Shown one piece after another: positions 1-64,000 of a DNA stretch of 64,000 nucleotides. Origin of the DNA: Actinoalloteichus hoggarensis (GTDB lineage Bacteria; Actinomycetota; Actinomycetes; Mycobacteriales; Pseudonocardiaceae); NCBI RefSeq assembly GCF_002234535.1, contig NZ_CP022521.1, positions 2,480,001-2,544,000 on the forward strand, given 5' to 3'. Position numbers and translations under genes: made by a program. The notes under the pieces are model-generated. The model worked only from the letters and a program-made list of their open reading frames with translations. It was not told the origin of the DNA and did no database searches. The number at the start of each line of letters is the position of its first letter. The first letter of the stretch is position 1.

Positions 1-297
1 GGCTCGGACTGAGCGCAGACCGACGGCCTGCCGCCTCCGTCTGCCGTCGTGACCGGTGTCGTCCCGTGGTGGCGAGGTCGGAGGCGCTCGGGCGACGTGT
101 CTGGTCGTGGTTCGTGTCCGCCGGACTCGCCCGGTTCTCGGGGCGAGACGGGACGGCGTGTCACTGTGGTCCGACGAGCGCGGGGTCGTCGGGGGACGCG
201 GCGCGCGGACCGATGATCACCTGCCCTCAAGATCACGCTCCGGTCACGTGGTGCTTCTCGTCACACCTGGGCTCGTCACGTCTGCCACCATGGAGCC
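1..297. other. Upstream non-coding region, left edge of window
   Basis: No convincing gene. A TGA at 10-12 could end a gene that lies mostly outside the window, but three codons are too few to judge. The rest is presumably leader and promoter for the NfeD gene; I see no clear -35/-10 pair. Confidence 0.4.
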
Positions 298-729
298 ATG
301 GCAGCCCTTATCTGGGTCATCGCGGGAGCACTGCTCATCGCGGCCGAGGTGCTGTCCGGAAACCTGGTCCTGTTGATGCTCGGTCTCGGTGCGCTCGTCG
401 CCGCCGTCTCGGCGGGGATCGGTCTGCCGCTCTGGATCGACGTGATCGTGTTCGGACTCTCCTCGGTGGGGCTCGTCGTGCTCGCCAGGCCCGTCCTGCG
501 CAGGCGGATGCGCAAGGGCGAGCTGACCGCGAAGACCAATGCCGAGGCACTGGTCGGCGAGAAGGCCACGGTCGTGGCCGAGGTGACCGCGGACGGCGGT
601 CTGGTGAAGCTGGCAGGCGAGGTCTGGTCGGCCCGCAGCCTCGACGAGACCCAGGTACTGGAGGAGGGCCGCATCGTCACCGTCATGGAGATCTCCGGCG
701 CGACCGCCGTGGTCTGGGACACCCCGTGA
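298..729 (+). CDS. NfeD-like membrane protein
   Basis: A 143-residue protein with hydrophobic segments at about 3-25, 28-45 and 48-66, then a basic stop-transfer patch (RRRMRK) and a soluble C-terminal domain (about 85-140) rich in short beta strands, as in the OB-fold of short NfeD proteins. It ends 58 bases before a gene for an SPFH/stomatin protein. NfeD and SPFH proteins are known to work as a pair in membrane microdomain organisation and membrane-protein quality control. The N-terminal serine-protease domain of long NfeD proteins is absent. Start at ATG 298 follows GGAG closely. The family call is firm; the cellular role is inferred from the pairing. Confidence 0.85.
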   Translation: MAALIWVIAGALLIAAEVLSGNLVLLMLGLGALVAAVSAGIGLPLWIDVIVFGLSSVGLVVLARPVLRRRMRKGELTAKTNAEALVGEKATVVAEVTADGGLVKLAGEVWSARSLDETQVLEEGRIVTVMEISGATAVVWDTP

Positions 730-787
730 ACAAGGAGACCGCCTGCTCGTCCCGGACGGCGGGTCTCCACTGGAGGTTTCAAGAGAG

Positions 788-2104
788 ATGACGCTCTTCA
801 TCGTGCTGGCAGTGCTTGTGCTGCTGATCGCCACGGTCGTGTCACAGGCCGTGCTGGTGATCCCGCAGGCGACCGCGGCCGTGATCGAGAGACTGGGGCG
901 GTTTCGCACCGTCGCGGCACCGGGTCTGAACTTCCTGGTGCCCTTCTTCGACCGAGTGCGCGCCAAGATCGACTTGCGCGAACAGGTGGTCTCCTTCCCC
1001 CCGCAGCCGGTGATCACCGAGGACAATCTGACCGTCTCCATCGACACGGTGGTCTACTTCCAGGTCACGGACCCGCGCGCGGCCGTCTACGAGATCTCCG
1101 ACTACATCATCGGTGTCGAGCAGCTGACCACCACCACGCTGCGTAACGTGGTCGGCGGCATGACCCTCGAACAGACCCTCACCTCGCGTGATCAGATCAA
1201 CGGTCAGCTCAGGGGAGTCCTGGACGAGGCGACGGGCCGGTGGGGAATCCGGGTCGCCAGGGTCGAGCTGAAGGCGATCGACCCGCCGCCCTCCATTCAG
1301 GACTCGATGGAGAAGCAGATGCGTGCCGACCGGGAGAAGCGCGCCATGATCCTGACCGCGGAGGGCGAGCGGGAGTCGGCGATCAAGACGGCGGAGGGCC
1401 AGAAGCAGTCGCAGATCCTCGGGGCCGAGGGCGCCAAGCAGGCCTCGATCCTCGCCGCCGAGGGCGAGCGACAGGCCGCCATCATGCGTGCTCAGGGCGA
1501 GCGGGCGGCTCGCTACCTGCAGGCGCAGGGCCAGGCCAAGGCCATCGAGAAGGTCTTCGCCGCGGTGAAGGCGGGCAAGCCGACTCCCGAGCTGCTCGCC
1601 TACCAGTACCTCCAGACCCTGCCGCAGATGGCACAGGGCGACGCGAACAAGGTGTGGGTGATCCCCAGCGACTTCAACAAGTCCCTGGAAGGGTTCGCCA
1701 GGATGCTCGGCGACAAGGGTGATGACGGCGTCTTCCGTTACGAGCCGCCGACGGAGGACGTCCCGGAGTCGCGTCCGGAGCAGGAGGACGAGTCGATCGC
1801 GAGCTGGTTCGACACCTCGTCCGATCCCAAGGTCGCCGAGGCGGTGCGGGCCGCCGAGGAGGTGGCTCGCAAGGAGGTGCCCAGCCCGGTGTCGGGACTG
1901 GGCGGCTCGCCCCGGCCGGGTTCTCGTGCCGTCGACGGCCCCTCGGCGGGCCCGAAGCTGTCCGGCGCCGCCCCGCGGCCGCCGTTGGGCACGGGTGAGC
2001 AGGCTCCCGGAGCACCGGCTCCCGGAGGACCGGTTCCGGGGACCCAGGCTCCGGGGACGGGGCCGGGCCCCGCGCAGCCGGGCCAGGGTGACTCACGAGG
2101 CTGA
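788..2104 (+). CDS. SPFH/band 7 (stomatin-like) protein
   Basis: 438 residues. An N-terminal membrane anchor (about 4-24) is followed by an SPFH domain (about 25-200) with the typical VIPQATAAVIERLGRF-type opening and an R-E-Q-V-V-S-F motif. Then comes an Ala/Glu-rich region (about 175-260) of repeated AEGERQA-like units, expected to form a coiled coil and to drive oligomerisation. The last 60 residues or so are Pro/Gly-rich and probably disordered, a longer tail than in E. coli QmcA (about 305 residues). It forms a two-gene unit with the NfeD-like gene; ATG 788 has GAGAG just upstream. Likely a membrane scaffold; no client protein is visible nearby. Confidence 0.9.
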   Translation: MTLFIVLAVLVLLIATVVSQAVLVIPQATAAVIERLGRFRTVAAPGLNFLVPFFDRVRAKIDLREQVVSFPPQPVITEDNLTVSIDTVVYFQVTDPRAAVYEISDYIIGVEQLTTTTLRNVVGGMTLEQTLTSRDQINGQLRGVLDEATGRWGIRVARVELKAIDPPPSIQDSMEKQMRADREKRAMILTAEGERESAIKTAEGQKQSQILGAEGAKQASILAAEGERQAAIMRAQGERAARYLQAQGQAKAIEKVFAAVKAGKPTPELLAYQYLQTLPQMAQGDANKVWVIPSDFNKSLEGFARMLGDKGDDGVFRYEPPTEDVPESRPEQEDESIASWFDTSSDPKVAEAVRAAEEVARKEVPSPVSGLGGSPRPGSRAVDGPSAGPKLSGAAPRPPLGTGEQAPGAPAPGGPVPGTQAPGTGPGPAQPGQGDSRG

Positions 2105-2251
2105 GCGCGGCAGAGCCGGTGAAGGGGCCCGCCGCGCCGCGGCGATCGGCACGCCTCTTCGCCGGCCGGCCGATCGACCCTCGATCTCTCGTCGGCGGTG
2201 ACGAGATCGTGATCCTCGGCGGCCGACCGCAGGACTGACGGCGGCGGGCCG

Positions 2252-3325
2252 GTGCGGTTTGATGATCACGTGTCGGCGACTGAGCGAATCGATTCGGTGA
2301 CCGGGAGTCCGCTGCGTACGCACCGTGATCGCGTGGTCTCCGCCGTCGCCGCAGGTGAACACACCGTGGTCGCCGAGCTGTGCGAGGCGGCCCTGCTGAC
2401 GGTGCGGCGGCGGTCGACCGCGCCGGACCGCGTCGAGCTCACGTTGATCCAGGAACTCCTGGACGCCCACGCGGCGGCGTGCAGGCACGGGGCACGCTCC
2501 GGGCCCGCGTTGGCCGCCTGGCTGCTCCGCGTCCAGCTTGAGCAGCCGGGCCGGTGCGAGCCCGCGCTGGCCGACTGGGCCGACGCGCTGGGCGAGGCGG
2601 GGCTGGCCGCCTATCGCCGCGCGGTGGAGGCCGAGTGCGCACGGCTGCCGGTCGTGCCGTACGGCGGCATCCAGTTCCAGGACCGCAGGCGGCGGGCGGT
2701 GTTGCGTATGACCGAGGAGCTGGCTGACCACCTCGGCTGTGTCGACCTGACGGTCCTACAGCTCTCCAGAGACCTCTCGGCGGGCTGGCAGTACCTCAGC
2801 ATCGCCGTCCTGCTGCATCAGCGGGGGCGGAGCCGCGAATGCCTCGACTGGCTCGATCGGGGGCTCGCGGTCACCAGAGGTACGGGAGCCGATGAGCCGC
2901 TGCTGGACCTCGCGATGCGGCACTGCCGATCCGCGGGCCTGTTCGAGGAGGCGCTGCGCCTTCGGCGGGAGGCGTTCGCGGCGAGACCCGGTCTGGATGC
3001 CTACCGACGCCTTCGGGCCGTGGCGGTCGAGCACGGCTGCTGGGCCGTCGAACGCGACCGGATGCTGAGGCTGCTCCACGAGCGGTCATGGGAGCGGCGG
3101 CACCGGACGGTGTTGATCGAGATCCTGCTCTGGGAGGGTGACGTCGAGTCGGCCTGGGCGTCGGCGCTGCGGTACGGCTGCCCTGAGGAGCTTCGACGTC
3201 GTCTGATCCAGGCACGCGCCGCCACCAGGCCGAGGACGACGGCCGGTGCCGAATCGGCGGGGGACGCCGCCACCTCGACCGGGCGCGGGCGACGAGCCGG
3301 GGCCGCGGGCCGCGGCGGGGATTGA
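2252..3325 (+). CDS. Helical-repeat (TPR-like) protein of unknown function
   Basis: 357 residues, almost entirely alpha-helical by composition. Leu/Ala/Arg-rich helical hairpins between about 90 and 320 look like degenerate TPR or HEAT units (the E-C-L-D-W-L-D-R-G-L and F-E-E-A-L-R-L-R-R-E stretches). No catalytic motif, signal peptide or membrane segment is visible. The Arg/Gly-rich last 35 residues are probably disordered. I chose GTG 2252; GTG 2270 is an alternative and neither has a strong ribosome binding site. It stands alone between the SPFH gene and a 312-base gap. I do not recognise the family; a scaffolding or protein-binding role is only what the fold suggests. Confidence 0.7.
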   Translation: MRFDDHVSATERIDSVTGSPLRTHRDRVVSAVAAGEHTVVAELCEAALLTVRRRSTAPDRVELTLIQELLDAHAAACRHGARSGPALAAWLLRVQLEQPGRCEPALADWADALGEAGLAAYRRAVEAECARLPVVPYGGIQFQDRRRRAVLRMTEELADHLGCVDLTVLQLSRDLSAGWQYLSIAVLLHQRGRSRECLDWLDRGLAVTRGTGADEPLLDLAMRHCRSAGLFEEALRLRREAFAARPGLDAYRRLRAVAVEHGCWAVERDRMLRLLHERSWERRHRTVLIEILLWEGDVESAWASALRYGCPEELRRRLIQARAATRPRTTAGAESAGDAATSTGRGRRAGAAGRGGD

Positions 3326-3637
3326 GCCGCCGTCCTGGACGCGGTCGTGGGCGAGGTGGTGACCGCGCTCCGATTCGCCGACGGGGCGGTCTGGCGCCGT
3401 ACGGGAACGCGGGACCGACGGCGACGGCCTCGCGGGAAGGACGCCGACGTCGGCGTCGACACACCACAGTGGCGGGTCGCACGTCACCACCGCCTCACCC
3501 GCGCCTTCGAACCGATCAAGAACATTGTTGATCAGCGAAGATCACATTGAGTGACCCGCCGGTGATCCGACTCGCCGATCGTCGTGGGCACGGGAGTCTG
3601 CACACGATGTGCCCGAAGGGGACTACCCTCGCAACTC
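3326..3637. other. Intergenic region with a 20-bp dyad (operator-like)
   Basis: No gene. Positions 3514-3533 hold an imperfect palindrome with arms GATCAA and TTGATC and further matching pairs inside, about 105 bases before the next gene. TACCCT at 3624-3629 fits a -10 hexamer whose start site would fall at or near ATG 3638, so the next mRNA could be leaderless. Confidence 0.4.
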
Positions 3638-4051
3638 ATGGATGCCTCCACGCACCGGGATCGACAGACGGGCAGGTCCGGTCGCTACAAGCCGGTCCCG
3701 CGCACCGGTCCGCGGCGCGGGGCCAAGGACGTCGATAGGAACGACGCGATGCCCCCCGCAGATGTCGCTCAGGAAGTCGGCGAAGCCGCTCGTCAGCTCG
3801 GCGACCAGCTCTCCGACACCAACGCCATGCACAGCCTCGCCGACATCGAGCGGATCGTGGCCGGCCTGGCCGCCGCCGTGACCGGCGCCGCGGACGGCTT
3901 GGACGGGATCACGCAGTGGCTGCGCAGTACCGGCTACGGCGGGGACCTGTCCGGACATGCCAGTGTGGTGGCCGAACGGCTCGCGCACGCGGGCGGTGAA
4001 CTAGGCCTCCTCGTCGACGCGGTGCACAAGGCGGCGGGCGAGGCGGAGTGA
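3638..4051 (+). CDS. Small helical protein of unknown function
   Basis: 137 residues from ATG 3638. The first 38 are basic and Gly/Arg-rich; the rest is an Ala-rich helical region with heptad-like spacing (A-D-I-E-R-I-V-A-G-L-A-A-A-V), no cysteine and no membrane segment. It could form a helical bundle or coiled coil. A -10-like TACCCT lies nine bases upstream of the ATG and no Shine-Dalgarno sequence is present, which suits leaderless translation. ATG 3750 is an alternative start that would drop the basic arm. It ends 39 bases before an aldehyde dehydrogenase homologue in the same direction and may be co-transcribed with it. Function unknown. Confidence 0.6.
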   Translation: MDASTHRDRQTGRSGRYKPVPRTGPRRGAKDVDRNDAMPPADVAQEVGEAARQLGDQLSDTNAMHSLADIERIVAGLAAAVTGAADGLDGITQWLRSTGYGGDLSGHASVVAERLAHAGGELGLLVDAVHKAAGEAE

Positions 4052-4090
4052 CGACCCGCGCGAGGCGCACTCAGACGACGGTCGGAGTCG

Positions 4091-5533
4091 ATGGTGGACA
4101 GTTCGGCGGTGCTGCGTAACTTCGTCGGCGGCGAGTACGTCGACACGGTGGACGGTGAGACCACACCACTGGTCGACCCGTGCACGGAGGAGGAGGTCGG
4201 CAGCGCCGGACTGAGCCGCTGGGCCGACGTCGACGGCGCGCTGCGTCGGGCCGAGTCCGCTCAGGAGACGTGGGCGGGCACCACGCCTGCCGACCGACAG
4301 CGGGCCCTGTTGAAGCTTGCCGACTCGGTGGAGGACGCCGCCGCCGACTTCGTCTTCGCCGAGTGCGCGATGACGGGCAAGCCGGTGCGGCAGGTCGTCG
4401 AGGAGGAGCTGCCGCAGGCCGTCGATCAGATCCGCTTCTTCGCGGGTGCCGCGCGGGTGCTGGACGGGACGGCGGGCGGCGAATACCTCGCGGGCCATGC
4501 CTCCATGCTGCACAGCGAGCCGTTGGGCGTCTGCGCGCAGGTCACGCCGCACAGTCATCCGCTGGTGTTCGCCGCGTCGTCGGTGGCGCCTGCCCTCGCG
4601 GCGGGCAACGCGGTGGTGCTCAAGCCCGCCGAGACGACGCCGACCACGAGCCTGCTGCTCGCCGAACATGCCGCCGCCGTGCTGCCGCCCGGTGTCTTCA
4701 ACGTCATCTGCGGGGATCGGGACACCGGCCGGGCGATGGTGGCGCATGAGACGCCCCGACTGATCGCCCTCACCGGTGCGGTGCGGTCGGGCATGGAGGT
4801 CGCCGGTTCGGCCGCGGGCGATCTGAAGCGGGTGCACCTGCGGCTGGGCGGCAAGGCCCCGGCGGTGGTGTTCGCGGACGTGGACGTGCCCGACACGGCG
4901 GCTCGGCTGGTGCGGGCCGCCTTCGCCAACGGCGGACAGGACTGCCTGTCGGCCACTCGGGTGCTGGCCGCCGATGCCGTCTACGACGAGCTGCTGGCCG
5001 AGATCGCGGCGCGGGCGGAGGCGCTGCGCACCGGGCCGCCCCAGGACGTGTCGGCCGACTACGGCCCCCTCAACAACGCCGTCCAGTTCGACCAGGTCAA
5101 CGGAGTCCTCCAGCGGCTGCCCGACCATGCCGAGGTGCTCACGACCGGCGGGCCCACGGGCAGCCGCGGCTACTTCGTTCGTCCGACGGTGATCGCGGGC
5201 GTCGAGCAGGACGACGAGGTCGTGCAGAACGAGGTGTTCGGCCCGGTTCTCACCGTCCAGCGCTTCACCGACGTCGAGGACGCGCTGCTGCTGGCCAACG
5301 GGGTGCGCTACGGCCGGGCCGCCAGCGTCTGGACGGCGGACAACGCACTGGCCGCCAGGGTGGCGTCCGCCCTGTCCTTCGGCAGCGTCTGGGTCAACAC
5401 CCACGGCAGCGTGGCCGCCGAGATGCCGCACAACGGCTTCCGGCACTCCGGACACGGCACGGGGGTCTCGCGGCACGGCCTCGACGACTACACCCGCTTC
5501 AAGCACGTCATGACGAGCCTGAAGCCCAGCTGA
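4091..5533 (+). CDS. Aldehyde dehydrogenase homologue lacking key catalytic residues
   Basis: 480 residues, full length for the ALDH superfamily and closest in style to gamma-aminobutyraldehyde/betaine-aldehyde dehydrogenases. The NAD-binding core (A-G-N-A-V-V-L-K-P-A-E, about 171-181) and the nucleophile Cys285 in G-G-Q-D-C are present. The general-base Glu, normally in E-L-G-G-K, is Arg251 (codon CGG). The oxyanion-hole Asn of the usual P-W-N-F/Y-P motif is Ser155 (read P-H-S-H-P). These changes sit in otherwise well-conserved blocks and the frame is intact, so this is not simple decay. It may be a non-oxidising or regulatory homologue, or use a substrate not needing these residues. Start ATG 4091; weak ribosome binding site. 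Confidence 0.85.
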   Translation: MVDSSAVLRNFVGGEYVDTVDGETTPLVDPCTEEEVGSAGLSRWADVDGALRRAESAQETWAGTTPADRQRALLKLADSVEDAAADFVFAECAMTGKPVRQVVEEELPQAVDQIRFFAGAARVLDGTAGGEYLAGHASMLHSEPLGVCAQVTPHSHPLVFAASSVAPALAAGNAVVLKPAETTPTTSLLLAEHAAAVLPPGVFNVICGDRDTGRAMVAHETPRLIALTGAVRSGMEVAGSAAGDLKRVHLRLGGKAPAVVFADVDVPDTAARLVRAAFANGGQDCLSATRVLAADAVYDELLAEIAARAEALRTGPPQDVSADYGPLNNAVQFDQVNGVLQRLPDHAEVLTTGGPTGSRGYFVRPTVIAGVEQDDEVVQNEVFGPVLTVQRFTDVEDALLLANGVRYGRAASVWTADNALAARVASALSFGSVWVNTHGSVAAEMPHNGFRHSGHGTGVSRHGLDDYTRFKHVMTSLKPS

Positions 5534-5779
5534 CCCTGTCGGCGGCCGCGTGCTCGAGTTCGGGCCGGTCCGCCCTGGCCGGACGTGGCAGGCGTGGGCA
5601 CGACGGGGTGCCCTGACGCCGTCCCGCCCGGGTCGACGAGGCTCGACGCGATCGGCCCGGGCCGACGCGGACGGCGGCCGGTGCCTCGATGACAGGCGCC
5701 CGGTGATCCGGGCGGGCAGGCGGCCCGGGACCGACACGAATCGCGTTCCGCGCCTGTCCGGACGCCCGGGCGCGGGTGC

Positions 5780-6262
5780 TCAGTCGTGCCCGGCGGGTAC
5801 CCGGATCGTCGGCACGTGCCGAACCGGGAAGTTCACCGAGTTGGCGATGAAGCACACCTCGTGTGCCCGTCGATGCAACGCCGTCGCCTCGGTCACCATG
5901 GACTCGCTCGCCACGGTGACCAGTGGCGCCAGGATCACCTCGGTGAACCGCCCCCGAGTGCGGGCGGACTCGTGCAGCAGCCCGCGTGCGGAGTCCTCGT
6001 ACGCCACCACCACGACCCGGCCGAGCGAGCACAGCGCGAGATAACTCAGCATGTGGCACTGGGACAGCGCGCCGAGGAGGAGCTGTTCGGGGTTCCACCG
6101 GCTCGCGTCGCCCACGAAGGCCGGGTCGGCGCTGCCCTCGATGATCGGCAGACCCGCCGACGCGAGGTCGTGCGACCGCTCGTAGGAGCGATACCCGGAC
6201 GTGCCCGTCCCGGTGTTCCCACGCCAGGACACCGTCACCTCGTAGTGGTGCTCGCGGGTCAT
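5780..6262 (-). CDS. OsmC family protein
   Basis: 160 residues from ATG 6262, preceded on the minus strand by GGGAGAAGG. The protein has the OsmC/Ohr outline: an N-terminal beta region, then W-N-P-E-Q-L-L-L-G-A-L-S-Q-C-H-M, which carries the first redox Cys, and a C-terminal strand and helix (H-E-V-C-F-I-A-N-S-V-N-F-P-V) carrying the second Cys. OsmC-type proteins reduce organic hydroperoxides with these two cysteines. It converges on the ALDH homologue and lies downstream of a TetR gene on the same strand, which may control it. Confident family call; the exact peroxide substrate cannot be read from sequence. Confidence 0.88.
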   Translation of the reverse strand: MTREHHYEVTVSWRGNTGTGTSGYRSYERSHDLASAGLPIIEGSADPAFVGDASRWNPEQLLLGALSQCHMLSYLALCSLGRVVVVAYEDSARGLLHESARTRGRFTEVILAPLVTVASESMVTEATALHRRAHEVCFIANSVNFPVRHVPTIRVPAGHD

Positions 6263-6568
6263 GCGACTCGCCCTTCTCCCGACAGCTCTCTCCCGGGCAT
6301 CCTGCCGGTCGGCCCCGGCCGGTGCGGGCGAGGTGGCCACCCGCCGCGGCCTGTCGTCCTCGGCGCCGCGGCCTCCTCCGCGCCGTGCGTGCGTCGGCCC
6401 GCGTGGTCGGCGTGTCTCGTTCCGCGCAGGCGGACTCGGCGGGCGGTCGTCGGACGCCGTGAACTCCGGCGCTGTCCGCCACGAGGTCGACGGCGAACCT
6501 CGTCGACGTGTCGCCGTCGACGTCGGGCCGGCCGTCGTACGCCGTATCCGATCGCCCGCCCGGGTCGA

Positions 6569-7126
6569 TCAGGCGGGCCGTCGGGCATCGGCGATCGCGA
6601 GCGCCAGGGTGACCAGGCGGTCGACCTGGTCGACCTCGTCGGGCAGTTCGAGCAGGACGTGGTGCAGCTGGGCGTCGAGCGCGTGCACGAGCGTCGCGGC
6701 CGTCACGGTCGCGTCCTCGGCTCCCCGGTCACATCGGCGCAGATGCCCGGCCACCTCGGCGATCAGGCGCTCGGTCAGCGTCTGCAGCCTCGCGAGGCCC
6801 TCCGGGACCCTCGGAGAGTTCTGGTGCATCAGCGCGTGCAGTCGGGGCCGGTCACGATGCAGCGCGGCGATCTCGGTCGCGAGCACGGTCATCGTGTCGA
6901 CGAACGGAGGCTCCCGGCGGCGGAGATCGGCGCACACGGCGTCCAGACGGGCGGCGAGCGAATCGATGTGGCGCAGGGTCAGGGCGTAGAGCAGGGCCTG
7001 CTTGTTCGGGAAGTACTGGTACACGGTTCCGATGGACACGCCGGCCCGGTCGGCGATGTGGTTGGTCGTCGCGGCCAGGCCGTCACGGTCGAAAAGCTGA
7101 GCAGCGGCCTCCAGGATGAAGGCCAC
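6569..7126 (-). CDS. TetR family transcriptional regulator
   Basis: 185 residues from GTG 7126. An N-terminal helix-turn-helix (about 5-45) shows the family signature A-A-Q-L-F-D-R-D-G-L and G-V-S-I-G-T-V-Y-Q-Y-F-P-N-K. The C-terminal ligand domain is Leu/Ala-rich. The frame is open for at least 30 codons upstream and encodes R-Q-Q-R-S-R-E-T before the GTG, the usual N-terminal arm of TetR proteins, but no ATG, GTG or TTG occurs there. Translation may therefore start at a rare ATT/ATC codon, or the arm is lost. It is divergent from the alpha/beta hydrolase gene across about 100 bases; either that gene or osmC is a plausible target. Confidence 0.85.
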   Translation of the reverse strand: MAFILEAAAQLFDRDGLAATTNHIADRAGVSIGTVYQYFPNKQALLYALTLRHIDSLAARLDAVCADLRRREPPFVDTMTVLATEIAALHRDRPRLHALMHQNSPRVPEGLARLQTLTERLIAEVAGHLRRCDRGAEDATVTAATLVHALDAQLHHVLLELPDEVDQVDRLVTLALAIADARRPA

Positions 7127-7226
7127 CGTCTCCCGAGAGCGCTGTTGACGGGGTGTTCTGCGGGGCTCGGCGATGATCTGTCCAATGCGAGTTGTCGGGG
7201 CGTCCGCCGCGTCGAAGACTAGCGGT

Positions 7227-8165
7227 GTGCATGACGACTACCTGGCATTACTGCCCGAGGAGCTACGCCCCCGCCCGCTGCCCGCCCGTCGCTCCACCTG
7301 GTGGCGGTGGCGCGACATGGACGTCCACATCGAGCGGGTGGGCGAATCGGACGCACCTCGTCGTGCGCTGCTGTTGCACGGCGCGGGCGGCAACGCGGCG
7401 GCGATGTGGCCGGTGGCGGCTCAGCTCGCCGGGCACGGCGTCGAACTGATCGTCCCGGACCTGCCCGGCTTCGGCCGGACCCGTGCTCCTCGGCGTGGCG
7501 CGCTGCGCCTTGCGCACTGGATCGACCTGGCCTGCGACCTGCTGCGGGCCGAGCGTCGCGACGACGCGCGACCGCTGACGCTGATCGGCGCCAGCATGAG
7601 CGGGATGATCGCCTACGAGGTCGCCGCACGGACCGGTCTCGCCGACCGGGTCGTCGTCACCTGCCTGGTGGACCCGCGCGACGCCCGTGTGCGGCGGAAG
7701 GCGGCTCGATACCCGTGGCTGGGCGCCGTCGCGAGGCCCGTGCTGCGGTGGGCGGCGGGTCCGCTCGCCGGAGTCGAGATGCCGCTGCGTCTGCTGGTGA
7801 ACATGCGGAAGATGAGCAACGTCCCGGCGCTGGTCGACCTGGTCCTTCGGGATCGCCGAGGCGGCGGCAACCGGATGCCGCTCGGCTTCGTGCGCAGTTT
7901 CCTGGACGCGGTCCCCAGCGTGGAGCCGGAGCGATTCACCGCCTGCGAGATCGTCTTGGCGCATCCGGCCGCGGACGGCTGGACCCCGGTGGAGATCAGC
8001 CTGCCGTTCTTCGACCGGATCGCGGGCCCGCGGCGACTGGTGATGCTGCCGGACGCCGGGCACTTCCCCATCGAGGCCGCCGGGATGCGGACTCTCGTGG
8101 AACTGCTCGCCGAGGGCCGCCGACCCGGCGAGTCCGGTGGGGGCCGGGCGAGCGCACGGCCATGA
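7227..8165 (+). CDS. Alpha/beta hydrolase
   Basis: 312 residues from GTG 7227. The alpha/beta hydrolase order is clear: oxyanion motif L-L-L-H-G-A-G-G near 48-55, P-D-L-P-G-F-G near 77-83, nucleophile elbow G-A-S-M-S-G with Ser123, and the late D-A-G-H-F-P motif with His near 278. The elbow is G-x-S-x-S rather than the usual G-x-S-x-G. A possible promoter, TTGTCG (7192-7197), 17 bases, AAGACT (7215-7220), would place transcription at the GTG, giving a leaderless message. An in-frame ATG lies at 7173. The gene is divergent from the TetR gene and could be its target. Substrate unknown. Confidence 0.85.
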   Translation: MHDDYLALLPEELRPRPLPARRSTWWRWRDMDVHIERVGESDAPRRALLLHGAGGNAAAMWPVAAQLAGHGVELIVPDLPGFGRTRAPRRGALRLAHWIDLACDLLRAERRDDARPLTLIGASMSGMIAYEVAARTGLADRVVVTCLVDPRDARVRRKAARYPWLGAVARPVLRWAAGPLAGVEMPLRLLVNMRKMSNVPALVDLVLRDRRGGGNRMPLGFVRSFLDAVPSVEPERFTACEIVLAHPAADGWTPVEISLPFFDRIAGPRRLVMLPDAGHFPIEAAGMRTLVELLAEGRRPGESGGGRASARP

Positions 8166-8465
8166 CCACGAGATCCCTCCTCGGCCCTCCTCGGTTCCGC
8201 CGAGACCCGTGCGGCGGGAGACCCGGCGGCGGTGAGACCGAGCGGCGGTGAGACCGAGCGGCGGTGAGAGCGAGCGGCACGGGACGGTGGTGGACGGACC
8301 CGCCGACCGTCGGCCGCACGGCCGCGTCCGCCCGACGTCGCGCGCGCCGAAGCGGGGCGACCTGCCGGGGGTCGCCGTCTACGCGGTCCGGCCGCCGGAT
8401 CAGGCGGAGTCGGCGTCCGCCTGCACCGGCGTCCCGGACGGAGCTCGCGAGCCCGCGTGGCGGGG
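8166..8465. other. Intergenic region between convergent genes
   Basis: No gene. It contains a three-copy 16-bp tandem repeat at 8227-8274, listed separately. No canonical terminator with a clear stem and T-tract was seen. Confidence 0.5.
8227..8274. repeat. Three tandem copies of a 16-bp unit
   Basis: The unit CGGCGGTGAGACCGAG is present at 8227-8242 and 8243-8258 exactly and at 8259-8274 with one mismatch. It lies between the convergent hydrolase and amidase genes, 61 bases after the hydrolase stop. Probably a slippage-prone minisatellite. Confidence 0.9.
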
Positions 8466-9875
8466 TCAGCCGCCCGCGATCACCGGGCGGCGGCCCTGCC
8501 ACGGCCGTGCCGTCTCGAAGGCCCGACAGGCCGCCAGGACGGCCGCGTCGGCATGTCGAGGCCCGACCACCTGCATGCCGACGGGCAGTCCGGCACGGGT
8601 GAAGCCACACGGCACGGTGGCGGCGGGCTGCTGAGTCATGTTGAAGGGGTAGGTGAACCGAGTCCAGCTGGTCCACCTCGGCTCGCTCGACCCGACGGGC
8701 GACTCCCGACCGGCCTCGAACGCGGGGATGGGCATCGTGGGGGTCACCAGCAGGTCGTAGCGCTCGTGGAACCGGCCCATCAACGCGCCGAGGGCGGCAC
8801 GCGCGGCGTTGGCGGTGAGATAGTCCAGCGCCGAGTACCCCGCGCCCTGCTCGGCGATCTCCCGCAGCCCCGGATCGAGCTCCGCGCGCTGTCGATCCGT
8901 CAACGTCTCCAGGGATTTCGCCGCTCCGGCGAACCACAGCGTGTGGAACTCCTCCACCGGGTCGGCGAAGCCGGGGTCGACCCGCTCGACGGTGGCGCCC
9001 AGTTCGGTGAACACCTCGACCGCCGCCGCGACCCGCATCGCGACCTCCTCGTCCACCTCGACGTAGCCGAGATCCGGACTGAAGGCGATTCGCAGACCCC
9101 GCACGCCCGCGTCGAGGGTCTCGGTGAAGGGCGTCGCCGGAGCGGGCAGGGCCGACCAGTCTCGAGGGTCGGGGACCGCGACCGCGTCGAGCAGCAGCGC
9201 GGCGTCGGCGACCGTCCTGGTCATCGGGCCGACGTGGGCCAGGGTGCCGAACGGGCTGCTCGGGAAGTGTGAGATCAGGCCGTAGGTGGGCTTCAGGGCG
9301 AAGACTCCGCAGAAGCTGCCGGGGATGCGCACCGATCCGCCGCCGTCGGTGCCCAGCGTCAGCGGCGCCATGCCCAGCGCCACGGCCGCCGCGCCGCCGC
9401 CGCTGGAACCGCCCGCCGTCCTACTGGTGTCCCAGGGGTTGCGGGTGACGCCGGTCAGCGGACCGTCGGTGACGCCCTTCCACGCCAGCTCCGGCGTGGT
9501 GGTCTTGCCGACGAACACCGCGCCCTGTTCCCGCAGCCGGGCCACCGACGGTCCGTCGGCGTCCCAGGGCTGCGAGACGTCGGTCGAGCGTGACCCCCGC
9601 ATGGTCGGCCAGCCCTTGGTGAGCAGCACGTCCTTGATGGAGACCGGGATGCCGTCGAGCGGACCCCGTACCGCTCCCCGGCGCAGCCGATCGGTGGCCG
9701 CGTCGGCCGCCGCCAGCGTCGTCTCCTGGTCGAGCAGGCAGAAGGCGTTGACCTCCCCGTCGAGCCGGTCGATCCTGGCGAGCACCGCCTCGGCCGCCTC
9801 GCGAGGCGTCGTCTCGCCCCGATCGTAGGCGGCCCGCAACTCCACTGCCGTCGACTCCGCCAGGTCGTCGCCCAC
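8466..9875 (-). CDS. Amidase signature family amidase
   Basis: 469 residues from GTG 9875, which has AGGAGG five bases upstream; an in-frame ATG at 9899 is less well placed. The Ser-cisSer-Lys triad of this family is complete: Lys81 in P-V-S-I-K-D, the cis-Ser in G-G-S-S-G-G near 158, and nucleophile Ser181 in D-G-G-G-S-V-R-I-P. The enzyme hydrolyses a carboxamide to acid and ammonia; the substrate cannot be read off. It is followed on the same strand by no gene and preceded by a D-2-hydroxyacid dehydrogenase gene 56 bases away, so the two probably share the operator-controlled promoter near 11 kb. Confidence 0.92.
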   Translation of the reverse strand: MGDDLAESTAVELRAAYDRGETTPREAAEAVLARIDRLDGEVNAFCLLDQETTLAAADAATDRLRRGAVRGPLDGIPVSIKDVLLTKGWPTMRGSRSTDVSQPWDADGPSVARLREQGAVFVGKTTTPELAWKGVTDGPLTGVTRNPWDTSRTAGGSSGGGAAAVALGMAPLTLGTDGGGSVRIPGSFCGVFALKPTYGLISHFPSSPFGTLAHVGPMTRTVADAALLLDAVAVPDPRDWSALPAPATPFTETLDAGVRGLRIAFSPDLGYVEVDEEVAMRVAAAVEVFTELGATVERVDPGFADPVEEFHTLWFAGAAKSLETLTDRQRAELDPGLREIAEQGAGYSALDYLTANAARAALGALMGRFHERYDLLVTPTMPIPAFEAGRESPVGSSEPRWTSWTRFTYPFNMTQQPAATVPCGFTRAGLPVGMQVVGPRHADAAVLAACRAFETARPWQGRRPVIAGG

Positions 9876-9931
9876 CGTTGCCTCCTCGTCCTCGCACATC
9901 GTCGGTCCAGGCCCGCCCCGGCGGGCGGTGG

Positions 9932-10912
9932 TCAGGTGGTGCTGACGTAGCCCCTGGTCTTGTCGACCACGTTCTCCAACGCCTCGTCCGCGCGGTACCG
10001 ACGAAGGTTGGCCAGGAAGAGCGCGAGCAGTTCGGCGCGCCAGCCCACGACGTCGCCGGACATGTGCGGCGAGATGATCACTCCCGGCAGGGTCCACAGC
10101 GGAGAATCCGGGTCGAGCGGCTCCGAGGCCACGACGTCGAGGGCCGCTCCGGCGAGTTCGCCCGACCGCAGCGCCTCGACCAGGGCCTCCTCGTCGACCA
10201 GCGCGCCCCGGCCGACGTTGATGAAGCGTGCCTCGGGCCGCATCGCGGCCAGGGCGGCGGCGTCGATCATGCCTCGGGTGGACGGGGTGAGCGGGGCAGC
10301 GCAGACGACGAAGTCGGCGTGGGGCAGCGCGGTGAGCAGGTCCTCGGCGGCGTGCACTCGCCCGAGGTCCGGATCGTCCGCGCGTTCCCGGCGGCCCACG
10401 CCCTCGACGTGCAGGCCCGCGGCCCGCAGCAGCCTGCCGGTGGCTCGCCCGATGGGACCGGTCCCGATGACCAGCGCCCGGCGCCCCGCGACGCGCTCGG
10501 TCTCGCGATGCTGCCATCGGCGTTCCCGATGCAGGTCGACGGTGGTGTGGAGGTCCTTGGCGTAGGTCAGGACGAGCCCGAGGACGTACTCGGCGATCGG
10601 CTGGTCGAAGACGCCGCGCGAGTTGGTGAGCGTGATGCCGGGGTCCTCCAGCAGTGCGGGGAAGAGGAGCCGGTCGACGCCCGCGCTCGCGGTGTGCACC
10701 CAGCGCAGGGAGTCGACCCCGTGCCAGGCACGCTCGACGGCTCCGGAGGAGAAGTCCCAGGCCAGCAGTACGTCGGCGCCGCGGAGCGCCTCCGCCAGCT
10801 CGTCGGCGACGGCGGGCCGGACCTCGGCGAGATCGTCGAGTTCGGTCGACGGCGGCAGGACGTCGACGCCGTCGTGCAGGACGGCGACGACCGGGCGGGC
10901 GAGTGGCGACAT
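9932..10912 (-). CDS. D-isomer-specific 2-hydroxyacid dehydrogenase
   Basis: 326 residues from ATG 10912 (GGAG upstream). The family layout is complete: a Rossmann nucleotide-binding motif V-I-G-T-G-P-I-G-R (148-156) and catalytic Arg235 (V-G-R-G), Glu264 (A-S-E-P) and His283 (S-P-H-M). It interconverts a 2-oxoacid and a D-2-hydroxyacid using NAD(P). It is first in a two-gene minus-strand unit with the amidase. A promoter TTGACA (minus, 11003-11008), 17 bases, TAGCGT (10980-10985) reads into it, and its -35 box lies inside the GATTGTCAACAATC operator, so control by the local GntR regulator is likely. Confidence 0.92.
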   Translation of the reverse strand: MSPLARPVVAVLHDGVDVLPPSTELDDLAEVRPAVADELAEALRGADVLLAWDFSSGAVERAWHGVDSLRWVHTASAGVDRLLFPALLEDPGITLTNSRGVFDQPIAEYVLGLVLTYAKDLHTTVDLHRERRWQHRETERVAGRRALVIGTGPIGRATGRLLRAAGLHVEGVGRRERADDPDLGRVHAAEDLLTALPHADFVVCAAPLTPSTRGMIDAAALAAMRPEARFINVGRGALVDEEALVEALRSGELAGAALDVVASEPLDPDSPLWTLPGVIISPHMSGDVVGWRAELLALFLANLRRYRADEALENVVDKTRGYVSTT

Positions 10913-10974
10913 TCGGCAAGGCTCCGTCGTTCGGGGGCGGTCACGAAGAGACCATCGGTCTACCAGCTCGGGCA

Positions 10975-11013
10975 TTGACACGCTAGGAAGCTCTCGTAGG
11001 ATTGTCAACAATC
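10975..11013. promoter_or_regulatory. Overlapping divergent promoters with GntR-type operator (copy 1)
   Basis: Plus strand: TTGACA (10975-10980), 16 bases, TAGGAT (10997-11002), reading to the DUF3830 gene. Minus strand: TTGACA (11003-11008), 17 bases, TAGCGT (10980-10985), reading to the dehydrogenase and amidase. The dyad GATTGTCAACAATC (11000-11013) covers the plus -10 and the minus -35, so one bound repressor would block both. The same dyad recurs near 12.45 and 16.54 kb. GT-N2-AC spacing fits the FadR/FCD branch of GntR regulators. Confidence 0.75.
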
Positions 11014-11142
11014 CGCATGGTGCTCGCGGGTGCCGTCGATCCGGCGGCCGGAGAACACCGGCCGAGTTCGGCGACCACGACGCCGGCGAGAACCGACCGG
11101 AGCGGCACCGCGCCCCTCCCGACCGCCGAAAGGGTCCCTGCG

Positions 11143-11637
11143 ATGACTCGTCATATCCAGATCGAGCTCACCAAGCGCGGCGTGTCCTGTGTGGCCGAAC
11201 TGCTGGACAAGGACGCCCCGTTGACCTGCGAGGCCGTCTGGCAGGCCCTGCCCCAGGGCGGCGACGTCTATCACGCGAAGTACGCGCGCAACGAGGTCTA
11301 CACGATGGTGCCGCGTTTCGCGGAGGTGCCGCCCGGCCTGGAGAACCCGACCGTCACTCCCATTCCCGGCGACGTCATGTACTTCGACTTCGCGGGTGGG
11401 ATGCTGGACCGCCGGTTCAAGGAGGAGAAGGACATCCACGAGCTCCCCGGCGTGATCGACCTGGCGATCTTCTACGGGCGCAACAACCTGCTGCTCAACG
11501 GCGACGTGGGCTGGGTGCCCGGCAACGTCTACGCCACCATCGTCGAGGGCCTGGACGAGATGGCCGAGGCATGCCACGACGTGTGGCGGTCCGGGGCGGT
11601 CGGAGAGCGCCTCGTCTACCGCAGGCACGCGGAGTGA
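11143..11637 (+). CDS. DUF3830 (cyclophilin-like fold) protein
   Basis: 164 residues from ATG 11143, preceded by AAAGGG. The sequence has the pattern of the DUF3830 family: an opening beta strand (I-Q-I-E-L-T), A-P-L-T-C-E-A-V-W-Q-A-L-P near 25-40, Y-A-R-N-E-V-Y, G-D-V-M-Y-F-D-F and F-Y-G-R-N-N. The family is assigned a cyclophilin-like beta barrel; no biochemical role is established that I know of. It is the first gene of the plus-strand arm of the operator-controlled locus and is followed 42 bases later by a maleate-isomerase-like gene, suggesting a step in the same catabolic route. A TTG within the operator is not a credible start. Confidence 0.8.
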   Translation: MTRHIQIELTKRGVSCVAELLDKDAPLTCEAVWQALPQGGDVYHAKYARNEVYTMVPRFAEVPPGLENPTVTPIPGDVMYFDFAGGMLDRRFKEEKDIHELPGVIDLAIFYGRNNLLLNGDVGWVPGNVYATIVEGLDEMAEACHDVWRSGAVGERLVYRRHAE

Positions 11638-11679
11638 GTCGGGGCGCGGACTGAGAGGCCGCGGGACGCCGAGGGCGCC

Positions 11680-12438
11680 ATGGTGCTCGAGACTCTCGGG
11701 ACGGTCGACGGCCCGTACCCGGACGACGGGATCGGCATCGTCGCACCGTTCGACTTCGCGCTCGATCGTGAGCTGTGGCGCTGGGTGCCGGATCAGGTCA
11801 CCCTGCACATGACCAGGGTTCCCTATGTCCCGGTGCCGGTCACCGTGGAGATGGCGACCATGATCAGTGACGAGCAGGCGGTGCACGGGGCGACCCGGGA
11901 CCTGCTCACTCCGGAGCCCAAGGTGGTGGCCTACGCCTGCACCTCGGGCAGCTTCGTCAACGGCTCCCTGGGGGAGCACGCGCTGACCACGATCATGCTG
12001 GAGGCCGGGGCACCCGCCGCCGTCACGACCTCCGGCGCCCTCGTCGAGGCGCTGCGCGTGCTCGGCGTGGGCAAGGTGGCGATCGCCACCCCGTATATCG
12101 GGCCGATCAACGACCGGTTGATCGGCTTCCTCGGCGAGTACGACATCGAGGCCGTGTCCTGCCAGGGCCTCGGGCTGCTCAACCAGATCTGGAAGGTGTC
12201 CTACCAGGAGGTCATGGAGATCGTGCGCGCGGCGGACCGCCCCGATGCGGACGCGATGTTCGTGAGCTGCACGAACCTGCCCACCTACGACATCATCCCG
12301 CTGCTGGAGCGGGCATTGGGCAAACCGGTCCTCACCGCGAACCAGGTGACCATGTGGGGCGCGTTGCGCCTGCTCAATCGGGAGTCGCTCGCCGTGGACC
12401 AGCGTCTCTTCCAACAGGCGCGCCTCCCTGCGGCCTGA
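11680..12438 (+). CDS. Maleate isomerase-like protein (Asp/Glu racemase superfamily), two-cysteine form
   Basis: 252 residues from ATG 11680 (GAGGG upstream). It has the two-lobed Asp/Glu racemase superfamily pattern with both active-site cysteines: Cys87 in Y-A-C-T-S-G-S and Cys197 in V-S-C-T-N-L. Two cysteines are used by maleate cis-trans isomerase and Asp/Glu racemases; arylmalonate decarboxylases keep only one. The C-terminal K-P-V-L-T-A-N-Q motif is typical. A paralogue follows 53 bases downstream with only the first cysteine. Maleate-like isomerisation is the best guess, but hydantoin racemase or ectoine-utilisation EutA-like activity is possible. Confidence 0.82.
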   Translation: MVLETLGTVDGPYPDDGIGIVAPFDFALDRELWRWVPDQVTLHMTRVPYVPVPVTVEMATMISDEQAVHGATRDLLTPEPKVVAYACTSGSFVNGSLGEHALTTIMLEAGAPAAVTTSGALVEALRVLGVGKVAIATPYIGPINDRLIGFLGEYDIEAVSCQGLGLLNQIWKVSYQEVMEIVRAADRPDADAMFVSCTNLPTYDIIPLLERALGKPVLTANQVTMWGALRLLNRESLAVDQRLFQQARLPAA

Positions 12439-12446
12439 TTCGGTAG

Positions 12447-12460
12447 GATTGTCGACAATC
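12447..12460 (+). promoter_or_regulatory. GntR-type operator (copy 2)
   Basis: Perfect dyad GATTGTCGACAATC starting nine bases after the stop codon of the first isomerase gene. As at copy 1 it is preceded by GTAG, so TAGGAT (12444-12449) could serve as a -10 box, but no good -35 is seen. It would give internal, repressible expression of the second isomerase and the GntR gene. Confidence 0.75.
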
Positions 12461-12490
12461 GGCCCGACGGGGTCGAGGACGGAGGCACGG

Positions 12491-13213
12491 GTGACCGTGA
12501 CGGTGGGGTTTCTGTACCCGGGCTACAGCGCCGAGGACGACTACCCGACGCTGGAGGGCCTGATCGGCGACGGCGTGCGACTGCCGCTGGTCCACACCGA
12601 GATGCGCGAGGACGCCCATCGCGTCGACGCACTGCTCGACATCGGCGGCGACGACGTGTTGGCCGAGGGGGCCGCCGCCCTGCGTGATCACGCGGTCGAC
12701 GCGGTGGTGTGGGCCTGTACCAGCGGCAGCTTCGTCTTCGGCTGGGACGGCGCGACGCGCCAGGTGGAGCGGCTCGCCGAGGCCGCGGGCGTGCCCGCGT
12801 CCAGCACCTCCTTCGCCTTCGTCCGGGCGCTGCGGGAACTCGGTCTGCGCCGAGTCGCGGTCGCGGCGACCTATCCGGCGGACGTCGCGGGCCGCTTCGC
12901 GGGCTTCCTGGCGCGCGACGGCGTGGAGGTCGTGTCGCTGGCCAGTCGGGGCATCGTGACCGCGGCGGAGGTGGGCACGCTCACCCGAGCCGACGTGCTC
13001 GACTTCGTCGCCGGACATGACCACCCCGCCGCCGAGGCCGTGCTCGTCCCGGACACCGCCCTGCACACCGCGATGCTGCTCGACGATCTCACGGAGCGAC
13101 TGGGTAAACCGGTGCTGACCGCCAATCAGGTGAGCGTGTGGGAGGGTCTTCGCCTGGTGGGCCGGACGGCGTCCCGAGGCCTGGGCGTGTTGTCCGGCCG
13201 GAGAACGGAGTGA
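12491..13213 (+). CDS. Maleate isomerase/arylmalonate decarboxylase-like paralogue, one-cysteine form
   Basis: 240 residues from GTG 12491, with GGAGG six bases upstream. It aligns by eye with the previous protein throughout (W-A-C-T-S-G-S-F, then K-P-V-L-T-A-N-Q-V-S-V-W). Cys76 is kept, but the position of the second catalytic Cys is Asp188 (V-P-D-T-A). Loss of one cysteine abolishes two-base isomerase chemistry in this superfamily, and single-cysteine members include decarboxylases, though there it is the other cysteine that remains. The pair may be subunits of one enzyme or catalyse successive steps. Its stop lies four bases before the GntR start. Confidence 0.8.
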   Translation: MTVTVGFLYPGYSAEDDYPTLEGLIGDGVRLPLVHTEMREDAHRVDALLDIGGDDVLAEGAAALRDHAVDAVVWACTSGSFVFGWDGATRQVERLAEAAGVPASSTSFAFVRALRELGLRRVAVAATYPADVAGRFAGFLARDGVEVVSLASRGIVTAAEVGTLTRADVLDFVAGHDHPAAEAVLVPDTALHTAMLLDDLTERLGKPVLTANQVSVWEGLRLVGRTASRGLGVLSGRRTE

Positions 13214-13216
13214 CAG

Positions 13217-13897
13217 ATGGTGACCGTCGACACCCATCCGACGAGTAGCGGCCTGGCGCCGCTGACCAGGAGATCGACCGCCGAGATCGTCGCGGAACAG
13301 CTGCGTACCGCGATCACGCGGGGCGAGCTGCCCCCAGGTGGTCAACTCGGGGAGATCGACCTGGCGAACCGGCTCGGGGTGAGTCGGGGACCGCTGCGCG
13401 AGGCGATGCAGCGACTGGTGCAGGAGGGCCTGTTGCGCAGCGAGCCGCATCGAGGACTGTTCGTCATCGACCTCGACGACGATGACGTGCGGGACATCTA
13501 TCGGGCCCGGTCGGCCATCGAGAGCGCCGCGTGCAGACGAATCATGGAAGGGGATCGGGCCGTCGCGGTCTCTCGGCTGCGGGACGCGCACGCCCTGATG
13601 GCCTCGGCCGCCGCCTCGGCGGACGCCGACGCGCTCGCCGACGCCGACCATTACTTCCACCAGACACTCGTGTCGGCGTCGGGCAGTCCCCGACTGGAGC
13701 GGATGGCCGAGACGCTGCTGGTAGAGACCCGCATGTGCCTGCTGGCCCTACAGGGTACGACCCGCCATTCCGGGGACACCATCGACGAGCATCGCGGCCT
13801 GGTCGACGCCATCGAGGCGGGCGACGAGGAACTGCTGCTGAGCAGCCTGGAGGCGCACATGAGCGAGGCCGTGGACCGGCTGACGCGGCACCGCTGA
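13217..13897 (+). CDS. GntR family regulator, FadR/FCD subfamily
   Basis: 226 residues from ATG 13217, with GGAG upstream inside the end of the preceding gene. An N-terminal winged helix (about 15-80) carries E-I-V-A-E-Q-L-R and L-G-V-S-R-G-P-L-R-E-A. The C-terminal FCD domain has the metal-ligand pattern Asp-x3-His (D-H-Y-F-H region), then a His in D-E-H-R-G-L and a His in E-A-H-M. It is translationally linked to the second isomerase, downstream of operator copy 2, so it is probably autoregulated. The three GATTGTCNACAATC sites in this locus are the natural targets; the inducer is likely a pathway acid. Confidence 0.9.
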   Translation: MVTVDTHPTSSGLAPLTRRSTAEIVAEQLRTAITRGELPPGGQLGEIDLANRLGVSRGPLREAMQRLVQEGLLRSEPHRGLFVIDLDDDDVRDIYRARSAIESAACRRIMEGDRAVAVSRLRDAHALMASAAASADADALADADHYFHQTLVSASGSPRLERMAETLLVETRMCLLALQGTTRHSGDTIDEHRGLVDAIEAGDEELLLSSLEAHMSEAVDRLTRHR

Positions 13898-14131
13898 CCT
13901 CACGCGGACGGCCCGGCGCCGCTGATCCCGTGTCGCCCGAGCCCGACGGGCTCGTGGTGTTCGGCCCGGTGTCGACCACCGCATGGCCGGACACCGGCGC
14001 GTCGGGCGTCGAGGCCCGCCGACCGGCTCCGGAGGGAGCCCGCCCGGGGCCACGGCCGAGGGCGTCCGTCCGTGCCGGGCGTCGTCGACGCCGTGACCGT
14101 CGTCGTCTCGCGTCGGCGGGAGGCGCGGAAG

Positions 14132-14944
14132 ATGCGCGGGGATACCGTGCGAGTGCGTGAAGAACTTCTGCCGGGTGGTCTCGTCACCGACGTCGTCCGC
14201 GTCGGCGACACGGTACGCAGGCCCGGGCCCGATGCCGAGTTCGCCCACGAGCTGTCGCGCGATCCGGAAGGACGGGGCTGGACGGGCGCCCCGCGATTCC
14301 TCGGGTTCGACGAGCGGGGTCGCGAGACGCTGACCGTCATCGAGGGCCACGTCCCCTGGGCCACGCCGCACGAGGACGCGGTCGTGACGGACGGGAGTCT
14401 CGCCTCGCTCGCTCGGCTCGTTCGGACGTTCCACGACCTCACCGCGGGCACTCCGGCCGCCGGGGGCGCCGAGGTCGTCTGCCATCACGATCTCGCGCCC
14501 CGGAACACGGTGTATCGCGATCTCGGCGCGGGACTCCGCCCGGCGGCCCTGCTCGACTGGGACCTGGCCGCGCCGGGGGCTCGGATGGACGACCTCGCGC
14601 ACGTGTGCTGGCAGTACCTCGGTCTGGGACCTTCCGTCATGGATCTGGCCGAGACGACACGCCGGATGCGTCTGCTCTGCGACGCCTACGGCCCGATCGA
14701 CCGGAGCGCGCTCGTGAGAACGGTCCTGCGGCGGCAGGACTCCTGCGTCTCGGGGATCGTCTCGGCCGCCGAGGCCGGAGATCCTGCGATGCGGCGACTG
14801 CGCGACCTCGGCGTCGTCGAGTCCGTCGCGGCCGCCCGCGACTGGGTGCGAGACCATCGGTCGACGCTGGAGGCCGGTCTCGTTCCGCCCGCGACAGACG
14901 CGGTCCGGGGTGCCCAGAGCGACGCCGACGGGACGGACGAGGCC
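14132..14944 (+). CDS. Aminoglycoside/choline-type phosphotransferase (3' end unresolved)
   Basis: Start ATG 14132 with GGGAGG eight bases upstream. About 260 residues show the APH/choline-kinase C-lobe: catalytic H-H-D-L-A-P-R-N (Asp and Asn of the HxDxxxxN loop) and the metal-binding L-L-D-W-D motif. The N-lobe is short. The homologous region ends near 14880, but no in-frame stop appears until 16523-16525, after the frame has run antisense through the whole dehydrogenase gene. A strong hairpin at 14945-14976 interrupts the frame, so I end the feature there. Either the message is cut by termination without a stop codon, or a frameshift or sequence error hides the true end. Substrate unknown. 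Confidence 0.6.
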
Positions 14945-14976
14945 GCCGGGCGGTTCCGCCGACGAAACCGCCCGGC
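14945..14976. terminator. Hairpin terminator between convergent genes
   Basis: Perfect 11-bp stem GCCGGGCGGTT / AACCGCCCGGC (14945-14955 and 14966-14976) with a 10-base loop, 23 bases from the stop of the minus-strand dehydrogenase. It can act on both strands; on the minus strand it follows the dehydrogenase stop. Confidence 0.8.
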
Positions 14977-14998
14977 GTCGGGCCGCGGACGAGCCGCG

Positions 14999-16468
14999 TC
15001 AGGTCGCGATGGCGACCAGCTTGGTCTCCAGGAACTCGTCGATGCCGGTGCTGCCGCCCTCACGTCCGAGGCCAGAGGCCTTCACTCCGCCGAAGGGCGC
15101 CGCCGGGTTGGAGACGATGCCCTGGTTGAGGCCGACCATGCCGGTCTCCAGGCCTTCCGACATCCGCAGGCCGCGCCCCAGGTCTGTGGTGAACACGTAG
15201 CTGACCAGCCCGTACTCGGTGTCGTTGGCCAGATCCAGTGCCTCCTGCTCCGTCTGGAAGACGCTGATCGGGGCGACCGGGCCGAAGATCTCCTCGGTGG
15301 CCATCCGCGCGTCCGTCGGGACGCCGGTGAGCACGGTGGGGGAGTAGAAGTATCCGCCGTCGTAGCCCTCGCCGGAGGGAGCCTCGCCGCCGATGACGAC
15401 CGTCGCGCCCCGACCGACCGCGTCCGAGACCAGCTCGGTGACCTTCTTCCTGGCCTTGGCGTCGATCAGCGGTCCCACCTGGACGCCCTCCTTGACACCG
15501 TGGCCGACGCGCAGCGACCCCATGCGCTCGGCGAGTCGCCTGCCGAACTCCTCGGCGATCCCGGCCTGGGCGTAGATGCGATTGGCCGCCGTGCAGGCCT
15601 CGCCCATGTTGCGCATCTTGGCCAGCATCGCGCCGTCCACGGCCTTGTCCAGGTCGGCGTCGTCGAAGACGATGAACGGGGCGTTGCCACCGAGCTCCAT
15701 CGACACACGCAGGACCTGTTCGGCGGACTGCTCGATGAGACTGCGGCCGACGGCGGTCGAGCCGGTGAAGGAGAGCTTGCGTGCTCGGCCGTCACGGATC
15801 AGCGGCTCCATCAGTTCGCCTGCCCCCATGGCGGGCACCACGTTGAGGACGCCGTCGGGAAGTCCCGCCTCGCGCAGGATCTCCGCGAGCGCCAGCATCG
15901 ACAGCGGCGTCTGGTGCGCCGGCTTGATCACGCTGGTGCAGCCCGCCGCGATCGCGGGTCCGATCTTGCGGGTGCCCATCGCCATCGGGAAGTTCCACGG
16001 CGTGACGAACAGACAGGGGCCGACCGGCTGGCGCATCACCAGGAAGCGGCCCGTGCCGTTCGGCGCGACCTGGTATCCGCCGTCGATCCGCACGGCCTCT
16101 TCGGAGAACCAGCGGAAGAACTCGGCGGCGTAGGTGATCTCCGCGCGGGAGTCCGCCAGCGGTTTGCCCATCTCCGAGGTCATCAGCAGGGCGAGGTCGT
16201 CGATGCGCGCGGTCAGCAGTTCGAAGGCGCGGCGCAGGATCTCGCCGCGTTCCCTGGGGGGATGCGCGGCCCACGCGGGCTGCGCCGCCACGGCGGCGTC
16301 CAGCGCGGCGACGCCGTCGGCGGGGGAGGCGTCGGCGACCGAGCACAGCACCTCGCCGGTGGCCGGATCGTCGACGTCGAAGGTCCGGCCACCCGAGGCG
16401 GGCACCCAGCCGCCTCCGATGAACAGTTCCTTCGGAGTGTTCTTCAGGACCGTCTCGACGCTGGTCAT
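14999..16468 (-). CDS. gabD: NAD(P)-dependent succinate-semialdehyde dehydrogenase-like enzyme
   Basis: 489 residues from ATG 16468, the usual GabD length. All catalytic elements are present: T-P-W-N-F-P (oxyanion Asn), F-T-G-S-T-A-V-G-R cofactor loop, M-E-L-G-G-N (general base Glu) and G-E-A-C-T-A-A-N-R (nucleophile Cys). It oxidises a short dicarboxylic semialdehyde, most likely succinate semialdehyde, to the acid. It is divergent from a class III aminotransferase gene, with the GATTGTCGACAATC operator between them. The pair matches the aminotransferase plus semialdehyde dehydrogenase step of GABA-like amino acid catabolism. Contrast the degenerate ALDH homologue at 4.1 kb. Confidence 0.9.
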   Translation of the reverse strand: MTSVETVLKNTPKELFIGGGWVPASGGRTFDVDDPATGEVLCSVADASPADGVAALDAAVAAQPAWAAHPPRERGEILRRAFELLTARIDDLALLMTSEMGKPLADSRAEITYAAEFFRWFSEEAVRIDGGYQVAPNGTGRFLVMRQPVGPCLFVTPWNFPMAMGTRKIGPAIAAGCTSVIKPAHQTPLSMLALAEILREAGLPDGVLNVVPAMGAGELMEPLIRDGRARKLSFTGSTAVGRSLIEQSAEQVLRVSMELGGNAPFIVFDDADLDKAVDGAMLAKMRNMGEACTAANRIYAQAGIAEEFGRRLAERMGSLRVGHGVKEGVQVGPLIDAKARKKVTELVSDAVGRGATVVIGGEAPSGEGYDGGYFYSPTVLTGVPTDARMATEEIFGPVAPISVFQTEQEALDLANDTEYGLVSYVFTTDLGRGLRMSEGLETGMVGLNQGIVSNPAAPFGGVKASGLGREGGSTGIDEFLETKLVAIAT

Positions 16469-16533
16469 GCCGGAAACCCTCCCGGGGTAGGTGTGGACAC
16501 GCGACCACGGTCGATGGTTGCATGAGGGCGATA

Positions 16534-16547
16534 GATTGTCGACAATC
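16534..16547. promoter_or_regulatory. GntR-type operator (copy 3)
   Basis: Perfect dyad GATTGTCGACAATC between the divergent dehydrogenase and aminotransferase genes. The flank GTAGGAT seen at copies 1 and 2 is here on the minus strand, pointing toward the dehydrogenase, while TAGATT (16532-16537) could be a plus-strand -10. One site could control both genes. Confidence 0.8.
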
Positions 16548-16566
16548 CTACAGTCGAGGAGTGATC

Positions 16567-17820
16567 ATGGCTCAGTTGTCGCCACTGCTCAAGCAGGCAA
16601 CTCCGGTGCAGGTCGCCCGAGGAGAGGGCGTCTATCTCTATGACCACGACGGTAGGCGCTATCTCGACTTCACCGCCGGAATCGGCGTCACGAGCACGGG
16701 ACACTGCCATCCGAAGGTCGTCGCGGCCGCGCAGCAGCAGGTCGCCACGCTGATCCACGGCCAGTACACCACCGTCATGCACCAGCCGCTGCTCACGTTG
16801 ACCGAACGGCTGAGCGAGGTGCTCCCCGCCGGGTTGGACTCGCTGTTCTACGTCAACTCCGGAAGCGAGGCGGTGGAGGCGGCCCTGCGTCTCTCCCGCC
16901 AGTCGACCGGCAGGCAGAACGTGGTGGTGTTCCAGGGCTCCTTCCACGGTCGAACCTTCGGTGCCGCGTCGCTGACGACCTCGGGAACCAAGATCCGCGC
17001 AGGCATCGGACCGCTCGTTCCCGGCGTCACCGTGGCACCGTTCCCCTACGCCTACCGCTACGGATGGTCCGAAAAGGAGGCCGTCGACTTCGCACTGCGG
17101 GAACTCGACTATCTCCTCGTCACCGCCGCCCCCGCCGCCGACATCGCCGCGTTCTTCGTCGAGCCCGTCCTCGGCGAGGGCGGCTACGTCCCCGCCCCGC
17201 CCGGGTTCCTCGCCGGGCTGCGGGAACGCGCCGACCGGCACGGGATCCTGCTCGTGTTCGACGAGGTGCAGACCGGCTTCGGGCGGACCGGCGAGTTCTG
17301 GGGACATCAGCACTTCGACGTCGAGCCCGACATCCTGATCACCGCCAAGGGGCTGGCCAGCGGCTTCCCGCTGTCCGCGATCGCCGCGAGCACCGAGCTG
17401 ATGAGCCGAGGCCTGCCGGGCTCGCAGGGCGGAACCTACGGCGGCAACGCCGTGGCCTGCGCTGCGGCCGTGGCGACCCTGGACGTCATCCTGGAGGAGG
17501 GACTCGTCGAGAACGCGGCTCGGACCGGCGAGCGGCTGCTGGCCGGTTCCCGCCGGATCGCGGCCGATTACGCGGCCGTCGGCGATGTGCGCGGGCTGGG
17601 GCTGATGGTGGCCTCCGAGTTCGTGAACCCGGACGGCTCGCCCGCTCCAGAGATCGCGAACCGAGTGCATCGGACGGCGGCGGACCTCGGTCTGCTGCTG
17701 CTGACCTGTGGTCCGCACGGCAACGTGGTGCGGATGATCCCGCCGCTGGTCGTCGACGAGGCACAGATCGATCAAGGCCTCGAACTCTGGGCGAAGGCGG
17801 TGTCCTCCGGACTGGGCTGA
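16567..17820 (+). CDS. Class III aminotransferase (4-aminobutyrate aminotransferase type)
   Basis: 417 residues from ATG 16567, with GAGGAG five bases upstream. Class III fold-type I features: N-S-G-S-E-A-V-E-A-A near 96-105, the F-H-G-R-T phosphate/ring region, D-E-V-Q-T-G-F-G with the PLP-pyridine Asp, and the Schiff-base Lys in T-A-K-G-L-A-S-G-F-P. It transfers the terminal amino group of an omega-amino acid, probably GABA or a relative, to 2-oxoglutarate or pyruvate, giving a semialdehyde for the divergent dehydrogenase. The operator lies about 20 bases upstream of the ATG. Exact substrate among omega-amino acids is not determined by these motifs. Confidence 0.88.
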   Translation: MAQLSPLLKQATPVQVARGEGVYLYDHDGRRYLDFTAGIGVTSTGHCHPKVVAAAQQQVATLIHGQYTTVMHQPLLTLTERLSEVLPAGLDSLFYVNSGSEAVEAALRLSRQSTGRQNVVVFQGSFHGRTFGAASLTTSGTKIRAGIGPLVPGVTVAPFPYAYRYGWSEKEAVDFALRELDYLLVTAAPAADIAAFFVEPVLGEGGYVPAPPGFLAGLRERADRHGILLVFDEVQTGFGRTGEFWGHQHFDVEPDILITAKGLASGFPLSAIAASTELMSRGLPGSQGGTYGGNAVACAAAVATLDVILEEGLVENAARTGERLLAGSRRIAADYAAVGDVRGLGLMVASEFVNPDGSPAPEIANRVHRTAADLGLLLLTCGPHGNVVRMIPPLVVDEAQIDQGLELWAKAVSSGLG

Positions 17821-18248
17821 GCACCGCGGTCGGCCGGCGGGCTCGGCGTGCCGCGTCACGAAATGATCCAAAACCCTGTCGTGATCAAGAACGGCCGGTA
17901 TCTTCGCACTGGAGCGCGCGGCCCGGGTCGTCTCGACGAGGCGGACGCGGGCGGGCGGAGGGCCACGCTGATCGTGGCCCCCGGCGTCGCCGAACGCGAG
18001 GGCGGCCGTGACGCCTTCTCCATGACGGGGAACAATCGCCGGGCGCCGTCGACGGTTCGGGGAATCGCGTGAAACCCGTCCCGGCGCGCTCGAATCCACA
18101 GGAACGTGGGCGGATGCGGATCGTGAGGGTGTGACGCGGTGAGGGGTCCTGACACGCCGACCGGGCTGTGCTCCCGAGCCGGGGCGTCGTCGCTTTCTCG
18201 GCGAGACCACCCGGTCCCCGCCTCGGCTCGGCGACGGGAGCGGCGACC
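17821..18248. other. Intergenic region ahead of the signalling locus
   Basis: 428 bases without a convincing gene; short open frames have no ribosome binding site or homology. Presumably the aminotransferase 3' end and the leader of the GlnX operon. I see no clear terminator or standard promoter. Confidence 0.4.
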
Positions 18249-19679
18249 ATGAGCGCTCCCCGACCGCCCGGCCGGTCCGGCGGCCCGCGGGTCCGGCCGG
18301 GGTCCCCGCAGCGGCCCGGGCAGTCGGGGACCGGGAGAGCCCAGACGCCGGGGCAGCCGGAGCCCGCCGCGGCGCCCCGGGAACGCGGCGCGGTACGGCG
18401 CTATCTCGACGATCTGCGTACCCTGCGCTCCACCACGCCGGGTCGCCTCGCGCTGCTCGGCCTCGGCCTGGTGCTGCTGAGCGTGCTCACCGGTGTGGTC
18501 GGCTTCTTCTCCGTCCAGGCCAAGGAGAACGGCCTCGACGACCTGGTGCAGCGCAGCGAACCGCTGAGCATCGCCGCCCAGGACCTCTACGGCGCGCTGT
18601 CCGACGCGGACGCCACGGTGGCGGGCGCCTTCCTGGTCGGCGGCGGCGAACCCCTCGACGTCCGACAGCGCTATGAGGAGGACATCGCCGCCGCGGCCGA
18701 CGCGCTGACCACCGCCGCCCACGGCGCGGGCGGGGCGGGCTGGCTCTCCGAGCCGGTCGCCCGGCTCTCCAACCAGCTGCCCGTCTACACCGGACTCGTC
18801 GAGGCGGCGCGGGCCAATCATCGGCAGGGCTTCCCCGTCGGCGCCGCCTATCTGCGAGAGGCCTCCGGCCTCATGCAGTCGACCATGCTGCCCGCCGCCG
18901 AGGATCTCTACGACGCGGAGATGGCGGGCGTCATCCAGGATCAGGACCGCGCCGACGCGCTGCCGATCGTGGAGGTCGTGCTGGGAGTGCTGCTGCTCGC
19001 CGCCCTGGTGTTCGTGCAGATACACCTCTTCCGGCGCACCAACCGGGTCTTCAACATCGGCCTGGTCGTCGCCACGCTGGCGGTCGTCGCGAGTTTGGCC
19101 TGGACCGGGATCGCGCAGCTCACCATGCTGACCGCGCTCGACGAGAGCCGCACCGCGGGCTCCGAACAGGTCGACGTCCTGGCCCAGGCCCGTATCGCGG
19201 CCCTGCAGGCCAGGAGCGGCGAGACGCTCACCCTCGTGGCCCAGGGGGCCGCAGGCGAGGTCTACGTGACCGACCATGCCGACGCCGCCGAGACGCTGGG
19301 CGGTGCGGACGGCGCGGGCGGGCTGCTCGGTCAGGCTCGGGACCTGGCGGTCGATCCGGAGGTCCGTGCCGCGGTCGACGCCGCGATCGAGCAGAACCAG
19401 CAGTGGATGTCGTTACATGAAGAGCTGCGGGCCTTGGACGAGGCAGGCAGCTACGAAGCGGCCGTGGACACGGCCATGGGACCCGCGAGCGAGGCGTTCA
19501 CCCAGGTCGACGAGAACCTGCTGACCGCGCTCGAGGCGGTCAGGACGACGATGAGCCTGCGCTCGGCGGACGCGCACGGCGCGCTCGGCGGCCTCGCCGT
19601 CGGCCTGCTGGGCTGCGCAGTGGTGGCGGCGGTCGGCGCGGCCGCCGGTGTCTGGCAGCGCGTGAGGGAGTACCGATGA
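18249..19679 (+). CDS. glnX: GlnX-like membrane sensor protein
   Basis: 476 residues from ATG 18249. A Pro/Arg-rich cytoplasmic N-terminus (about 1-45) is followed by a membrane helix at about 55-77, a helical extracytoplasmic domain, two adjacent membrane helices near 240-262 and 268-295, a second helical domain, and a last helix near 445-470. Gene order GlnX, binding lipoprotein, PknG matches the mycobacterial operon (Rv0412c-Rv0411c-Rv0410c order), where GlnX relays extracellular Asp/Glu binding by GlnH to the kinase PknG. Its stop overlaps the next start as ATGA. The assignment rests on topology and neighbours more than on a motif. Confidence 0.78.
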   Translation: MSAPRPPGRSGGPRVRPGSPQRPGQSGTGRAQTPGQPEPAAAPRERGAVRRYLDDLRTLRSTTPGRLALLGLGLVLLSVLTGVVGFFSVQAKENGLDDLVQRSEPLSIAAQDLYGALSDADATVAGAFLVGGGEPLDVRQRYEEDIAAAADALTTAAHGAGGAGWLSEPVARLSNQLPVYTGLVEAARANHRQGFPVGAAYLREASGLMQSTMLPAAEDLYDAEMAGVIQDQDRADALPIVEVVLGVLLLAALVFVQIHLFRRTNRVFNIGLVVATLAVVASLAWTGIAQLTMLTALDESRTAGSEQVDVLAQARIAALQARSGETLTLVAQGAAGEVYVTDHADAAETLGGADGAGGLLGQARDLAVDPEVRAAVDAAIEQNQQWMSLHEELRALDEAGSYEAAVDTAMGPASEAFTQVDENLLTALEAVRTTMSLRSADAHGALGGLAVGLLGCAVVAAVGAAAGVWQRVREYR

Positions 19680-20653
19680 GGTCTGGAAGTCGTCTCGCCG
19701 CCCTGCTGACGGCCGTGCTCGTCCTGGCAGGCTGTGCGGGAGGCCCCGGGGTGCCCGCCGACGTCGACGTCGACGTCGAACGTCCGACGCCGGTCGGAGC
19801 GGAGGTCACCAGCGGCCTGGAGCCGCCGCCCGCCGACAACCCCTCGTGCGACCCGACGGCCAGCCTGCGTCCCTCGGGCGGGCTTCCCACCCCGGGACAG
19901 ATGCCCGCGGGCTCCACGATGGAGGAGATCGTCGACCGCGGCTTCCTCATCGCGGGCGTCGACCAGACGACGTACCTGATGGGTTATCGCGATCCGACGG
20001 CCGAGGGGCTCTCCGGCTTCGACATCGACCTCGTCAACGAGCTGGCCGAGGCGCTGTTCGGCGAGCCGGGCAAGGTGCGCTACGTGACGGTGACCTCCGA
20101 GCAGCGCGAACAGGTGCTGGCGGACGGCACGGTCGACGTCGTCGTCCGCACCATGACCGTCACCTGCGACCGCTGGGAGAACGTCAGCTTCTCGACCGTC
20201 TACTTCGAGGCGGGACAACGGCTCCTCGTCCACCGCGACTCCGAGTACGAGGACGTCGCCGACCTCGCGGGTGAGCGGGTCTGCTCCGCACGCGGCTCCA
20301 CCTCGTTGCGCAGGATCGACGCCCACGACGCCGGACTGGTCGCGGTGGCCGTCGCGGACTGGGCGGACTGCCTGGTGATGCTGCAACAGGGGCAGGTCGA
20401 GGGCTTCTCCACCGACGACACGATCCTGGCGGGCATGGCGCGACAGGACCCGCAGCTCCACGTCGTCGGCGACCGGTTCTCCAGCGAGCCCTATGGGATG
20501 GCCTTCAACAAGGACGACGAGGACTTCGTCCGCTTCGCCAACGCGCTGTTGGCCCGGATGCGCCAGGACGGCACGTGGGAGCGGATGTACAACACCTGGC
20601 TGACCGACCTGGGTCCCGCGCCCGCGCCGCCCGCCGCGAACTACCAGGACTGA
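19676..20653 (+). CDS. glnH: GlnH-like amino-acid-binding lipoprotein
   Basis: 325 residues from ATG 19676, overlapping the previous stop by four bases. Signal peptide ends in the lipobox L-A-G-C (acylated Cys near 20). The mature part is a family-3 periplasmic-binding domain: G-F-D-I-D-L-V-N-E-L-A, a central Y-F-E-A-G-Q-R-L-L-V strand, and the Y-G-M-A-F-N-K-D-D late motif, as in Glu/Gln-binding proteins. No permease or ATPase genes accompany it, consistent with a sensor role rather than transport. In mycobacteria the homologue senses Asp/Glu for PknG. Ligand here is inferred. Confidence 0.88.
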   Translation: MRSGSRLAALLTAVLVLAGCAGGPGVPADVDVDVERPTPVGAEVTSGLEPPPADNPSCDPTASLRPSGGLPTPGQMPAGSTMEEIVDRGFLIAGVDQTTYLMGYRDPTAEGLSGFDIDLVNELAEALFGEPGKVRYVTVTSEQREQVLADGTVDVVVRTMTVTCDRWENVSFSTVYFEAGQRLLVHRDSEYEDVADLAGERVCSARGSTSLRRIDAHDAGLVAVAVADWADCLVMLQQGQVEGFSTDDTILAGMARQDPQLHVVGDRFSSEPYGMAFNKDDEDFVRFANALLARMRQDGTWERMYNTWLTDLGPAPAPPAANYQD

Positions 20654-20675
20654 CGAGGGTGCCGGAGGTGCTGCG

Positions 20676-22034
20676 ATGAGCGTTCCCGGCCCGTCCGGCG
20701 CGGCGCCCTCGCTCGACGCGCTCGACGCGCTGCTCGGCACGCATCGGGACCGCGTGCAACGCACGGCGCGGGCGCTGCTGGAACTGGAGGACCACGCAGG
20801 TCGTCGCGTCCTCGACGACGTCGAGCTGGCTCCGGGCTCACGGTCCGAATGGGCACGGGCCCGGGAGCGGCTCACCCTGCTGTGGACGCATTTCGACCTG
20901 TTGCGCCGGACCGTGGAGTCCGCCGACGCGGTGCGAGCACGCCGAGCACGCCCGAGTCCCGCGGAGCTCGCCGAACTCGCGGCGCTGCTCACCGGGCCCT
21001 CGGTGGAGCTCTCCCGGGTGGAGCTTCCGTTGGAGCGGCGCGGCCTGCTCGGCCCCCGTGAGCGCGTCGTGCGGGTCAGCGTCGGCGATCTGCTCGCCGA
21101 CATGAACGCCGCGTTCATCGACGTCGGCACGGCGGTCGCTCGGGCGGCGGCGGTCTGGACGCGGGTCGCCGCCCGTCTGGACCCGGTGCAGACCGAACTC
21201 GACGAGCTGCGGATTCGGGCAGGCGCCGTCGGCGGAGCCGAGCCGGGTTCCGAGCTCGATCGGGAGCTGCGCGAGCTCGCCGCGGCGCTGACCGGGTTAC
21301 GAATGCGGGCGGTGTCCGACCCGCTGGGCTCCGCTCGGACCGACGGCGACCGGGCAGGCCACGACCGGGCAGGGCCCGCGGCCGGTGCCGTCGGTTCGAC
21401 GGGCGCGCGGGCTCCCTCGGCGGCCGAGGAGCCCGCCGACATGGCACTTCCACTCGACCTCGACGCCCACTTGGCGCCGTTGCTCGCGGCCTTGCACAGG
21501 ATCGGCGACCGAGTGGAGACGATCGCGCGGATGCGGGACTCCGCGCCACAGGTGCTGGCCGAGCTGCACGCGGCCATCGAGGACGTCACGCTGGCCGAGG
21601 CCGAGGCCGATCGGGTCCGCGCCGAGGTGCTGGCCAAGGTCGCCGATCCCGCGCTGCCGCCGCGAGCCGCCGCGGCTCCGGAACTGCGTGCCACCCTCAC
21701 CCGGTTGGAACGGCTGTGGCGGACCGGCCGTTCCGCCGCGGCGGCGGAGTCGGCCGCCTGGCTGCGGGTTCGCAGCGCCGAGGCCGCGGCCGAGGCGGCC
21801 GACGCCCTGCATCGGGCGGGTGAGCTGCTGCTTCGGCGGCGTGAACTGCGCGGCAGGCTCGACGCCTTCCAGGCGAAGGCGGGCAGACTCGGCCTGCTGG
21901 AGGACCCCGAACTGCTCGACCTGCACCGACAAGCTCATGAACTGCTGTGGCGCGCGCCGTGCGACCTGGCCGCCGCCACCAGGGCCGTCACCCGCTATCA
22001 ACGCGGGCTGGCGGGGAAAGAGGGGCGACGATGA
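20676..22034 (+). CDS. Long helical protein of the PknG operon, unknown function
   Basis: 452 residues from ATG 20676, overlapping pknG by four bases (ATGA). Composition is Ala/Leu/Glu/Arg-rich throughout, with heptad-like runs at about 60-160 and 245-440 that predict a helical bundle or coiled coil. A Gly/Ala linker with acidic and basic residues lies near 215-245. No membrane segment, cysteine motif or catalytic signature is visible. The mycobacterial operon has no gene at this place. Tight overlap with pknG suggests stoichiometric production, so it may be a scaffold or regulator of the kinase. I do not recognise a named family. Confidence 0.75.
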   Translation: MSVPGPSGAAPSLDALDALLGTHRDRVQRTARALLELEDHAGRRVLDDVELAPGSRSEWARARERLTLLWTHFDLLRRTVESADAVRARRARPSPAELAELAALLTGPSVELSRVELPLERRGLLGPRERVVRVSVGDLLADMNAAFIDVGTAVARAAAVWTRVAARLDPVQTELDELRIRAGAVGGAEPGSELDRELRELAAALTGLRMRAVSDPLGSARTDGDRAGHDRAGPAAGAVGSTGARAPSAAEEPADMALPLDLDAHLAPLLAALHRIGDRVETIARMRDSAPQVLAELHAAIEDVTLAEAEADRVRAEVLAKVADPALPPRAAAAPELRATLTRLERLWRTGRSAAAAESAAWLRVRSAEAAAEAADALHRAGELLLRRRELRGRLDAFQAKAGRLGLLEDPELLDLHRQAHELLWRAPCDLAAATRAVTRYQRGLAGKEGRR

Positions 22035-24850
22035 GCGCATGTGCCCGAACCGGTTGCGCCGGCCGGGTGGTCGACGGCCGCTGTCAGGAGTGCGGCGGGC
22101 CGCCGAGCATCGGCGACCAGCCGAGGACGGATTCGGTGGTCAACCGGCTCGTCGACCCCGCCGCCGACGAGCCGCCGTCGCCCTCGCGCGTGGCGGCCCG
22201 GCTCGGCGGCGTCGACGGGGAGGGCCGCCGCCGGGTGTCCGGCGCGGACGAGTCGACTCCCGCCGCCTCGCCCCCGAACCCCGTCCCGCCTGTGAACCCC
22301 GCCGCGCACGGCACCACGATGATTCAGCGGCCGGCCCAGCCGTTGCCGGGTGGTCCGCCGTCCGCGCCACCGCCGGGCAGCACCTCCGTCTCGGTCGGAT
22401 CGCGACCGCCCCACGGCAGGCCCGGGGGCGCGCCGCCGATCCCGCCGCTGACCGTCCGGACGCCCGTGCCGGTCCCGCCGGGCAGGCCGGGGCCGCCGCC
22501 GGGGACGGTGTCCACCGCCTTCCCGGTCGGTCCGCCGCCTCACCCGCCGCATGCCACCGCTCGGTCGACCTCGCAGCCCAGGCAGGGCCCGCCCGGGCCC
22601 GCCGCGCAGCCCGCGACATCCGGCCTCGGCCCGGACCGCACCGTGGTGACCAGTCCGCCCGGTCGCGCCGCGTTCGCCGCGGGGAGCGGGGCGTCCTCGA
22701 ACGATCCGACGTCGAGCACCTCGGTGCGCGGCGACCGGCCCACGGGTACGAACTCGACGTCCAGTCGCACCGGGTCGGCCCGGTCGAGAAGGGGATCGAC
22801 CCGGTCGAGCAGGCGCGGCAGGCTGGGCGGCGGACTCGTCGAGGTGCCGCAGGTGACCGCCCGCGACCCCGCCTCGGTCGTGCTGAGCGATCCCCAGGTG
22901 GCCGAGAACAAGAGGTACTGCGCGAGCTGCCAGAAGCCGGTCGGACGCAGCCGGGGCGGCAGGCCCGGCCGGGTCGACGGCTACTGCCCGAACTGCGGGG
23001 CGCGCTACTCGTTCAGCCCCAAGCTGGGGCCGGGCGACGTCCTGGCAGGCCAGTACGAGGTGCTCGGCTGCATCGCCCACGGCGGGTTCGGCTGGATCTA
23101 CCTCGCGCGCGACCGCAACGTCCACGACCGCTGGGTCGTCCTCAAGGGACTGCTCAACGACGGTGACGCGGACGCGGTCGAGGCGACGCTGAACGAGCAG
23201 CGGGCGCTGGCCGAGGTCGAGCATCCCAACGTGGTGCGGATCTTCAACGTCGTGCAGCCCGCCGATGCGAGCGCGGCGGAGACCGTCGGCTACATCGTGA
23301 TGGAGTACGTCGGCGGGCAGTCGCTGCGGGACATCCTCACCGAACGCCGCAAGACCGAGGGACCGACGGCCGCGCTGCCGTTGGATCAGGCCATCGCCTA
23401 CGTCCTGGAGATCCTGCCCGCCATGGGCTACCTCCACGAACGTGGCCTCCTGTACTGCGACCTCAAGCCGGACAACGTCATCCAGACCACCGAACAGATC
23501 AAGTTGATCGACATGGGCGCCGTCCTGCACGTCGACGACGACTACGGCGCGGTGTACGGCACGATCGGCTATCAGGCGCCGGAGATCGCGACCATCGGCC
23601 CGTCGATCTCCTCCGACCTCTACACCGTCGGCCGGCTGCTCGCGGTCCTCAGCTTCCACTTCCCCGGTTACAACAAGGAATTCAAGGAACAGCTGCCCGA
23701 CCCGGCCGACGTGCCGGTTCTGGCCGAGCACGAGTCGCTCCTGCGCTTCCTGCGCCGGGCGTGTCACACCGATCCCAACCGCCGGTTCGACTCGGCCGAC
23801 GAGATGGCCGAGCAGCTCACCGGTGTGCTGCGTGAGGTCGTCGCGGTCCGCGACCGCAAGCCCGTGCCCGGTGTGTCGCCGATGTTCACACCGGAACGGC
23901 GCAGCTTCGGCGTCGACGATCTCCAGAAGATCGTCTCGGGCACGGCCGTGCTGGAGACACGCCGGGTGGCGATGGCCCTGCCGGTCCCGATGGTCGATCC
24001 GACCGATCCGGCCGCAGGTTTTCTGCTCAGCGCCGAGGATGCCGGCCCGGAGCAGCTGAGGGCCGCCGCGCAGACGAACGAGGTGCGGCTGCGTCTGGCG
24101 AGGGCGCACATCGACCGGGGCGAGCTGCGGCTCGCATGGCAGGTGCTCCAAGAGCTGGCCCGGCAGGACCCGGACGACTGGCGCATCGCCTGGTATCTGG
24201 CGCTGGGAGCGTTGGCCGCCGGTGACCTCAACGACGCCAGGAACCGCTTCGAGGCCCTGTACGACCGTTTCCCCGGAGAACAGGCGACCCGGCTCGCCGT
24301 GGCGGTCACCGACGAGTTCCGAGGCGACGTGGCCGCCGCCGCCCGTCGCTATGACGTCGTCTGGCGTACCGACCACGATTTCGTCAGCGCGGCGTTCGGC
24401 CTGGCACGGGCCCGACTGCGTACCGGGGATGTTCGGGGCGCCGTGCTCGTCCTGGAATCGGTGCCGGACACCTCGAGACACCATGTCGCGGCCAGGATCG
24501 CCGCGATCCTGGCGCGGGTGCAGGGCCGGAGCCCGAGTGAACTGGGCCATCAGGACCTGCTCGACGCCGCGAGCAGACTGGAGCCGCTCGGCTTGGACGC
24601 CGAACGACGGGCGCGATTGACGGTGGAGGTGCTGCGCGCCGCCCACGAGTGGGTGCGCGGTGTCGGCGCCGGGGTGGGCGGGCGTCCGAAGGCGCCCGGC
24701 CGCGTGTTCGGCTATGAGCTGGACGAGCACATCCTGCGACTCGGTCTTGAGCGCGGCTACCGCAGCCTCGCCAGGGCCGTCGACGACCGGGCCGAACGCA
24801 TCGCCCTGGTGGACCGGGCGAACAGTCTTCGCCCCCGAACTCTGGTGTAG
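22031..24850 (+). CDS. pknG: Serine/threonine protein kinase PknG
   Basis: 939 residues from ATG 22031, longer than mycobacterial PknG (about 750). Order: a short zinc-ribbon-like start (Cys4, Cys9, Cys18, Cys21); a Pro/Gly-rich linker to about 290; a rubredoxin-like domain with C-x2-C pairs at 297/300 and 319/322; a kinase domain (about 335-600) with G-G-F-G loop, Lys near 372 (V-V-L-K), catalytic Y-C-D-L-K-P-D-N (Asp near 477) and D-M-G for DFG; then a TPR domain (about 660-930). This rubredoxin-kinase-TPR order is specific to PknG, which controls 2-oxoglutarate dehydrogenase and glutamate metabolism by phosphorylating an FHA protein (GarA/OdhI). Confidence 0.95.
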   Translation: MSACARTGCAGRVVDGRCQECGGPPSIGDQPRTDSVVNRLVDPAADEPPSPSRVAARLGGVDGEGRRRVSGADESTPAASPPNPVPPVNPAAHGTTMIQRPAQPLPGGPPSAPPPGSTSVSVGSRPPHGRPGGAPPIPPLTVRTPVPVPPGRPGPPPGTVSTAFPVGPPPHPPHATARSTSQPRQGPPGPAAQPATSGLGPDRTVVTSPPGRAAFAAGSGASSNDPTSSTSVRGDRPTGTNSTSSRTGSARSRRGSTRSSRRGRLGGGLVEVPQVTARDPASVVLSDPQVAENKRYCASCQKPVGRSRGGRPGRVDGYCPNCGARYSFSPKLGPGDVLAGQYEVLGCIAHGGFGWIYLARDRNVHDRWVVLKGLLNDGDADAVEATLNEQRALAEVEHPNVVRIFNVVQPADASAAETVGYIVMEYVGGQSLRDILTERRKTEGPTAALPLDQAIAYVLEILPAMGYLHERGLLYCDLKPDNVIQTTEQIKLIDMGAVLHVDDDYGAVYGTIGYQAPEIATIGPSISSDLYTVGRLLAVLSFHFPGYNKEFKEQLPDPADVPVLAEHESLLRFLRRACHTDPNRRFDSADEMAEQLTGVLREVVAVRDRKPVPGVSPMFTPERRSFGVDDLQKIVSGTAVLETRRVAMALPVPMVDPTDPAAGFLLSAEDAGPEQLRAAAQTNEVRLRLARAHIDRGELRLAWQVLQELARQDPDDWRIAWYLALGALAAGDLNDARNRFEALYDRFPGEQATRLAVAVTDEFRGDVAAAARRYDVVWRTDHDFVSAAFGLARARLRTGDVRGAVLVLESVPDTSRHHVAARIAAILARVQGRSPSELGHQDLLDAASRLEPLGLDAERRARLTVEVLRAAHEWVRGVGAGVGGRPKAPGRVFGYELDEHILRLGLERGYRSLARAVDDRAERIALVDRANSLRPRTLV

Positions 24851-24853
24851 CTG

Positions 24854-26008
24854 ATGTCGCAATCACAGACCTCGGTCGCCGGTCAGAAGCCGAGCGGCCC
24901 GGCGTGCCCGAAGTGCGAGTACGTCACCATCGTCGGCGACCTCTTCTGCGAGGACTGCGGCGAGAACCTGGGCCCGGTCCTGGCCGAGGCGGCGTCCGCC
25001 GAAGAGCTCGCCCCCGTACCGGCCGGGGCGCCGGTCTGCGGCTCGTGCGGGCACGGTCGGTTCACCGACGACGGGTACTGCGCCCGTTGCGGCCGGCCCA
25101 AGCCCGCCGAGAACGATCGGGTCGAGGTCGACCTCGACGTCGTCGCGGGCGTCAGCGACCGGGGACTGCGCCACCATCACAACGAGGACGCCTTCGGCCT
25201 GCGGAGGCAGCAGGCCCCCGACGGGTCGGAGGCGATCGTGGTGGTCGTCTGCGACGGGGTGTCCTCCTCGTCACGGGCCGAGGACGCCTCCCGCGTCGCC
25301 GCGTACACGGCGGCGGAGCTGCTCTCGGAGGCCGTCCGGGCGGGCTCGGAGCCCGCCGAGGCGACGCGTCGGGCCGTCCGCGCCGCGACCGAGTCGGTGG
25401 CCCGACTGCACACCGACGCGGCCGACCGGGATCCGCCGTCCTGCACGTTCGTCTCGGCGGTCGTCACCTCGACGGAGGTCACCGTGGGCTGGGTGGGGGA
25501 CAGCCGGGCGTACTGGCTGGCGCTGCCCCATCCGGAGTCCACGGTGGTGAACCCCGGCGTCGTCGGGGGAGCGGACATCGCGATCAGCTCCGAGGCGCAC
25601 CGAAACCGAGTGACCGAGGTCGTCGCCTCGGGCGGCTCCGCCTGTCTGACACTGGACCACTCCTGGGCCCGACAGATGGTCTCGACCGGTGAGATGACCG
25701 AAGCACAGGTTCGGGGCGACCGCCGCGCGGCCGCGCTGTGCCGCTGGTTGGGCGCGGACTCCGACGGCAGGCCCGCGGAGGTCGTCAGCTTCCGACCGGA
25801 CGGGCCGGGCATCGTGCTGGTCTGCACCGACGGCCTGTGGCACTACCTCGGCGATCCGACGCAGACGGCGGTCCGGGTCGCCGGACTCGGGGCTCCCTTC
25901 GCCGCGGCTCGCGAACTGACCAGCCTCGCCCTGCGCGGCGGTGGTCACGACAACATCACGGTCGCCCTGGTGCCGTTCCCTCTGGGGCGGGACGCGACGA
26001 CCGTCTGA
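24854..26008 (+). CDS. Zinc-ribbon PP2C-type Ser/Thr phosphatase
   Basis: 384 residues from ATG 24854, three bases after the pknG stop. Two four-cysteine ribbons open the protein (C-P-K-C ... C-E-D-C and C-G-S-C ... C-A-R-C, within about 18-80). A PP2C domain follows (about 95-380) with metal-ligand motifs N-E-D-A-F, V-C-D-G-V-S, W-V-G-D-S-R-A, C-T-D-G-L-W and G-G-H-D-N-I-T. It should remove phosphate from Ser/Thr, most likely from PknG targets or the second kinase. The shared ribbons with PknG and the FHA protein suggest a common docking mode. Confidence 0.92.
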   Translation: MSQSQTSVAGQKPSGPACPKCEYVTIVGDLFCEDCGENLGPVLAEAASAEELAPVPAGAPVCGSCGHGRFTDDGYCARCGRPKPAENDRVEVDLDVVAGVSDRGLRHHHNEDAFGLRRQQAPDGSEAIVVVVCDGVSSSSRAEDASRVAAYTAAELLSEAVRAGSEPAEATRRAVRAATESVARLHTDAADRDPPSCTFVSAVVTSTEVTVGWVGDSRAYWLALPHPESTVVNPGVVGGADIAISSEAHRNRVTEVVASGGSACLTLDHSWARQMVSTGEMTEAQVRGDRRAAALCRWLGADSDGRPAEVVSFRPDGPGIVLVCTDGLWHYLGDPTQTAVRVAGLGAPFAAARELTSLALRGGGHDNITVALVPFPLGRDATTV

Positions 26009-26022
26009 GTCGGGGTGCGTGT

Positions 26023-26060
26023 CGGCGCCGTCGACGGTCTCGGGCGCCGTCGACGGTCTC
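26023..26060. repeat. Two tandem copies of a 19-bp unit
   Basis: (C/G)GGCGCCGTCGACGGTCTC at 26023-26041 and 26042-26060, differing only in the first base. It sits in the 102-base gap between the phosphatase and vWA genes. Each copy contains the palindrome CCGTCGACGG. Function unknown. Confidence 0.85.
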
Positions 26061-26110
26061 AGGCGCGCCGGCACCGGCGCCGGAGGGGCGCGGCGAGAGG
26101 AGTCGTCGGG

Positions 26111-27445
26111 ATGGGCAACGGGCCGAGCTTTCGGATCACGATCGATCAGAACAGATTCCTGCCTGTCGGCGGGCGCGACGTCGACGCGATCGTCACGGTG
26201 ACCGCCGGGGCGGCCTCGAACGCCGACGACGGCGGGACGGCCGAGGGGCGCGCGGGCGGTGAGGACACCACCGTGGTCGTCATCCTCGACTGCTCCTCTT
26301 CGATGAACTGGCCGAGAACCAGGATCGCCGCCGCCCGCCAGGCCGCGGTGAGCGCCGTCGACGCGCTGCGCGAGGGAGTGCGCTTCGCGGTCGTCGCGGG
26401 CGACTCGGCTGCCAGGATGGTGTATCCGGCGCATCGAGGACTCGCGCGGGCCGATCCGAGGAGCCGGACGGCGGCCGCCAAGGCGATTCGTGCAGTGCGT
26501 GCCGTGGGCGGCACCGCGATGAGTCGGTGGCTGCTGTTGGCCGAGGAGCTGTTCCGCGGCGCCCCCGCGGGCGTGCGGCACGCCGTCCTGCTGACCGACG
26601 GCGTGAACCAGGGGGAGGACGCCGCCGCGCTGGACATGTGCCTGGCCGCCTGCCGAGACCGGTTCGTCTGCGACTGCCGAGGCATCGGCACGGACTGGGC
26701 GGTCGCGGAGCTGCGCCGGATCGCCGAGGCCCTGTCGGGGACGGTGGACATCATCGCGGAGCCGGGGCGACTGGCGGCGGAGTTCCGCGCGATGATCGAC
26801 GCGGCGATGGGCAAGGAGACCGCGGACGTCGCCCTCCGAGTGTGGACGCCGCGGACCGCTCGACTCCGCTTCCTCAAACAGGTCGATCCGACGGTGGTCG
26901 ATCTGAGCGGACGGCGGGTGCCGTCGGGCGCGATGACCGGCGACTACCCGATCGGATCATGGGGTGCCGAGACACGGGCCTACCACGTCGGAGTCGAGAT
27001 CGAGCCCGTCGAACAGGCCGACCGGCGGTTGGCCGCGCGGATCAGCGTCGTCGCCCCGCGATTCGACCACGTGGGCCCGCTCGCGACCGGGCTCGTCCTC
27101 GCCGAGGGCACCTCGGACCTCGCGCAGGCGACGTTCGTCGACCGGGTGGTGGGGCATTACACCGGCCAGTCAGAACTGGTCGAGGCGATTCGGACGGGCT
27201 TGGCGGCCAGAACGGGCGGCGACCCGGACACGGCCACCAGCAGCCTGAGCCGCGCCGTCGAGCTGGCGGAGGCTGCGGGCAATCAGGACACCGCGCGACT
27301 GCTGGCCGCCGTGGTCGAGCGAGACGAGCACACCGGCACCGTTCGACTGCGTTCCCGGGTCAGCGCCGAGGCGGAGATGACCCTGGACGTCCGTTCCGGG
27401 CGGACGGCCGGGCTGCGACGACCGACGGACCGGGGAGGACGGTGA
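26111..27445 (+). CDS. vWA-domain protein (TerY-like)
   Basis: 444 residues from ATG 26111, with GAGAGGAG eight bases upstream. The vWA domain (about 45-250) has an intact metal-ion-dependent adhesion site: D-C-S-S-S (DxSxS), the Thr in G-G-T-A-M-S and L-L-T-D-G (Asp). The C-terminal half is a beta-rich region and a helical segment (about 255-400). Co-occurrence of vWA, PP2C and Ser/Thr kinase genes is the known TerY-phosphorylation triad arrangement, in which the vWA protein is thought to scaffold the phosphorylation module. Its stop overlaps the start of the FHA gene by one base. Confidence 0.88.
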   Translation: MGNGPSFRITIDQNRFLPVGGRDVDAIVTVTAGAASNADDGGTAEGRAGGEDTTVVVILDCSSSMNWPRTRIAAARQAAVSAVDALREGVRFAVVAGDSAARMVYPAHRGLARADPRSRTAAAKAIRAVRAVGGTAMSRWLLLAEELFRGAPAGVRHAVLLTDGVNQGEDAAALDMCLAACRDRFVCDCRGIGTDWAVAELRRIAEALSGTVDIIAEPGRLAAEFRAMIDAAMGKETADVALRVWTPRTARLRFLKQVDPTVVDLSGRRVPSGAMTGDYPIGSWGAETRAYHVGVEIEPVEQADRRLAARISVVAPRFDHVGPLATGLVLAEGTSDLAQATFVDRVVGHYTGQSELVEAIRTGLAARTGGDPDTATSSLSRAVELAEAAGNQDTARLLAAVVERDEHTGTVRLRSRVSAEAEMTLDVRSGRTAGLRRPTDRGGR

Positions 27446-28143
27446 TGCGGACCTGCCCGGCGGGACACACCACCCCCGCGGTGGACTACTGCGAGGTCTG
27501 CGGTCGGGAGCTGACCGCGGCGCGGCCCGTCTCCCCGGTGCCGTGGTGGCGAGGCGGTGACGTGGTGCCCGCCGCGCCTGTCCTGCCCTGGTCGCAGCCC
27601 GGCTCGCCGGATCCGATCGTGCCCGTCGTCGAGCCGGGCCGCTGTCCGGAGTGCGGCACGCCCCGCGGCGGTCGATTCTGCGAGGAGTGCGGCCGCGACT
27701 CCTTCGCACGCGCGGCCGACGACGTCGACTCCCGTGCCGAGCCGCGCTGGCACGCGCTGATCACCGTCGACCCGGACTGGTTCGAGGCGGTGACGGCGCG
27801 CGAGGGTCTCGACGTGCGGAGTCTGGTGCCGCCGCTCGACCGTCCGCCGCGTCGCGTGGCCCTCACCTCGTCCGAGGTGCTCCTGGGCAGAGGCGGCGGG
27901 ACGGCGATGATTCCGCCGGACGTCGATCTCGGCGACGACCCGGGAGTCTCGCAACGGCATGCGCGGCTGACCCGAACGGCGGCCGACCGCTGGGAACTGG
28001 TCGATCTCGGCTCCACGAACGGGACCGTGCTCGGCGACGGCGAACCGGTCCGTGCCCATACGCCGAGGACGCTCGCCGACGGTGCTCGTCTGTTCCTCGG
28101 CGCCTGGACGGCTGTCGAGCTGCGCACCGAGCGCACTCGGTGA
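27445..28143 (+). CDS. Zinc-ribbon FHA-domain protein
   Basis: 232 residues from ATG 27445 (GTG 27442 also possible), with GGGGAGG upstream. Two cysteine ribbons (C-P-A-G-H / C-E-V-C-G at the start and C-P-E-C-G / C-E-E-C-G near 70-90) are followed by an FHA domain (about 130-225) with L-L-G-R, S-Q-R-H and L-G-S-T-N-G-T motifs that bind phosphothreonine. In mycobacteria PknG acts through the FHA protein GarA, which carries an N-terminal phospho-Thr motif. I see no clear E-T-T-S motif here, so this may be a phospho-reader rather than a GarA equivalent. Confidence 0.9.
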   Translation: MRTCPAGHTTPAVDYCEVCGRELTAARPVSPVPWWRGGDVVPAAPVLPWSQPGSPDPIVPVVEPGRCPECGTPRGGRFCEECGRDSFARAADDVDSRAEPRWHALITVDPDWFEAVTAREGLDVRSLVPPLDRPPRRVALTSSEVLLGRGGGTAMIPPDVDLGDDPGVSQRHARLTRTAADRWELVDLGSTNGTVLGDGEPVRAHTPRTLADGARLFLGAWTAVELRTERTR

Positions 28144-28317
28144 CCGCTCACCGAGGACGCCTGCCGACACACCGCCGACGCCGGGGTTGATCTACGGCGG
28201 CGTCGGCCGCAGGCCTATCGTGTACGGGCAGGCTCGCCGCCTGCCGCGGGTGGCCCTGGGACGCGGCCGTGGTGCTCGCTCGACGACGACGGCACCGTGA
28301 GGAAAGGGGCGACACCA

Positions 28318-30921
28318 GTGGACTCCGTCGGTGGTTTCGCGGCGGCACTCCTGTCCTGGCTGCACCGCCTGGTGGGGGCGAACTTCTGCCCGGGCGAATG
28401 GGCGTGGACGGTGACGGGCGCCGGATTCCTGGTCGGTCTGATCATCTCCTTCGGGAGTCTGATCATCGCGATCCTCCGCAAGGGCATCGGCAACCGCTAC
28501 AACACCGGAACCGGGCTGCTGATCGGTCTGATCGGCGTGTGCACGGCCTTCGTCATCCCGCTGCTGATGTTCCGGGGCGTCTCGGACGTGATCAGCGCCG
28601 CCGCGGCGGGGAGCGGCCCGTTGGCGCCGGAGGCACGGTTCGACATGGCCGAGGGCGTCTGCGTGGGTCGGTTCACCACGCAGGGCGAGTACCTGCTGTC
28701 CTCGGGTACCGTCGGCGACGCGATCGGAGCCGACTCGGCGTTGCGCTGGTTGCACATCGCCGCGCTGGTGGCCCTGCCGATCGTGCTGATCGCCCTGGTG
28801 TCCTGGCAGGGCAGGCTCGTGGCCAGGCGGGGCCCCATCTGGCCGGGAGTGACGCTGTGGGCGCCGTTCGCGCTCTTGGCGCTCTTCACCGTCGGGCTCA
28901 CCGCCCAGGTCGTCGTCCATCTCTGGGTGGGCCTGCTGCCCGCCGTCTTCCTCGGTGCGCTGGTGCTCCTCGCGGTCGGCCCGCCGCCGCACGCGGTCAT
29001 CGAGTGGTCGGAGCGGTCGGACTCCGACGAGGGCGATCGTCGACATCAGGATCAGCGCAGGCGTGATGCCGAGCACGCGGAGGAGCTGCGCGAGGCGCGT
29101 CGGCTCGCGCAGGAGGACGAGCAGTATCAGGCGATGGCCCGCAGACAGCCGCCGTCGCAGCAGGCTGCCGAAGCGCATCGACCGCCGCCCACGACACGGA
29201 CGGGCAGGCCTCCCGAGGAGCCCAAGCCCATCCTGCCGCCGCACTCCACGGAGGTCACGCCGCAGGCCGCCGAGCAGCCGCCCAGGCTCGCCGACACGCC
29301 GGGACCGCTGCCGTTCTTCCTCGGCGGTGCGGCCCCGGCGGGCGAGTCGGCCCGCGGCGAGTCCGACTCGGCCTCCGGTGTCGACGTGCCGACGTTGTTG
29401 GGCGGCCACGTGCCGGTGAGCGGCAGCGGCGCGGGGCGCGGCCGGTTCCGACGCATCCGCCGACTCGGCAAGGGCGGCTTCGGCGAGGTGTGGCTGGCGG
29501 AGGACACCAGCCTCAACCGACAGGTCGCGGTGAAGATCGCCCACGCGCCCGACGCCGAGACCGAGGAACGGATGCTGCGCGAGGCGCGTGCCCTGGCCGC
29601 GGTCCGGCATCCCCACTGCGTGCGGATCTACGACATCCTCGAGGATCTCGGCGACGGCACGGACGGGCTGGCGATCGTGATGGAGTACATCGCGGGCGAT
29701 CAGCTGTCCGAGGTGGTGCGTGCGTCGGGTCTCCTGGACGACGTGGCCGCCGCCAGGCTGTGGGGGACGATGGCGGAGGCTCTGAACGCCGCCCATGAGA
29801 AGGGCCTGCTGCATCGGGACGTCAAGCCGGGCAACATCCTGATCGACGAGGCGGGCGCCCCGCAGCTCATCGACTTCGGCATCGCCAGGAGCGACGGCGA
29901 CAGCACGTTGACCGCCACCGGGATGATGGTGGGCACCCCGGACTTCCTGGCCCCCGAGGTCGCCAGGGGAGAGCCCGCGACGCCCGCCTCCGACGGCTGG
30001 CAGCTCGCCGCGACGGTGGCCTACGCGCTGACCGGCAGTCCGCCGAGGGGGTACCGGGACAGCCCGATGTCGGCGTTGATGGCGGCGGCGCAGGCCGCGG
30101 ACGTCGTGCATCTGCCGGAACGGAGCAGGCACCGACCGCGACTGATCGCGGCACTCGGGCCGGATCCGGCGAGCCGTCCGACGTTGACGGCGATCACCGC
30201 CGAGATGACCTCGTTCCTGAACGGTTCCGGGGCAGGCGACGGCTCCGTGACCGAGCGGCTGCGACCGACCGACGCCACGCCCGATTCGGGCGGCGGGCCC
30301 GCCGAGGAGGCCACCCGCCCCGCCGCGCCCGTCGTCCCGCCGGGTCCCGCCGAGCGCGGTCCGGGCGCCGCGCCGAACGGCCCGGCGGGCAGGCCGCCGC
30401 TGCCGCCCCGCAGGCCGGGCGGCGCCGGCGGCCCGGGAGGCCCGGGAGGACATCCCGGCCCCGGCAGAACCGATCGAGGACCCGCGGGGCCGCAGTCCGG
30501 ACCCGTCGCGCACGGTGGCCCGGCACCCGCGCCGGGCGTGGGCGGCATCGGCAGGCCCACTGGTCCGCCGCCGACACCGGGGTCGAGTTCCGTTCCGCCG
30601 GGAAGAGTCGGGCGACCCGGATTCGGCGGCCCTGCCGGGGCGGCGGGACAGGTCGGTCCGGCGCAGGCAGGCGCGACGGGCAGGCAGACGGGCCGCGTCG
30701 GTCCGCAGCGTGACATGCCGGACCGGGCCGATGCCTCGGGTGAGGAGCCGACCGACGTCGTTCGTCCGCCCGGCGGCGGTCCCGATCCACAGGCGGGCCC
30801 GGCACCCATGCCGCCCACCCGAGTCCAGGGCGCGCCGCCGCCGGGACAGGCCGGGGGGCCGCCGCCCGCGAGCCCCGGCGGAACCCGACGGTTCACCTCG
30901 CCGTTCGACCAGGAGGACTGA
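28318..30921 (+). CDS. Membrane-anchored Ser/Thr protein kinase with N-terminal membrane domain
   Basis: 867 residues from GTG 28318 (GGAAAGGGG eight bases upstream; GTG 28297 possible). Unusually the membrane part comes first: about five hydrophobic helices between residues 30 and 225, with an extracytoplasmic loop holding one Cys. A charged coiled stretch (about 235-280) leads to a kinase domain (about 375-640) with G-K-G-G-F-G-E-V, A-V-K-I, H-R-D-V-K-P-G-N, D-F-G-I-A and A-P-E. The last 220 residues are Pro/Gly-rich. Hanks-type bacterial kinases usually have kinase first and membrane helix after. It ends the signalling block and lies 174 bases after the FHA gene. Confidence 0.92.
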   Translation: MDSVGGFAAALLSWLHRLVGANFCPGEWAWTVTGAGFLVGLIISFGSLIIAILRKGIGNRYNTGTGLLIGLIGVCTAFVIPLLMFRGVSDVISAAAAGSGPLAPEARFDMAEGVCVGRFTTQGEYLLSSGTVGDAIGADSALRWLHIAALVALPIVLIALVSWQGRLVARRGPIWPGVTLWAPFALLALFTVGLTAQVVVHLWVGLLPAVFLGALVLLAVGPPPHAVIEWSERSDSDEGDRRHQDQRRRDAEHAEELREARRLAQEDEQYQAMARRQPPSQQAAEAHRPPPTTRTGRPPEEPKPILPPHSTEVTPQAAEQPPRLADTPGPLPFFLGGAAPAGESARGESDSASGVDVPTLLGGHVPVSGSGAGRGRFRRIRRLGKGGFGEVWLAEDTSLNRQVAVKIAHAPDAETEERMLREARALAAVRHPHCVRIYDILEDLGDGTDGLAIVMEYIAGDQLSEVVRASGLLDDVAAARLWGTMAEALNAAHEKGLLHRDVKPGNILIDEAGAPQLIDFGIARSDGDSTLTATGMMVGTPDFLAPEVARGEPATPASDGWQLAATVAYALTGSPPRGYRDSPMSALMAAAQAADVVHLPERSRHRPRLIAALGPDPASRPTLTAITAEMTSFLNGSGAGDGSVTERLRPTDATPDSGGGPAEEATRPAAPVVPPGPAERGPGAAPNGPAGRPPLPPRRPGGAGGPGGPGGHPGPGRTDRGPAGPQSGPVAHGGPAPAPGVGGIGRPTGPPPTPGSSSVPPGRVGRPGFGGPAGAAGQVGPAQAGATGRQTGRVGPQRDMPDRADASGEEPTDVVRPPGGGPDPQAGPAPMPPTRVQGAPPPGQAGGPPPASPGGTRRFTSPFDQED

Positions 30922-30948
30922 CTCGGACGGCCCACGCACACGCGGGGC

Positions 30949-31578
30949 TCAGCCGGTGCGGCGCCGGAAGGCAGGCCGGTCCGGATGGTCCATCCGGACG
31001 ATCAAATCCGCGCTCCGCTCCGGCCGGGCCGTGTCCGCGTAGTCCCGGTGCGCGGGCAACGTCCAGTGCAGCTCCGGAGGCAGCAGCCGGGCGATGGCCT
31101 GCGACGAGACGGCCAGGTGGATGCTCAGGTCGAAGTCGAGCGTTCCATCGAGCAGGAACATGCCGTCGACGATCAGCACCGCACCGGGGCGAAGGTCGAC
31201 GTACTCCGCCCTGGTGGCCCGATCGGCGACGGCGTCCCACCGGCTCGGCAGCACCCGCCCGGTGCCACCCGCCTCGGTCGGCGTCAGCACCTCCCGGCGC
31301 AGCGCGCCGCGATCCAGCCAGTCCGGATAGGAGTCGGCGTCCTCACGGCCGTGTTCCAGCCGTAGCGAGGCCGGGCGCAGGAAGTCCGCGGTCGCGACAC
31401 GCAGCGCGGGCCTGCCGCGCCGCACCAGCTCGTCGACGAGCGCCGCGGCCAGCCCGCCGCCCTGCTCGGCCACGGGCGCGTCCACCGCCAGTCGCAGCCA
31501 GGGGCGGCCTGGATGCTCCATGATCCAGTCGGTCAGGTCGGCGGGCAGCCGGTCCGGAGTGCTCGATCGGAACGTCAC
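30949..31578 (-). CDS. Uridine kinase-like protein without a recognisable P-loop
   Basis: 209 residues from GTG 31578 on the minus strand, resembling the uridine kinase family in its central V-L-I-V-D-G-M-F-L-L strand (Walker B region) and the later His/Arg-rich lid part (R-D-Y). The place of the Walker A motif reads V-D-A-P-V-A-E-Q-G-G-G near 32-42, with no G-K-S/T, so nucleotide binding by the standard P-loop is unlikely. The frame is intact. It converges on the kinase gene with 27 bases between stops. It may be a pseudo-kinase or bind another ligand. Confidence 0.7.
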   Translation of the reverse strand: MTFRSSTPDRLPADLTDWIMEHPGRPWLRLAVDAPVAEQGGGLAAALVDELVRRGRPALRVATADFLRPASLRLEHGREDADSYPDWLDRGALRREVLTPTEAGGTGRVLPSRWDAVADRATRAEYVDLRPGAVLIVDGMFLLDGTLDFDLSIHLAVSSQAIARLLPPELHWTLPAHRDYADTARPERSADLIVRMDHPDRPAFRRRTG

Positions 31579-31727
31579 GAGTCGATCGTCGCAGAGCCCG
31601 CCTCGTCACCGCCCGCACCGTCCGGCGGTCGGGTTCGACCCCTGCCGTCCTCGTCGAACGGCACGGCCCGCCGATCCGCCCGCCCGACCCCGGGCCGCCG
31701 AGTCCTCGCCGTCGGCCGAGGGCGACG

Positions 31728-33410
31728 TCACTTCGCGTCCGCGTAGCAGCGGACCGCCGCCGTCTCCATCGGAAAGCGGACCGGCGTGTCACCGAACACG
31801 AGCCGCGCCGCGTCCCGCGCGGCGGCATCGATCAGCCGGATCACCTCGCCGACCACCTCGTCTCGGCAGTGCACGATGACCTCGTCGTGCTGGAAGAACA
31901 CCAGTTCGGCGTCTCGACGCTCGAACAGCGCGGTCCGCAGGACGGCGATCAGCGTGGCAGCCCAGTCCGCCGCGCTGGCCTGCACGACGAAGTTCCTGGT
32001 GAAGCGACCCCTGGCGCGGCCGGCGCGCAGGGACCGCTGGTCGTCGCCGTCGCTCGGCTCCCGGCCCTCGTCGGGGTGGTCGTCCTCCGTCGCGGGCGGC
32101 GGGCAGGTGCGGCCCAGGAAGGATCGGACCAGCCCGCCCGCCTCGCCCTGTCGGGCGGCGTGCTCGACGTACTCCACGGCGGCGGGGAAGCGCCGCCGCA
32201 GCGCGCCGACCAGCATGCCCGCCTCCCCGCTGGTCTGCCCGTACAGCGCGGCCAGGATGCCGATCTTCGCCCGGTCCCGGTCGCCGCCGAACGCCTCGGC
32301 GGCGGTGGTGCGGTAGAGGTCCGCGTCGCGGCTGGCGGCGGTCAGGCCCGGGTCGGCCGAGATGGCGGCGAGTACCCGGGGCTCCAGCTGGCAGGCGTCG
32401 GCGACCACCAGCGTCCAGCCCTCGTCGGCGATCACCGCCTGTCGGATGGTTCGAGGGATCTGCAGGGCGCCGCCGCCTCGGCTGGCCCATCGACCGGACA
32501 CGACCCCGCCGGGCACGTACTGCGGGCGGAACCGGCCGTCGTGCACCCATTCGGCCAGCCAGGACCAGCCGTGCGCGGTGTGAATCCGGGACAGCTCCTT
32601 GTACTCCAACAGCAGCGGCACGGCCGGATGGTCCACTTCGCGCAACACCCAGGATCGGGTCGAGGACAACCGGATGCCCGCCTGACCGAAGGCACGGACG
32701 ACCTCCTGCGGCGAGTCGGGGTGCAGGCCGCGCACCCCGAGCGCGGCGCCGACGGCCGCCGCCAGCTCGCCGAGCCTGCGCGGCATCACACCGGCTCCGG
32801 GGCGCGGCCCGAGCAGCCTCGTCAGCAGGTCATGATGGACGTCGGCGCGCCAGGGCAGTCCGAGCCTGCCCATCTCCTCGGCGACCAGCGCGCCCGCGGA
32901 CTCGGCCGCCAGCAGCAGCGCGATCCGTTCCGGACGACTCGTCGCCGTGGCCCGACGGTGCTGCTCGGCGTACACCGCCACGGCCGCGTCGATCTCGTGG
33001 GCGCCGGCAGGCAGCGCGGGCGCGGCGGGCTCGAACAGCGCGGGCGTCGAGCCCGGCTCCGCGGCGGGCGCGTCGGCCGGGACGGGGAGGCCGCGCAGCC
33101 GGGCGAGGCTCGCGGGCAGCGCGGCCGGCTCACCGGCACGGCCCTCGTGGCCCAACAGGAGGGCCTCGACGAGGCGCAGATCATGACAACGGCGGATCCG
33201 GACGCCGTCGCCCGCCAGTCGGCTCGCGAGCCTGCCCGCGTCGGCGGAGATCCATCGGGGAGCGGCGGCCGCCTCCTCCGCCGCCACCGCCGCGGCGAGG
33301 TCCCGCACCACTCGAACCGGTTCCAACGGCGTCCCGGCGCGGTCCACCCGCACCAGCGCGCCGCCCGTCTCCCCGCCTCGCCCGTCCGTGCAGGCCACCG
33401 CAGTCCACAT
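31728..33410 (-). CDS. Family A DNA polymerase (PolA-like, short form)
   Basis: About 560 residues if started at ATG 33410; ATG 33419 and 33440 are in frame. The C-terminal half has all family A polymerase motifs: A (D-A-C-Q-L-E-P-R, Asp near 335), B (R-A-K-I-G-I-L-A-A-L-Y-G) and C (F-F-Q-H-D-E, near 506). No 5'-nuclease domain is present, and the N-terminal part, where a 3'-5' exonuclease would sit, lacks a visible D-x-E motif. Actinomycetes carry such a short second PolA, annotated as bifunctional exonuclease/polymerase; its in vivo role is unsettled. An acidic insert (near 445-465) precedes motif C. The frame continues far upstream only as a shadow of the thiolase gene. Confidence 0.85.
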   Translation of the reverse strand: MWTAVACTDGRGGETGGALVRVDRAGTPLEPVRVVRDLAAAVAAEEAAAAPRWISADAGRLASRLAGDGVRIRRCHDLRLVEALLLGHEGRAGEPAALPASLARLRGLPVPADAPAAEPGSTPALFEPAAPALPAGAHEIDAAVAVYAEQHRRATATSRPERIALLLAAESAGALVAEEMGRLGLPWRADVHHDLLTRLLGPRPGAGVMPRRLGELAAAVGAALGVRGLHPDSPQEVVRAFGQAGIRLSSTRSWVLREVDHPAVPLLLEYKELSRIHTAHGWSWLAEWVHDGRFRPQYVPGGVVSGRWASRGGGALQIPRTIRQAVIADEGWTLVVADACQLEPRVLAAISADPGLTAASRDADLYRTTAAEAFGGDRDRAKIGILAALYGQTSGEAGMLVGALRRRFPAAVEYVEHAARQGEAGGLVRSFLGRTCPPPATEDDHPDEGREPSDGDDQRSLRAGRARGRFTRNFVVQASAADWAATLIAVLRTALFERRDAELVFFQHDEVIVHCRDEVVGEVIRLIDAAARDAARLVFGDTPVRFPMETAAVRCYADAK

Positions 33411-33634
33411 GCGGTGCATCCTCGGCCAGCGCCCTGACATCGACCAGCGGCGGCACGTCGAGCGTGCCCGTGTCGCCACGACGGCGGCCGTCCCGCTCGG
33501 GGCCGTGTCGGTCACACGAGCAGGACTGGCGGGCCCGCCGCCGGTCTCGCCGATCCTGTCGGACGGCACGACCTGCTCCGCCCGTCGGCCTCGGCGGCGC
33601 GGAACCGCTCCCCGAGCCGCTGCGAACGAGCGAG

Positions 33635-34813
33635 TCAGAGCCGCTCGATGACGGTGGCGTTCGCCATCCCGCCGCCCTCGCACATCGTCTGCAGGCCGTA
33701 CCGGCCTCCGGTGTCCTCCAGGGTGTTGACCAGGGTCGTCAGCAGCCTGGTTCCCGATGCGCCCAGCGGATGACCGAGGGCGATGGCGCCGCCGCGCTGA
33801 TTGAGGCGGTCGAGGTCCGCGCCGAACTCGGCGGCCCACAACAGGGGGACCGGTGCGAACGCCTCGTTGACCTCGAACACGTCGAGATCGTCGATGCCGA
33901 GCCCGGACCGCTCCAACACTCGTCGGGTGGCGGGCAGGACCCCGGAGAGCATCAACGTCGGGTCGTCGCCGACCACCGAGAACGTGTGGAATCGAGCTCT
34001 GGGGCGCAGACCCAGCGCGGCGGCCCGCTCCTCGCTCATGATCAGCGTCGCGGACGCGCCGTCGGTCAACGGCGAGGAGCTGCCGGGGGTGACCCGCCAG
34101 TCGATCTCGGGGAACCGCGTCGCCGCCGCCTCGTCGACGAAACACGGCCGCAGACCGGCGAGGCTCTCGGCGGTGGTCGCCGGGCGCACCGTCTCGTCCC
34201 GCTCGTGCACGCCGTCGGCCACCGGGACGCCGACGATCTCCCGATCGAACGCGCCGGACTCCGCGGCCCGCGCCGCCAGCCGATGGGACCTGGCGGCGAA
34301 GTCGTCGAGCTCGTCTCGGCTCAGCTTCCACCGCGCCGCCAGCAGCTCCGCGGCGATGCCCTGCTGCACCAGGCCTTCCGGGTAGCGGTCGGCGATGCCC
34401 GCGCCGTACTGCTCGGCGTCCTGAATGGAGGAGAACATCGGGACCCGGCTCATCGACTCCACGCCGCAGGCGATGACCACGTCGTAGGCCCCGGCGAGCA
34501 CGCCCTGCGCCGCGAAGTGCGCGGCCTGCTGACTGGAGCCGCACTGGCGGTCGATCGTCGTCGCGGGCACGTGCTCCGGGAAGCCCGCCGCCAGCACCGC
34601 CTTGCGGGTGATGTTGAAGCTCTGCTCGCCGACCTGGGACACACAGCCGCCGATCACGTCGTCCACCAGGGCCGGATCGAGGTCGTTGCGGGTCCGCAAC
34701 GAGCGCAGCACGCCTGCCAGCAGGTCCACCGGGTGCACCTCGGCGAGCGCGCCGCCGGGCTTGCCCCGACCCGAGGCGGTGCGGACGGTGTCGACGATCA
34801 CTGCGCTGGTCAT
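33635..34813 (-). CDS. Acetyl-CoA C-acyltransferase (thiolase)
   Basis: 392 residues from ATG 34813, standard thiolase length. Active-site motifs are complete: nucleophile Cys in D-R-Q-C-G-S-S (near 90), N-E-A-F-A, G-H-P-L-G-A-S-G and C-E-G-G-G-M-A-N-A (second Cys). This form is typical of degradative thiolases that cleave 3-oxoacyl-CoA, including the steroid/lipid FadA branch. No other beta-oxidation gene is adjacent. It is divergent from the TerC gene. Substrate chain type is not determined. Confidence 0.93.
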   Translation of the reverse strand: MTSAVIVDTVRTASGRGKPGGALAEVHPVDLLAGVLRSLRTRNDLDPALVDDVIGGCVSQVGEQSFNITRKAVLAAGFPEHVPATTIDRQCGSSQQAAHFAAQGVLAGAYDVVIACGVESMSRVPMFSSIQDAEQYGAGIADRYPEGLVQQGIAAELLAARWKLSRDELDDFAARSHRLAARAAESGAFDREIVGVPVADGVHERDETVRPATTAESLAGLRPCFVDEAAATRFPEIDWRVTPGSSSPLTDGASATLIMSEERAAALGLRPRARFHTFSVVGDDPTLMLSGVLPATRRVLERSGLGIDDLDVFEVNEAFAPVPLLWAAEFGADLDRLNQRGGAIALGHPLGASGTRLLTTLVNTLEDTGGRYGLQTMCEGGGMANATVIERL

Positions 34814-34995
34814 GGTGCGTCTCCTCGAACGGTGCCGACGGCGGTGTCCTCAGCCTGCCATCCCGGCTTCGTCGGAAGCCATGCCGGGACGCCCCTCGAT
34901 CGTTCACCCTCGCCGATCCGACCGATTCACTCCGCTGCGATCCACCAGATCGTTCACATCGTCTTTCATCGCTGATCGCTATCGTCGTCCCCTTC

Positions 34996-35022
34996 GCGAG
35001 TGCCCGATGGTCGGGCACTCGC
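34996..35022 (+). promoter_or_regulatory. Perfect 12-bp hairpin in the TerC leader
   Basis: Stem GCGAGTGCCCGA / TCGGGCACTCGC (34996-35007 and 35011-35022) with loop TGG, ending 26 bases before the TerC start. A second possible structure lies at about 34865-34892 (GGCTTC/GAAGCC nested in CCCGGC/GCCGGG). No T-tract follows, so it is more likely an mRNA leader element or protein site than a plain terminator. Confidence 0.6.
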
Positions 35023-35048
35023 GTCATTCCTGGAAGAGGGGCACAAGG

Positions 35049-35924
35049 ATGGAGCTCTTGACCAGCCCGGAGGTCTGGGTCGCCTTCGCGACGCTGCTTC
35101 TGCTGGAGATCGTGCTCGGCATCGACAACGTCGTATTCATCTCCATTCTCTCCGGCAAGCTGCCGCCGGAACAGCAGGCCAGGGCGCGAACGCTGGGACT
35201 GGGTCTCGCGTTGATCACCCGACTGCTGCTGCTCCTGTCGTTGTCCTGGATCATCGGACTGACCGAGGATCTGTTCACCGTGTTCGGCATGGGCTTGTCC
35301 GGCCGGGACCTGATCCTGTTGACGGGCGGCCTGTTCCTGCTCGCGAAGGCGACCTATGAGATCCACGAGCATCTGGAGGGCAACGAACACGCCAAGGCGG
35401 GCAAGGTCGCGTCCTTCGCCTCGGTGATCGCCCAGATCCTGGTACTGGACGTCGTCTTCTCTCTCGACTCGGTGATCACCGCCGTGGGCATGGTGGACGA
35501 GCTGGCCGTGATGGTCGCCGCCGTCGTCATCGCCATGGTGATCATGCTGGTGTCCGCCGGGCCCATCAGCGACTTCGTCGGCCGACATCCGACGGTGAAG
35601 ATGCTGGCGCTCACCTTCCTGGTGCTCATCGGTGCGAGTCTCATCGCCGAGGGCTTCGACCAGCACATTCCGAAGGGATACGTCTACGGTCCGATCGCCT
35701 TCTCCATCGTGGTCGAGTTCCTCAATCTGCGGGCCAAGGCCAATCGGACGAGGAACGAGCCGGTGCACCTGCGGGCCACCTACGTCAAGGACGCTCCCGA
35801 ACCGGTCGAGGCCGTCGCCGTGTCGGCGGAGCACACGGAAGCGGCGGGCGACTCCACCATCGCCGAGGTCGCGCCGAGCGCGGGGAACGGCGCGAAGCCG
35901 CGGGGGACGGGGGCTCGCGGCTGA
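35049..35924 (+). CDS. TerC family integral membrane protein
   Basis: 291 residues from ATG 35049, with GAGGGG eight bases upstream. Seven or eight hydrophobic helices fill residues 8-235. The family motifs G-I-D-N-V-V-F (acidic residue in the first helix) and V-F-S-L-D-S-V-I-T-A-V-G are clear. The last 55 residues are hydrophilic. TerC/Alx-type proteins are linked to metal-ion (manganese, calcium) handling, to membrane-protein metalation and, in some operons, to tellurite resistance. It lies 5 kb from the vWA/PP2C/kinase block, a combination known from Ter-type stress systems, but three unrelated genes intervene. Confidence 0.9.
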   Translation: MELLTSPEVWVAFATLLLLEIVLGIDNVVFISILSGKLPPEQQARARTLGLGLALITRLLLLLSLSWIIGLTEDLFTVFGMGLSGRDLILLTGGLFLLAKATYEIHEHLEGNEHAKAGKVASFASVIAQILVLDVVFSLDSVITAVGMVDELAVMVAAVVIAMVIMLVSAGPISDFVGRHPTVKMLALTFLVLIGASLIAEGFDQHIPKGYVYGPIAFSIVVEFLNLRAKANRTRNEPVHLRATYVKDAPEPVEAVAVSAEHTEAAGDSTIAEVAPSAGNGAKPRGTGARG

Positions 35925-36011
35925 TTCGGACGTCGGCGTGACGCCTCGGCCCGCGATCCCCGAACCGGATCGACCCGTCGCCGACGCGACGGCCGCGTGC
36001 CGCGAGCGGCG

Positions 36012-36971
36012 TCAGACGGCGAAGGTCCGCCTCGGCAGGCCCGCGAGCAGCTTGCGTGCCGAGGCGGCCACCCAGTCGCTGCCTACGGCCAGCAACGCCG
36101 GGTCCGGCGTGTCGGCATAGGGATCGCCGCGGCGTAGCCGGTCGACCGAGAGGATCACGTGGGGTCCGCCCTCGGGCGGTCCCCACGTCGACGCGGGAAC
36201 CGGGCCCGCGAGCACCACCGACGGAGTGCCGAACGCGAAACCGAGATGGGCGACGCCGGTCTCACCGCAGATCAGCAGGCGGGCGCGGGCGATCAACGCC
36301 GCCAGCGAGTCGAGGTCGGTGCGGCCTGCCAGCACCTGCCGTCTGCTCAGCCCGGCCAGTTCGGCGACCTTGACGGCCAGCGGGACCTCGGCGGTCGAAC
36401 CGGTGATCACGACGCGATGACCCGCGTCGTGCAGGCCCCGTGCCACCTTCGCGAAGCGCTCGGCGGGCCAGCGCCTGCTGATCCGCGGTGCGCCCGGATG
36501 CACGACGACCACCCTCGGCAGGCCCGCCGATCTTCTCGGTCGGACCAGACGCAGATCCCGGGGATCGGCGGTCATGCCGTGGGCGGCCAGCAGCCCGCAC
36601 CACCGGTCGCGTTCGGCGGCCACCGGGTTCCATTCCGGGCCGTCCCAGCCGGGGGCGCGATGTCCGATGCGGTGCTCCGGCCGGAGCGCGTCGAGTATCC
36701 GGGCGCTCTTGGGCCCCCGGTCGTGCAGGTTCACCGCCACCTCGGTGCGTTCCGGCCAGTCGAGCACCCGGAGCCCGTGCGCCCCGAGGACCTCGTCGAC
36801 GGCGCCGGTCCGATACGCCAGCGGTGCCAGGCTGGGCGTGGTGGCCAGCACCAGCCGATGGGCGGGGAACGCGGCCCGCAGCCCGCGCAGCGCGGGCACC
36901 GAGGCAAGCAGGTCGCCGATGCCCAGCGCCCGAAGCACGACGAGGTTCCGAACCCGCCGCGGCGTCGTCAC
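36012..36971 (-). CDS. Glycosyltransferase family 9 (heptosyltransferase-like)
   Basis: 319 residues from ATG 36971, overlapping the stop of the upstream RsbW-like gene by four bases. The GT-B pattern of ADP-heptose:LPS heptosyltransferases is present: an opening V-V-L-R-A-L-G-I-G-D-L-L, V-V-V-H-P-G-A-P, V-V-I-T-G-S-T-A-E and C-G-E-T-G-V-A-H-L. LPS is absent from Gram-positive bacteria, so the acceptor must be another glycoconjugate. GmhB and a GT4 enzyme are encoded within 4 kb, supporting a heptose-type sugar. The overlap with a stress-regulator gene implies shared SigB-type control. Confidence 0.88.
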   Translation of the reverse strand: MTTPRRVRNLVVLRALGIGDLLASVPALRGLRAAFPAHRLVLATTPSLAPLAYRTGAVDEVLGAHGLRVLDWPERTEVAVNLHDRGPKSARILDALRPEHRIGHRAPGWDGPEWNPVAAERDRWCGLLAAHGMTADPRDLRLVRPRRSAGLPRVVVVHPGAPRISRRWPAERFAKVARGLHDAGHRVVITGSTAEVPLAVKVAELAGLSRRQVLAGRTDLDSLAALIARARLLICGETGVAHLGFAFGTPSVVLAGPVPASTWGPPEGGPHVILSVDRLRRGDPYADTPDPALLAVGSDWVAASARKLLAGLPRRTFAV

Positions 36972-37765
36972 TGCGCGCTCCCGGACGTCTCGGCCGCCGC
37001 GTTCCGCAGGGACGTTCCGGCCTGCCTGTCCGGTCGGGAGACGGTCGACGTCATCGAGGCGGTCCCCGCGGCCGGTGCGGCCATGTCGCGGTTCGGGACG
37101 TCGTCGGCCGCACCGCCGTGGTCCTCGGCGCCGTGCGACTCGGCATCCGCCCGGGGTTCCAGGAAGTCGGGGTTCGCGCGCGGCAGCCGGGCGGCGGGCC
37201 GCCTCGTCGGGGTGCAGGCGACGTCGTCGCCCGGCAGGCTCTCCCGAAGGTCGATCTCCGCCGTCGGCTTCTCCGCTCTCGGGATCTCGGCGGTCGGAGC
37301 CTCCGCCGCGTCCGCCTCAGCCCGCTGACCGCAGGAGTGACGGCGAACCGCGATCTCCAACCGCATCGTGGCCAGCCCCGAGTGGACGTCCGGCGGATCG
37401 AACACGAGTCGTACCGAGTCGCTCAGAGTCTCCAGGACATGCCAGCCGAAACCGTCCCGAACGGGTTCGACGGCACCGCGCGTCGCGCTGCGCATCGTCA
37501 ATTCGATGCCCTCGGCGGACGGCCGGAACCGGCAGTGCAGGAACTCGCCCGCCACGCCCTGCCTGATGAGCACCGCGCACGCCTCTTCGACCGCGAGTCG
37601 GAAGTCCTCGACCCGGTCCATGTCGAACTCCTCGCGTGCCGCGAGATCCCCCGCCAGCCCCCGAACCAGGGCGATGCGCTCCGCCGTCGCCGCCACCCGA
37701 AGGTGGACGTCCGCGCCGCGTGCCATGGAGTCCTGCTCGGTCTCGGCGGGCTTGACGGTCACCAC
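36968..37765 (-). CDS. RsbW-like ATP-binding anti-sigma factor with long acidic tail
   Basis: 265 residues from GTG 37765 or 37762, with GAGGTGA upstream. The first 145 residues form a GHKL-type domain like actinobacterial RsbW/UsfX proteins (F-R-L-A-V-E-E-A-C and F-G-W-H-V-L-E-T-L). The remaining 120 are Ala/Pro/Glu-rich, including the near-repeat A-P-T-A-E-I / K-P-T-A-E-I, and look disordered. Its closest window relative is the RsbW-like protein encoded next to the sigma factor at 43 kb. GTGT-N15-GGGTAC at 37811-37835 would place it under the sigma factor it may bind. It is co-transcribed with the GT9 gene. Confidence 0.82.
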   Translation of the reverse strand: MVTVKPAETEQDSMARGADVHLRVAATAERIALVRGLAGDLAAREEFDMDRVEDFRLAVEEACAVLIRQGVAGEFLHCRFRPSAEGIELTMRSATRGAVEPVRDGFGWHVLETLSDSVRLVFDPPDVHSGLATMRLEIAVRRHSCGQRAEADAAEAPTAEIPRAEKPTAEIDLRESLPGDDVACTPTRRPAARLPRANPDFLEPRADAESHGAEDHGGAADDVPNRDMAAPAAGTASMTSTVSRPDRQAGTSLRNAAAETSGSAQ

Positions 37766-37810
37766 ATGATCACCTCACGAGTGTCGAAAGGCCCGGGTCG
37801 TCGAGTGGCA

Positions 37811-37835
37811 GTACCCGCCCTCGCCGTTCTTACAC
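37811..37835 (-). promoter_or_regulatory. SigB/SigF-type promoter for the RsbW-like/GT9 unit
   Basis: Minus strand GTGT (37832-37835), 15 bases, GGGTAC (37811-37816), 45 bases before the start codon. Matches the known actinobacterial form GNNT-N14-16-GGGTA(C/T). Confidence 0.65.
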
Positions 37836-37985
37836 ACCGCGAGTGACGTTCCCGCCGAGACGTCCCGTGACGACTCTTGCCCATGCGGTGGGGGTGTGCC
37901 CCCGGCTGGAGTGAAGCGCGGCTACCGTCGGTAGTAGTCGGTCGATTCACGTTTGTGGCCGGCCGCCTCGGCAACTCCTCCGGAC

Positions 37986-38633
37986 ATGAAGGCCACGAGT
38001 GTTGCGGCGACCGGACGGCCCACCGGCCGGGTCTCGGCGGTGTTGTTCGACCGTGACGGCACGCTCATCGACGACGTGCCCTACAACGGAGACCCCGGGC
38101 AGGTGCGGCTGGTGCCGTCGGCCCGGCGCGCCGTCGAACGGCTTCGTGCCAGGGGCGTGCCGGTCGGCGTGATCACCAACCAGTCCGGCATCGGGCGTGG
38201 TCTGCTCGTCCCGGAACAGGTCAGGGCCGTGAATCGGGCGGTCGAGGCGCAGCTCGGCCGTCTGGACGTGTGGGAGGTCTGCCCGCATCCTCCGCTGCAC
38301 GGCGGAGTCGGCTGTGCCTGCCGTAAACCCAGGCCGGGCATGGTGCTCTCGGCGGCCCGGCGGCTCGGCGTCCCGGTCGCCGAGGTGGTGCTGATCGGTG
38401 ACACCGGCAGCGATGTGCAGGCGGCCCTCGCGGCGGGCGCGACGCCGATCCTGGTGCCGAGTCCGGCGACGCTGCCCGCGGAGATCGACGCGGCCGCGCT
38501 CATCGCCGATGATCTCGACCTCGCCGTCGACATCGCCCTGGGGCTCGTGCTGCCGGGGGTGATCGCGGACGGAATGCTGCCCGACCCGAGGTCGCCCGAG
38601 CCCGGCCGTCGTCCGACCGGTCGCCTGCGGTGA
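37986..38633 (+). CDS. HAD-IIIA phosphatase, GmhB-like (heptose bisphosphate phosphatase)
   Basis: 215 residues from ATG 37986; GTG 37953 is possible. HAD motifs: D-R-D-G-T-L (Asp22, Asp24), T-N-Q-S-G-I-G-R-G (motif II), R-K-P-x-P (motif III) and G-D-T-G-S-D (motif IV). The GmhB-specific zinc site is present (Cys99, His101, Cys110, Cys112 in C-P-H ... C-A-C). GmhB removes one phosphate from glycero-manno-heptose 1,7-bisphosphate; histidinol-phosphate phosphatase is the main alternative. It is divergent from the RsbW-like gene. A CTACCG-T-CGGTAG dyad lies at 37922-37934 in the shared region. Confidence 0.85.
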   Translation: MKATSVAATGRPTGRVSAVLFDRDGTLIDDVPYNGDPGQVRLVPSARRAVERLRARGVPVGVITNQSGIGRGLLVPEQVRAVNRAVEAQLGRLDVWEVCPHPPLHGGVGCACRKPRPGMVLSAARRLGVPVAEVVLIGDTGSDVQAALAAGATPILVPSPATLPAEIDAAALIADDLDLAVDIALGLVLPGVIADGMLPDPRSPEPGRRPTGRLR

Positions 38634-39332
38634 CCTCCCGGCGTGGCCGCGGCCGTCGTGGCCCGGCCGCGTCGCCGTGCATCGCCCACCGGCGGGAGTC
38701 GGACCCGCCGACGTCGGACCGTGATGCCCGCCCGTCGGCCGGAGCGCCCATCTCGGCGGACGACGTACCACCTCGCTGTTCGTCCGTTCGAGGCCGGACA
38801 CGGCCGTCTCGCCGGGCTGGTCCCCAGGCAGGCGACCCCCGAGAGTCCGCCGACTGAGCTTCCCGTCCTTCCCGGTGGGGCGGTCGACGCTCGGGCGGCT
38901 CCGTCTCGCCGCCCGAGCCGAGCCGGTCGGCCCTGGAGGCCGCGTTCGTACCCCGCCCGCGCGGCGCGCGATCGACGACGGCCGACGCGAGACCGTCGAT
39001 CGGCGCGCCCGTGCGCCGACCGGGTCGCATGGTCCGGCGACGCAGGCTGGGGCACTCGTCGCTGAAGATGCCCGTCGCGACGATGGCACGGAAGATGTCC
39101 AGGACGACACCGACTCGAACGGAACGGTCGAGGTACGCCGGCCCGCGTGATCGGCACCTCGCCCGCAGGCTGACCGCCGACCCGGAGATCGCGGCATCCG
39201 GCGGCCCGGCCGTCCCGCTCCAGCGGAGAAGGAGTCCGTCGTACGGCGCCGCCACGTCGACGCCTGCGGACCGCCTGGCTGACGTGACATCGCCTGCGGA
39301 CTCGACGACGGCGAGCCGAGAGAGGAGCCCCG
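38634..39332. other. 699-base region without a supported gene
   Basis: Several long frames exist on both strands but they are Arg/Pro-rich, lack ribosome binding sites and overlap one another, as expected for non-coding high-GC DNA. The stretch could hold a decayed gene or the regulatory region of the GT4 gene. I see no strong hairpin. Confidence 0.5.
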
Positions 39333-40553
39333 ATGAGGATCGCAATGGTCTCCGAGGAGGCGGGTCCACTGGCCGACCCGGATGAGGACGACCTCGGCGG
39401 GCGGCATGTGCACGTGGCGGAGCTGTCGGCCGCCCTCGCCGTCGATCACGACGTCACGATCTACGCCAGACGGGATTCTCCGGACCTCCCCGAGGCCGCC
39501 GAGGCGGCGGACCTGCGCGTCGTGCCCGTGACCGCGGGCCCCGCCCGTCCGCTCGCCGAGGAGGCACGGCTGCCGCACCTGGGCCGGTTCGCGGGGGAAC
39601 TGGCGGCAGCGTGGGACGCGGCGCCGCCCGACGTCGTCCACGCGCACTCCTGGATGTCCGGCCTGGCGGCGCTGTTGGCCGCCCGGAGGCTGGCCCTGCC
39701 GGTGGTGCAGACGTTCCACGACCTGGGCGTGGTCGTCAGACGAGTCGAAGGGGACGAGGGAGCGGGCGGACCGCGGCGTCGTCGCCTGGAGCGGACGATC
39801 GCCTGCTCGGTGGACCGCGTGACCGCGATGTGCACGTCGGAGGCCGTCGAACTCGTGCGCATGGGCGTGCCCCGGTCCTCCGTCACCGTGCTGCCCTGCG
39901 GCGTCGACGTCGACCGGTTCACCCCCACCGGTCCCGCGGCTCGGCGCGGCAGCAGATTCCGGGTCGTCTGCACGGGCGGGCCGGAGCCCCGCCACGGCCT
40001 GGACACCGTGATCCGCTCGCTGCGGCTGCTCCCTGAGGCCGAACTCGTGATCATCGAGGACACGGCGCGGGACGGCGATGCTCGGCGCGACGCCGACGCG
40101 GCCCGCCTGCGGGCGGTGGCGGAGCAGCTCGGGGTTGCCGACCGGGTGCACTGGGCGGGACCGACTCCTCGGCGGCAGCTGCCCGCGCTGCTTCGCTCGG
40201 CCGACGCGGTGGTCTGCGCGGGATGGTACGAAGCCTCCGGAGCCACCGCCGTGGAGGCGATGGCCTGCGCGATCCCGGTCGTCGTGGCCTCGGCGGGCGG
40301 CCCCGTCGACACGGTGGTGGACGGAGTGACGGGGCTGCACGTCCCCCCGCGCGACGGTCGCGCGCTCGCCGCCGCGCTGCGCGGCCTGGTCCGGGACACG
40401 TCGCGACGCCAGTCGCTCGGCGTGGCGGGCAGCGACCGGGCGAGGGCGAGATTCTCCTGGGCCCGTATCGCGGGAGACACCGCGCGGCTCTACCACGGAC
40501 TGGTCGCCGCGGAGACGCCCGAGGAGCCGCTCGCCGTGGGACAGGGTGTCTGA
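39333..40553 (+). CDS. Glycosyltransferase family 4 protein
   Basis: 406 residues from ATG 39333 (GAGAGGAG upstream). GT-B fold: N-terminal G-G-R-H-V-H-V-A-E-L donor-side loop and V-H-A-H-S-W, a linker, then the C-terminal C-G-V-D-V-D-R-F, Y-E-A-S-G-A-T-A-V-E-A-M-A-C and A-S-A-G-G-P-V-D-T-V-V motifs. The E-x7-E element usual in GT4 is read E-A-S-G-A-T-A-V-E. It uses a nucleotide sugar with retention. With GmhB and GT9 it suggests assembly of a heptose-containing surface glycan or glycolipid. Confidence 0.9.
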   Translation: MRIAMVSEEAGPLADPDEDDLGGRHVHVAELSAALAVDHDVTIYARRDSPDLPEAAEAADLRVVPVTAGPARPLAEEARLPHLGRFAGELAAAWDAAPPDVVHAHSWMSGLAALLAARRLALPVVQTFHDLGVVVRRVEGDEGAGGPRRRRLERTIACSVDRVTAMCTSEAVELVRMGVPRSSVTVLPCGVDVDRFTPTGPAARRGSRFRVVCTGGPEPRHGLDTVIRSLRLLPEAELVIIEDTARDGDARRDADAARLRAVAEQLGVADRVHWAGPTPRRQLPALLRSADAVVCAGWYEASGATAVEAMACAIPVVVASAGGPVDTVVDGVTGLHVPPRDGRALAAALRGLVRDTSRRQSLGVAGSDRARARFSWARIAGDTARLYHGLVAAETPEEPLAVGQGV

Positions 40554-40646
40554 GCCCTGCCTGCATGACCTCGACGTCCGCGATCGAGGCCCCGTCCCTG
40601 CGGGCAGGTCGTCCGCCGAGCGTCGTCGACGTCTGCCTCCTTGCGT

Positions 40647-41117
40647 TCAGGAGGCTCCGCGCGGCACCGGGACCGTCAGTGCGTCCGTGAGGGTGTGGTA
40701 CACGGTCGTCGGATCGTCCATTCCGGTCGCGGCGAGCGCGCGCCGGACCGGCCGTCCCGCGCACAACAGCCGGAGGGCCACCCCGGTCGCTCGGGCGGTG
40801 GTCAGGCCGTCGGCGAGCACGGCGAGTCCGGTGACGCCGAGGAAGTCGACCTCACGCAGATCGACGACGAGCGGGTCGCCGCCGTCCTCCAGCTGCTCGC
40901 CCAGCGCCTGATCGAGCAGCGGTGCGGTGAGCATGTCGACCTCGCCGACCAACGTGATCACCGTCGCCGAGTCCGGGGAGTGCTCCACGGACAGGGCCAG
41001 TGCGCGTTCGGCGCGGTCGCGGTCGTATCGACCCGAATCGACCGGGGGCGTGCGACCCGCCGCGGGTGCCGAATGCCGGTCGACTACGGGGAAGGACCGA
41101 TTCTCGAATGAGTTCAT
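40647..41117 (-). CDS. STAS-domain anti-sigma factor antagonist
   Basis: 156 residues from ATG 41117. A 45-residue polar N-terminus precedes a STAS domain (about 45-150) with V-I-T-L-V-G-E-V-D, V-V-D-L-R-E-V-D-F and F-L-G-V-T-G-L-A-V-L. At the phosphorylation site the usual D-S-S-G is G-V-T-G, leaving Thr96 as the only phosphorylatable residue. It should bind one of the two RsbW-like proteins in this region and release sigma. No SigB-type promoter is visible upstream, unlike most genes around it. Confidence 0.88.
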   Translation of the reverse strand: MNSFENRSFPVVDRHSAPAAGRTPPVDSGRYDRDRAERALALSVEHSPDSATVITLVGEVDMLTAPLLDQALGEQLEDGGDPLVVDLREVDFLGVTGLAVLADGLTTARATGVALRLLCAGRPVRRALAATGMDDPTTVYHTLTDALTVPVPRGAS

Positions 41118-41619
41118 GGATTCCTCTTCTCCGTGGTCCCAGGCGCGGCCTCGAAGTCGTCGCCGAGCCCGGGCGACGCCGATTCTTCACATCTGTGAGG
41201 TTCTCCTGTCGGGTTGCGTCCGGGTGCGCCGGACCGATTTCGGCCGGTCAGCCGGCTCCCGCCGCCTCCCTCTCCGTCACCGTACACGCGCGAACGGGTG
41301 AGTCGATATCTCCTTGAGATCGGGGTGAAGTGGAATTCGATTCCGTTGCCACACGATGCGCTCGGTCGGCGAATCGGTTCAGTCGAGCACTCGAAAGAGG
41401 GGTTTCGCGGGTTCGCGGGCACGCGTATATCGGAATCCCGTGTGCGCTGCTGCCGGTGGTCGAGGCGGGTACGGCCACGGACTGTCCCTGGTGTGGAGTC
41501 GGAGTCGACCGGGCGGACATGCCGGAGGCCTCCCTCCCGCGTCACGCGGGAAAGAGGCCTCCGGGGTGTGGCGGGTGTGGCGGTCGTGCCCGGTCGTCGC
41601 TCGCGGGCGTGTCCAGGGA
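41118..41619. other. Intergenic region between STAS and SRPBCC genes
   Basis: 502 bases, no supported gene. The part near 41520-41565 is the SRPBCC terminator. The rest should be the STAS promoter and leader; positions 41300-41420 are less GC-rich than the surroundings, as expected of a promoter, but I cannot pick hexamers with confidence. Confidence 0.5.
41522..41564 (-). terminator. Nested hairpin terminator downstream of the SRPBCC gene
   Basis: Outer 11-bp stem CCGGAGGCCTC / GAGGCCTCCGG (41522-41532 and 41554-41564) enclosing an inner stem CCCGCG / CGCGGG (41536-41541 and 41545-41550). It lies 56 bases past the SRPBCC stop on the minus strand. Confidence 0.8.
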
Positions 41620-42267
41620 TCAGCGTGGGCCGGGGCGCGGACCGCTCGTGTCCGGTGCCGCGGGCTTGCCCGTCGGGTTCGGCGGACCGGGCCGCGGCCC
41701 GGGACGGGGACCGGGCTTCGGGCGTCCGGACGGTCCGGGCTTCGGCGGCTCGGTGGAGCCCGTGTCGCCTGCCGTCGCGTTCTGGGTCGTCGCGTTCGGC
41801 GCGGGCTTCTGCGGAGCGCGGGGGACGTCGCCGCGCCAGGCACCGGTCTCCTGGCCTCGAGCCTCGATGAACTCGCGGAACCGTTCGAGATCGCCCTGGA
41901 TCTGGCGCTCCACCAGGCCCAGCCCGCTGCCCGCCTTCTCGACGAGGCCCGAGGGCTCGTAGTCCATCTGGAGATGAATCCGCGTCGTCGATGCGTCCAG
42001 GCGGTGCAGCGTCACGACGCCGCTCTGGGCAGGACCGTTCGTGGAGCGCCAGGCCACTCGCTCGTCGGGATGTTGTTCGGTGATCTCGGCGTCGAACTCC
42101 CGAGTCACCCCCGCGATCGAGGTCTTCCAGTGCGTCTTGGTCGGGGTGAGCTGCTCGATGCGGTCCACTCCGCTCATGAACTGGGGGAACGACTCGAACT
42201 GGGTCCACTGGTCATAGGCCGTGGACACCGGGACATGCACGTCGACCGACTTCGTGATGGTCGCCAC
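41620..42267 (-). CDS. SRPBCC-fold (polyketide cyclase/START-like) protein with Pro-rich tail
   Basis: 215 residues from GTG 42267, which has GGAGG seven bases upstream. Residues 1-145 match the SRPBCC family found in actinomycete stress regulons: V-D-V-H-V-P-V-S-T-A-Y-D-Q-W-T-Q-F opening, E-H-P-D-E-R-V-A-W and a terminal amphipathic helix (L-V-E-R-Q-I-Q-G-D-L). The last 65 residues are Pro/Gly/Lys-rich with a P-R-P-G-P repeat. The fold binds hydrophobic ligands; the ligand is unknown. A SigB-type promoter lies 38 bases upstream of the start. Confidence 0.88.
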   Translation of the reverse strand: MATITKSVDVHVPVSTAYDQWTQFESFPQFMSGVDRIEQLTPTKTHWKTSIAGVTREFDAEITEQHPDERVAWRSTNGPAQSGVVTLHRLDASTTRIHLQMDYEPSGLVEKAGSGLGLVERQIQGDLERFREFIEARGQETGAWRGDVPRAPQKPAPNATTQNATAGDTGSTEPPKPGPSGRPKPGPRPGPRPGPPNPTGKPAAPDTSGPRPGPR

Positions 42268-42304
42268 GACGATCCTCCATTCGCTGGACTGCGCTCCCGC
42301 TCGG

Positions 42305-42329
42305 ATACCCGCGTCTCGGTTTCTCACAC
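42305..42329 (-). promoter_or_regulatory. SigB/SigF-type promoter for the SRPBCC gene
   Basis: Minus strand GTGT (42326-42329), 15 bases, GGGTAT (42305-42310), 37 bases before the GTG start. One of the best matches in the region. Confidence 0.7.
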
Positions 42330-42490
42330 GTGTCGGGCGCCGCGGGTTCTCCCCGACTCGGTGACGTCGTCCCCGCCCACGGCGGCGCAAGGGGTGCCCG
42401 GCGCACGCCGCACCGGGCACGCGCGGGCATCGGCATGGCGGAGTTCCGCTCCGCCTGCCTCGGCGACATCCGGCGCCGTGCGCCGGATCG

Positions 42491-42730
42491 TCAGACTCCT
42501 CTGATGAAGGCCACCAGATGGGTGACGACGAAGCCGAGGACCAGCACCAGCAGCACCACCATGAGCACGAACACGAGGATGTTGGCCCAGCGCGGGGACG
42601 GGGTGGTCTCCCGGTGGGCGAGTCCCTCGGTGGTGCTTCCCTCGACCGGAGGTGTCGCACCAGGCGGAACGCCCCCGCCGGGTTCCGCCGCCGACGGCGG
42701 ATCGGGCTCGGGATCGGAAGGCAGGGTCAT
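42491..42730 (-). CDS. DUF6480-like small membrane protein
   Basis: 79 residues from ATG 42730. A Pro/Glu-rich N-terminus with the D-P-E-P-D-P and E-P-G-G-G-V-P-P-G motifs typical of this actinomycete family precedes one strongly hydrophobic helix at about 50-75. Function unknown. A SigB-type -10 ends nine bases before the ATG, so its message may have almost no leader. It lies between the SRPBCC gene and the divergent sigma operon. Confidence 0.82.
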   Translation of the reverse strand: MTLPSDPEPDPPSAAEPGGGVPPGATPPVEGSTTEGLAHRETTPSPRWANILVFVLMVVLLVLVLGFVVTHLVAFIRGV

Positions 42731-42739
42731 TCGTCGCGG

Positions 42740-42765
42740 GTACCCGCCGAGGCGTCACGCGAACC
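42740..42765 (-). promoter_or_regulatory. SigB/SigF-type promoter for the DUF6480-like gene
   Basis: Minus strand GGTT (42762-42765), 16 bases, GGGTAC (42740-42745). The -10 is part of GGGTACCC, which reads the same on both strands, but the plus strand has no matching -35. Confidence 0.6.
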
Positions 42766-42891
42766 CTGGAGGAGACCTCGTCGCGCGGGTCGAGGTGATC
42801 GGTAGCCTCGGCGCGCAGCAGCACACTGCGGGTTCTCGCGCTCGTGGCGCTCGCAGCGGCAGGCTGCCACCAGGACGTGGAGGAGGACCGT

Positions 42892-43338
42892 GTGAGCACA
42901 GTCGAGCCTGACGCCGGTCGGAGCGAGCGGCCCGCGCGCGGCGCCGGGGATCTGATCGAGGTGCGTGTGGCGGCGGACCCGGAACGGGTCGCCGTCCTGC
43001 GCACGGTGGTCGCGGGGCTCGCGATGCGTGCGGACTTCGACCTGGACATCGTCGACGACTTGCGGTTGGCGGTGGACGAGGCATGCTCGTCTCTGGTGCG
43101 CCTTGCCACACCCGGAACACGACTCGTGGCCCGGTTCCAGGTCGCGCCGAGCGCGATCACCGTGGCGGTCACGGTGGCCGCACCCGAGGACGCGATGCTG
43201 CGGAGGGACACCTTCGGGTGGCAGGTGTTGACGACACTCGCCACCGAGGTGACCGCCGTCGCCCGTCCCTCGGCGGACCGTGCCGGGCAACTGCTGGAGA
43301 TCGAGTTCGTCAAGTGCCGCAGGGAGGCGATGCCGTGA
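42892..43338 (+). CDS. RsbW-like anti-sigma factor (ATP-binding)
   Basis: 148 residues from GTG 42892, preceded by GGAGGAGG at five bases. The domain matches actinobacterial RsbW/UsfX proteins: F-D-L-D-I-V-D-D-L-R-L-A-V-D-E-A-C and F-G-W-Q-V-L-T-T-L. Such proteins bind and hold SigB/SigF-type sigma factors until released by a STAS antagonist. The stop codon overlaps the sigma factor start (GTGA), the usual translational coupling of an anti-sigma with its sigma. The tail-bearing homologue at 37 kb may be a second brake on the same factor. Confidence 0.9.
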   Translation: MSTVEPDAGRSERPARGAGDLIEVRVAADPERVAVLRTVVAGLAMRADFDLDIVDDLRLAVDEACSSLVRLATPGTRLVARFQVAPSAITVAVTVAAPEDAMLRRDTFGWQVLTTLATEVTAVARPSADRAGQLLEIEFVKCRREAMP

Positions 43339-44117
43339 CTCAGCGCTCGCCGGTGAGCAGCCGGGATCACACCTACGAGCATTTGCTTCCGCTCTTCGCG
43401 ACCCTGACCGACCTCTCGGAGGGGGATCCTCGTCGCACCTCGGTGCGGGAGAAGTTGATCACCGAGCACCAGGCGCTCGCTTTGCACATCGCCCAGCGCT
43501 TCAGCAACCGCGGCGTGGCCATGGACGACCTCGTCCAGGTGGCCAACGTCGGGCTGATCCAGGCTGTCGATCGTTTCGACCCGGCCCGGGGCACCGACTT
43601 CCTCGCCTTCGCCGTTCCCACGATCATGGGCGAGGTTCGTCGCTATTTCCGAGACCGGAGCTGGTCGGTCCATCTGCCGAGACGGTTGAAGGAACTGCAT
43701 CTGGCGATCAACGCGGTGGTGCGGGATCTCTCCCAGTCTCTCGGCCGGGCTCCGACGTCGGCGGAGATCGCCACCAGGCTGGGCATCTCTCGGGAAGAGG
43801 TCATCGAGGGCCTGGAGGTCCGTCATGCCTACCGGTCCTCCTCACTGGACGAGGTCCTCGGTGACGAGGACTCGCCGTCACTCAGCAGCACGCTGGGCGA
43901 GGAGGATCCGGAGATGGCCGTCGTGGAGAACCGGGAGGCGTTGCATCCGCTGCTCGCCTCGCTGCCGGAGCGGGAGCGCACGGTTCTGTTGCTCCGATTC
44001 TTCGGGAACATGACACAGACTCAGATCAGCGAGCGGGTCGGAGTCTCGCAGATGCATGTCTCCCGGATCCTCGCCAAGACACTGCGCCATCTGCGTGAGC
44101 AGCTCGCCGACAGCTGA
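43335..44117 (+). CDS. RNA polymerase sigma factor, SigB/SigF/SigG subfamily
   Basis: 260 residues from GTG 43335, overlapping the anti-sigma stop. Region 2 (M-D-D-L-V-Q-V-A-N-V-G-L-I-Q-A-V-D-R-F and F-A-V-P-T-I-M-G-E-V-R-R-Y-F-R-D), region 3 (L-P-R-R-L-K-E-L) and region 4 (L-P-E-R-E-R-T-V-L-L-L-R-F-F, helix-turn-helix T-Q-T-Q-I-S-E-R-V-G-V-S-Q-M-H-V-S-R) are complete. This is the actinobacterial general-stress group that reads GNNT-N14-16-GGGTA(C/T). Eight nearby upstream regions carry that pattern. No clear SigB-type site precedes its own operon. Confidence 0.95.
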   Translation: MTQRSPVSSRDHTYEHLLPLFATLTDLSEGDPRRTSVREKLITEHQALALHIAQRFSNRGVAMDDLVQVANVGLIQAVDRFDPARGTDFLAFAVPTIMGEVRRYFRDRSWSVHLPRRLKELHLAINAVVRDLSQSLGRAPTSAEIATRLGISREEVIEGLEVRHAYRSSSLDEVLGDEDSPSLSSTLGEEDPEMAVVENREALHPLLASLPERERTVLLLRFFGNMTQTQISERVGVSQMHVSRILAKTLRHLREQLADS

Positions 44118-44146
44118 GTGACGCCTGCCGCCGCATCCTGGTGCCC

Positions 44147-44172
44147 GTTTCACCTCGTTCGTCGACGGGTAC
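44147..44172 (+). promoter_or_regulatory. SigB/SigF-type promoter for the small protein gene
   Basis: GTTT (44147-44150), 16 bases, GGGTAC (44167-44172), 62 bases before ATG 44235. It starts 30 bases after the sigma factor stop and would serve the following gene and perhaps the BON/phosphoesterase genes. Confidence 0.7.
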
Positions 44173-44234
44173 CGAACCGACATCGGGTGATTGCTTCCAC
44201 CCGAGAAGGTGTTCCGGTCGCGGGGAGGCAGCAT

Positions 44235-44462
44235 ATGCAGACTGTTCTTTTCACGGTTGCCGATGACGTCCCCGGATCGGTGGTGGTCCGTCGCGCCGAA
44301 TCGGGCGGGATCGAGGTGACTGTGCGTCGTGGCCAGGTGGTCACGGCGGAGTTCGCGCAGATTCTCTCGGATGCGATCGCCTCGGCAGCCAGGACGACCA
44401 TCCGGACCGACGTCGAGGCCGACGAGGAGGTCGAGACGCCGTCGCCCCGCAGCGCGGCCTGA
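44235..44462 (+). CDS. Small protein of unknown function in the SigB regulon
   Basis: 75 residues from ATG 44235, with GGGGAGG six bases upstream. Two beta-like strands (V-L-F-T-V-A and I-E-V-T-V-R), a helix near 40-55 and an acidic end (D-V-E-A-D-E-E-V-E). No cysteine or membrane segment. Its own GTTT-N16-GGGTAC promoter makes it a likely stress-induced protein. I do not recognise a named family. Confidence 0.7.
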   Translation: MQTVLFTVADDVPGSVVVRRAESGGIEVTVRRGQVVTAEFAQILSDAIASAARTTIRTDVEADEEVETPSPRSAA

Positions 44463-44495
44463 TCGCGCTGCCGAGCCGGAGCGGAGGCCTCGCCG

Positions 44496-45093
44496 ATGAG
44501 CACCGAACCCCGTCTCACCGGAGAAGAGCCACCGGTCGAGGTGCTCGTTCGCACCCTGACCCGGGCGGCCACCACCCTGCGGGCGCAGGAGATCCCCTTC
44601 GCCGTGGCCGGTGGACTCGCCGCGTACGCACGGGGCGGACCGGCGACCGAACACGACGTCGACCTGCTCGTCCGGCTGGAGGACGCCGAGCGCACGGTGG
44701 GCCCTCGTACAGGTCGGAATGCGCGCGGTCGACCCGCCGGAGGACTGGCTGTGCAAGGTGTACGACGGACACGTCCTGGTCGACCTCATCCACCGGCCGA
44801 ACGAGCACCCGGTCACGGAAGGGACGCTGTGCCGGGCGGAGTCGTTGCGCATCGGGTCCGTCCAGGCCCCGGTGGTGACCGCGACCGACCTCATCACCGA
44901 CAAGCTGCTGGTTCTCGGACCACACCGATGCGATCTCACCGAGACACTGCCCGTGGCACGGGCGCTGCGCGAACAGATCGACTGGGCCGAGGTCCGAGTG
45001 CGGACCCGTGACTCACCCTACGCCGAGGCCTTCCTGCTCCTGCTCGACAGACTCGCGGTGGCCGACGGCGCGACCCAGCGGAGGATGCCATGA
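44496..45093 (+). pseudogene. Nucleotidyltransferase-fold protein gene, interrupted by a frameshift
   Basis: The first part is read from ATG 44496 and shows a nucleotidyltransferase start: F-A-V-A-G-G-L-A-A-Y-A-R-G-G then E-H-D-V-D-L-L-V (the G-G and D-x-D-like motifs). Near 44690-44712 the sense continues in the next frame as A-L-V-Q-V-G-M-R-A-V, W-L-C-K-V-Y-D-G-H-V-L-V-D-L-I to the stop at 45091-45093. In its original frame the first part runs on as Arg/Pro-rich nonsense. A one-base change in this stretch would restore about 200 residues. It may be a true pseudogene, a sequence error or a programmed shift. The 3' part overlaps the BON gene start as in an intact operon. Confidence 0.7.
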
Positions 45094-45380
45094 GAGACCG
45101 GAGTTCGGACGCCAACCGGTCCGGAGCCTCGTCGGAGGCACCCCAGTACGCGGCGGAGCGCATCCGTCGGGCGCTCGCCGTCGACCCGCGAACCTCGGAG
45201 CTCGGTGTTCGCGTCACCGTCCGTGCCGCCGAGGTGTACCTGGACGGCACGGTGCCCTCCTCGGACCGCGCCGAGTCGTTGACACGGGTCGCACAGGAGG
45301 CGGCGCCGGAACTGCACGTGCACAACCAGATCCGGGTGACGGCGGCACGCGAGCCGGCGGATACGGAGGAGCTCCGGTGA
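45090..45380 (+). CDS. BON-domain protein
   Basis: 96 residues from ATG 45090, overlapping the stop of the preceding frame by four bases. The BON pattern covers about 20-90: A-A-E-R-I-R-R-A-L-A, V-T-V-R-A-A-E-V-Y-L-D-G-T-V, and V-H-N-Q-I-R-V. No signal peptide, so unlike OsmY-type proteins it stays in the cytoplasm. BON domains bind phospholipid or small ligands. It is coupled by overlap to a metallophosphoesterase gene. Confidence 0.85.
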   Translation: MRDRSSDANRSGASSEAPQYAAERIRRALAVDPRTSELGVRVTVRAAEVYLDGTVPSSDRAESLTRVAQEAAPELHVHNQIRVTAAREPADTEELR

Positions 45381-46096
45381 TCCGGGTCGCGGCCGTGGGC
45401 GACGTGCACCTCGATCCGCAGTCCGCGGGCACGCTGCGTCCCGCGCTCGTCGACGCCTGGCGGCAGGCGGACCTCCTGCTTCTCGCGGGCGACCTGACCC
45501 GGCACGGAACCCCGGAGGAGGCACGGACCGTCGCCGCCGAGTTCGCCGACCTCGGCCTGCCCGTCATCGCGGTGCTCGGCAACCACGACTACCACTCCGA
45601 CCAGCAGGACGAGGTCACCGCACTGCTCGTCGAGAGCGGCATCACCGTGCTCGAGGGGGAGTCGGCGGTGCTGACCGTGGACGGCAGGCGCGTCGGAGTG
45701 GCCGGAGTGAAGGGTTTCGGCGGCGGCTTCGCCGGGAAGTGCGGCACGGCGTTCGGCGAACCGGAGATGAAGGCGTTCATCGATCACACCACGGCGATCG
45801 CCCGGCGACTGCGGCAGGCCCTCGCCGAACTCGACGTGGACGTGCGGCTCGCCTTGACGCACTACTCGCCCGTGAACGAGACGCTGCGCGGCGAGCCCTT
45901 GGAGATCTACCCGTTCCTCGGCTCCTACCACCTGGCCGAGGCGATCGACGACGCCGAGTGCGCCCTGGCCGTGCACGGCCACGCCCACTACGGCACCGAA
46001 CACGGCACCACTCCCGGCGGCGTGCTGGTGCGCAACGTCGCGCAGCCCGTCCTACGAGCCGCCTACGCCGTGTACGACATCGAACCCGACGACTGA
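45377..46096 (+). CDS. Calcineurin-like metallophosphoesterase
   Basis: 239 residues from GTG 45377, with GGAGGAG upstream and a four-base overlap with the BON gene. The five metallophosphoesterase blocks are present: G-D-V-H (near 9-12), G-D-L-T (near 38), G-N-H-D (near 73), a T-H-Y-S block (near 165) and G-H-A-H (near 203-206). It hydrolyses a phosphoester with two metal ions; substrate unknown. The nucleotidyltransferase, BON and phosphoesterase genes form one overlapping unit downstream of the sigma factor. Confidence 0.9.
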   Translation: MIRVAAVGDVHLDPQSAGTLRPALVDAWRQADLLLLAGDLTRHGTPEEARTVAAEFADLGLPVIAVLGNHDYHSDQQDEVTALLVESGITVLEGESAVLTVDGRRVGVAGVKGFGGGFAGKCGTAFGEPEMKAFIDHTTAIARRLRQALAELDVDVRLALTHYSPVNETLRGEPLEIYPFLGSYHLAEAIDDAECALAVHGHAHYGTEHGTTPGGVLVRNVAQPVLRAAYAVYDIEPDD

Positions 46097-46454
46097 GCGG
46101 CCGGGCGCCGTGTCGTCGGGAGGCGGCCGAGGCGGTCATCCGGATCGTCCCGCCGTCGTCGGTGGAACGTCCCTCGAAGACGGAGAGACCGACGATGCCC
46201 GCCGGGTGATCCGCGACGGCACGAAGGCGACTCCGCCGCGTCGGGCCGCCGTCGTGCTGCCCCCCAGGCCGGTTCCGCCGCCGCGCGTGGCCGCCCTCGC
46301 GAGGACTCTCCGCCGGCGGAGCCGTGGTGCCGGAGGCGGGGCGTCGCCGGCCGTCGGTCCTGCCCCTGCCTGTCCGTCCGGGTCACGTCCTGCGCCGCAG
46401 CCGGCATCCGGCCGCGCTTGATCACCCGGCCCGCACCAGACACCCGCCCTCGGC
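46097..46454. other. Intergenic region between convergent genes
   Basis: 358 bases with no supported gene. A loopless 14-bp palindrome CTCCGCCGGCGGAG lies at 46308-46321. No clear terminator with a loop was found. Confidence 0.5.
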
Positions 46455-47570
46455 TCAGCCGCCGAGCGCGGCCACGGCCTCGGATGCCAGCGACAGCTCC
46501 TCCCTGGCCCGCACCACGAGGACGGGGACGGCGGCGTCGGCCGGACTGATCGCACCGTCGTCCCGCCGGTTGCCCGCCAGCCGACCCGGCAGGCCGAGCA
46601 CTCCGAGCCTCGCGCAGATCGCCGTCCGGACCTCCGGCTGATCCCAGCCGATCTCGCCTGTGAACACCAGCGCGTCGACTCGTTCCAGGCTCGTCGCGCA
46701 GGCCGCCAGCTCACGTGCTCCTCGGTGCGCGAACACGGCCAGCGCGAGTGCCGAGGCCTCGTCGCCCTCCTCGGCGGCCCGTACCAGATCCCTCGTGTCG
46801 GCCGACCGGCCGTTCGACAACCCGAGCAGACCGGACCGGTGATACAGGCCCTCGGAGAGGTCGTCCGGCGAGATCGGTTCGTCCTTCGTGAGCAGCCACA
46901 GCAGCATGCCGGGGTCGACGCTGCCGCTGCGTGTCGTCATCGCGAGCCCCTCCAACGGGGTGAAGCCCATGGACGTGTCGACGCTGCGGCCGCCGCGGAC
47001 CGCGCACACCGACGCCCCGCCGCCGAGATGGGCGAGGAGCAGGTTCTCCGATCGCCCCGGCAGCAGCCTCCGCGCCTGTCGCACGGCCCAGCGATAGGAC
47101 AGGCCGTGGAATCCGTAGCGGCGCAGTCCGTACCGGTCGCGCCATCGCGCGGGCAGCGCATAGGTCGCCGCCTCGGCGGGCAGACCGGCGTGGAAGGCGG
47201 TGTCCGGGCACAGCACCTGAGGCGGCTCCGGCAGGCGGTCGCGGGTGAACTCCAGCAGCCGCAGCGCCGTCGGGACATGCGAAGGGGCCAGCGGCGCGGC
47301 CTGCCACGCCGCACGCAGCACGCCGTCGTCGACGCGGACGGGCGACCGCAGCGCCGCGCCGCCGTGCACCAGGCGGTGCGCGACGACGTCGACGGGACCG
47401 GCTCCCGAGCGGTCCTGTGCGCCGAGGAGGTCGTCCAGCAGCGCATGGGTCTCCTCCCGCGAGGGCGGATGGGTGACGCCGCGCTCGGCCAACACCGTCT
47501 CGCGCTCCGCGTCCACCACGTGGACCCGCAGACTGCTGGAGCCCGCGTTCACCGTCAGCACGGTGGTCAA
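46455..47570 (-). CDS. ackA: Acetate kinase
   Basis: 371 residues from ATG 47570, a little shorter than usual (about 400). Motifs: N-A-G-S-S-S-L at the start, H-R-L-V-H-G-G, D-T-A-F-H, H-L-G-G-G-A-S, T-P-L-E-G-L-A-M-T-T-R-S-G and F-T-G-E-I-G. It interconverts acetyl phosphate and acetate with ATP. No phosphotransacetylase or phosphoketolase gene is adjacent, so its acetyl phosphate source is encoded elsewhere. It lies among stress genes, 253 bases downstream of clpC-like on the same strand; no SigB-type site is visible just upstream. Confidence 0.92.
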   Translation of the reverse strand: MTTVLTVNAGSSSLRVHVVDAERETVLAERGVTHPPSREETHALLDDLLGAQDRSGAGPVDVVAHRLVHGGAALRSPVRVDDGVLRAAWQAAPLAPSHVPTALRLLEFTRDRLPEPPQVLCPDTAFHAGLPAEAATYALPARWRDRYGLRRYGFHGLSYRWAVRQARRLLPGRSENLLLAHLGGGASVCAVRGGRSVDTSMGFTPLEGLAMTTRSGSVDPGMLLWLLTKDEPISPDDLSEGLYHRSGLLGLSNGRSADTRDLVRAAEEGDEASALALAVFAHRGARELAACATSLERVDALVFTGEIGWDQPEVRTAICARLGVLGLPGRLAGNRRDDGAISPADAAVPVLVVRAREELSLASEAVAALGG

Positions 47571-47823
47571 CGTCCGTCCACCTCCTCGGCGTCAGCCGTC
47601 CGGTGTGGCGAGCCCGATGAGCTCGCGGACAGCCCCGGCGACGGCGGGCCGGGGTGGGAAGCGGTCGTCGTGTCTCCGTGTCGGGCCGGACATCGCGCGT
47701 GACGCCGTCGTCGCCGGTCGCCTGCCCGCTGTCCGCGTCCCTCGCCGTCGTCGTCTTCGCGGTGTGCGCCCTCGGTACCCGCGTCTTCGGTGCCCATGCC
47801 CTCGGTGCCCGCGGACAGTCCGG

Positions 47824-50406
47824 TCACGCGGGGTCGGCAGGCGGACGTTCTCCGTCGTGATCGCCGGGCGTGTCCTCGCGCTGTTCGCCGACGTCGAAGG
47901 TCAAGGCATCGCCCGAGACACTCACCCGCACGTGGCCTCCCGCGCGCAGCGATCCGTCCAACAGCCTGCCGGCCAGCGGATTGTCGACCTCGCGCTGGAT
48001 CGTCCGCCGCATCGGCCGGGCGCCGAACTCCGGCTGGTGGCCGTGCTCCGAGATCAACCGCACCGCCTCGTCGGCGAACTCCACGGTGATGTCCATCTCC
48101 GCCAGCCGGTCCCGAGTGTCCTCCAGCAGCAGTTCCGTCACCTGGCGCAGCTCCGCGGGCTCCAGCCTGCGGAAGATGATGATCTCGTCGATCCGATTGA
48201 TCAGTTCGGGACGGAACGACTCCCGCAGCCGGGCGTTCAACCGTTGCCGAAGATCGACGTCCTCCCCGCCCGAGCCGCGGAATCCGAGGGTGGTCGCCTT
48301 GCCGAGCAGATCCGACCCGAGATTGCTCGTCATGATCAGCACCGTGTTGCGGAAGTCGACGGTGCGGCCCTCGCTGTCGGTCAGCCGCCCGTCGTCGAGG
48401 ATCTGCAGCAGCAGGTTGAACAGATCGGGATGGGCCTTCTCGATCTCGTCCAGCAGCACCAGCGAATAGGGCCTGCGCCGCACCGGCTCCGTGAGCTCGC
48501 CTGCCTCGCCGTAACCGATGTATCCGGGCGGCGCGCCGACGAGCCTGCTGATCGTGTGCCGCTCCTGGAACTCGCTCATGTCCAGTCGGATCATGCGGTC
48601 CTCGTCGCCGTACATCGCCTCGGTGAGGGCCTTGGCCAGTTCAGTCTTGCCCACGCCCGTCGGCCCGAGGAACAGCAGGCTCGCCACCGGCCGGCGTGGA
48701 TCGCCGAGACCGGACCGGGAACGGCGTACCGCCTCCGCCACGGTCGACACCGCCTCGGTCTGGCCGATCACGCGCTCGTGCAGCCGGTCCTCCAGTCGCA
48801 GCAGCCGGTCACGCTCCTCCTCGGTGAGCTGACTGACCGGGACCCCGGTCGCCCTGGCGACGACCTCGGCGATGTCCTCCACACCCACCTCCGTGACGGC
48901 GGCGGGTTGCGGCGAGCGAGCCTCGGTGATGCGTTCCTGCACCGAGCGCATCTGATCTCGCAGTTGGGAGGCCTTCTCATACTGCTCCTGGGAGACGGCC
49001 TCGTCCTTGTCCCTGGCGAGCTGATCGAGCTGGTGCTCCAACCCGCGCACGTCACCGGGCGGCGTGCTGCGACGGAGTTGTCGGCGAGCCCCGGCCTGGT
49101 CGATCAGGTCGATCGCCTTGTCCGGCAGATGACGGTCGTTCATATAGCGGTCGGAGAGCGTCACCGCGGCGACCAGGGCATCGTCGGTATAGCGGACCTG
49201 GTGGTGCGCCTCGTACCTGTCACGGAGGCCGCGCAGGATCGTCACCGCGTCCTCCACGTCCGGTTCGGACACCATGATCGGCTGGAACCGGCGTTCCAAC
49301 GCGGCATCCCGCTCCACGGTGTGCCGGTACTCCTCCAAGGTGGTCGCGCCGATGACGTGCAGCTCACCTCTGGCCAGGGCGGGCTTGAGCATGTTCCCCG
49401 CGTCCATCCCGCCTTCCGATCCCGCGCCCGTACCGACCATGGTGTGCAGCTCGTCGATGAAGACGATCAGCCGGTCGTCCTCGCGGATCTCCTCGATGAC
49501 CTTGCGCATCCGCTCCTCGAAGTCGCCGCGGAAGCGCGTCCCGGCGACGAGCCCGGCCAGGCTCAGTTCCACGACGCGCCGCCCGGTGAGGGAGTCGGGG
49601 ACCTCGCCGTCGTGAATCCGCTGGGCGAGGCCCTCCACGATCGCGGTCTTGCCGACCCCGGCCTCGCCGATGAGCACCGGATTGTTCTTCGTCCGGCGGG
49701 AGAGCACCTCGATGGTCTGTTCGATCTCGTCGGCCCGGCCGACGACGGGATCGAGCCTGCCCTGACGAGCCAGCCCCGTGAGGTCTTGGCCGAACTGATC
49801 GAGCGTCGGCGTCGGACTCGGCGTCGCGGTGGCGGTGGCCGACGTGGACGCCGAGGAGCCGGTCGGCGCGCCGCGCCCGTCGGCGCGTCCCTCGGCGGCC
49901 GACCGGAGGGCCTCCGGGGTGATGCGCGCCGCCGAGAGGAGCCTGCCCGCACCGGACTCCGGGTTGGCGGCCAGCGCCAGCAGCAGATGCTCCGGTCCGA
50001 TATAGGACGACCCGAGCCCCCTGGAGAGTTGGAAGGAGTCCAGCAGCGCCCGTTTCGCGGCGGGCGTGAGCATCGGTGCAGCCTCCCGATGCCTGCCCGG
50101 CGGAGTCTGCTCGTCGATCCGGGCCGCCAGCTGGTCCGGGTCGGTGCCCGCCCGGCTGAGCAGTTCCCGAGTCGCGTCGGCACGAGTGGCGGCCCAGAGG
50201 AGCTGTTCGGCGTCGAGGTCGTCGCGGCCTCGATCCGCGGTGTGCTGAGCGGCCGCGACGACCATCGCGCGCGCCTGCTCGCTCATCAGCCGGGTGAAGT
50301 CGACTCGGCGTACACCGTGGCGAGGGTCGGTGGAGCCGAAGAACCGGGCGAGGAACTCCTCGAAGGGATTAGCGTCGAAGCCGCCAGGATCGCCGAGACC
50401 GGTCAT
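47824..50406 (-). CDS. ClpC-like AAA+ unfoldase
   Basis: 860 residues from ATG 50406 (GGGAGAG upstream; ATG 50451 is also in frame). Order: Clp N domain repeats (about 40-175), a Thr/Ser/Pro linker, AAA-1 with Walker A G-E-A-G-V-G-K-T, a short middle domain containing the UVR motif ([11 protein letters not shown]), AAA-2 with Walker A G-P-T-G-V-G-K-T, and a D2-small domain. The UVR motif, lack of the long ClpB coiled coil and an L-G-F loop near 755 favour a ClpP-binding ClpC type over ClpB. It is not the usual housekeeping neighbourhood, so it may be a stress-specific paralogue. GTTT-N16-TGGTAC upstream suggests SigB-type control. Confidence 0.9.
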
Positions 50407-50463
50407 GGTCAGCTCACTCTCCCGTGGGTCGCGTGGGTCAGCGCTCGTCATGCCAGCCGGGGA

Positions 50464-50489
50464 GTACCACGGGCCGAATCAGCCGAAAC
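50464..50489 (-). promoter_or_regulatory. SigB/SigF-type promoter for the clpC-like gene
   Basis: Minus strand GTTT (50486-50489), 16 bases, TGGTAC (50464-50469; first base differs from GGGTAC). It lies 57 bases before ATG 50406 and only 13 before ATG 50451, which favours the later start. Confidence 0.55.
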
Positions 50490-50562
50490 GACGCCGCTCG
50501 CCGCCCGTCGCCGACGCGGCGAGCACGGATTCGCCCACTTCGCCCGGTGAGTCGCTCCATCG

Positions 50563-50588
50563 GGTTATCGGCGGGTCGATCCGGGTAG
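50563..50588 (+). promoter_or_regulatory. SigB/SigF-type promoter for the DUF4383 gene
   Basis: GGTT (50563-50566), 16 bases, GGGTAG (50583-50588), 43 bases before ATG 50632. It is back to back with the clpC-like promoter about 75 bases away. Confidence 0.6.
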
Positions 50589-50631
50589 CCGGTAGCCGTA
50601 CGCACGAGAACTTCGGACATAAGGAGGGGCG

Positions 50632-51186
50632 ATGGTTCAGTCTCACGGAGCTCATGCTTCGGTCGCGAGCCCGTCCATGCCCGCGATACAGACGACGGCG
50701 CGCATCGTCGGTGCCGTCTTCCTGTTGCTCGGGATCCTGGGATTCATTCCCGGCATCACCACCGACTACGGCCTGATGCAGTTCGCGGGCTACGAGTCGC
50801 AGGCCATGCTGTTCGGCGTGTTCCAGGTGTCGATCCTGCACAACATCATTCACATTCTGCTCGGTGTGATCGGGCTGTCCATGGCGAGGTCCGGAGTGGC
50901 CGCCAAGTCCTTCCTGATCGGCGGAGGCGTGGTCCTGTTGGCCTTGGCCCTCTACGGGACGATCGTCGGACAGACGAGCACGGCCAACATCTTCCCGACC
51001 AACGGTGCGGACAACTGGCTGCACCTGCTCACCGGTCTGGGCATGATCCTGCTCGGCATGCTGCCCGCGGGAGCCGATGAGCGGACGTCGGAACGGGAGC
51101 ATCGCGGCCGGACCTCCGCGGGTGACACCGCCGGTGGTCGGGCGGCTCCCGGCAACACGCCGCGGGGCCAGGCCTACGGGCACTGA
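50632..51186 (+). CDS. DUF4383 family membrane protein
   Basis: 184 residues from ATG 50632, with AAGGAGGGG upstream. Four hydrophobic helices (about 24-45, 62-85, 92-115, 123-145) carry the family motif H-N-I-I-H-I-L-L-G and D-N-W-L-H-L. The last 40 residues are hydrophilic and Arg/Gly-rich. Function is unknown; such proteins occur in actinomycete stress regulons. Its promoter and the divergent clpC-like promoter both look SigB-dependent. Confidence 0.85.
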   Translation: MVQSHGAHASVASPSMPAIQTTARIVGAVFLLLGILGFIPGITTDYGLMQFAGYESQAMLFGVFQVSILHNIIHILLGVIGLSMARSGVAAKSFLIGGGVVLLALALYGTIVGQTSTANIFPTNGADNWLHLLTGLGMILLGMLPAGADERTSEREHRGRTSAGDTAGGRAAPGNTPRGQAYGH

Positions 51187-51435
51187 GCCCCGGGGACACG
51201 TATCGGGTGCGGTCGATCGGATGTCGGATCCGGCGGCCGCACCTTCGTCGTCCGGTCGGGCGACGCTCCGGTCGGGACCGTCGCTCGGTCGCCGTGGAGC
51301 CGCGGCGAGCCGGGGAACCGGGAGACGGGGAATCACCGAGTCGCCGTCGCCGTGTGCCGTCTCCCTGCGGCGGCGGGTGCGAGACATTCACATGATGTTC
51401 GCCTGAACGAGCTACCTCCGCCGGAGGTACGACCG

Positions 51436-51461
51436 GTGTAGTGGTGGGGCGCACGGGGTAG
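51436..51461 (+). promoter_or_regulatory. SigB/SigF-type promoter for the 97-residue protein gene
   Basis: GTGT (51436-51439), 16 bases, GGGTAG (51456-51461), 36 bases before ATG 51498. Confidence 0.6.
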
Positions 51462-51497
51462 GACGGAGAGGATGTCGAGCGCCCACGCGGGGAGGAC

Positions 51498-51791
51498 ATG
51501 ACGGTGGAACAGTGGATCGAGGCGCGGGAGATGCGTGAGGGTACTTACGCCGTGGTGATGCACCGGACGCAGCGAACCACCCACCACCTGGTGGTGTACA
51601 GCGCGACGTTCCCGGCCCGGATGGGGCTCTCCGACGCGGACGGGCGCAGACTCGTCGAGGCCGCCGTCGGCCTGCTGGCCGATCGTGGTGACGAGGTGGA
51701 ACACGATCTCGATCTCGACTGGATGGCGCACTCCGACGCCGACTTCCTGGCCGGGCTGCGAGAACGGCTCGTGGGATCGGCGACGATCTGA
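51498..51791 (+). CDS. Small conserved-type protein of unknown function
   Basis: 97 residues from ATG 51498, with GGGAGG upstream. Two strand-like stretches (Y-A-V-V-M-H-R and H-H-L-V-V-Y-S-A) are followed by a helix (A-D-G-R-R-L-V-E-A-A) and an acidic segment (D-E-V-E-H-D-L-D-L-D-W-M). No membrane segment or cysteine. Likely a small stress protein given its SigB-type promoter; I do not recognise a named family. Confidence 0.7.
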   Translation: MTVEQWIEAREMREGTYAVVMHRTQRTTHHLVVYSATFPARMGLSDADGRRLVEAAVGLLADRGDEVEHDLDLDWMAHSDADFLAGLRERLVGSATI

Positions 51792-51911
51792 GCCTCCGTT
51801 CCGACTTCTCGAACCCCGGCTTCGCCGCCGGGGCGGTGCTCACGCCATCCAGACCCGCACGCCGGGTCCCGGACGACTTCGCATCCCGGGCGGCCCGCCG
51901 CCGCGGCCGAG

Positions 51912-51943
51912 ACGGCCCCCGTCGCTGGAGCGACGGGGGCCGT
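51912..51943. terminator. 15-bp hairpin terminator between convergent genes
   Basis: Perfect stem ACGGCCCCCGTCGCT / AGCGACGGGGGCCGT (51912-51926 and 51929-51943) around GG. It lies between the stops of the 97-residue protein gene and the minus-strand membrane protein gene and can serve both. Confidence 0.85.
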
Positions 51944-51965
51944 GCCGGTGCGGGGCGGCGGGTGG

Positions 51966-52700
51966 TCAGCCCCCGTGGTCGCGCCGACCCAGGTGGAAGC
52001 GGCCGTGGTGGTGTGCCGCGCTCGGGCCGTGCCGATGGTGGTGCCGGCGGGCGGGTGACCGCGGGTGCGGACGCCCTGTCGACGGCCGCTGACGGTGCTC
52101 CGACCGCTCGTGCTGGTGCGGTGCCCGTCCCGTCGTCCGGCGGCGACCTCCCGCGTGCCTCTCGGAGTCACGGCCGTCGGCCTCGTGCCGGAAGGACCGC
52201 TGCTGCTCGCCCTGAAGCGCGCTGAGCACCTCGATGGCGCCGGTGAGCACCGGAACCGCCCACTGCACCGCCCGCAGGCGTTGTTGCAGGGTGATCAGCT
52301 CCGGATCGACGTGATCGCCCGCGCCGCGCGCGGGTGCCGGCTGATCGGTCATCGAGTCGAGCGTGCGCACCAGCCGACGCGCGTAGACGGTCGCGGCGAG
52401 TGCCGCACCGGTCAGCACCGTCTTCGCGATGCTCGCGGCGGCGACGCCGTTCTGCTGTCTGATCCGCTCGCGGTTGGCCTTGGTCAGTGCGAGCCCGCCG
52501 ATCAGATGCGCACCGATCGCGGCCGCGCTCACGGGGCTCCAGCTCCGCCAGCCCGCCGCCGCGATCCGGCTGCGCTCGGCGGCGGAGGAACTCTCCTCCG
52601 ATGCTCCGGTGAGGCCGACCGCTCCCATCAGCGAGCCGCCGAACCAGACGGCCAGCCCCAGATCGTGCACAGCGCGGACGACGGTGTTCCGATGAGACAT
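51966..52700 (-). CDS. Membrane protein with His/Arg-rich tail, unknown function
   Basis: 244 residues from ATG 52700. Hydrophobic segments lie near 12-32, 55-72, 85-107 and 143-160. The N-terminal L-G-L-A-V-W-F-G-G-S-L-M-G and I-G-G-L-A-L-T-K-A-N parts resemble small actinomycete membrane proteins of unknown role. The last 75 residues are rich in His and Arg (several H-H-H runs), suggesting metal or nucleic acid binding, or simply GC-driven low complexity. A GTAT-N15-GGGTAT promoter lies 35 bases upstream. Function unknown. Confidence 0.75.
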   Translation of the reverse strand: MSHRNTVVRAVHDLGLAVWFGGSLMGAVGLTGASEESSSAAERSRIAAAGWRSWSPVSAAAIGAHLIGGLALTKANRERIRQQNGVAAASIAKTVLTGAALAATVYARRLVRTLDSMTDQPAPARGAGDHVDPELITLQQRLRAVQWAVPVLTGAIEVLSALQGEQQRSFRHEADGRDSERHAGGRRRTTGRAPHQHERSEHRQRPSTGRPHPRSPARRHHHRHGPSAAHHHGRFHLGRRDHGG

Positions 52701-52734
52701 GAGCTACCTCCCGGCCGGTGTCATGGGCAAGGGG

Positions 52735-52759
52735 ATACCCACGGACGCGGTGCTCATAC
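52735..52759 (-). promoter_or_regulatory. SigB/SigF-type promoter for the His-rich membrane protein gene
   Basis: Minus strand GTAT (52756-52759), 15 bases, GGGTAT (52735-52740), 34 bases before ATG 52700. Confidence 0.65.
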
Positions 52760-52872
52760 GGGGCTGCCCCGGTCGGGCCACCATCGACGGGGACCGACCG
52801 CCCGGCGCGTTCTCGGAACGACCCGACCGTGTCGACGCGGAGGCGAGGCGCGTGTGTCGGGCGTCCCGCGGT

Positions 52873-53511
52873 TCAGTCTCGGGCAGGGGTCGTCTCCGCC
52901 GTCCGGTGTCCGCCTGGGGACTGATCGTTCGGTTCGACCGCCTGCTCCACGGTCGTGTCGCCGCCGACGGCGGTCCCCGCTTCGGTGGTCCCGGCCTCGG
53001 CGCTGATCGTCTCGGCGTCCGTGTCAGCAGACGCGGGTCGGTCGGGCGCCGGGGTCGGTCGCGTGAGGCGGATCAGGGTGGGGACGATCGTCGCGAACGC
53101 CACGACGTGCATCAGTCCGAGGACCGTCAGCGTGGGCACGTCGATCCCGCTCAGACCGGCGGGCGGCTCGTCGACCAGGCCGATCACCGCCAGCGGGATG
53201 AACGACGCCACGAGGACGACGACGGCGACGACCGTGAAGGTGTGCACGGGCCGGGAGTTCCAACGATGCAGTGCGCTCAAGACGAGCGCCGCACCGACCG
53301 CGGCCAGCACGCTGACGACGATGGGCGGCATGAGCCGCAGCGGCAGCAGCGCGGGATCGACGTCGATCACCAGCGTCGCGCCGAGCCGTAGCAGTGAGTT
53401 GCCCAGCGCGGCGAGGAGGCCGGCGATCGCCAGCGCGAACGGCATCCTGCTCAGGACGAGCTGTTCACGATCGACCAGTGGTGCGGAAGAGGTCCCGACG
53501 GGCATGTCCAC
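52873..53511 (-). CDS. DUF6069-like membrane protein
   Basis: 212 residues from ATG 53511 (GGAG upstream). Four hydrophobic helices at about 22-45, 60-83, 92-115 and 125-148 with L-G-A-T-L-V-I-D-V-D and L-G-L-M-H-V-V-A-F typical of this actinomycete family. A 60-residue acidic, Thr-rich tail follows. Function unknown. Unlike its neighbours it has no SigB-type promoter; instead its upstream region is AT-rich with two copies of ATAGTCGAGA, suggesting a dedicated regulator. Confidence 0.8.
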   Translation of the reverse strand: MDMPVGTSSAPLVDREQLVLSRMPFALAIAGLLAALGNSLLRLGATLVIDVDPALLPLRLMPPIVVSVLAAVGAALVLSALHRWNSRPVHTFTVVAVVVLVASFIPLAVIGLVDEPPAGLSGIDVPTLTVLGLMHVVAFATIVPTLIRLTRPTPAPDRPASADTDAETISAEAGTTEAGTAVGGDTTVEQAVEPNDQSPGGHRTAETTPARD

Positions 53512-54153
53512 TCCAATGAATGAATGACGAAACAGCGGTACACCTCGATCAACTCAAATACCATAGTCGAGATGTCGATAATGCTCCACAATGGGACTCG
53601 TTAATAGTCGAGAATTATTCGTGTATTTCGGAAGCGGGCGAGGAGTTCGTCGGCGTCGCCCACGATGTGTCGCTCGGCACGAGCGGCGAGACGTCGATCG
53701 GTCCGGTACAAGTGGCGGCGGAGGAGCCGGTCGGGAGTTCGGCGGCTTCGCGACGCGGGCGTCTCCGACGAGTCGGTCTGACGGCAGACGGACGGCGACA
53801 CCGAGCGGACAAGACCGGCGGGTCAACGGCCGCGAACCAAGGCGCTGTCACTGACGGCGACCCGCTGACAGCGAGTCGCCGAGGCCGATGCGGCGAGGCC
53901 GACCCGGTGGACTCGGTGCCCCCGGCGCGCCGGAATCCGGCGGGGTCGACGCGGTGAAATCGAGTCCGGTGAACACGAATCCGGCGGTGGTCGGGAACGT
54001 GATGTCGTGATCTCGGCAGGGGCGATCTCGTCCTCCTGCTGAGCACCGGCCTGCGGGCGGGGCCCTCGGCGCCGGGCCGGCGGGCGGCCGGTGCACGGCC
54101 CGCGCAGGTATGGCGGCCGATGACGCCGCCGACCTGCCCGGGCCGCTCCGTGG
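53512..54153. other. Intergenic region with AT-rich segment and direct repeats
   Basis: 642 bases without a supported gene. Positions 53520-53635 are clearly lower in GC and hold two direct repeats ATAGTCGAGA at 53563-53572 and 53604-53613. On the minus strand TATGGT between them could be a -10 for the DUF6069-like gene. The remainder is GC-rich and featureless. Confidence 0.5.
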
Positions 54154-55641
54154 TCAGCCGCCGGTCGCGAGACCGACGTCGTCGGCCGAGTCCTGTTGTG
54201 CGGCCAGCAGGGCCTTATACCAGTGGAAGGACGCTCGGGGCGTCCGCTCCTGCGTCTCGTAGTCGACCCGCACGATGCCGAAGCGGGGACCGTAGCCGTG
54301 GGCCCACTCGAAGTTGTCGAGCAGCGACCAGAGGAAGTAGCCACGCACGTCGATGCCCTCGGCCATGACGTCCCGCAGGACGGCGAGATGCTCGGCCAGG
54401 AAGTCGATCCGTTCGACGTCCTGCGGCGCGGCGGTCCGTGCGCTCTCGGCGTCCCCTGCCCCCGCCGTCGAGGCCGCGGCCGACTCCTCGGGATCGGGAT
54501 AGGCACAGCCGTTCTCGGTGAGGTAGATCGGCGGCAGGGTGCCGTGCCGGGCGCGCAGCCCGGTCAGCACCTCACGCAGGCCCGCGGGCTCGACCGGCCA
54601 GCCCAACCCGGTGCGTCGAACTCCCGCGGGCCGGTGCGTGCGGTCGGACCCGAGATCGTCGGCGGTGCGTGCCGCGGGTTCCGGCTCGTCGTGCGGGGCG
54701 TCGGAGACGTGGATCCGGTAGTAGTAGTTGAGCCCGAGGAAGTCCAACGGCGCGCCGATCAGCGCGAGGTCCTCCGCACGGCGGAAGGAGAAGTCGGACA
54801 CGCCGGCGAAGATCTCGGTGAGCTCCGGTGGGTGCCCCGCCCCCAGCACCGGGTCGCTGAACTGGTGGTTGAGCACACAGTCCAGCCGGGCGGCCGCGGC
54901 CGCGTCGGCGGGGGAGTCCGATACGGGGACCACGGGCGAGCGGTTCAGGGTGATGCCGAGACGGTCGCCGGGTCTGGCCTGCGCGCGCAGCGCCGCCACC
55001 GTCAGGCCGTGACCGAGCAGCAGATGGTAGGCGGCGGCGAGCGCGCCGTCGCCCTCGCTGGCGCCGGGGGCGTGTCGACCCTGGGCGTAACCCGCCATCG
55101 ACGACGGATAGGGCTCGTTCAGGGTGATCCAGTTCTCGACGAGGTCGCCGAGTTCGTCGTGCAGGAGCGCCGCGTAGTCGGCGAAACGCAGCGCGGTCTC
55201 CCGCGTCCGCCAGCCGCCGGTCTCCTCGAGCGCCTGCGGCAGATCCCAGTGGTACATCGTGACGAAGGGGGAGATGCCTCGCTCGCGCACCCCGCCGAGC
55301 AGCCGCCGATAGAACTCGATCCCGGCCCGGTTGGCCGGTCCCCGACCGGTCGGCTGGATGCGCGGCCATGCGATGGACAGCCGGTAGGCGTCCACGCCGA
55401 GATCGTCGAGCAGCGCGACGTCCTGCGGCCAGCGATGGTAGTGATCGCAGGCCGGATCGCCGCTCTCGCCCCGGGTCACCGCGCCGGGACGGCGGCTGAA
55501 CACGTCCCAGATCGAGTCGCCCCGGCCGTCCTCGTCCACCGCGCCCTCGATCTGATACGAGGACGTCGCCACTCCCCAGACGAAGGAGGGCGGAAAGCGC
55601 AGCGCCGGGTCGGGCTGGCGGGCGGGTGCTGGTGTGGGCAC
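54154..55641 (-). CDS. Glycoside hydrolase family 1 beta-glucosidase
   Basis: 495 residues from GTG 55641, with CAGGAG seven bases upstream. GH1 hallmarks: F-P-P-S-F-V-W-G-V-A-T-S-S-Y-Q-I-E-G near the start, acid/base Glu in T-L-N-E-P, nucleophile Glu in Y-L-T-E-N-G, and the W-S-L-L-D-N-F-E-W aglycone region near the end. No signal peptide, so it acts on imported beta-glucosides in the cytoplasm. No sugar permease gene adjoins it. An acidic Ala/Ser insert follows the nucleophile. I saw no CebR-type operator upstream. Confidence 0.95.
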   Translation of the reverse strand: MPTPAPARQPDPALRFPPSFVWGVATSSYQIEGAVDEDGRGDSIWDVFSRRPGAVTRGESGDPACDHYHRWPQDVALLDDLGVDAYRLSIAWPRIQPTGRGPANRAGIEFYRRLLGGVRERGISPFVTMYHWDLPQALEETGGWRTRETALRFADYAALLHDELGDLVENWITLNEPYPSSMAGYAQGRHAPGASEGDGALAAAYHLLLGHGLTVAALRAQARPGDRLGITLNRSPVVPVSDSPADAAAAARLDCVLNHQFSDPVLGAGHPPELTEIFAGVSDFSFRRAEDLALIGAPLDFLGLNYYYRIHVSDAPHDEPEPAARTADDLGSDRTHRPAGVRRTGLGWPVEPAGLREVLTGLRARHGTLPPIYLTENGCAYPDPEESAAASTAGAGDAESARTAAPQDVERIDFLAEHLAVLRDVMAEGIDVRGYFLWSLLDNFEWAHGYGPRFGIVRVDYETQERTPRASFHWYKALLAAQQDSADDVGLATGG

Positions 55642-56187
55642 GGGGGGGCTCCTGATCGCCTGGGTTGCGGTGTCGTCCTGTTCCGCCGCCCATGATCTCT
55701 GCGGAGCGGCGTGATCGACAAGGGGCCCTGCTGCCGTCGGTCGTTCTGCCCCGGACGGCAGGCGGCCCCCGGAGTGGCTCCCACGCCTACGAGGGCGCGG
55801 GGCCGAGCCGGACTGAGCTCGGCACTCCGAGGGCCGGGTGACTACCTGGTATTCACCGACCGTGTCCCGTCGCGCACCCCCGGTGTGTGGCCGGGGGACG
55901 GCGCGTCGGCCGTCGGCGTTCGTACACCGATCGGGCGGCCTAGCGGGCAGCCACCTCACGAGTCCTGCTGGTATTCAACGCTGGACCACCTCCTCTCTCG
56001 TGTGCCACGAACATAGGCGCGGTGTCGAGGACCCCGCAACGGATTTATCGGTGTCTCGCCCTCGGCGAACACAGCGGCGGGTCGTGCTCAGGCGGGGTGG
56101 TCGGCAGGCGGCCGGACGGAGTGCGACCCAGCCTGGCACCGCCGAGGCGGGCAGCCGGGCCTGAGGGCTCCCGGGACGGCCCTCGGC
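55642..56187. other. Intergenic region upstream of the beta-glucosidase gene
   Basis: 546 bases with no supported gene. CTGGTATTCA occurs twice as a direct repeat (55846-55855 and 55968-55977), possibly regulator half-sites. No hairpin terminator for the oxidoreductase gene is evident. Confidence 0.45.
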
Positions 56188-57174
56188 TCAGCCCACCCGG
56201 GCGCCGAGCCCGGCCAGCGCGGCACCCACGGTGCGCAGGACGGCGACCGTCTCGGCGTGGGTCTGGTGCGGGCTCTCGACCTCGCCCGCCCGCACCCGCA
56301 GGCAGACCTCTCGGAGCTGGTAGGTGTATCCGGCGCCGTCGAGTTCCAGGCGGTGGACCACCGGTTCCGCGCCGTGGACGGTCACCGTCATCTCGGTGGG
56401 CCGGAAGAACGGATCTGTCAGGTCGACGCGGCCGAGGGTTCCCGACACGCAGGCGCGGGCGTGCAGCGAGGCGGTCAGCGACGACCGCAGCATCGCGTGC
56501 GCCCCCGCCGGGTAGCGCAGCAGCAGGCCGCTCTCGGCGTCGACGCCGTTGGGTGCCAGCGAACCGTGCACCTCGATCCCGGTGGGCTCGCCGAGCAGCA
56601 TGTGCGCGAACGACACCGGATAGACGCCGAGATCCAGCAGCGCGCCGCCACCCTGCGCCGCGTCCCAGAGACGGGCTGTCGGGTCGTAGGGGACCGCGAA
56701 GCCGAAGTCGGCGGAGACCGTGCGGACGTCGCCGATGACCCCGTCGGAGACGAGGTCGCGTAACCGTCGGATCAGCGGGTTGAATCGCGTCCACATGGCC
56801 TCCATGAGGAAGCGCCCCCGCTCCCGGGCGAGGTCGACCAGCTCTCGGGCCTGCTCGGCGGTCACGGTGAACGCCTTCTCGCACAGCACGTGCTTGTCGG
56901 CGAGGAGCGCGGCCGCCGCCACCTCGTGGTGCGCGGCATGCGGCGTGGCGATGTAGACGACGTCGACGTCCGGATCGGCCAGCAGCAGGCGGTAGTCCGC
57001 GTAGGCACGCGGAATGCGATGTCGTGCGGCGAACTCCTCGGCGCGTGTCTGCGTACGAGAGGAGACGGCGAGCACCTCGATCTCGGTCACCCGATGCAGG
57101 TCCTCGACCACCGTCGCGGCGATGGCGCCCGTCGAGACGATTCCCCAGCGCAGTGGTGCATCCCTGTCGTTCAC
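56188..57174 (-). CDS. Gfo/Idh/MocA family oxidoreductase
   Basis: 328 residues from GTG or ATG-type start at 57174 (M-N-D-R opening). Rossmann part: W-G-I-V-S-T-G-A-I-A (near 10-19), Y-I-A-T-P-H-A-A-H and the cofactor/catalytic C-E-K-A-F (usual E-K-P). The C-terminal GFO domain has G-G-G-A-L-L-D-L-G-V-Y. It oxidises or reduces a sugar or polyol with NAD(P). Nearby glycosidases suggest sugar catabolism. A separate promoter is expected in the 338-base region upstream. Confidence 0.92.
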   Translation of the reverse strand: MNDRDAPLRWGIVSTGAIAATVVEDLHRVTEIEVLAVSSRTQTRAEEFAARHRIPRAYADYRLLLADPDVDVVYIATPHAAHHEVAAAALLADKHVLCEKAFTVTAEQARELVDLARERGRFLMEAMWTRFNPLIRRLRDLVSDGVIGDVRTVSADFGFAVPYDPTARLWDAAQGGGALLDLGVYPVSFAHMLLGEPTGIEVHGSLAPNGVDAESGLLLRYPAGAHAMLRSSLTASLHARACVSGTLGRVDLTDPFFRPTEMTVTVHGAEPVVHRLELDGAGYTYQLREVCLRVRAGEVESPHQTHAETVAVLRTVGAALAGLGARVG

Positions 57175-57512
57175 TGCGTCAGGCTAGCGCGATCTTCACT
57201 CGATGGGGGTGCAGTCTGGGACGACGCTCGGCCCGCGCAACGCAAGAGCGGACCGGCCGGCCGGGTGGCGGCGACGCCTGCCGCACTCGACATGCGCGCC
57301 GCACCCCGATGCGATATTACTCATCGTTCATCATAAGTGACTATCGGTGACGATGTGGTGGCTGTCGTCTCCGGGTCGGCCCGATCCGCGCCGTCGACGA
57401 CGGCGCCGAGGCGACTCGGCTCGACCAGGGTCGTCGAACCGCCGTCCTCGTCGGCAGACGGGCACGGCGTCGACCCGCCGCGTCGTCACCGTCTTCCCGT
57501 ACTGGAGAGATC
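57175..57512. other. Divergent intergenic region
   Basis: 338 bases, no gene. Positions 57308-57352 are markedly AT-richer and contain CATCGTTCATCAT, likely the promoter zone for one or both flanking genes; hexamers are not clear. Confidence 0.4.
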
Positions 57513-57749
57513 ATGCTCGCCTGGTTTGTTCGTTCGGTCGCTCAGGGCGACACCCATCTCGCGTCGGCGACGTGGAACGGGTTGGCCCGTGTGCGACCGG
57601 TGTGCGATCCGGATCGGCCTTTCTACCCCGCCAATGCCTTCGGCGTGGAGATCCTCGACTGCTACTACGACGATCAGCGCTGTTCGCACTGCCTGGCCGT
57701 GGCGTTCTCGCCCTCGCCCGCCCGGAGGCCACTCGCCGTGGTGCGCTGA
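57513..57749 (+). CDS. Small cysteine-containing protein of unknown function
   Basis: 78 residues from ATG 57513, with GGAG six bases upstream. W-F-V-R-S-V-A-Q-G-D-T-H-L near the start and C-Y-Y-D-D-Q-R-C-S-H-C near 50-60, with an isolated Cys31. The cysteine/histidine cluster could bind a metal. Codon use agrees with a real gene up to the C-terminus. It sits alone between divergent and convergent neighbours. I do not recognise a family. Confidence 0.5.
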   Translation: MLAWFVRSVAQGDTHLASATWNGLARVRPVCDPDRPFYPANAFGVEILDCYYDDQRCSHCLAVAFSPSPARRPLAVVR

Positions 57750-58063
57750 GCGCGACGGCCCCGCGTCCTCTCCGGCCGAGTCGATCTCCGGATCGCTCGG
57801 CACGGCGTGGGGCCTCGCGGCCAGACTCGGAGAGTCGCCGTGCCGGTCGCGCGACCGGACCCGTCTGGTCGCTCGGCCCGCCCAGGCCTTCGATCCTGTC
57901 CGGCACCGGGCGGCGGCTCCCTCGGGCGGCTCATCCCTCGGGCAGCGCCTCCCACGGGCGACGCGCCTCCGCGGCACGTGCGCGCGTCGGTCATCCTGGC
58001 ACCGCTCCCGTCGTCGACGTGCGGTCCCGCCCTCCGTCCCAGGGGAACGCCCGGCGCCTCGCG
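57750..58063. other. Intergenic region between convergent genes
   Basis: 314 bases; I see no gene, clear terminator or repeat. Confidence 0.4.
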
Positions 58064-58741
58064 TCAGCCGTCGAGCCGGGCAGCCCAGCGGATGCCGCCG
58101 AGCAGATGCGCAAGGAACTCCGGATCGGCGTACGCCTCCGATGAGTGTCCGAGGGCGGTGTACCAGGACCGGCCGCCGTGCGGTTCGTGGCACCAGGCGA
58201 TGGGGTGGTCCCCCATGGCCTGCGGACCCGGCTCGTACCGTGCCTCGTCGACGGAGAGCAGGACGCGGACGTCCTGCCGCGGGCTGGCGTCGAAGTTGTA
58301 CCACTCGTCGGTCCGATCCCAGGTCGGGCCGAGGTGCGCGGTCGACGGATGCGCCCGATCCTCCACCTCGGCCGGGACTCGCTGGATCTCCGGGTGGTCG
58401 ACGAAACGGGCGCCGACCAGATCACGGTAGAACGGCCAGTCCTTGTCCGAGGTGCTCGCCCCGTGCACTCCGACGAAGCCGCCGCCCGCGCGGACCCACT
58501 TCTCCAACTCGGCCCGGCCCGCGGCGTCCGTCGACGTCCCGCTGGTGCTCAGGAAGACCACCACCGTCTGCGCGGCCACCTCGGCGGTCAGGACGTCCGG
58601 GTCCTCGGTGGCCGTCACCACGAAACCGTGGTCCCGGCCGAGTCCGCTGATCGCGGCCACCCCGGCCGGGATCGACTCGTGCCGAAACGCCGTCGTCCGC
58701 GAGTACACCAGCATCGAGGGGCGGTTCTTCGACTCGCTCAT
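58064..58741 (-). CDS. ThuA-like domain protein
   Basis: 225 residues from ATG 58741, with AAGGAG five bases upstream. The class-I-glutamine-amidotransferase-like ThuA fold is recognisable by Y-S-R-T-T-A-F-R-H-E-S-I, V-V-F-L-S-T-S-G, G-G-F-V-G-V-H-G-A-S, D-H-P-E-I-Q and P-I-A-W-C-H-E near the end. ThuA proteins take part in disaccharide (trehalose-type) use, often beside Gfo/Idh/MocA dehydrogenases, as here. Catalytic role is not settled; some act on 3-keto-glycosides. Confidence 0.88.
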   Translation of the reverse strand: MSESKNRPSMLVYSRTTAFRHESIPAGVAAISGLGRDHGFVVTATEDPDVLTAEVAAQTVVVFLSTSGTSTDAAGRAELEKWVRAGGGFVGVHGASTSDKDWPFYRDLVGARFVDHPEIQRVPAEVEDRAHPSTAHLGPTWDRTDEWYNFDASPRQDVRVLLSVDEARYEPGPQAMGDHPIAWCHEPHGGRSWYTALGHSSEAYADPEFLAHLLGGIRWAARLDG

Positions 58742-59041
58742 CGAACTCCTTCGCCGCGTCGCGCCCGCCGTCTCCCGGCGACCCGAACGCCGTCGTTCGG
58801 GTCGGGGCGGCGGGCCTGTTCGAGCCGTGGACCGCCGGGCGGCCGACGAGCGGGCCGTCCGATCCGTGACGACCGAGTCCGCCCGCACGGTCGACGACTC
58901 CTTGGAAGGTCACGAGGGTAGCGGTGCGCCGTGTGCGCCGTGTGCCGGCCGCCCGCCGGCGGGCGCGGCGATCGTGCCTTCGGCCGGCCGGGGTCGTGCC
59001 ACTCGGTGACACGCCGCTCGACTGCGGCGGGCCGTCACCGA
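58742..59041. other. Intergenic region
   Basis: 300 bases between two minus-strand genes; no supported gene or structure seen beyond the ThuA ribosome binding site. Confidence 0.4.
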
Positions 59042-59809
59042 TCAGGGCAGGGTGAGGATGCATGGGCCGTCGTCGGTCACGGCGACGGTGTGCTCGACAT
59101 GGGCTGCCCGGCTCCCGTCGACGGTGCGCACGGTCCACCCGTCGTCGTCCGTCCGGCAGGCATCGCGTCCGCCCGCCGTGAACATCGGCTCGATGGCCAG
59201 TACCAGTCCGTGGCGCAGGGTGACACCCCGGCCCGCCCTGCCGTCGTTGGGCAGCGCGGGGCCTTCGTGCAGCGCGCGTCCGATGCCGTGACCGCCGAAG
59301 TCCGCGGGTATCCCATAGCCCGCGGCCCGGCCGACGGCGCCGATCGCATGGGAGACGTCACCGAGGCGCGCGCCGACCACGGCGGCGGCGATGCCTGCCT
59401 CGAGCGCGGCGGCGGTGGTGTCGATGAGTCGGAGATCGTCGTCGGCGGCCGAGCCGATCACGATGCTGATCGCGGCGTCGCCGTGCCAGCCGTCCAGCTC
59501 GGCGCCGCAGTCGATGCTCAGGAGGTCGCCGTCGCGCAGCCGGTAACCGTCGGGGATGCCGTGCACGACGGCGTCGTTGACCGAGGTGCACAGCACACCG
59601 GTGAAGGGTGTCGGAGCGAACACCGGCTGGTAGTGCAGGAACGACGGTCGAGCTCCGGCGGCCTTCATCGCCTCGTGGGCGAGGTCGTCCAGTTCTCGCA
59701 GCGAGACGCCGATCTTCGCGGCGGCTCGTACCTCGACGAGGGCGCGGCCGACAACCCGCCCCGCCTCGCGCATCGCCGCCAGCTCGCTGTCCTTCTTGAT
59801 CTCGACCAC
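59042..59809 (-). CDS. map: Type I methionine aminopeptidase
   Basis: 255 residues from GTG 59809, with GAGGAG upstream. All five metal ligands are visible: D-C-G-A-E-L-D-G-W-H-G-D (two Asp), G-H-G-I-G (His), A-I-E-P-M-F (Glu) and V-E-H-T-V (Glu). It removes N-terminal Met in the cytoplasm. The N-terminal zinc finger of some actinobacterial paralogues is missing. It is away from the ribosomal-protein/adk neighbourhood where the housekeeping copy usually lies, so this is probably an additional copy. Confidence 0.92.
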   Translation of the reverse strand: MVEIKKDSELAAMREAGRVVGRALVEVRAAAKIGVSLRELDDLAHEAMKAAGARPSFLHYQPVFAPTPFTGVLCTSVNDAVVHGIPDGYRLRDGDLLSIDCGAELDGWHGDAAISIVIGSAADDDLRLIDTTAAALEAGIAAAVVGARLGDVSHAIGAVGRAAGYGIPADFGGHGIGRALHEGPALPNDGRAGRGVTLRHGLVLAIEPMFTAGGRDACRTDDDGWTVRTVDGSRAAHVEHTVAVTDDGPCILTLP

Positions 59810-59840
59810 GACCCGCTCCTCATCACGGTGCCCAATACTT

Positions 59841-59850
59841 ATACCGGTAT
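59841..59850. promoter_or_regulatory. ATACCGGTAT operator-like palindrome
   Basis: Perfect 10-bp dyad in an AT-rich segment (59835-59857). TATTCT (59848-59853) overlaps its right arm and could be a plus-strand -10, so a bound protein would block initiation. It is 32 bases upstream of the map start on the minus strand. Confidence 0.55.
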
Positions 59851-59865
59851 TCTTATCACGGTAGG

Positions 59866-60051
59866 GTGGTGTCGCGAACCTCCGGGGGCGGCGTGAACCG
59901 GCGCGCGGAACTCGCCCGCGCCTCGATCGAATCGGCCGTCCGGGTGGAGATGTGGCCGGAAAGGGCCTTCGACGAGGCCGATCATCCCCGTCGCGACGTC
60001 ATCGGGGGTTTGATACCGCCATCGACTAGGACGGCACGGCTCTCGTCGTGA
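59866..60051 (+). pseudogene. Possible truncated TetR-like regulator remnant
   Basis: 61 residues from GTG 59866, 13 bases after a possible -10. N-R-R-A-E-L-A-R-A-S-I-E-S-A-V resembles the first helix of TetR proteins, but the helix-turn-helix that should follow is missing and the frame soon ends. The neighbouring palindrome would suit such a regulator. This is a weak call; it may be non-coding. Confidence 0.25.
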
Positions 60052-60155
60052 CAGTGCGGCGGAGCGGACGCGACGCACCTCAGGACGCCCCGTGCCCGGC
60101 GCGCATGAGCTCGGATCGACTCCCCGCGAGGCGCAGGAAGAAAGGACAACACTCG

Positions 60156-61421
60156 ATGTTGAGACGTTCTCTGGTTGGGGCCGTCGGCGTGGTCGCCGTG
60201 CTGGCCGCCGGCTGCGGCTCGTCGGCGGGCGAAGGCGACCAGGTGACCCTGCGCTTCGGATACTGGGGCAACGACGACCGAGCCCAGGCGACCAATGAGG
60301 CCATCGCGCTGTTCGAGGAGCGCAATCCGGACATCACCGTCGAGGCCTCCTTCTCGTCCTTCGAGTCCTATTTCCAGAAGCTGGCGACCGAGACCGCGGG
60401 GCGCAACGCCCCCGACGTCATCCAGATGGACTACCGCTATCTGCGGGAGTACGGCGACCGAGGAGCGCTCGCCGACCTGGCCTCCGGTGAGGCGGCCACC
60501 GAGCTGAGCACGGACGGGATCTCCGCCGAGCTGCTGTCCTCCGGTCAGCTGGACGGTCAGCTCCTCGGCGTCCCGATGAGCCAGAACACCCAGATCCTCT
60601 TCTACGACACCGAGATCTTCGACTCGGTCGGCGTCACGCCGGAGGACGGCTGGACCTGGGACGAGTTCGAGGCGGCCTCCTCCGCCATCAGCGCCTTGGA
60701 CGAGGGACAGGTCTTCGGCACCGCGGACTTCGGCATGGCCATCGACTGGTTCGAGGTGTGGCTCGGCCAGCAGGGCGGCGAGCTCTACACCGCCGAGGGC
60801 ACGCTCGGCTACGGCGTCGAGGAGGTCGTCGAGTACTGGGAGCTGGCGGACCGCTTCCGGGAGTCCGGCGCGTCCACCCCGGCCGACATCGGCACCGGGG
60901 CCGACGGCTCCATCGCCACCAGCCCGATGGGCAAGAACCGCGCGGCCTCCGAGTTCGGCTACGACAGCGGCCTGACCTCCTACACCCAGACTCTCGGCGA
61001 GCAGATCAGCGTCGCACCCTTCCCGAGTGACGGGGACGACCTCGGGCAGTACGCCAAGCCCAGCATGCTGGCCTCGGTGTTCTCCGGTTCGGAGCACCAG
61101 GCGGAGGCCGCCAGGTTCATCGACTTCATGATCAACGACCCCGACGCGGGCGAGATCCTGGGCACGACTCGGGGAATGCCTGCCAACGACGAGGTGCGCT
61201 CGGCGATCAGCGGCTCCCTGGAGGGCGCCGAGCTCGTGGCGTACGAGTTCGAGGAGGCCATCGCCGACCGGCTCGTGGCCGCGCCCGCCCCGCCGCCGCC
61301 CGGTGAGGGCGCCATCAAGCGGGACTTCCAGCGCATCAACGACGAGATCGCCTTCGGTCGCCTCAGCGTGCAGGAGGGTGCCGAGCAGTTCATCGCGGGG
61401 GCCGAGCAGCAGCTCTCCTGA
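60156..61421 (+). CDS. ABC-type sugar-binding lipoprotein
   Basis: 421 residues from ATG 60156, with AAAGGA upstream. Signal peptide with lipobox L-A-A-G-C (Cys near 20). The mature protein is a family-1 extracellular solute-binding protein: L-R-F-G-Y-W-G-N, A-I-A-L-F-E-E-R-N-P-D-I-T-V, D-V-I-Q-M-D-Y-R-Y-L and N-T-Q-I-L-F-Y-D-T. It should deliver an oligosaccharide to a permease. No permease or ATPase gene follows; a strong terminator starts 38 bases after the stop, so the partner proteins are encoded elsewhere. Confidence 0.93.
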   Translation: MLRRSLVGAVGVVAVLAAGCGSSAGEGDQVTLRFGYWGNDDRAQATNEAIALFEERNPDITVEASFSSFESYFQKLATETAGRNAPDVIQMDYRYLREYGDRGALADLASGEAATELSTDGISAELLSSGQLDGQLLGVPMSQNTQILFYDTEIFDSVGVTPEDGWTWDEFEAASSAISALDEGQVFGTADFGMAIDWFEVWLGQQGGELYTAEGTLGYGVEEVVEYWELADRFRESGASTPADIGTGADGSIATSPMGKNRAASEFGYDSGLTSYTQTLGEQISVAPFPSDGDDLGQYAKPSMLASVFSGSEHQAEAARFIDFMINDPDAGEILGTTRGMPANDEVRSAISGSLEGAELVAYEFEEAIADRLVAAPAPPPPGEGAIKRDFQRINDEIAFGRLSVQEGAEQFIAGAEQQLS

Positions 61422-61782
61422 CCGGCGCTCACGCCGGCCGCACGACTCGCAGGCTCCTCGGCGGCGCCGCCACCGCACCACGGTGGCGGCGCCGCCGTCC
61501 GTCTGCGTCCTCGCTGTGCGTCCCGCCCGCTCGCTCCCCGCGCTGCGGCCAGAGGTCGGATGGATGGCCGGAGGGGGTCAGCGCCGTTGTCGGCGCGCCG
61601 CTCCGGTGGATACGGTGCGTCGAATCTCGTTTCCCCCGACCGATGATGGTTAGCGTGAACGTGATCGTGGGGTTGTGCGGCCAGGTCGTCGGCGCCGGAG
61701 CCGAAGCCGCAGATCCTGCTCCACGCCGCAGTCTGAGCTCAGTCATCGGACCTGTGCCGGTTCCCGAGAACGGAGACCACGA
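61422..61782. other. Intergenic region with terminator and fucosidase promoter
   Basis: 361 bases. A strong terminator occupies 61460-61496. The segment 61610-61665 is less GC-rich and includes TAGCGT (61651 region) that may be a -10 for the fucosidase gene. Confidence 0.45.
61460..61496 (+). terminator. 16-bp hairpin terminator after the binding-lipoprotein gene
   Basis: Perfect stem GGCGGCGCCGCCACCG / CGGTGGCGGCGCCGCC (61460-61475 and 61481-61496) with loop CACCA, the strongest hairpin in the window. Confidence 0.88.
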
Positions 61783-63063
61783 ATGAGCTCCCGATCCACC
61801 GCCCGAACCGACTGGTTCACCGAGGCCCGCTTCGGGTTGTTCGTGCACTGGGGCCTCTACTCGCTGGCGGCTCGACACGAATGGGTGAAGCTGCGCGAGC
61901 GTCTCGGCGACGAGCACTACGATCGGTACGTCGAGCAGTTCCGGGCCGACCGGTACGACCCGAGGCAGTGGGCCGCCGACGCCAAGGCCGCCGGGATGCG
62001 GTACGCGGTGCTCACCAGCAAGCATCACGAAGGCTTCTGCCTGTGGGACTCCGCCCTGACCGAGTACAAGGCCACCGCCACCCCTGCGGCCAGAGACGTG
62101 CTCGCCGAGTTCGTCGACGCCTTCCGTGCCGAGGGGCTGCGGGTCGGCTTCTACTACTCGCTGATCGACTGGCACCACCCGGACTACCCGCTCGACTGGA
62201 TGCACCCGGCGTGGCGAAGCGGTGTGGAGCCCGGCGGAGATCTGCCGAGCTACGTCGACTACCTGCACGGACAGGTGCGCGAGCTGATCACCGACCATCG
62301 GCCCGACATCCTGTGGTTCGACTTCTCCTTCCCCGAGTTCCCGCCTGAGGAGGGCGCACCGGGTAAGGGACGCGACGACTGGCAGTCGGCTCGGCTGGTC
62401 GAGATGATCCGCGAGCTGGATCCCGACGTGCTGCTCAACGACCGGCTCGACCTGCCCGGCAGCGCCGACTTCCGCACGCCCGAGGAGATGGAGCCGCACG
62501 TCGACCTGCGATCGGGCGAGCACAGCGTGCCGTGGGAGGCATGCCGGACGCTCAACGGATCATGGGGATACGCGCCGTCGTTCCAGCAGTGGCTGGACGC
62601 GGGACAGGTGTTGCGTCTCCTTGTCGACGGCGTCGCGAAGAACGGGAATCTGCTGCTCAACATCGGGCCCACCGGCAGGGGGGAGTTCGAGCCTCGGGCA
62701 AGGGAACTGCTGGCCGAGGTGGGCGAGTGGATGCGGCTGCACGGCGACTCCGTGCACGGCGCCGGGGCGAGCACCGTGGCCGCGCCGGCGGACTGTCGGA
62801 TGACTCAGGCGGGGGACCGGGTGTTCGTGCACCTGTTCGCCTGGCCCGCGGGGCGACTCGTCATCGAGGGGTTGGCGGGCAGACTGCGCTACGCCTCCTT
62901 CCTGCACGACGGGGCGGAGGTGCCGTTCACGGAGGTGCGCGGCTGGACCGCCGACGTGCCGCACCGCGTCGCGCCGGGGCCGGAAGGCTCCGTGGTGCTC
63001 ACCCTGCCCGCCCGGCGACCGGACTCAGCCGTCCCCGTCATCGAGCTGAGCCTGCGTTCGTAG
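61783..63063 (+). CDS. Glycoside hydrolase family 29 alpha-L-fucosidase
   Basis: 426 residues from ATG 61783 (GGAG upstream). GH29 features: W-F-T-E-A-R-F-G-L-F-V-H-W-G at the start, Y-A-V-L-T-S-K-H-H-E-G-F, Y-Y-S-L-I-D-W-H-H, the nucleophile Asp in I-L-W-F-D, and N-G-N-L-L-L-N-I-G-P-T-G-R-G. A C-terminal beta domain follows (about 345-426). No signal peptide, so it acts inside the cell. Its 3' end overlaps the convergent GntR gene by 39 bases; that regulator is a likely controller. Confidence 0.94.
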   Translation: MSSRSTARTDWFTEARFGLFVHWGLYSLAARHEWVKLRERLGDEHYDRYVEQFRADRYDPRQWAADAKAAGMRYAVLTSKHHEGFCLWDSALTEYKATATPAARDVLAEFVDAFRAEGLRVGFYYSLIDWHHPDYPLDWMHPAWRSGVEPGGDLPSYVDYLHGQVRELITDHRPDILWFDFSFPEFPPEEGAPGKGRDDWQSARLVEMIRELDPDVLLNDRLDLPGSADFRTPEEMEPHVDLRSGEHSVPWEACRTLNGSWGYAPSFQQWLDAGQVLRLLVDGVAKNGNLLLNIGPTGRGEFEPRARELLAEVGEWMRLHGDSVHGAGASTVAAPADCRMTQAGDRVFVHLFAWPAGRLVIEGLAGRLRYASFLHDGAEVPFTEVRGWTADVPHRVAPGPEGSVVLTLPARRPDSAVPVIELSLRS

Positions 63064-63717
63064 CCAGCTTTCGACGCCGGCGACGTGCATCGTCATCGCG
63101 GCGGACGCCAGATCGGCTCGGCCCGCGCCGATGGCGTCCAGGATGGCGCGGTGCTCGGCGATCGTGCGCCGCACCGCTCCGTTCTCGGTCAGCCCGCGCC
63201 AGATCCTGGCGCGTTGGGTGCGGCTGGACACCGTCTCGATCAAGGAGACCAGCACCTCGTTGCCGCTGACCGCCGCGACCCGCCGATGGAATTCCAGGTC
63301 GTTGGCCAGCAGCTCGTCGACGGACGGCTGCTCGCCGAGATCGTCGAGCAGCGCCGCGAGATCGGCGATCTGCGCCTCGGTGGCCGACTGTGCGGCCAGT
63401 GAGGCCGCCGCGGACTCGAGGATGCGGCGCACCTCGAAGAACTGGAGCAGGCTGTCGTCGCGGTGCAGGTCGACGATGAAGCCCATGGCCTCCAGCAGCA
63501 CCGAGGGTTCCAGGCTCGTCACGTAGGTGCCGTCGCCCTGACGGACGTCCAGCACACGGATGAGCGAGAGCGCTCGGACCGCCTCGCGCAGCGAGTTGCG
63601 CGACAGTCCCAGTCGGTCGGCCAGATCGGCCTCCCTCGGCAGCCGGTCGCCGGGGCGCAGTTCACCGGAGACGATCATGCCGCGGATCTTGGTGATGGCC
63701 GTGTCGGTCAGCGACAC
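63025..63717 (-). CDS. GntR family regulator, FadR/FCD subfamily
   Basis: 230 residues from GTG 63717, with GGAGG eight bases upstream. Winged helix at about 3-70 (I-T-K-I-R-G-M-I, L-G-L-S-R-N-S-L-R-E-A-V-R) and an FCD domain with the Asp/His metal-ligand pattern (N-D-L-E-F-H-R-R, A-E-H-R-A, M-H-V-A-G). Overlap with the fucosidase gene and the sugar genes nearby suggest control by a sugar acid or related ligand. ATCA-N4-TGAT near the right end of the window could be its site. It does not resemble the catabolic-locus GntR closely beyond family level. Confidence 0.9.
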   Translation of the reverse strand: MSLTDTAITKIRGMIVSGELRPGDRLPREADLADRLGLSRNSLREAVRALSLIRVLDVRQGDGTYVTSLEPSVLLEAMGFIVDLHRDDSLLQFFEVRRILESAAASLAAQSATEAQIADLAALLDDLGEQPSVDELLANDLEFHRRVAAVSGNEVLVSLIETVSSRTQRARIWRGLTENGAVRRTIAEHRAILDAIGAGRADLASAAMTMHVAGVESWLRTQAQLDDGDG

Positions 63718-64000
63718 CTGTCGTTCCTCCGAGGTGCGGTGGGGGTGCGCTGGAGCGTACGGCAGCGGCCCGCCGCGGCGACACGGGCGGCGGGCCGGCC
63801 GTCGCGGCAGGCCGCGGGGCCGCCGGAGCCGTGTCGACCGAGGTCGTCCCCGGCGGCGGCCCATCCGGCGACACGGCGCCCCGGCGGCTCGGCGGCTCGG
63901 CGGGACAGGACGAGACCGGCATCGTCTCGGCTGATCGGCCGAACGGTCTACTCCCGACCATCAGACTTGATACATCCGATTAATTGCCGCTATCGGCCAG
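63718..64000. other. Right-edge promoter region
   Basis: 283 bases without a gene. The last 45 bases become AT-rich and contain ATCAGACTTGAT (63960-63971), a dyad of ATCA/TGAT, probably the operator/promoter of a gene beyond the window or of the GntR gene. Confidence 0.45.

Follow-up and report, generated by a model that had tools for sequence, protein, structure and literature searches.

The palindrome GATTGTCNACAATC, found in a locus of the soil-type actinobacterium Actinoalloteichus hoggarensis, is very probably a real operator. The explanation that we hold with high confidence, as judged from comparisons of DNA, is that a dimeric GntR repressor of the FCD type binds it at three local places and probably at one distal place, that these operators overlap promoters, and that the genes behind them form a catabolic regulon. 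Comparison of related loci shows that the site is conserved, which genes go with it, how it is placed relative to the promoters, and that it is linked to the GntR gene.

The three local copies lie within the window, i.e., the whole stretch of 64,000 nucleotides that was analyzed (Table 1), and all of them were confirmed where the original prediction had placed them. The prediction had also noted the 14-mer nowhere else in the window, and this holds even when up to two mismatches are allowed, since no match beyond the three known places was found (six matches in the window, compared with a mean of 0.34 and a maximum of 2 in 100 dinucleotide shuffles). Moreover, it had proposed a scan of the whole genome: in the 6,606,717 bases the palindromic 14-mer has exactly three exact matches, all in the locus and not the many unrelated copies that would have spoken against an operator, while the reversed control pattern has none and 0.012 places are expected (i.i.d. 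estimate at the window GC of 71.8%). With two mismatches, the 12-mer form of the motif matches 94 times per strand in the genome vs. 44 times for the control. Five other genomic places carrying the 12-mer with one mismatch were fetched and rejected, having neither a core site nor a core gene. Each copy had been thought to mark the start of a transcription unit; sites 1 and 3 do lie between divergent genes, and site 2 is found in a gap of 52 bases between genes of the same strand, so that an internal promoter may be present there.

Table 1. Positions, within the window, of the operators, promoter hexamers and genes discussed in the text.
Feature	Position	Strand	Remark
Amidase (PF01425)	8466..9899	-	downstream of the D-2-hydroxyacid dehydrogenase gene, same strand
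D-2-hydroxyacid dehydrogenase (PF02826)	9932..10912	-	
-35 TTGACA, rightward (DUF3830) promoter	10975..10980	+	in register in 91/91 single-operator loci
-10 TAGCGT, leftward promoter	10980..10985	-	TANNNT in 91/91
-10 TAGGAT, rightward promoter	10997..11002	+	overlaps operator 1 and holds most of the GTAG flank; TANNNT in 91/91
Operator 1, GATTGTCAACAATC	11000..11013	.	between the D-2-hydroxyacid dehydrogenase and DUF3830 genes
-35 TTGACA, leftward (D-2-hydroxyacid dehydrogenase) promoter	11003..11008	-	inside operator 1; 91/91
DUF3830 protein (PF12903)	11143..11637	+	relative of PDB 3kop
Isomerase-like protein 1	11680..12438	+	arylmalonate decarboxylase / EutA / maleate isomerase family, Cys/Cys
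-10 TAGGAT at operator 2	12444..12449	+	overlaps operator 2; TANNNT in 30/30 family rows
Operator 2, GATTGTCGACAATC	12447..12460	.	5' of the second isomerase-like gene
Isomerase-like protein 2	12491..13213	+	arylmalonate decarboxylase / EutA / maleate isomerase family, Cys/Asp
FCD-type GntR regulator	13217..13897	+	final gene of the DUF3830 string
APH-like gene	14132-14905		between the gntR and aldehyde dehydrogenase genes
Aldehyde dehydrogenase, succinate-semialdehyde-dehydrogenase-like	14999..16468	-	
Operator 3, GATTGTCGACAATC	16534..16547	.	between the aldehyde dehydrogenase and aminotransferase genes
-10 TAGGAT toward the aldehyde dehydrogenase	16545..16550	-	overlaps operator 3; TANNNT in register in 22/35 rows
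Class-III aminotransferase	16567..17820	+	

A scan with a DUF3830 alignment gave at least 526 relatives, the best 80 of which were taken as named loci; they come from Actinoalloteichus, Saccharopolyspora, Pseudonocardia, Amycolatopsis, Actinophytocola, Actinomadura, Nocardiopsis and others, with one Alkalicoccus. The core site TTGTCNACAA is present in 79 of these best 80 loci, and for 192 of the 193 core sites in their 1.53 Mb a match to one of five core genes follows downstream at a distance of at most 450 nt. The locus lacking the core site is that of Alkalicoccus (L156), whose genome has no exact 14-mer and, at best, a GntR match of 29% identity. Amycolatopsis xylanica has gntR, with two 14-mers in the 800 bases upstream of it, about 370 kb away from its DUF3830 operon and the site of that operon; in Pseudonocardia spinosispora, DUF3830 occurs in a second copy, again with the site. 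Among 150 Pseudonocardiaceae genomes, DUF3830 is found in 85, and each of the 40 loci fetched around it holds at least one core site; together with the window, these family loci provide 37 rows for operator 1, 30 for operator 2 and 35 for operator 3, as well as one unclassified site. The aminotransferase gene is missing from six of the 40 loci and is located in all six on another contig, where the relocated gene (69-75% identity) has an exact 14-mer at most 150 nt upstream in 6/6 cases (L160-L165), these places having been reached via the motif. The aldehyde dehydrogenase is a variable member, since no gene for it adjoins the aminotransferase gene in five family loci (L062-L066). Locus comparison thus bears out the earlier proposal that the motif marks a set made of amidase, dehydrogenase, DUF3830, isomerases, semialdehyde dehydrogenase and aminotransferase; the amidase which that proposal named sits outside the coordinates given with it.

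The DUF3830 protein is of the same family as the PDB 3kop chain (E 5e-61), which is labeled uncharacterised. For the two isomerase-like proteins there are matches to PF17645 and to solved chains of arylmalonate decarboxylase (AMDase), but their scores with EutA (TIGR02990), 109.2 and 102.1 bits, are under the curated cut-off of 318, and they are under the curated cut-off for AMDase as well. At the positions of Gly74 and Cys188, the hallmark of arylmalonate decarboxylase, the first protein has Cys/Cys and the second Cys/Asp; both catalytic Cys are found in 31/31 for the first, and Cys/Asp in 38/38 covered for the second. PMC4996985 reports that none of 58 putative AMDases has Cys at position 74. 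The gene set as a whole suggests that an amide or an omega-amino acid may be broken down to a dicarboxylate. A search of the best 80 of at least 526 loci for a conserved transporter found none in the core, for which reason the substrate is left unnamed; in the same 80 loci every gene family outside the core is found within the locus in three cases at most, and the recurring non-core families are flanking and lineage-bound. As to single relatives, an AEC-type carrier is encoded in L063, L064 and L149 (Pfam) and in L136 (NCBIfam match below cut-off), a sugar-type ABC transporter in L117, and an MHS-like symporter in the flank of L048 (below cut-off), and L072 carries a tartrate-dehydrogenase gene together with genes for a GlcD-like FAD oxidase and a TPP enzyme. 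The APH-like gene was rejected as a member, there being no room for it in two genomes of the same genus (gaps of 302 and 87 bases).

The regulator matches both PF00392 (62.2 bits) and PF07729 (80.9 bits) above gathering, in agreement with the single FCD-type GntR gene that had been predicted at its position. Four of its residues, D144, H148, H192 and H214, do not vary among 14 aligned orthologs and may correspond to the one Asp and the three His that form the metal site in FCD domains of the metal type. Operators of the FadR subfamily have TKGT/ACMA boxes as their consensus, separated by 3 nt for most groups and by 2 nt for several (PMC4494728). The GT-N2-AC spacing, which had been considered suited to the subfamily, does therefore occur in several groups but is the less common one. 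The sites carry boxes of this consensus, TTGT and ACAA, a feature that the search pattern itself required. In the same paper (PMC4494728), Arg28 and Ser40 are tied to G/C at the K of TKGT, and Pro40 avoids G/C there; in the helix-turn-helix of the GntR protein, anchored on Arg38/Arg42/Glu43 (Table 1 of PMC4494728), position 28 is Ile and position 40 is Pro, and the K of the operator is T. The closest known FadR-subfamily groups resemble this system in general features, namely a winged-helix GntR domain joined to an FCD domain, TKGT/ACMA boxes around a centre of 2 nt, a single operator in a divergent gap, and local genes. None of the NCBIfam regulator models reaches its cut-off with this protein, the best being TIGR03338 (128.5 vs. 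271.5 bits).

The relation of the operators to promoters is strict. The gap between the D-2-hydroxyacid dehydrogenase and DUF3830 genes contains a rightward TTGACA-N16-TANNNT and a leftward TTGACA-N17-TANNNT in 91/91 single-operator loci, which are not independent (79 distinct 104-mers; the family and named sets share species), against a TANNNT background of 0.08%. Positions 3-5 of the -10 hexamer vary (TAGGAT, TATGAT, TAACAT, TAAGAT) and TA...T is fixed at operators 1 and 2. The GTAG said to precede every copy in one orientation was indeed seen (+ strand at sites 1 and 2, - strand at site 3); its reading as an operator flank has to be modified, since the -10 hexamer TANNNT overlaps the operator and GTAG is best read as part of it. 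Likewise, the centre of the operator is CA in 91/91 loci at operator 1, because the leftward TTGACA lies within this operator, and is mixed at operators 2 and 3. At operator 3, a -10 in register toward the aminotransferase is found in 3/35 rows only.

A natural dissection of such a shared operator is provided by loci in which the two promoters are separated. Nineteen of the best 80 of at least 526 loci, 13 of them titled Nocardiopsis, have two operators in the dehydrogenase-DUF3830 gap. At the copy on the dehydrogenase side, the leftward -35 and -10 are each kept in 19/19, an exact rightward TTGACA is found in 0/19 and a rightward -35 with five of six bases in 4/19; the TANNNT flank is nevertheless retained in 16/19, and by these two latter counts the flank may have a role for the protein as well. 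At the copy on the DUF3830 side, the rightward -10 is kept in 19/19 and the leftward -10 is lost (0/19). Its -35 is weaker, begins with TTG in 19/19, mostly at N18, and scores four of six in 17/19 vs. 9% at random positions; TTGACA at N16 occurs in 1/19 only.

The exact 12-mer is found once more in the genome, about 1 Mb from the locus (G000:C1:1483669), where it overlaps the -35 of a Glu/Leu/Phe/Val-dehydrogenase-like gene that is followed by an ectoine-synthase-like gene. This dehydrogenase-like gene is present in 74/150 genomes, all 74 with a GntR ortholog, and the distal site is present in 20 of the 70 dehydrogenase loci examined (of 74). All 20 are among the 30 closest by identity and come from seven genera, and 10 of these 30 lack the site; that the site is a general feature of the dehydrogenase gene is ruled out by the 20/30 closest loci vs. 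0/40 more distant ones. Operator and hexamers are arranged as TTGACA-N18-TANNNT in 20/20. The 12-mer was counted in 22 genomes, i.e., the 20 with the distal site and two of the Actinoalloteichus type without the dehydrogenase, and occupies 95 distinct places (hand count), namely 65 in the local locus, 20 before the dehydrogenase and 10 elsewhere; four of the latter were inspected, one of which (L257) is inside a coding frame, and no gene was noticed to recur among the four. In 13 of the 22 genomes there are exactly three local sites and the distal site, and nothing else. The regulon had been regarded as self-contained, which is true for the exact 14-mer only: because a conserved site overlaps the -35 of the distant dehydrogenase, the regulon is probably not self-contained, and we infer that the GntR protein would serve the distal site too.

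Overlap with core promoter hexamers is the usual position of a repressor. Within the best explanation, we infer binding, repression as opposed to activation, the operon structure, an inducer and a catabolic role, as follows. A GntR dimer would bind the operators and, since these overlap promoter hexamers, would keep RNA polymerase away from them. Operator 1 extends over both the -10 of the promoter of DUF3830-isomerase-isomerase-gntR and the -35 of the opposing promoter of D-2-hydroxyacid dehydrogenase-amidase; a single dimer there would therefore turn off the two promoters together, and the repressor would hold down its own production. Operator 2 would act on an extra internal promoter for isomerase 2 and gntR, and operator 3 would control the aldehyde dehydrogenase and the aminotransferase. 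A metabolite, perhaps a carboxylate, may release the GntR protein by binding at the FCD domain. It is unlikely that the protein activates these genes, or regulates them in both directions, instead of simply repressing them: the sign of regulation is read here from the position of the operators over promoters, and activators of the FCD type exist, such as CitO, which induces the cit genes, but CitO binds upstream of its promoters (both points from the abstract of PMC4746285), whereas operators 1, 2 and the distal site overlap the core hexamers themselves.

The assignment of the palindrome to this repressor is supported by the distribution of both. In the 150 Pseudonocardiaceae genomes, a GntR ortholog (E <= 1e-40) is found in 93 and the exact 14-mer in 95; 87 genomes have both, 49 neither, and 14 are discordant (eight with the motif only, six with GntR only), with a Fisher P of 3e-24, not corrected for kinship. 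DUF3830 without GntR was found in 0/150 genomes. The six GntR-only genomes all belong to one genus, and in the one that was fetched (G038, L179) a site one base off the pattern is present 5' of gntR. In six of the eight motif-only genomes the surroundings of the 14-mer were fetched (L172-L177) and hold no core gene within 13 kb, so that other regulators probably recognize a similar motif. These eight genomes, together with five loci that have the distal dehydrogenase site and no GntR homologue within the 20 kb fetched, would fit a palindrome belonging to another, distally encoded regulator, with the neighboring GntR gene as a bystander. This is nonetheless very improbable, given that the motif occurs in 87/93 genomes with a GntR ortholog vs. 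8/57 without, and that a GntR gene at 50% identity or more lies inside 76 of the best 80 of at least 526 loci; of the four exceptions, L124 and L151 belong to genomes that carry the gene at another place, L152 reaches a contig end soon after isomerase 2, and the last is the Alkalicoccus locus L156, with neither the protein nor the site. The data support the palindrome as a conserved operator-like site that goes with the FCD GntR gene and the named gene set. Least probable of all is that the conserved blocks are promoter sequence alone with no repressor bound, for although the site includes -10 and -35 hexamers that would be conserved for RNA polymerase anyway, the ten-base palindrome is kept where only part of it can serve a promoter (e.g., operator 2 and the DUF3830-side copies, which have lost the leftward -10) and co-occurs with GntR.

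In the open-licence literature, no paper on DUF3830 was found, the matches listed for the operator letters look unrelated, and the locus is not described among the matches listed on GntR/FCD, AMDase or maleate isomerase with GntR, Pseudonocardiaceae GntR regulons, MdcY or the gene set. The system, with probably catabolic genes that would be controlled by an FCD GntR protein, is of an ordinary kind, and this regulon was not found described in that literature; its comparative support is strong and its promoter-operator overlap is strict. A further-reaching reading, to which we give somewhat less than an even chance, sees in the shared -10/-35 of operator 1 a tightly interlocked divergent switch whose register is kept across several actinobacterial genera and guarding an undescribed catabolic pathway, which would bring together DUF3830, a Cys/Cys and a natural Cys/Asp protein of the arylmalonate decarboxylase family, an amidase and a class-III aminotransferase, the distal amino-acid dehydrogenase having been drawn in in one group of genera. 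On the repressor reading, uncharacterised enzymes, including DUF3830, become a defined set, with probable co-regulation in many actinobacteria, and their substrate can thus be sought via the compound that releases one repressor.

The two AMDase (arylmalonate decarboxylase)-family proteins encoded in the locus carry different residues at the two catalytic positions, which are Cys/Cys in protein 1 (31/31 sequences) and Cys/Asp in protein 2, in all 38 of the sequences covering them. The Cys/Asp protein is like the engineered Cys-swapped AMDase described in PMC4996985. In two genomes of the same genus the gap between gntR and the aldehyde dehydrogenase gene is too short to hold the APH-like phosphotransferase gene.

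Features of the locus and of the distal dehydrogenase locus (L074)
Feature	Position	Location
AMDase-family protein 1	11680-12438	
AMDase-family protein 2	12491-13213	
APH-like phosphotransferase gene	14132-14905	between gntR and aldehyde dehydrogenase
GGTTGCATG	about 16516-16525	left of operator 3
Conserved operator-like site	G000:C1:1483669 (L074 about 5669-7597)	upstream of Glu/Leu/Phe/Val-dehydrogenase-like and ectoine-synthase-like genes

The block GGTTGCATG is found in 21/35 operator-3 rows and could represent either a short upstream ORF or a site for another protein. It is located in the aldehyde dehydrogenase leader.

When the whole genome was scanned with the 12-mer, the shorter form of the operator, at two mismatches, 94 matches per strand were obtained vs 44 for the reversed control. 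One genus includes three genomes that lack this GntR ortholog yet contain the operator 14-mer (L175 6316, L176 6593 and L177 6541); its surroundings there are common to all three, ACACAAGATTGTCAACAATC, and this shared sequence context points to a different regulator with a similar sign.
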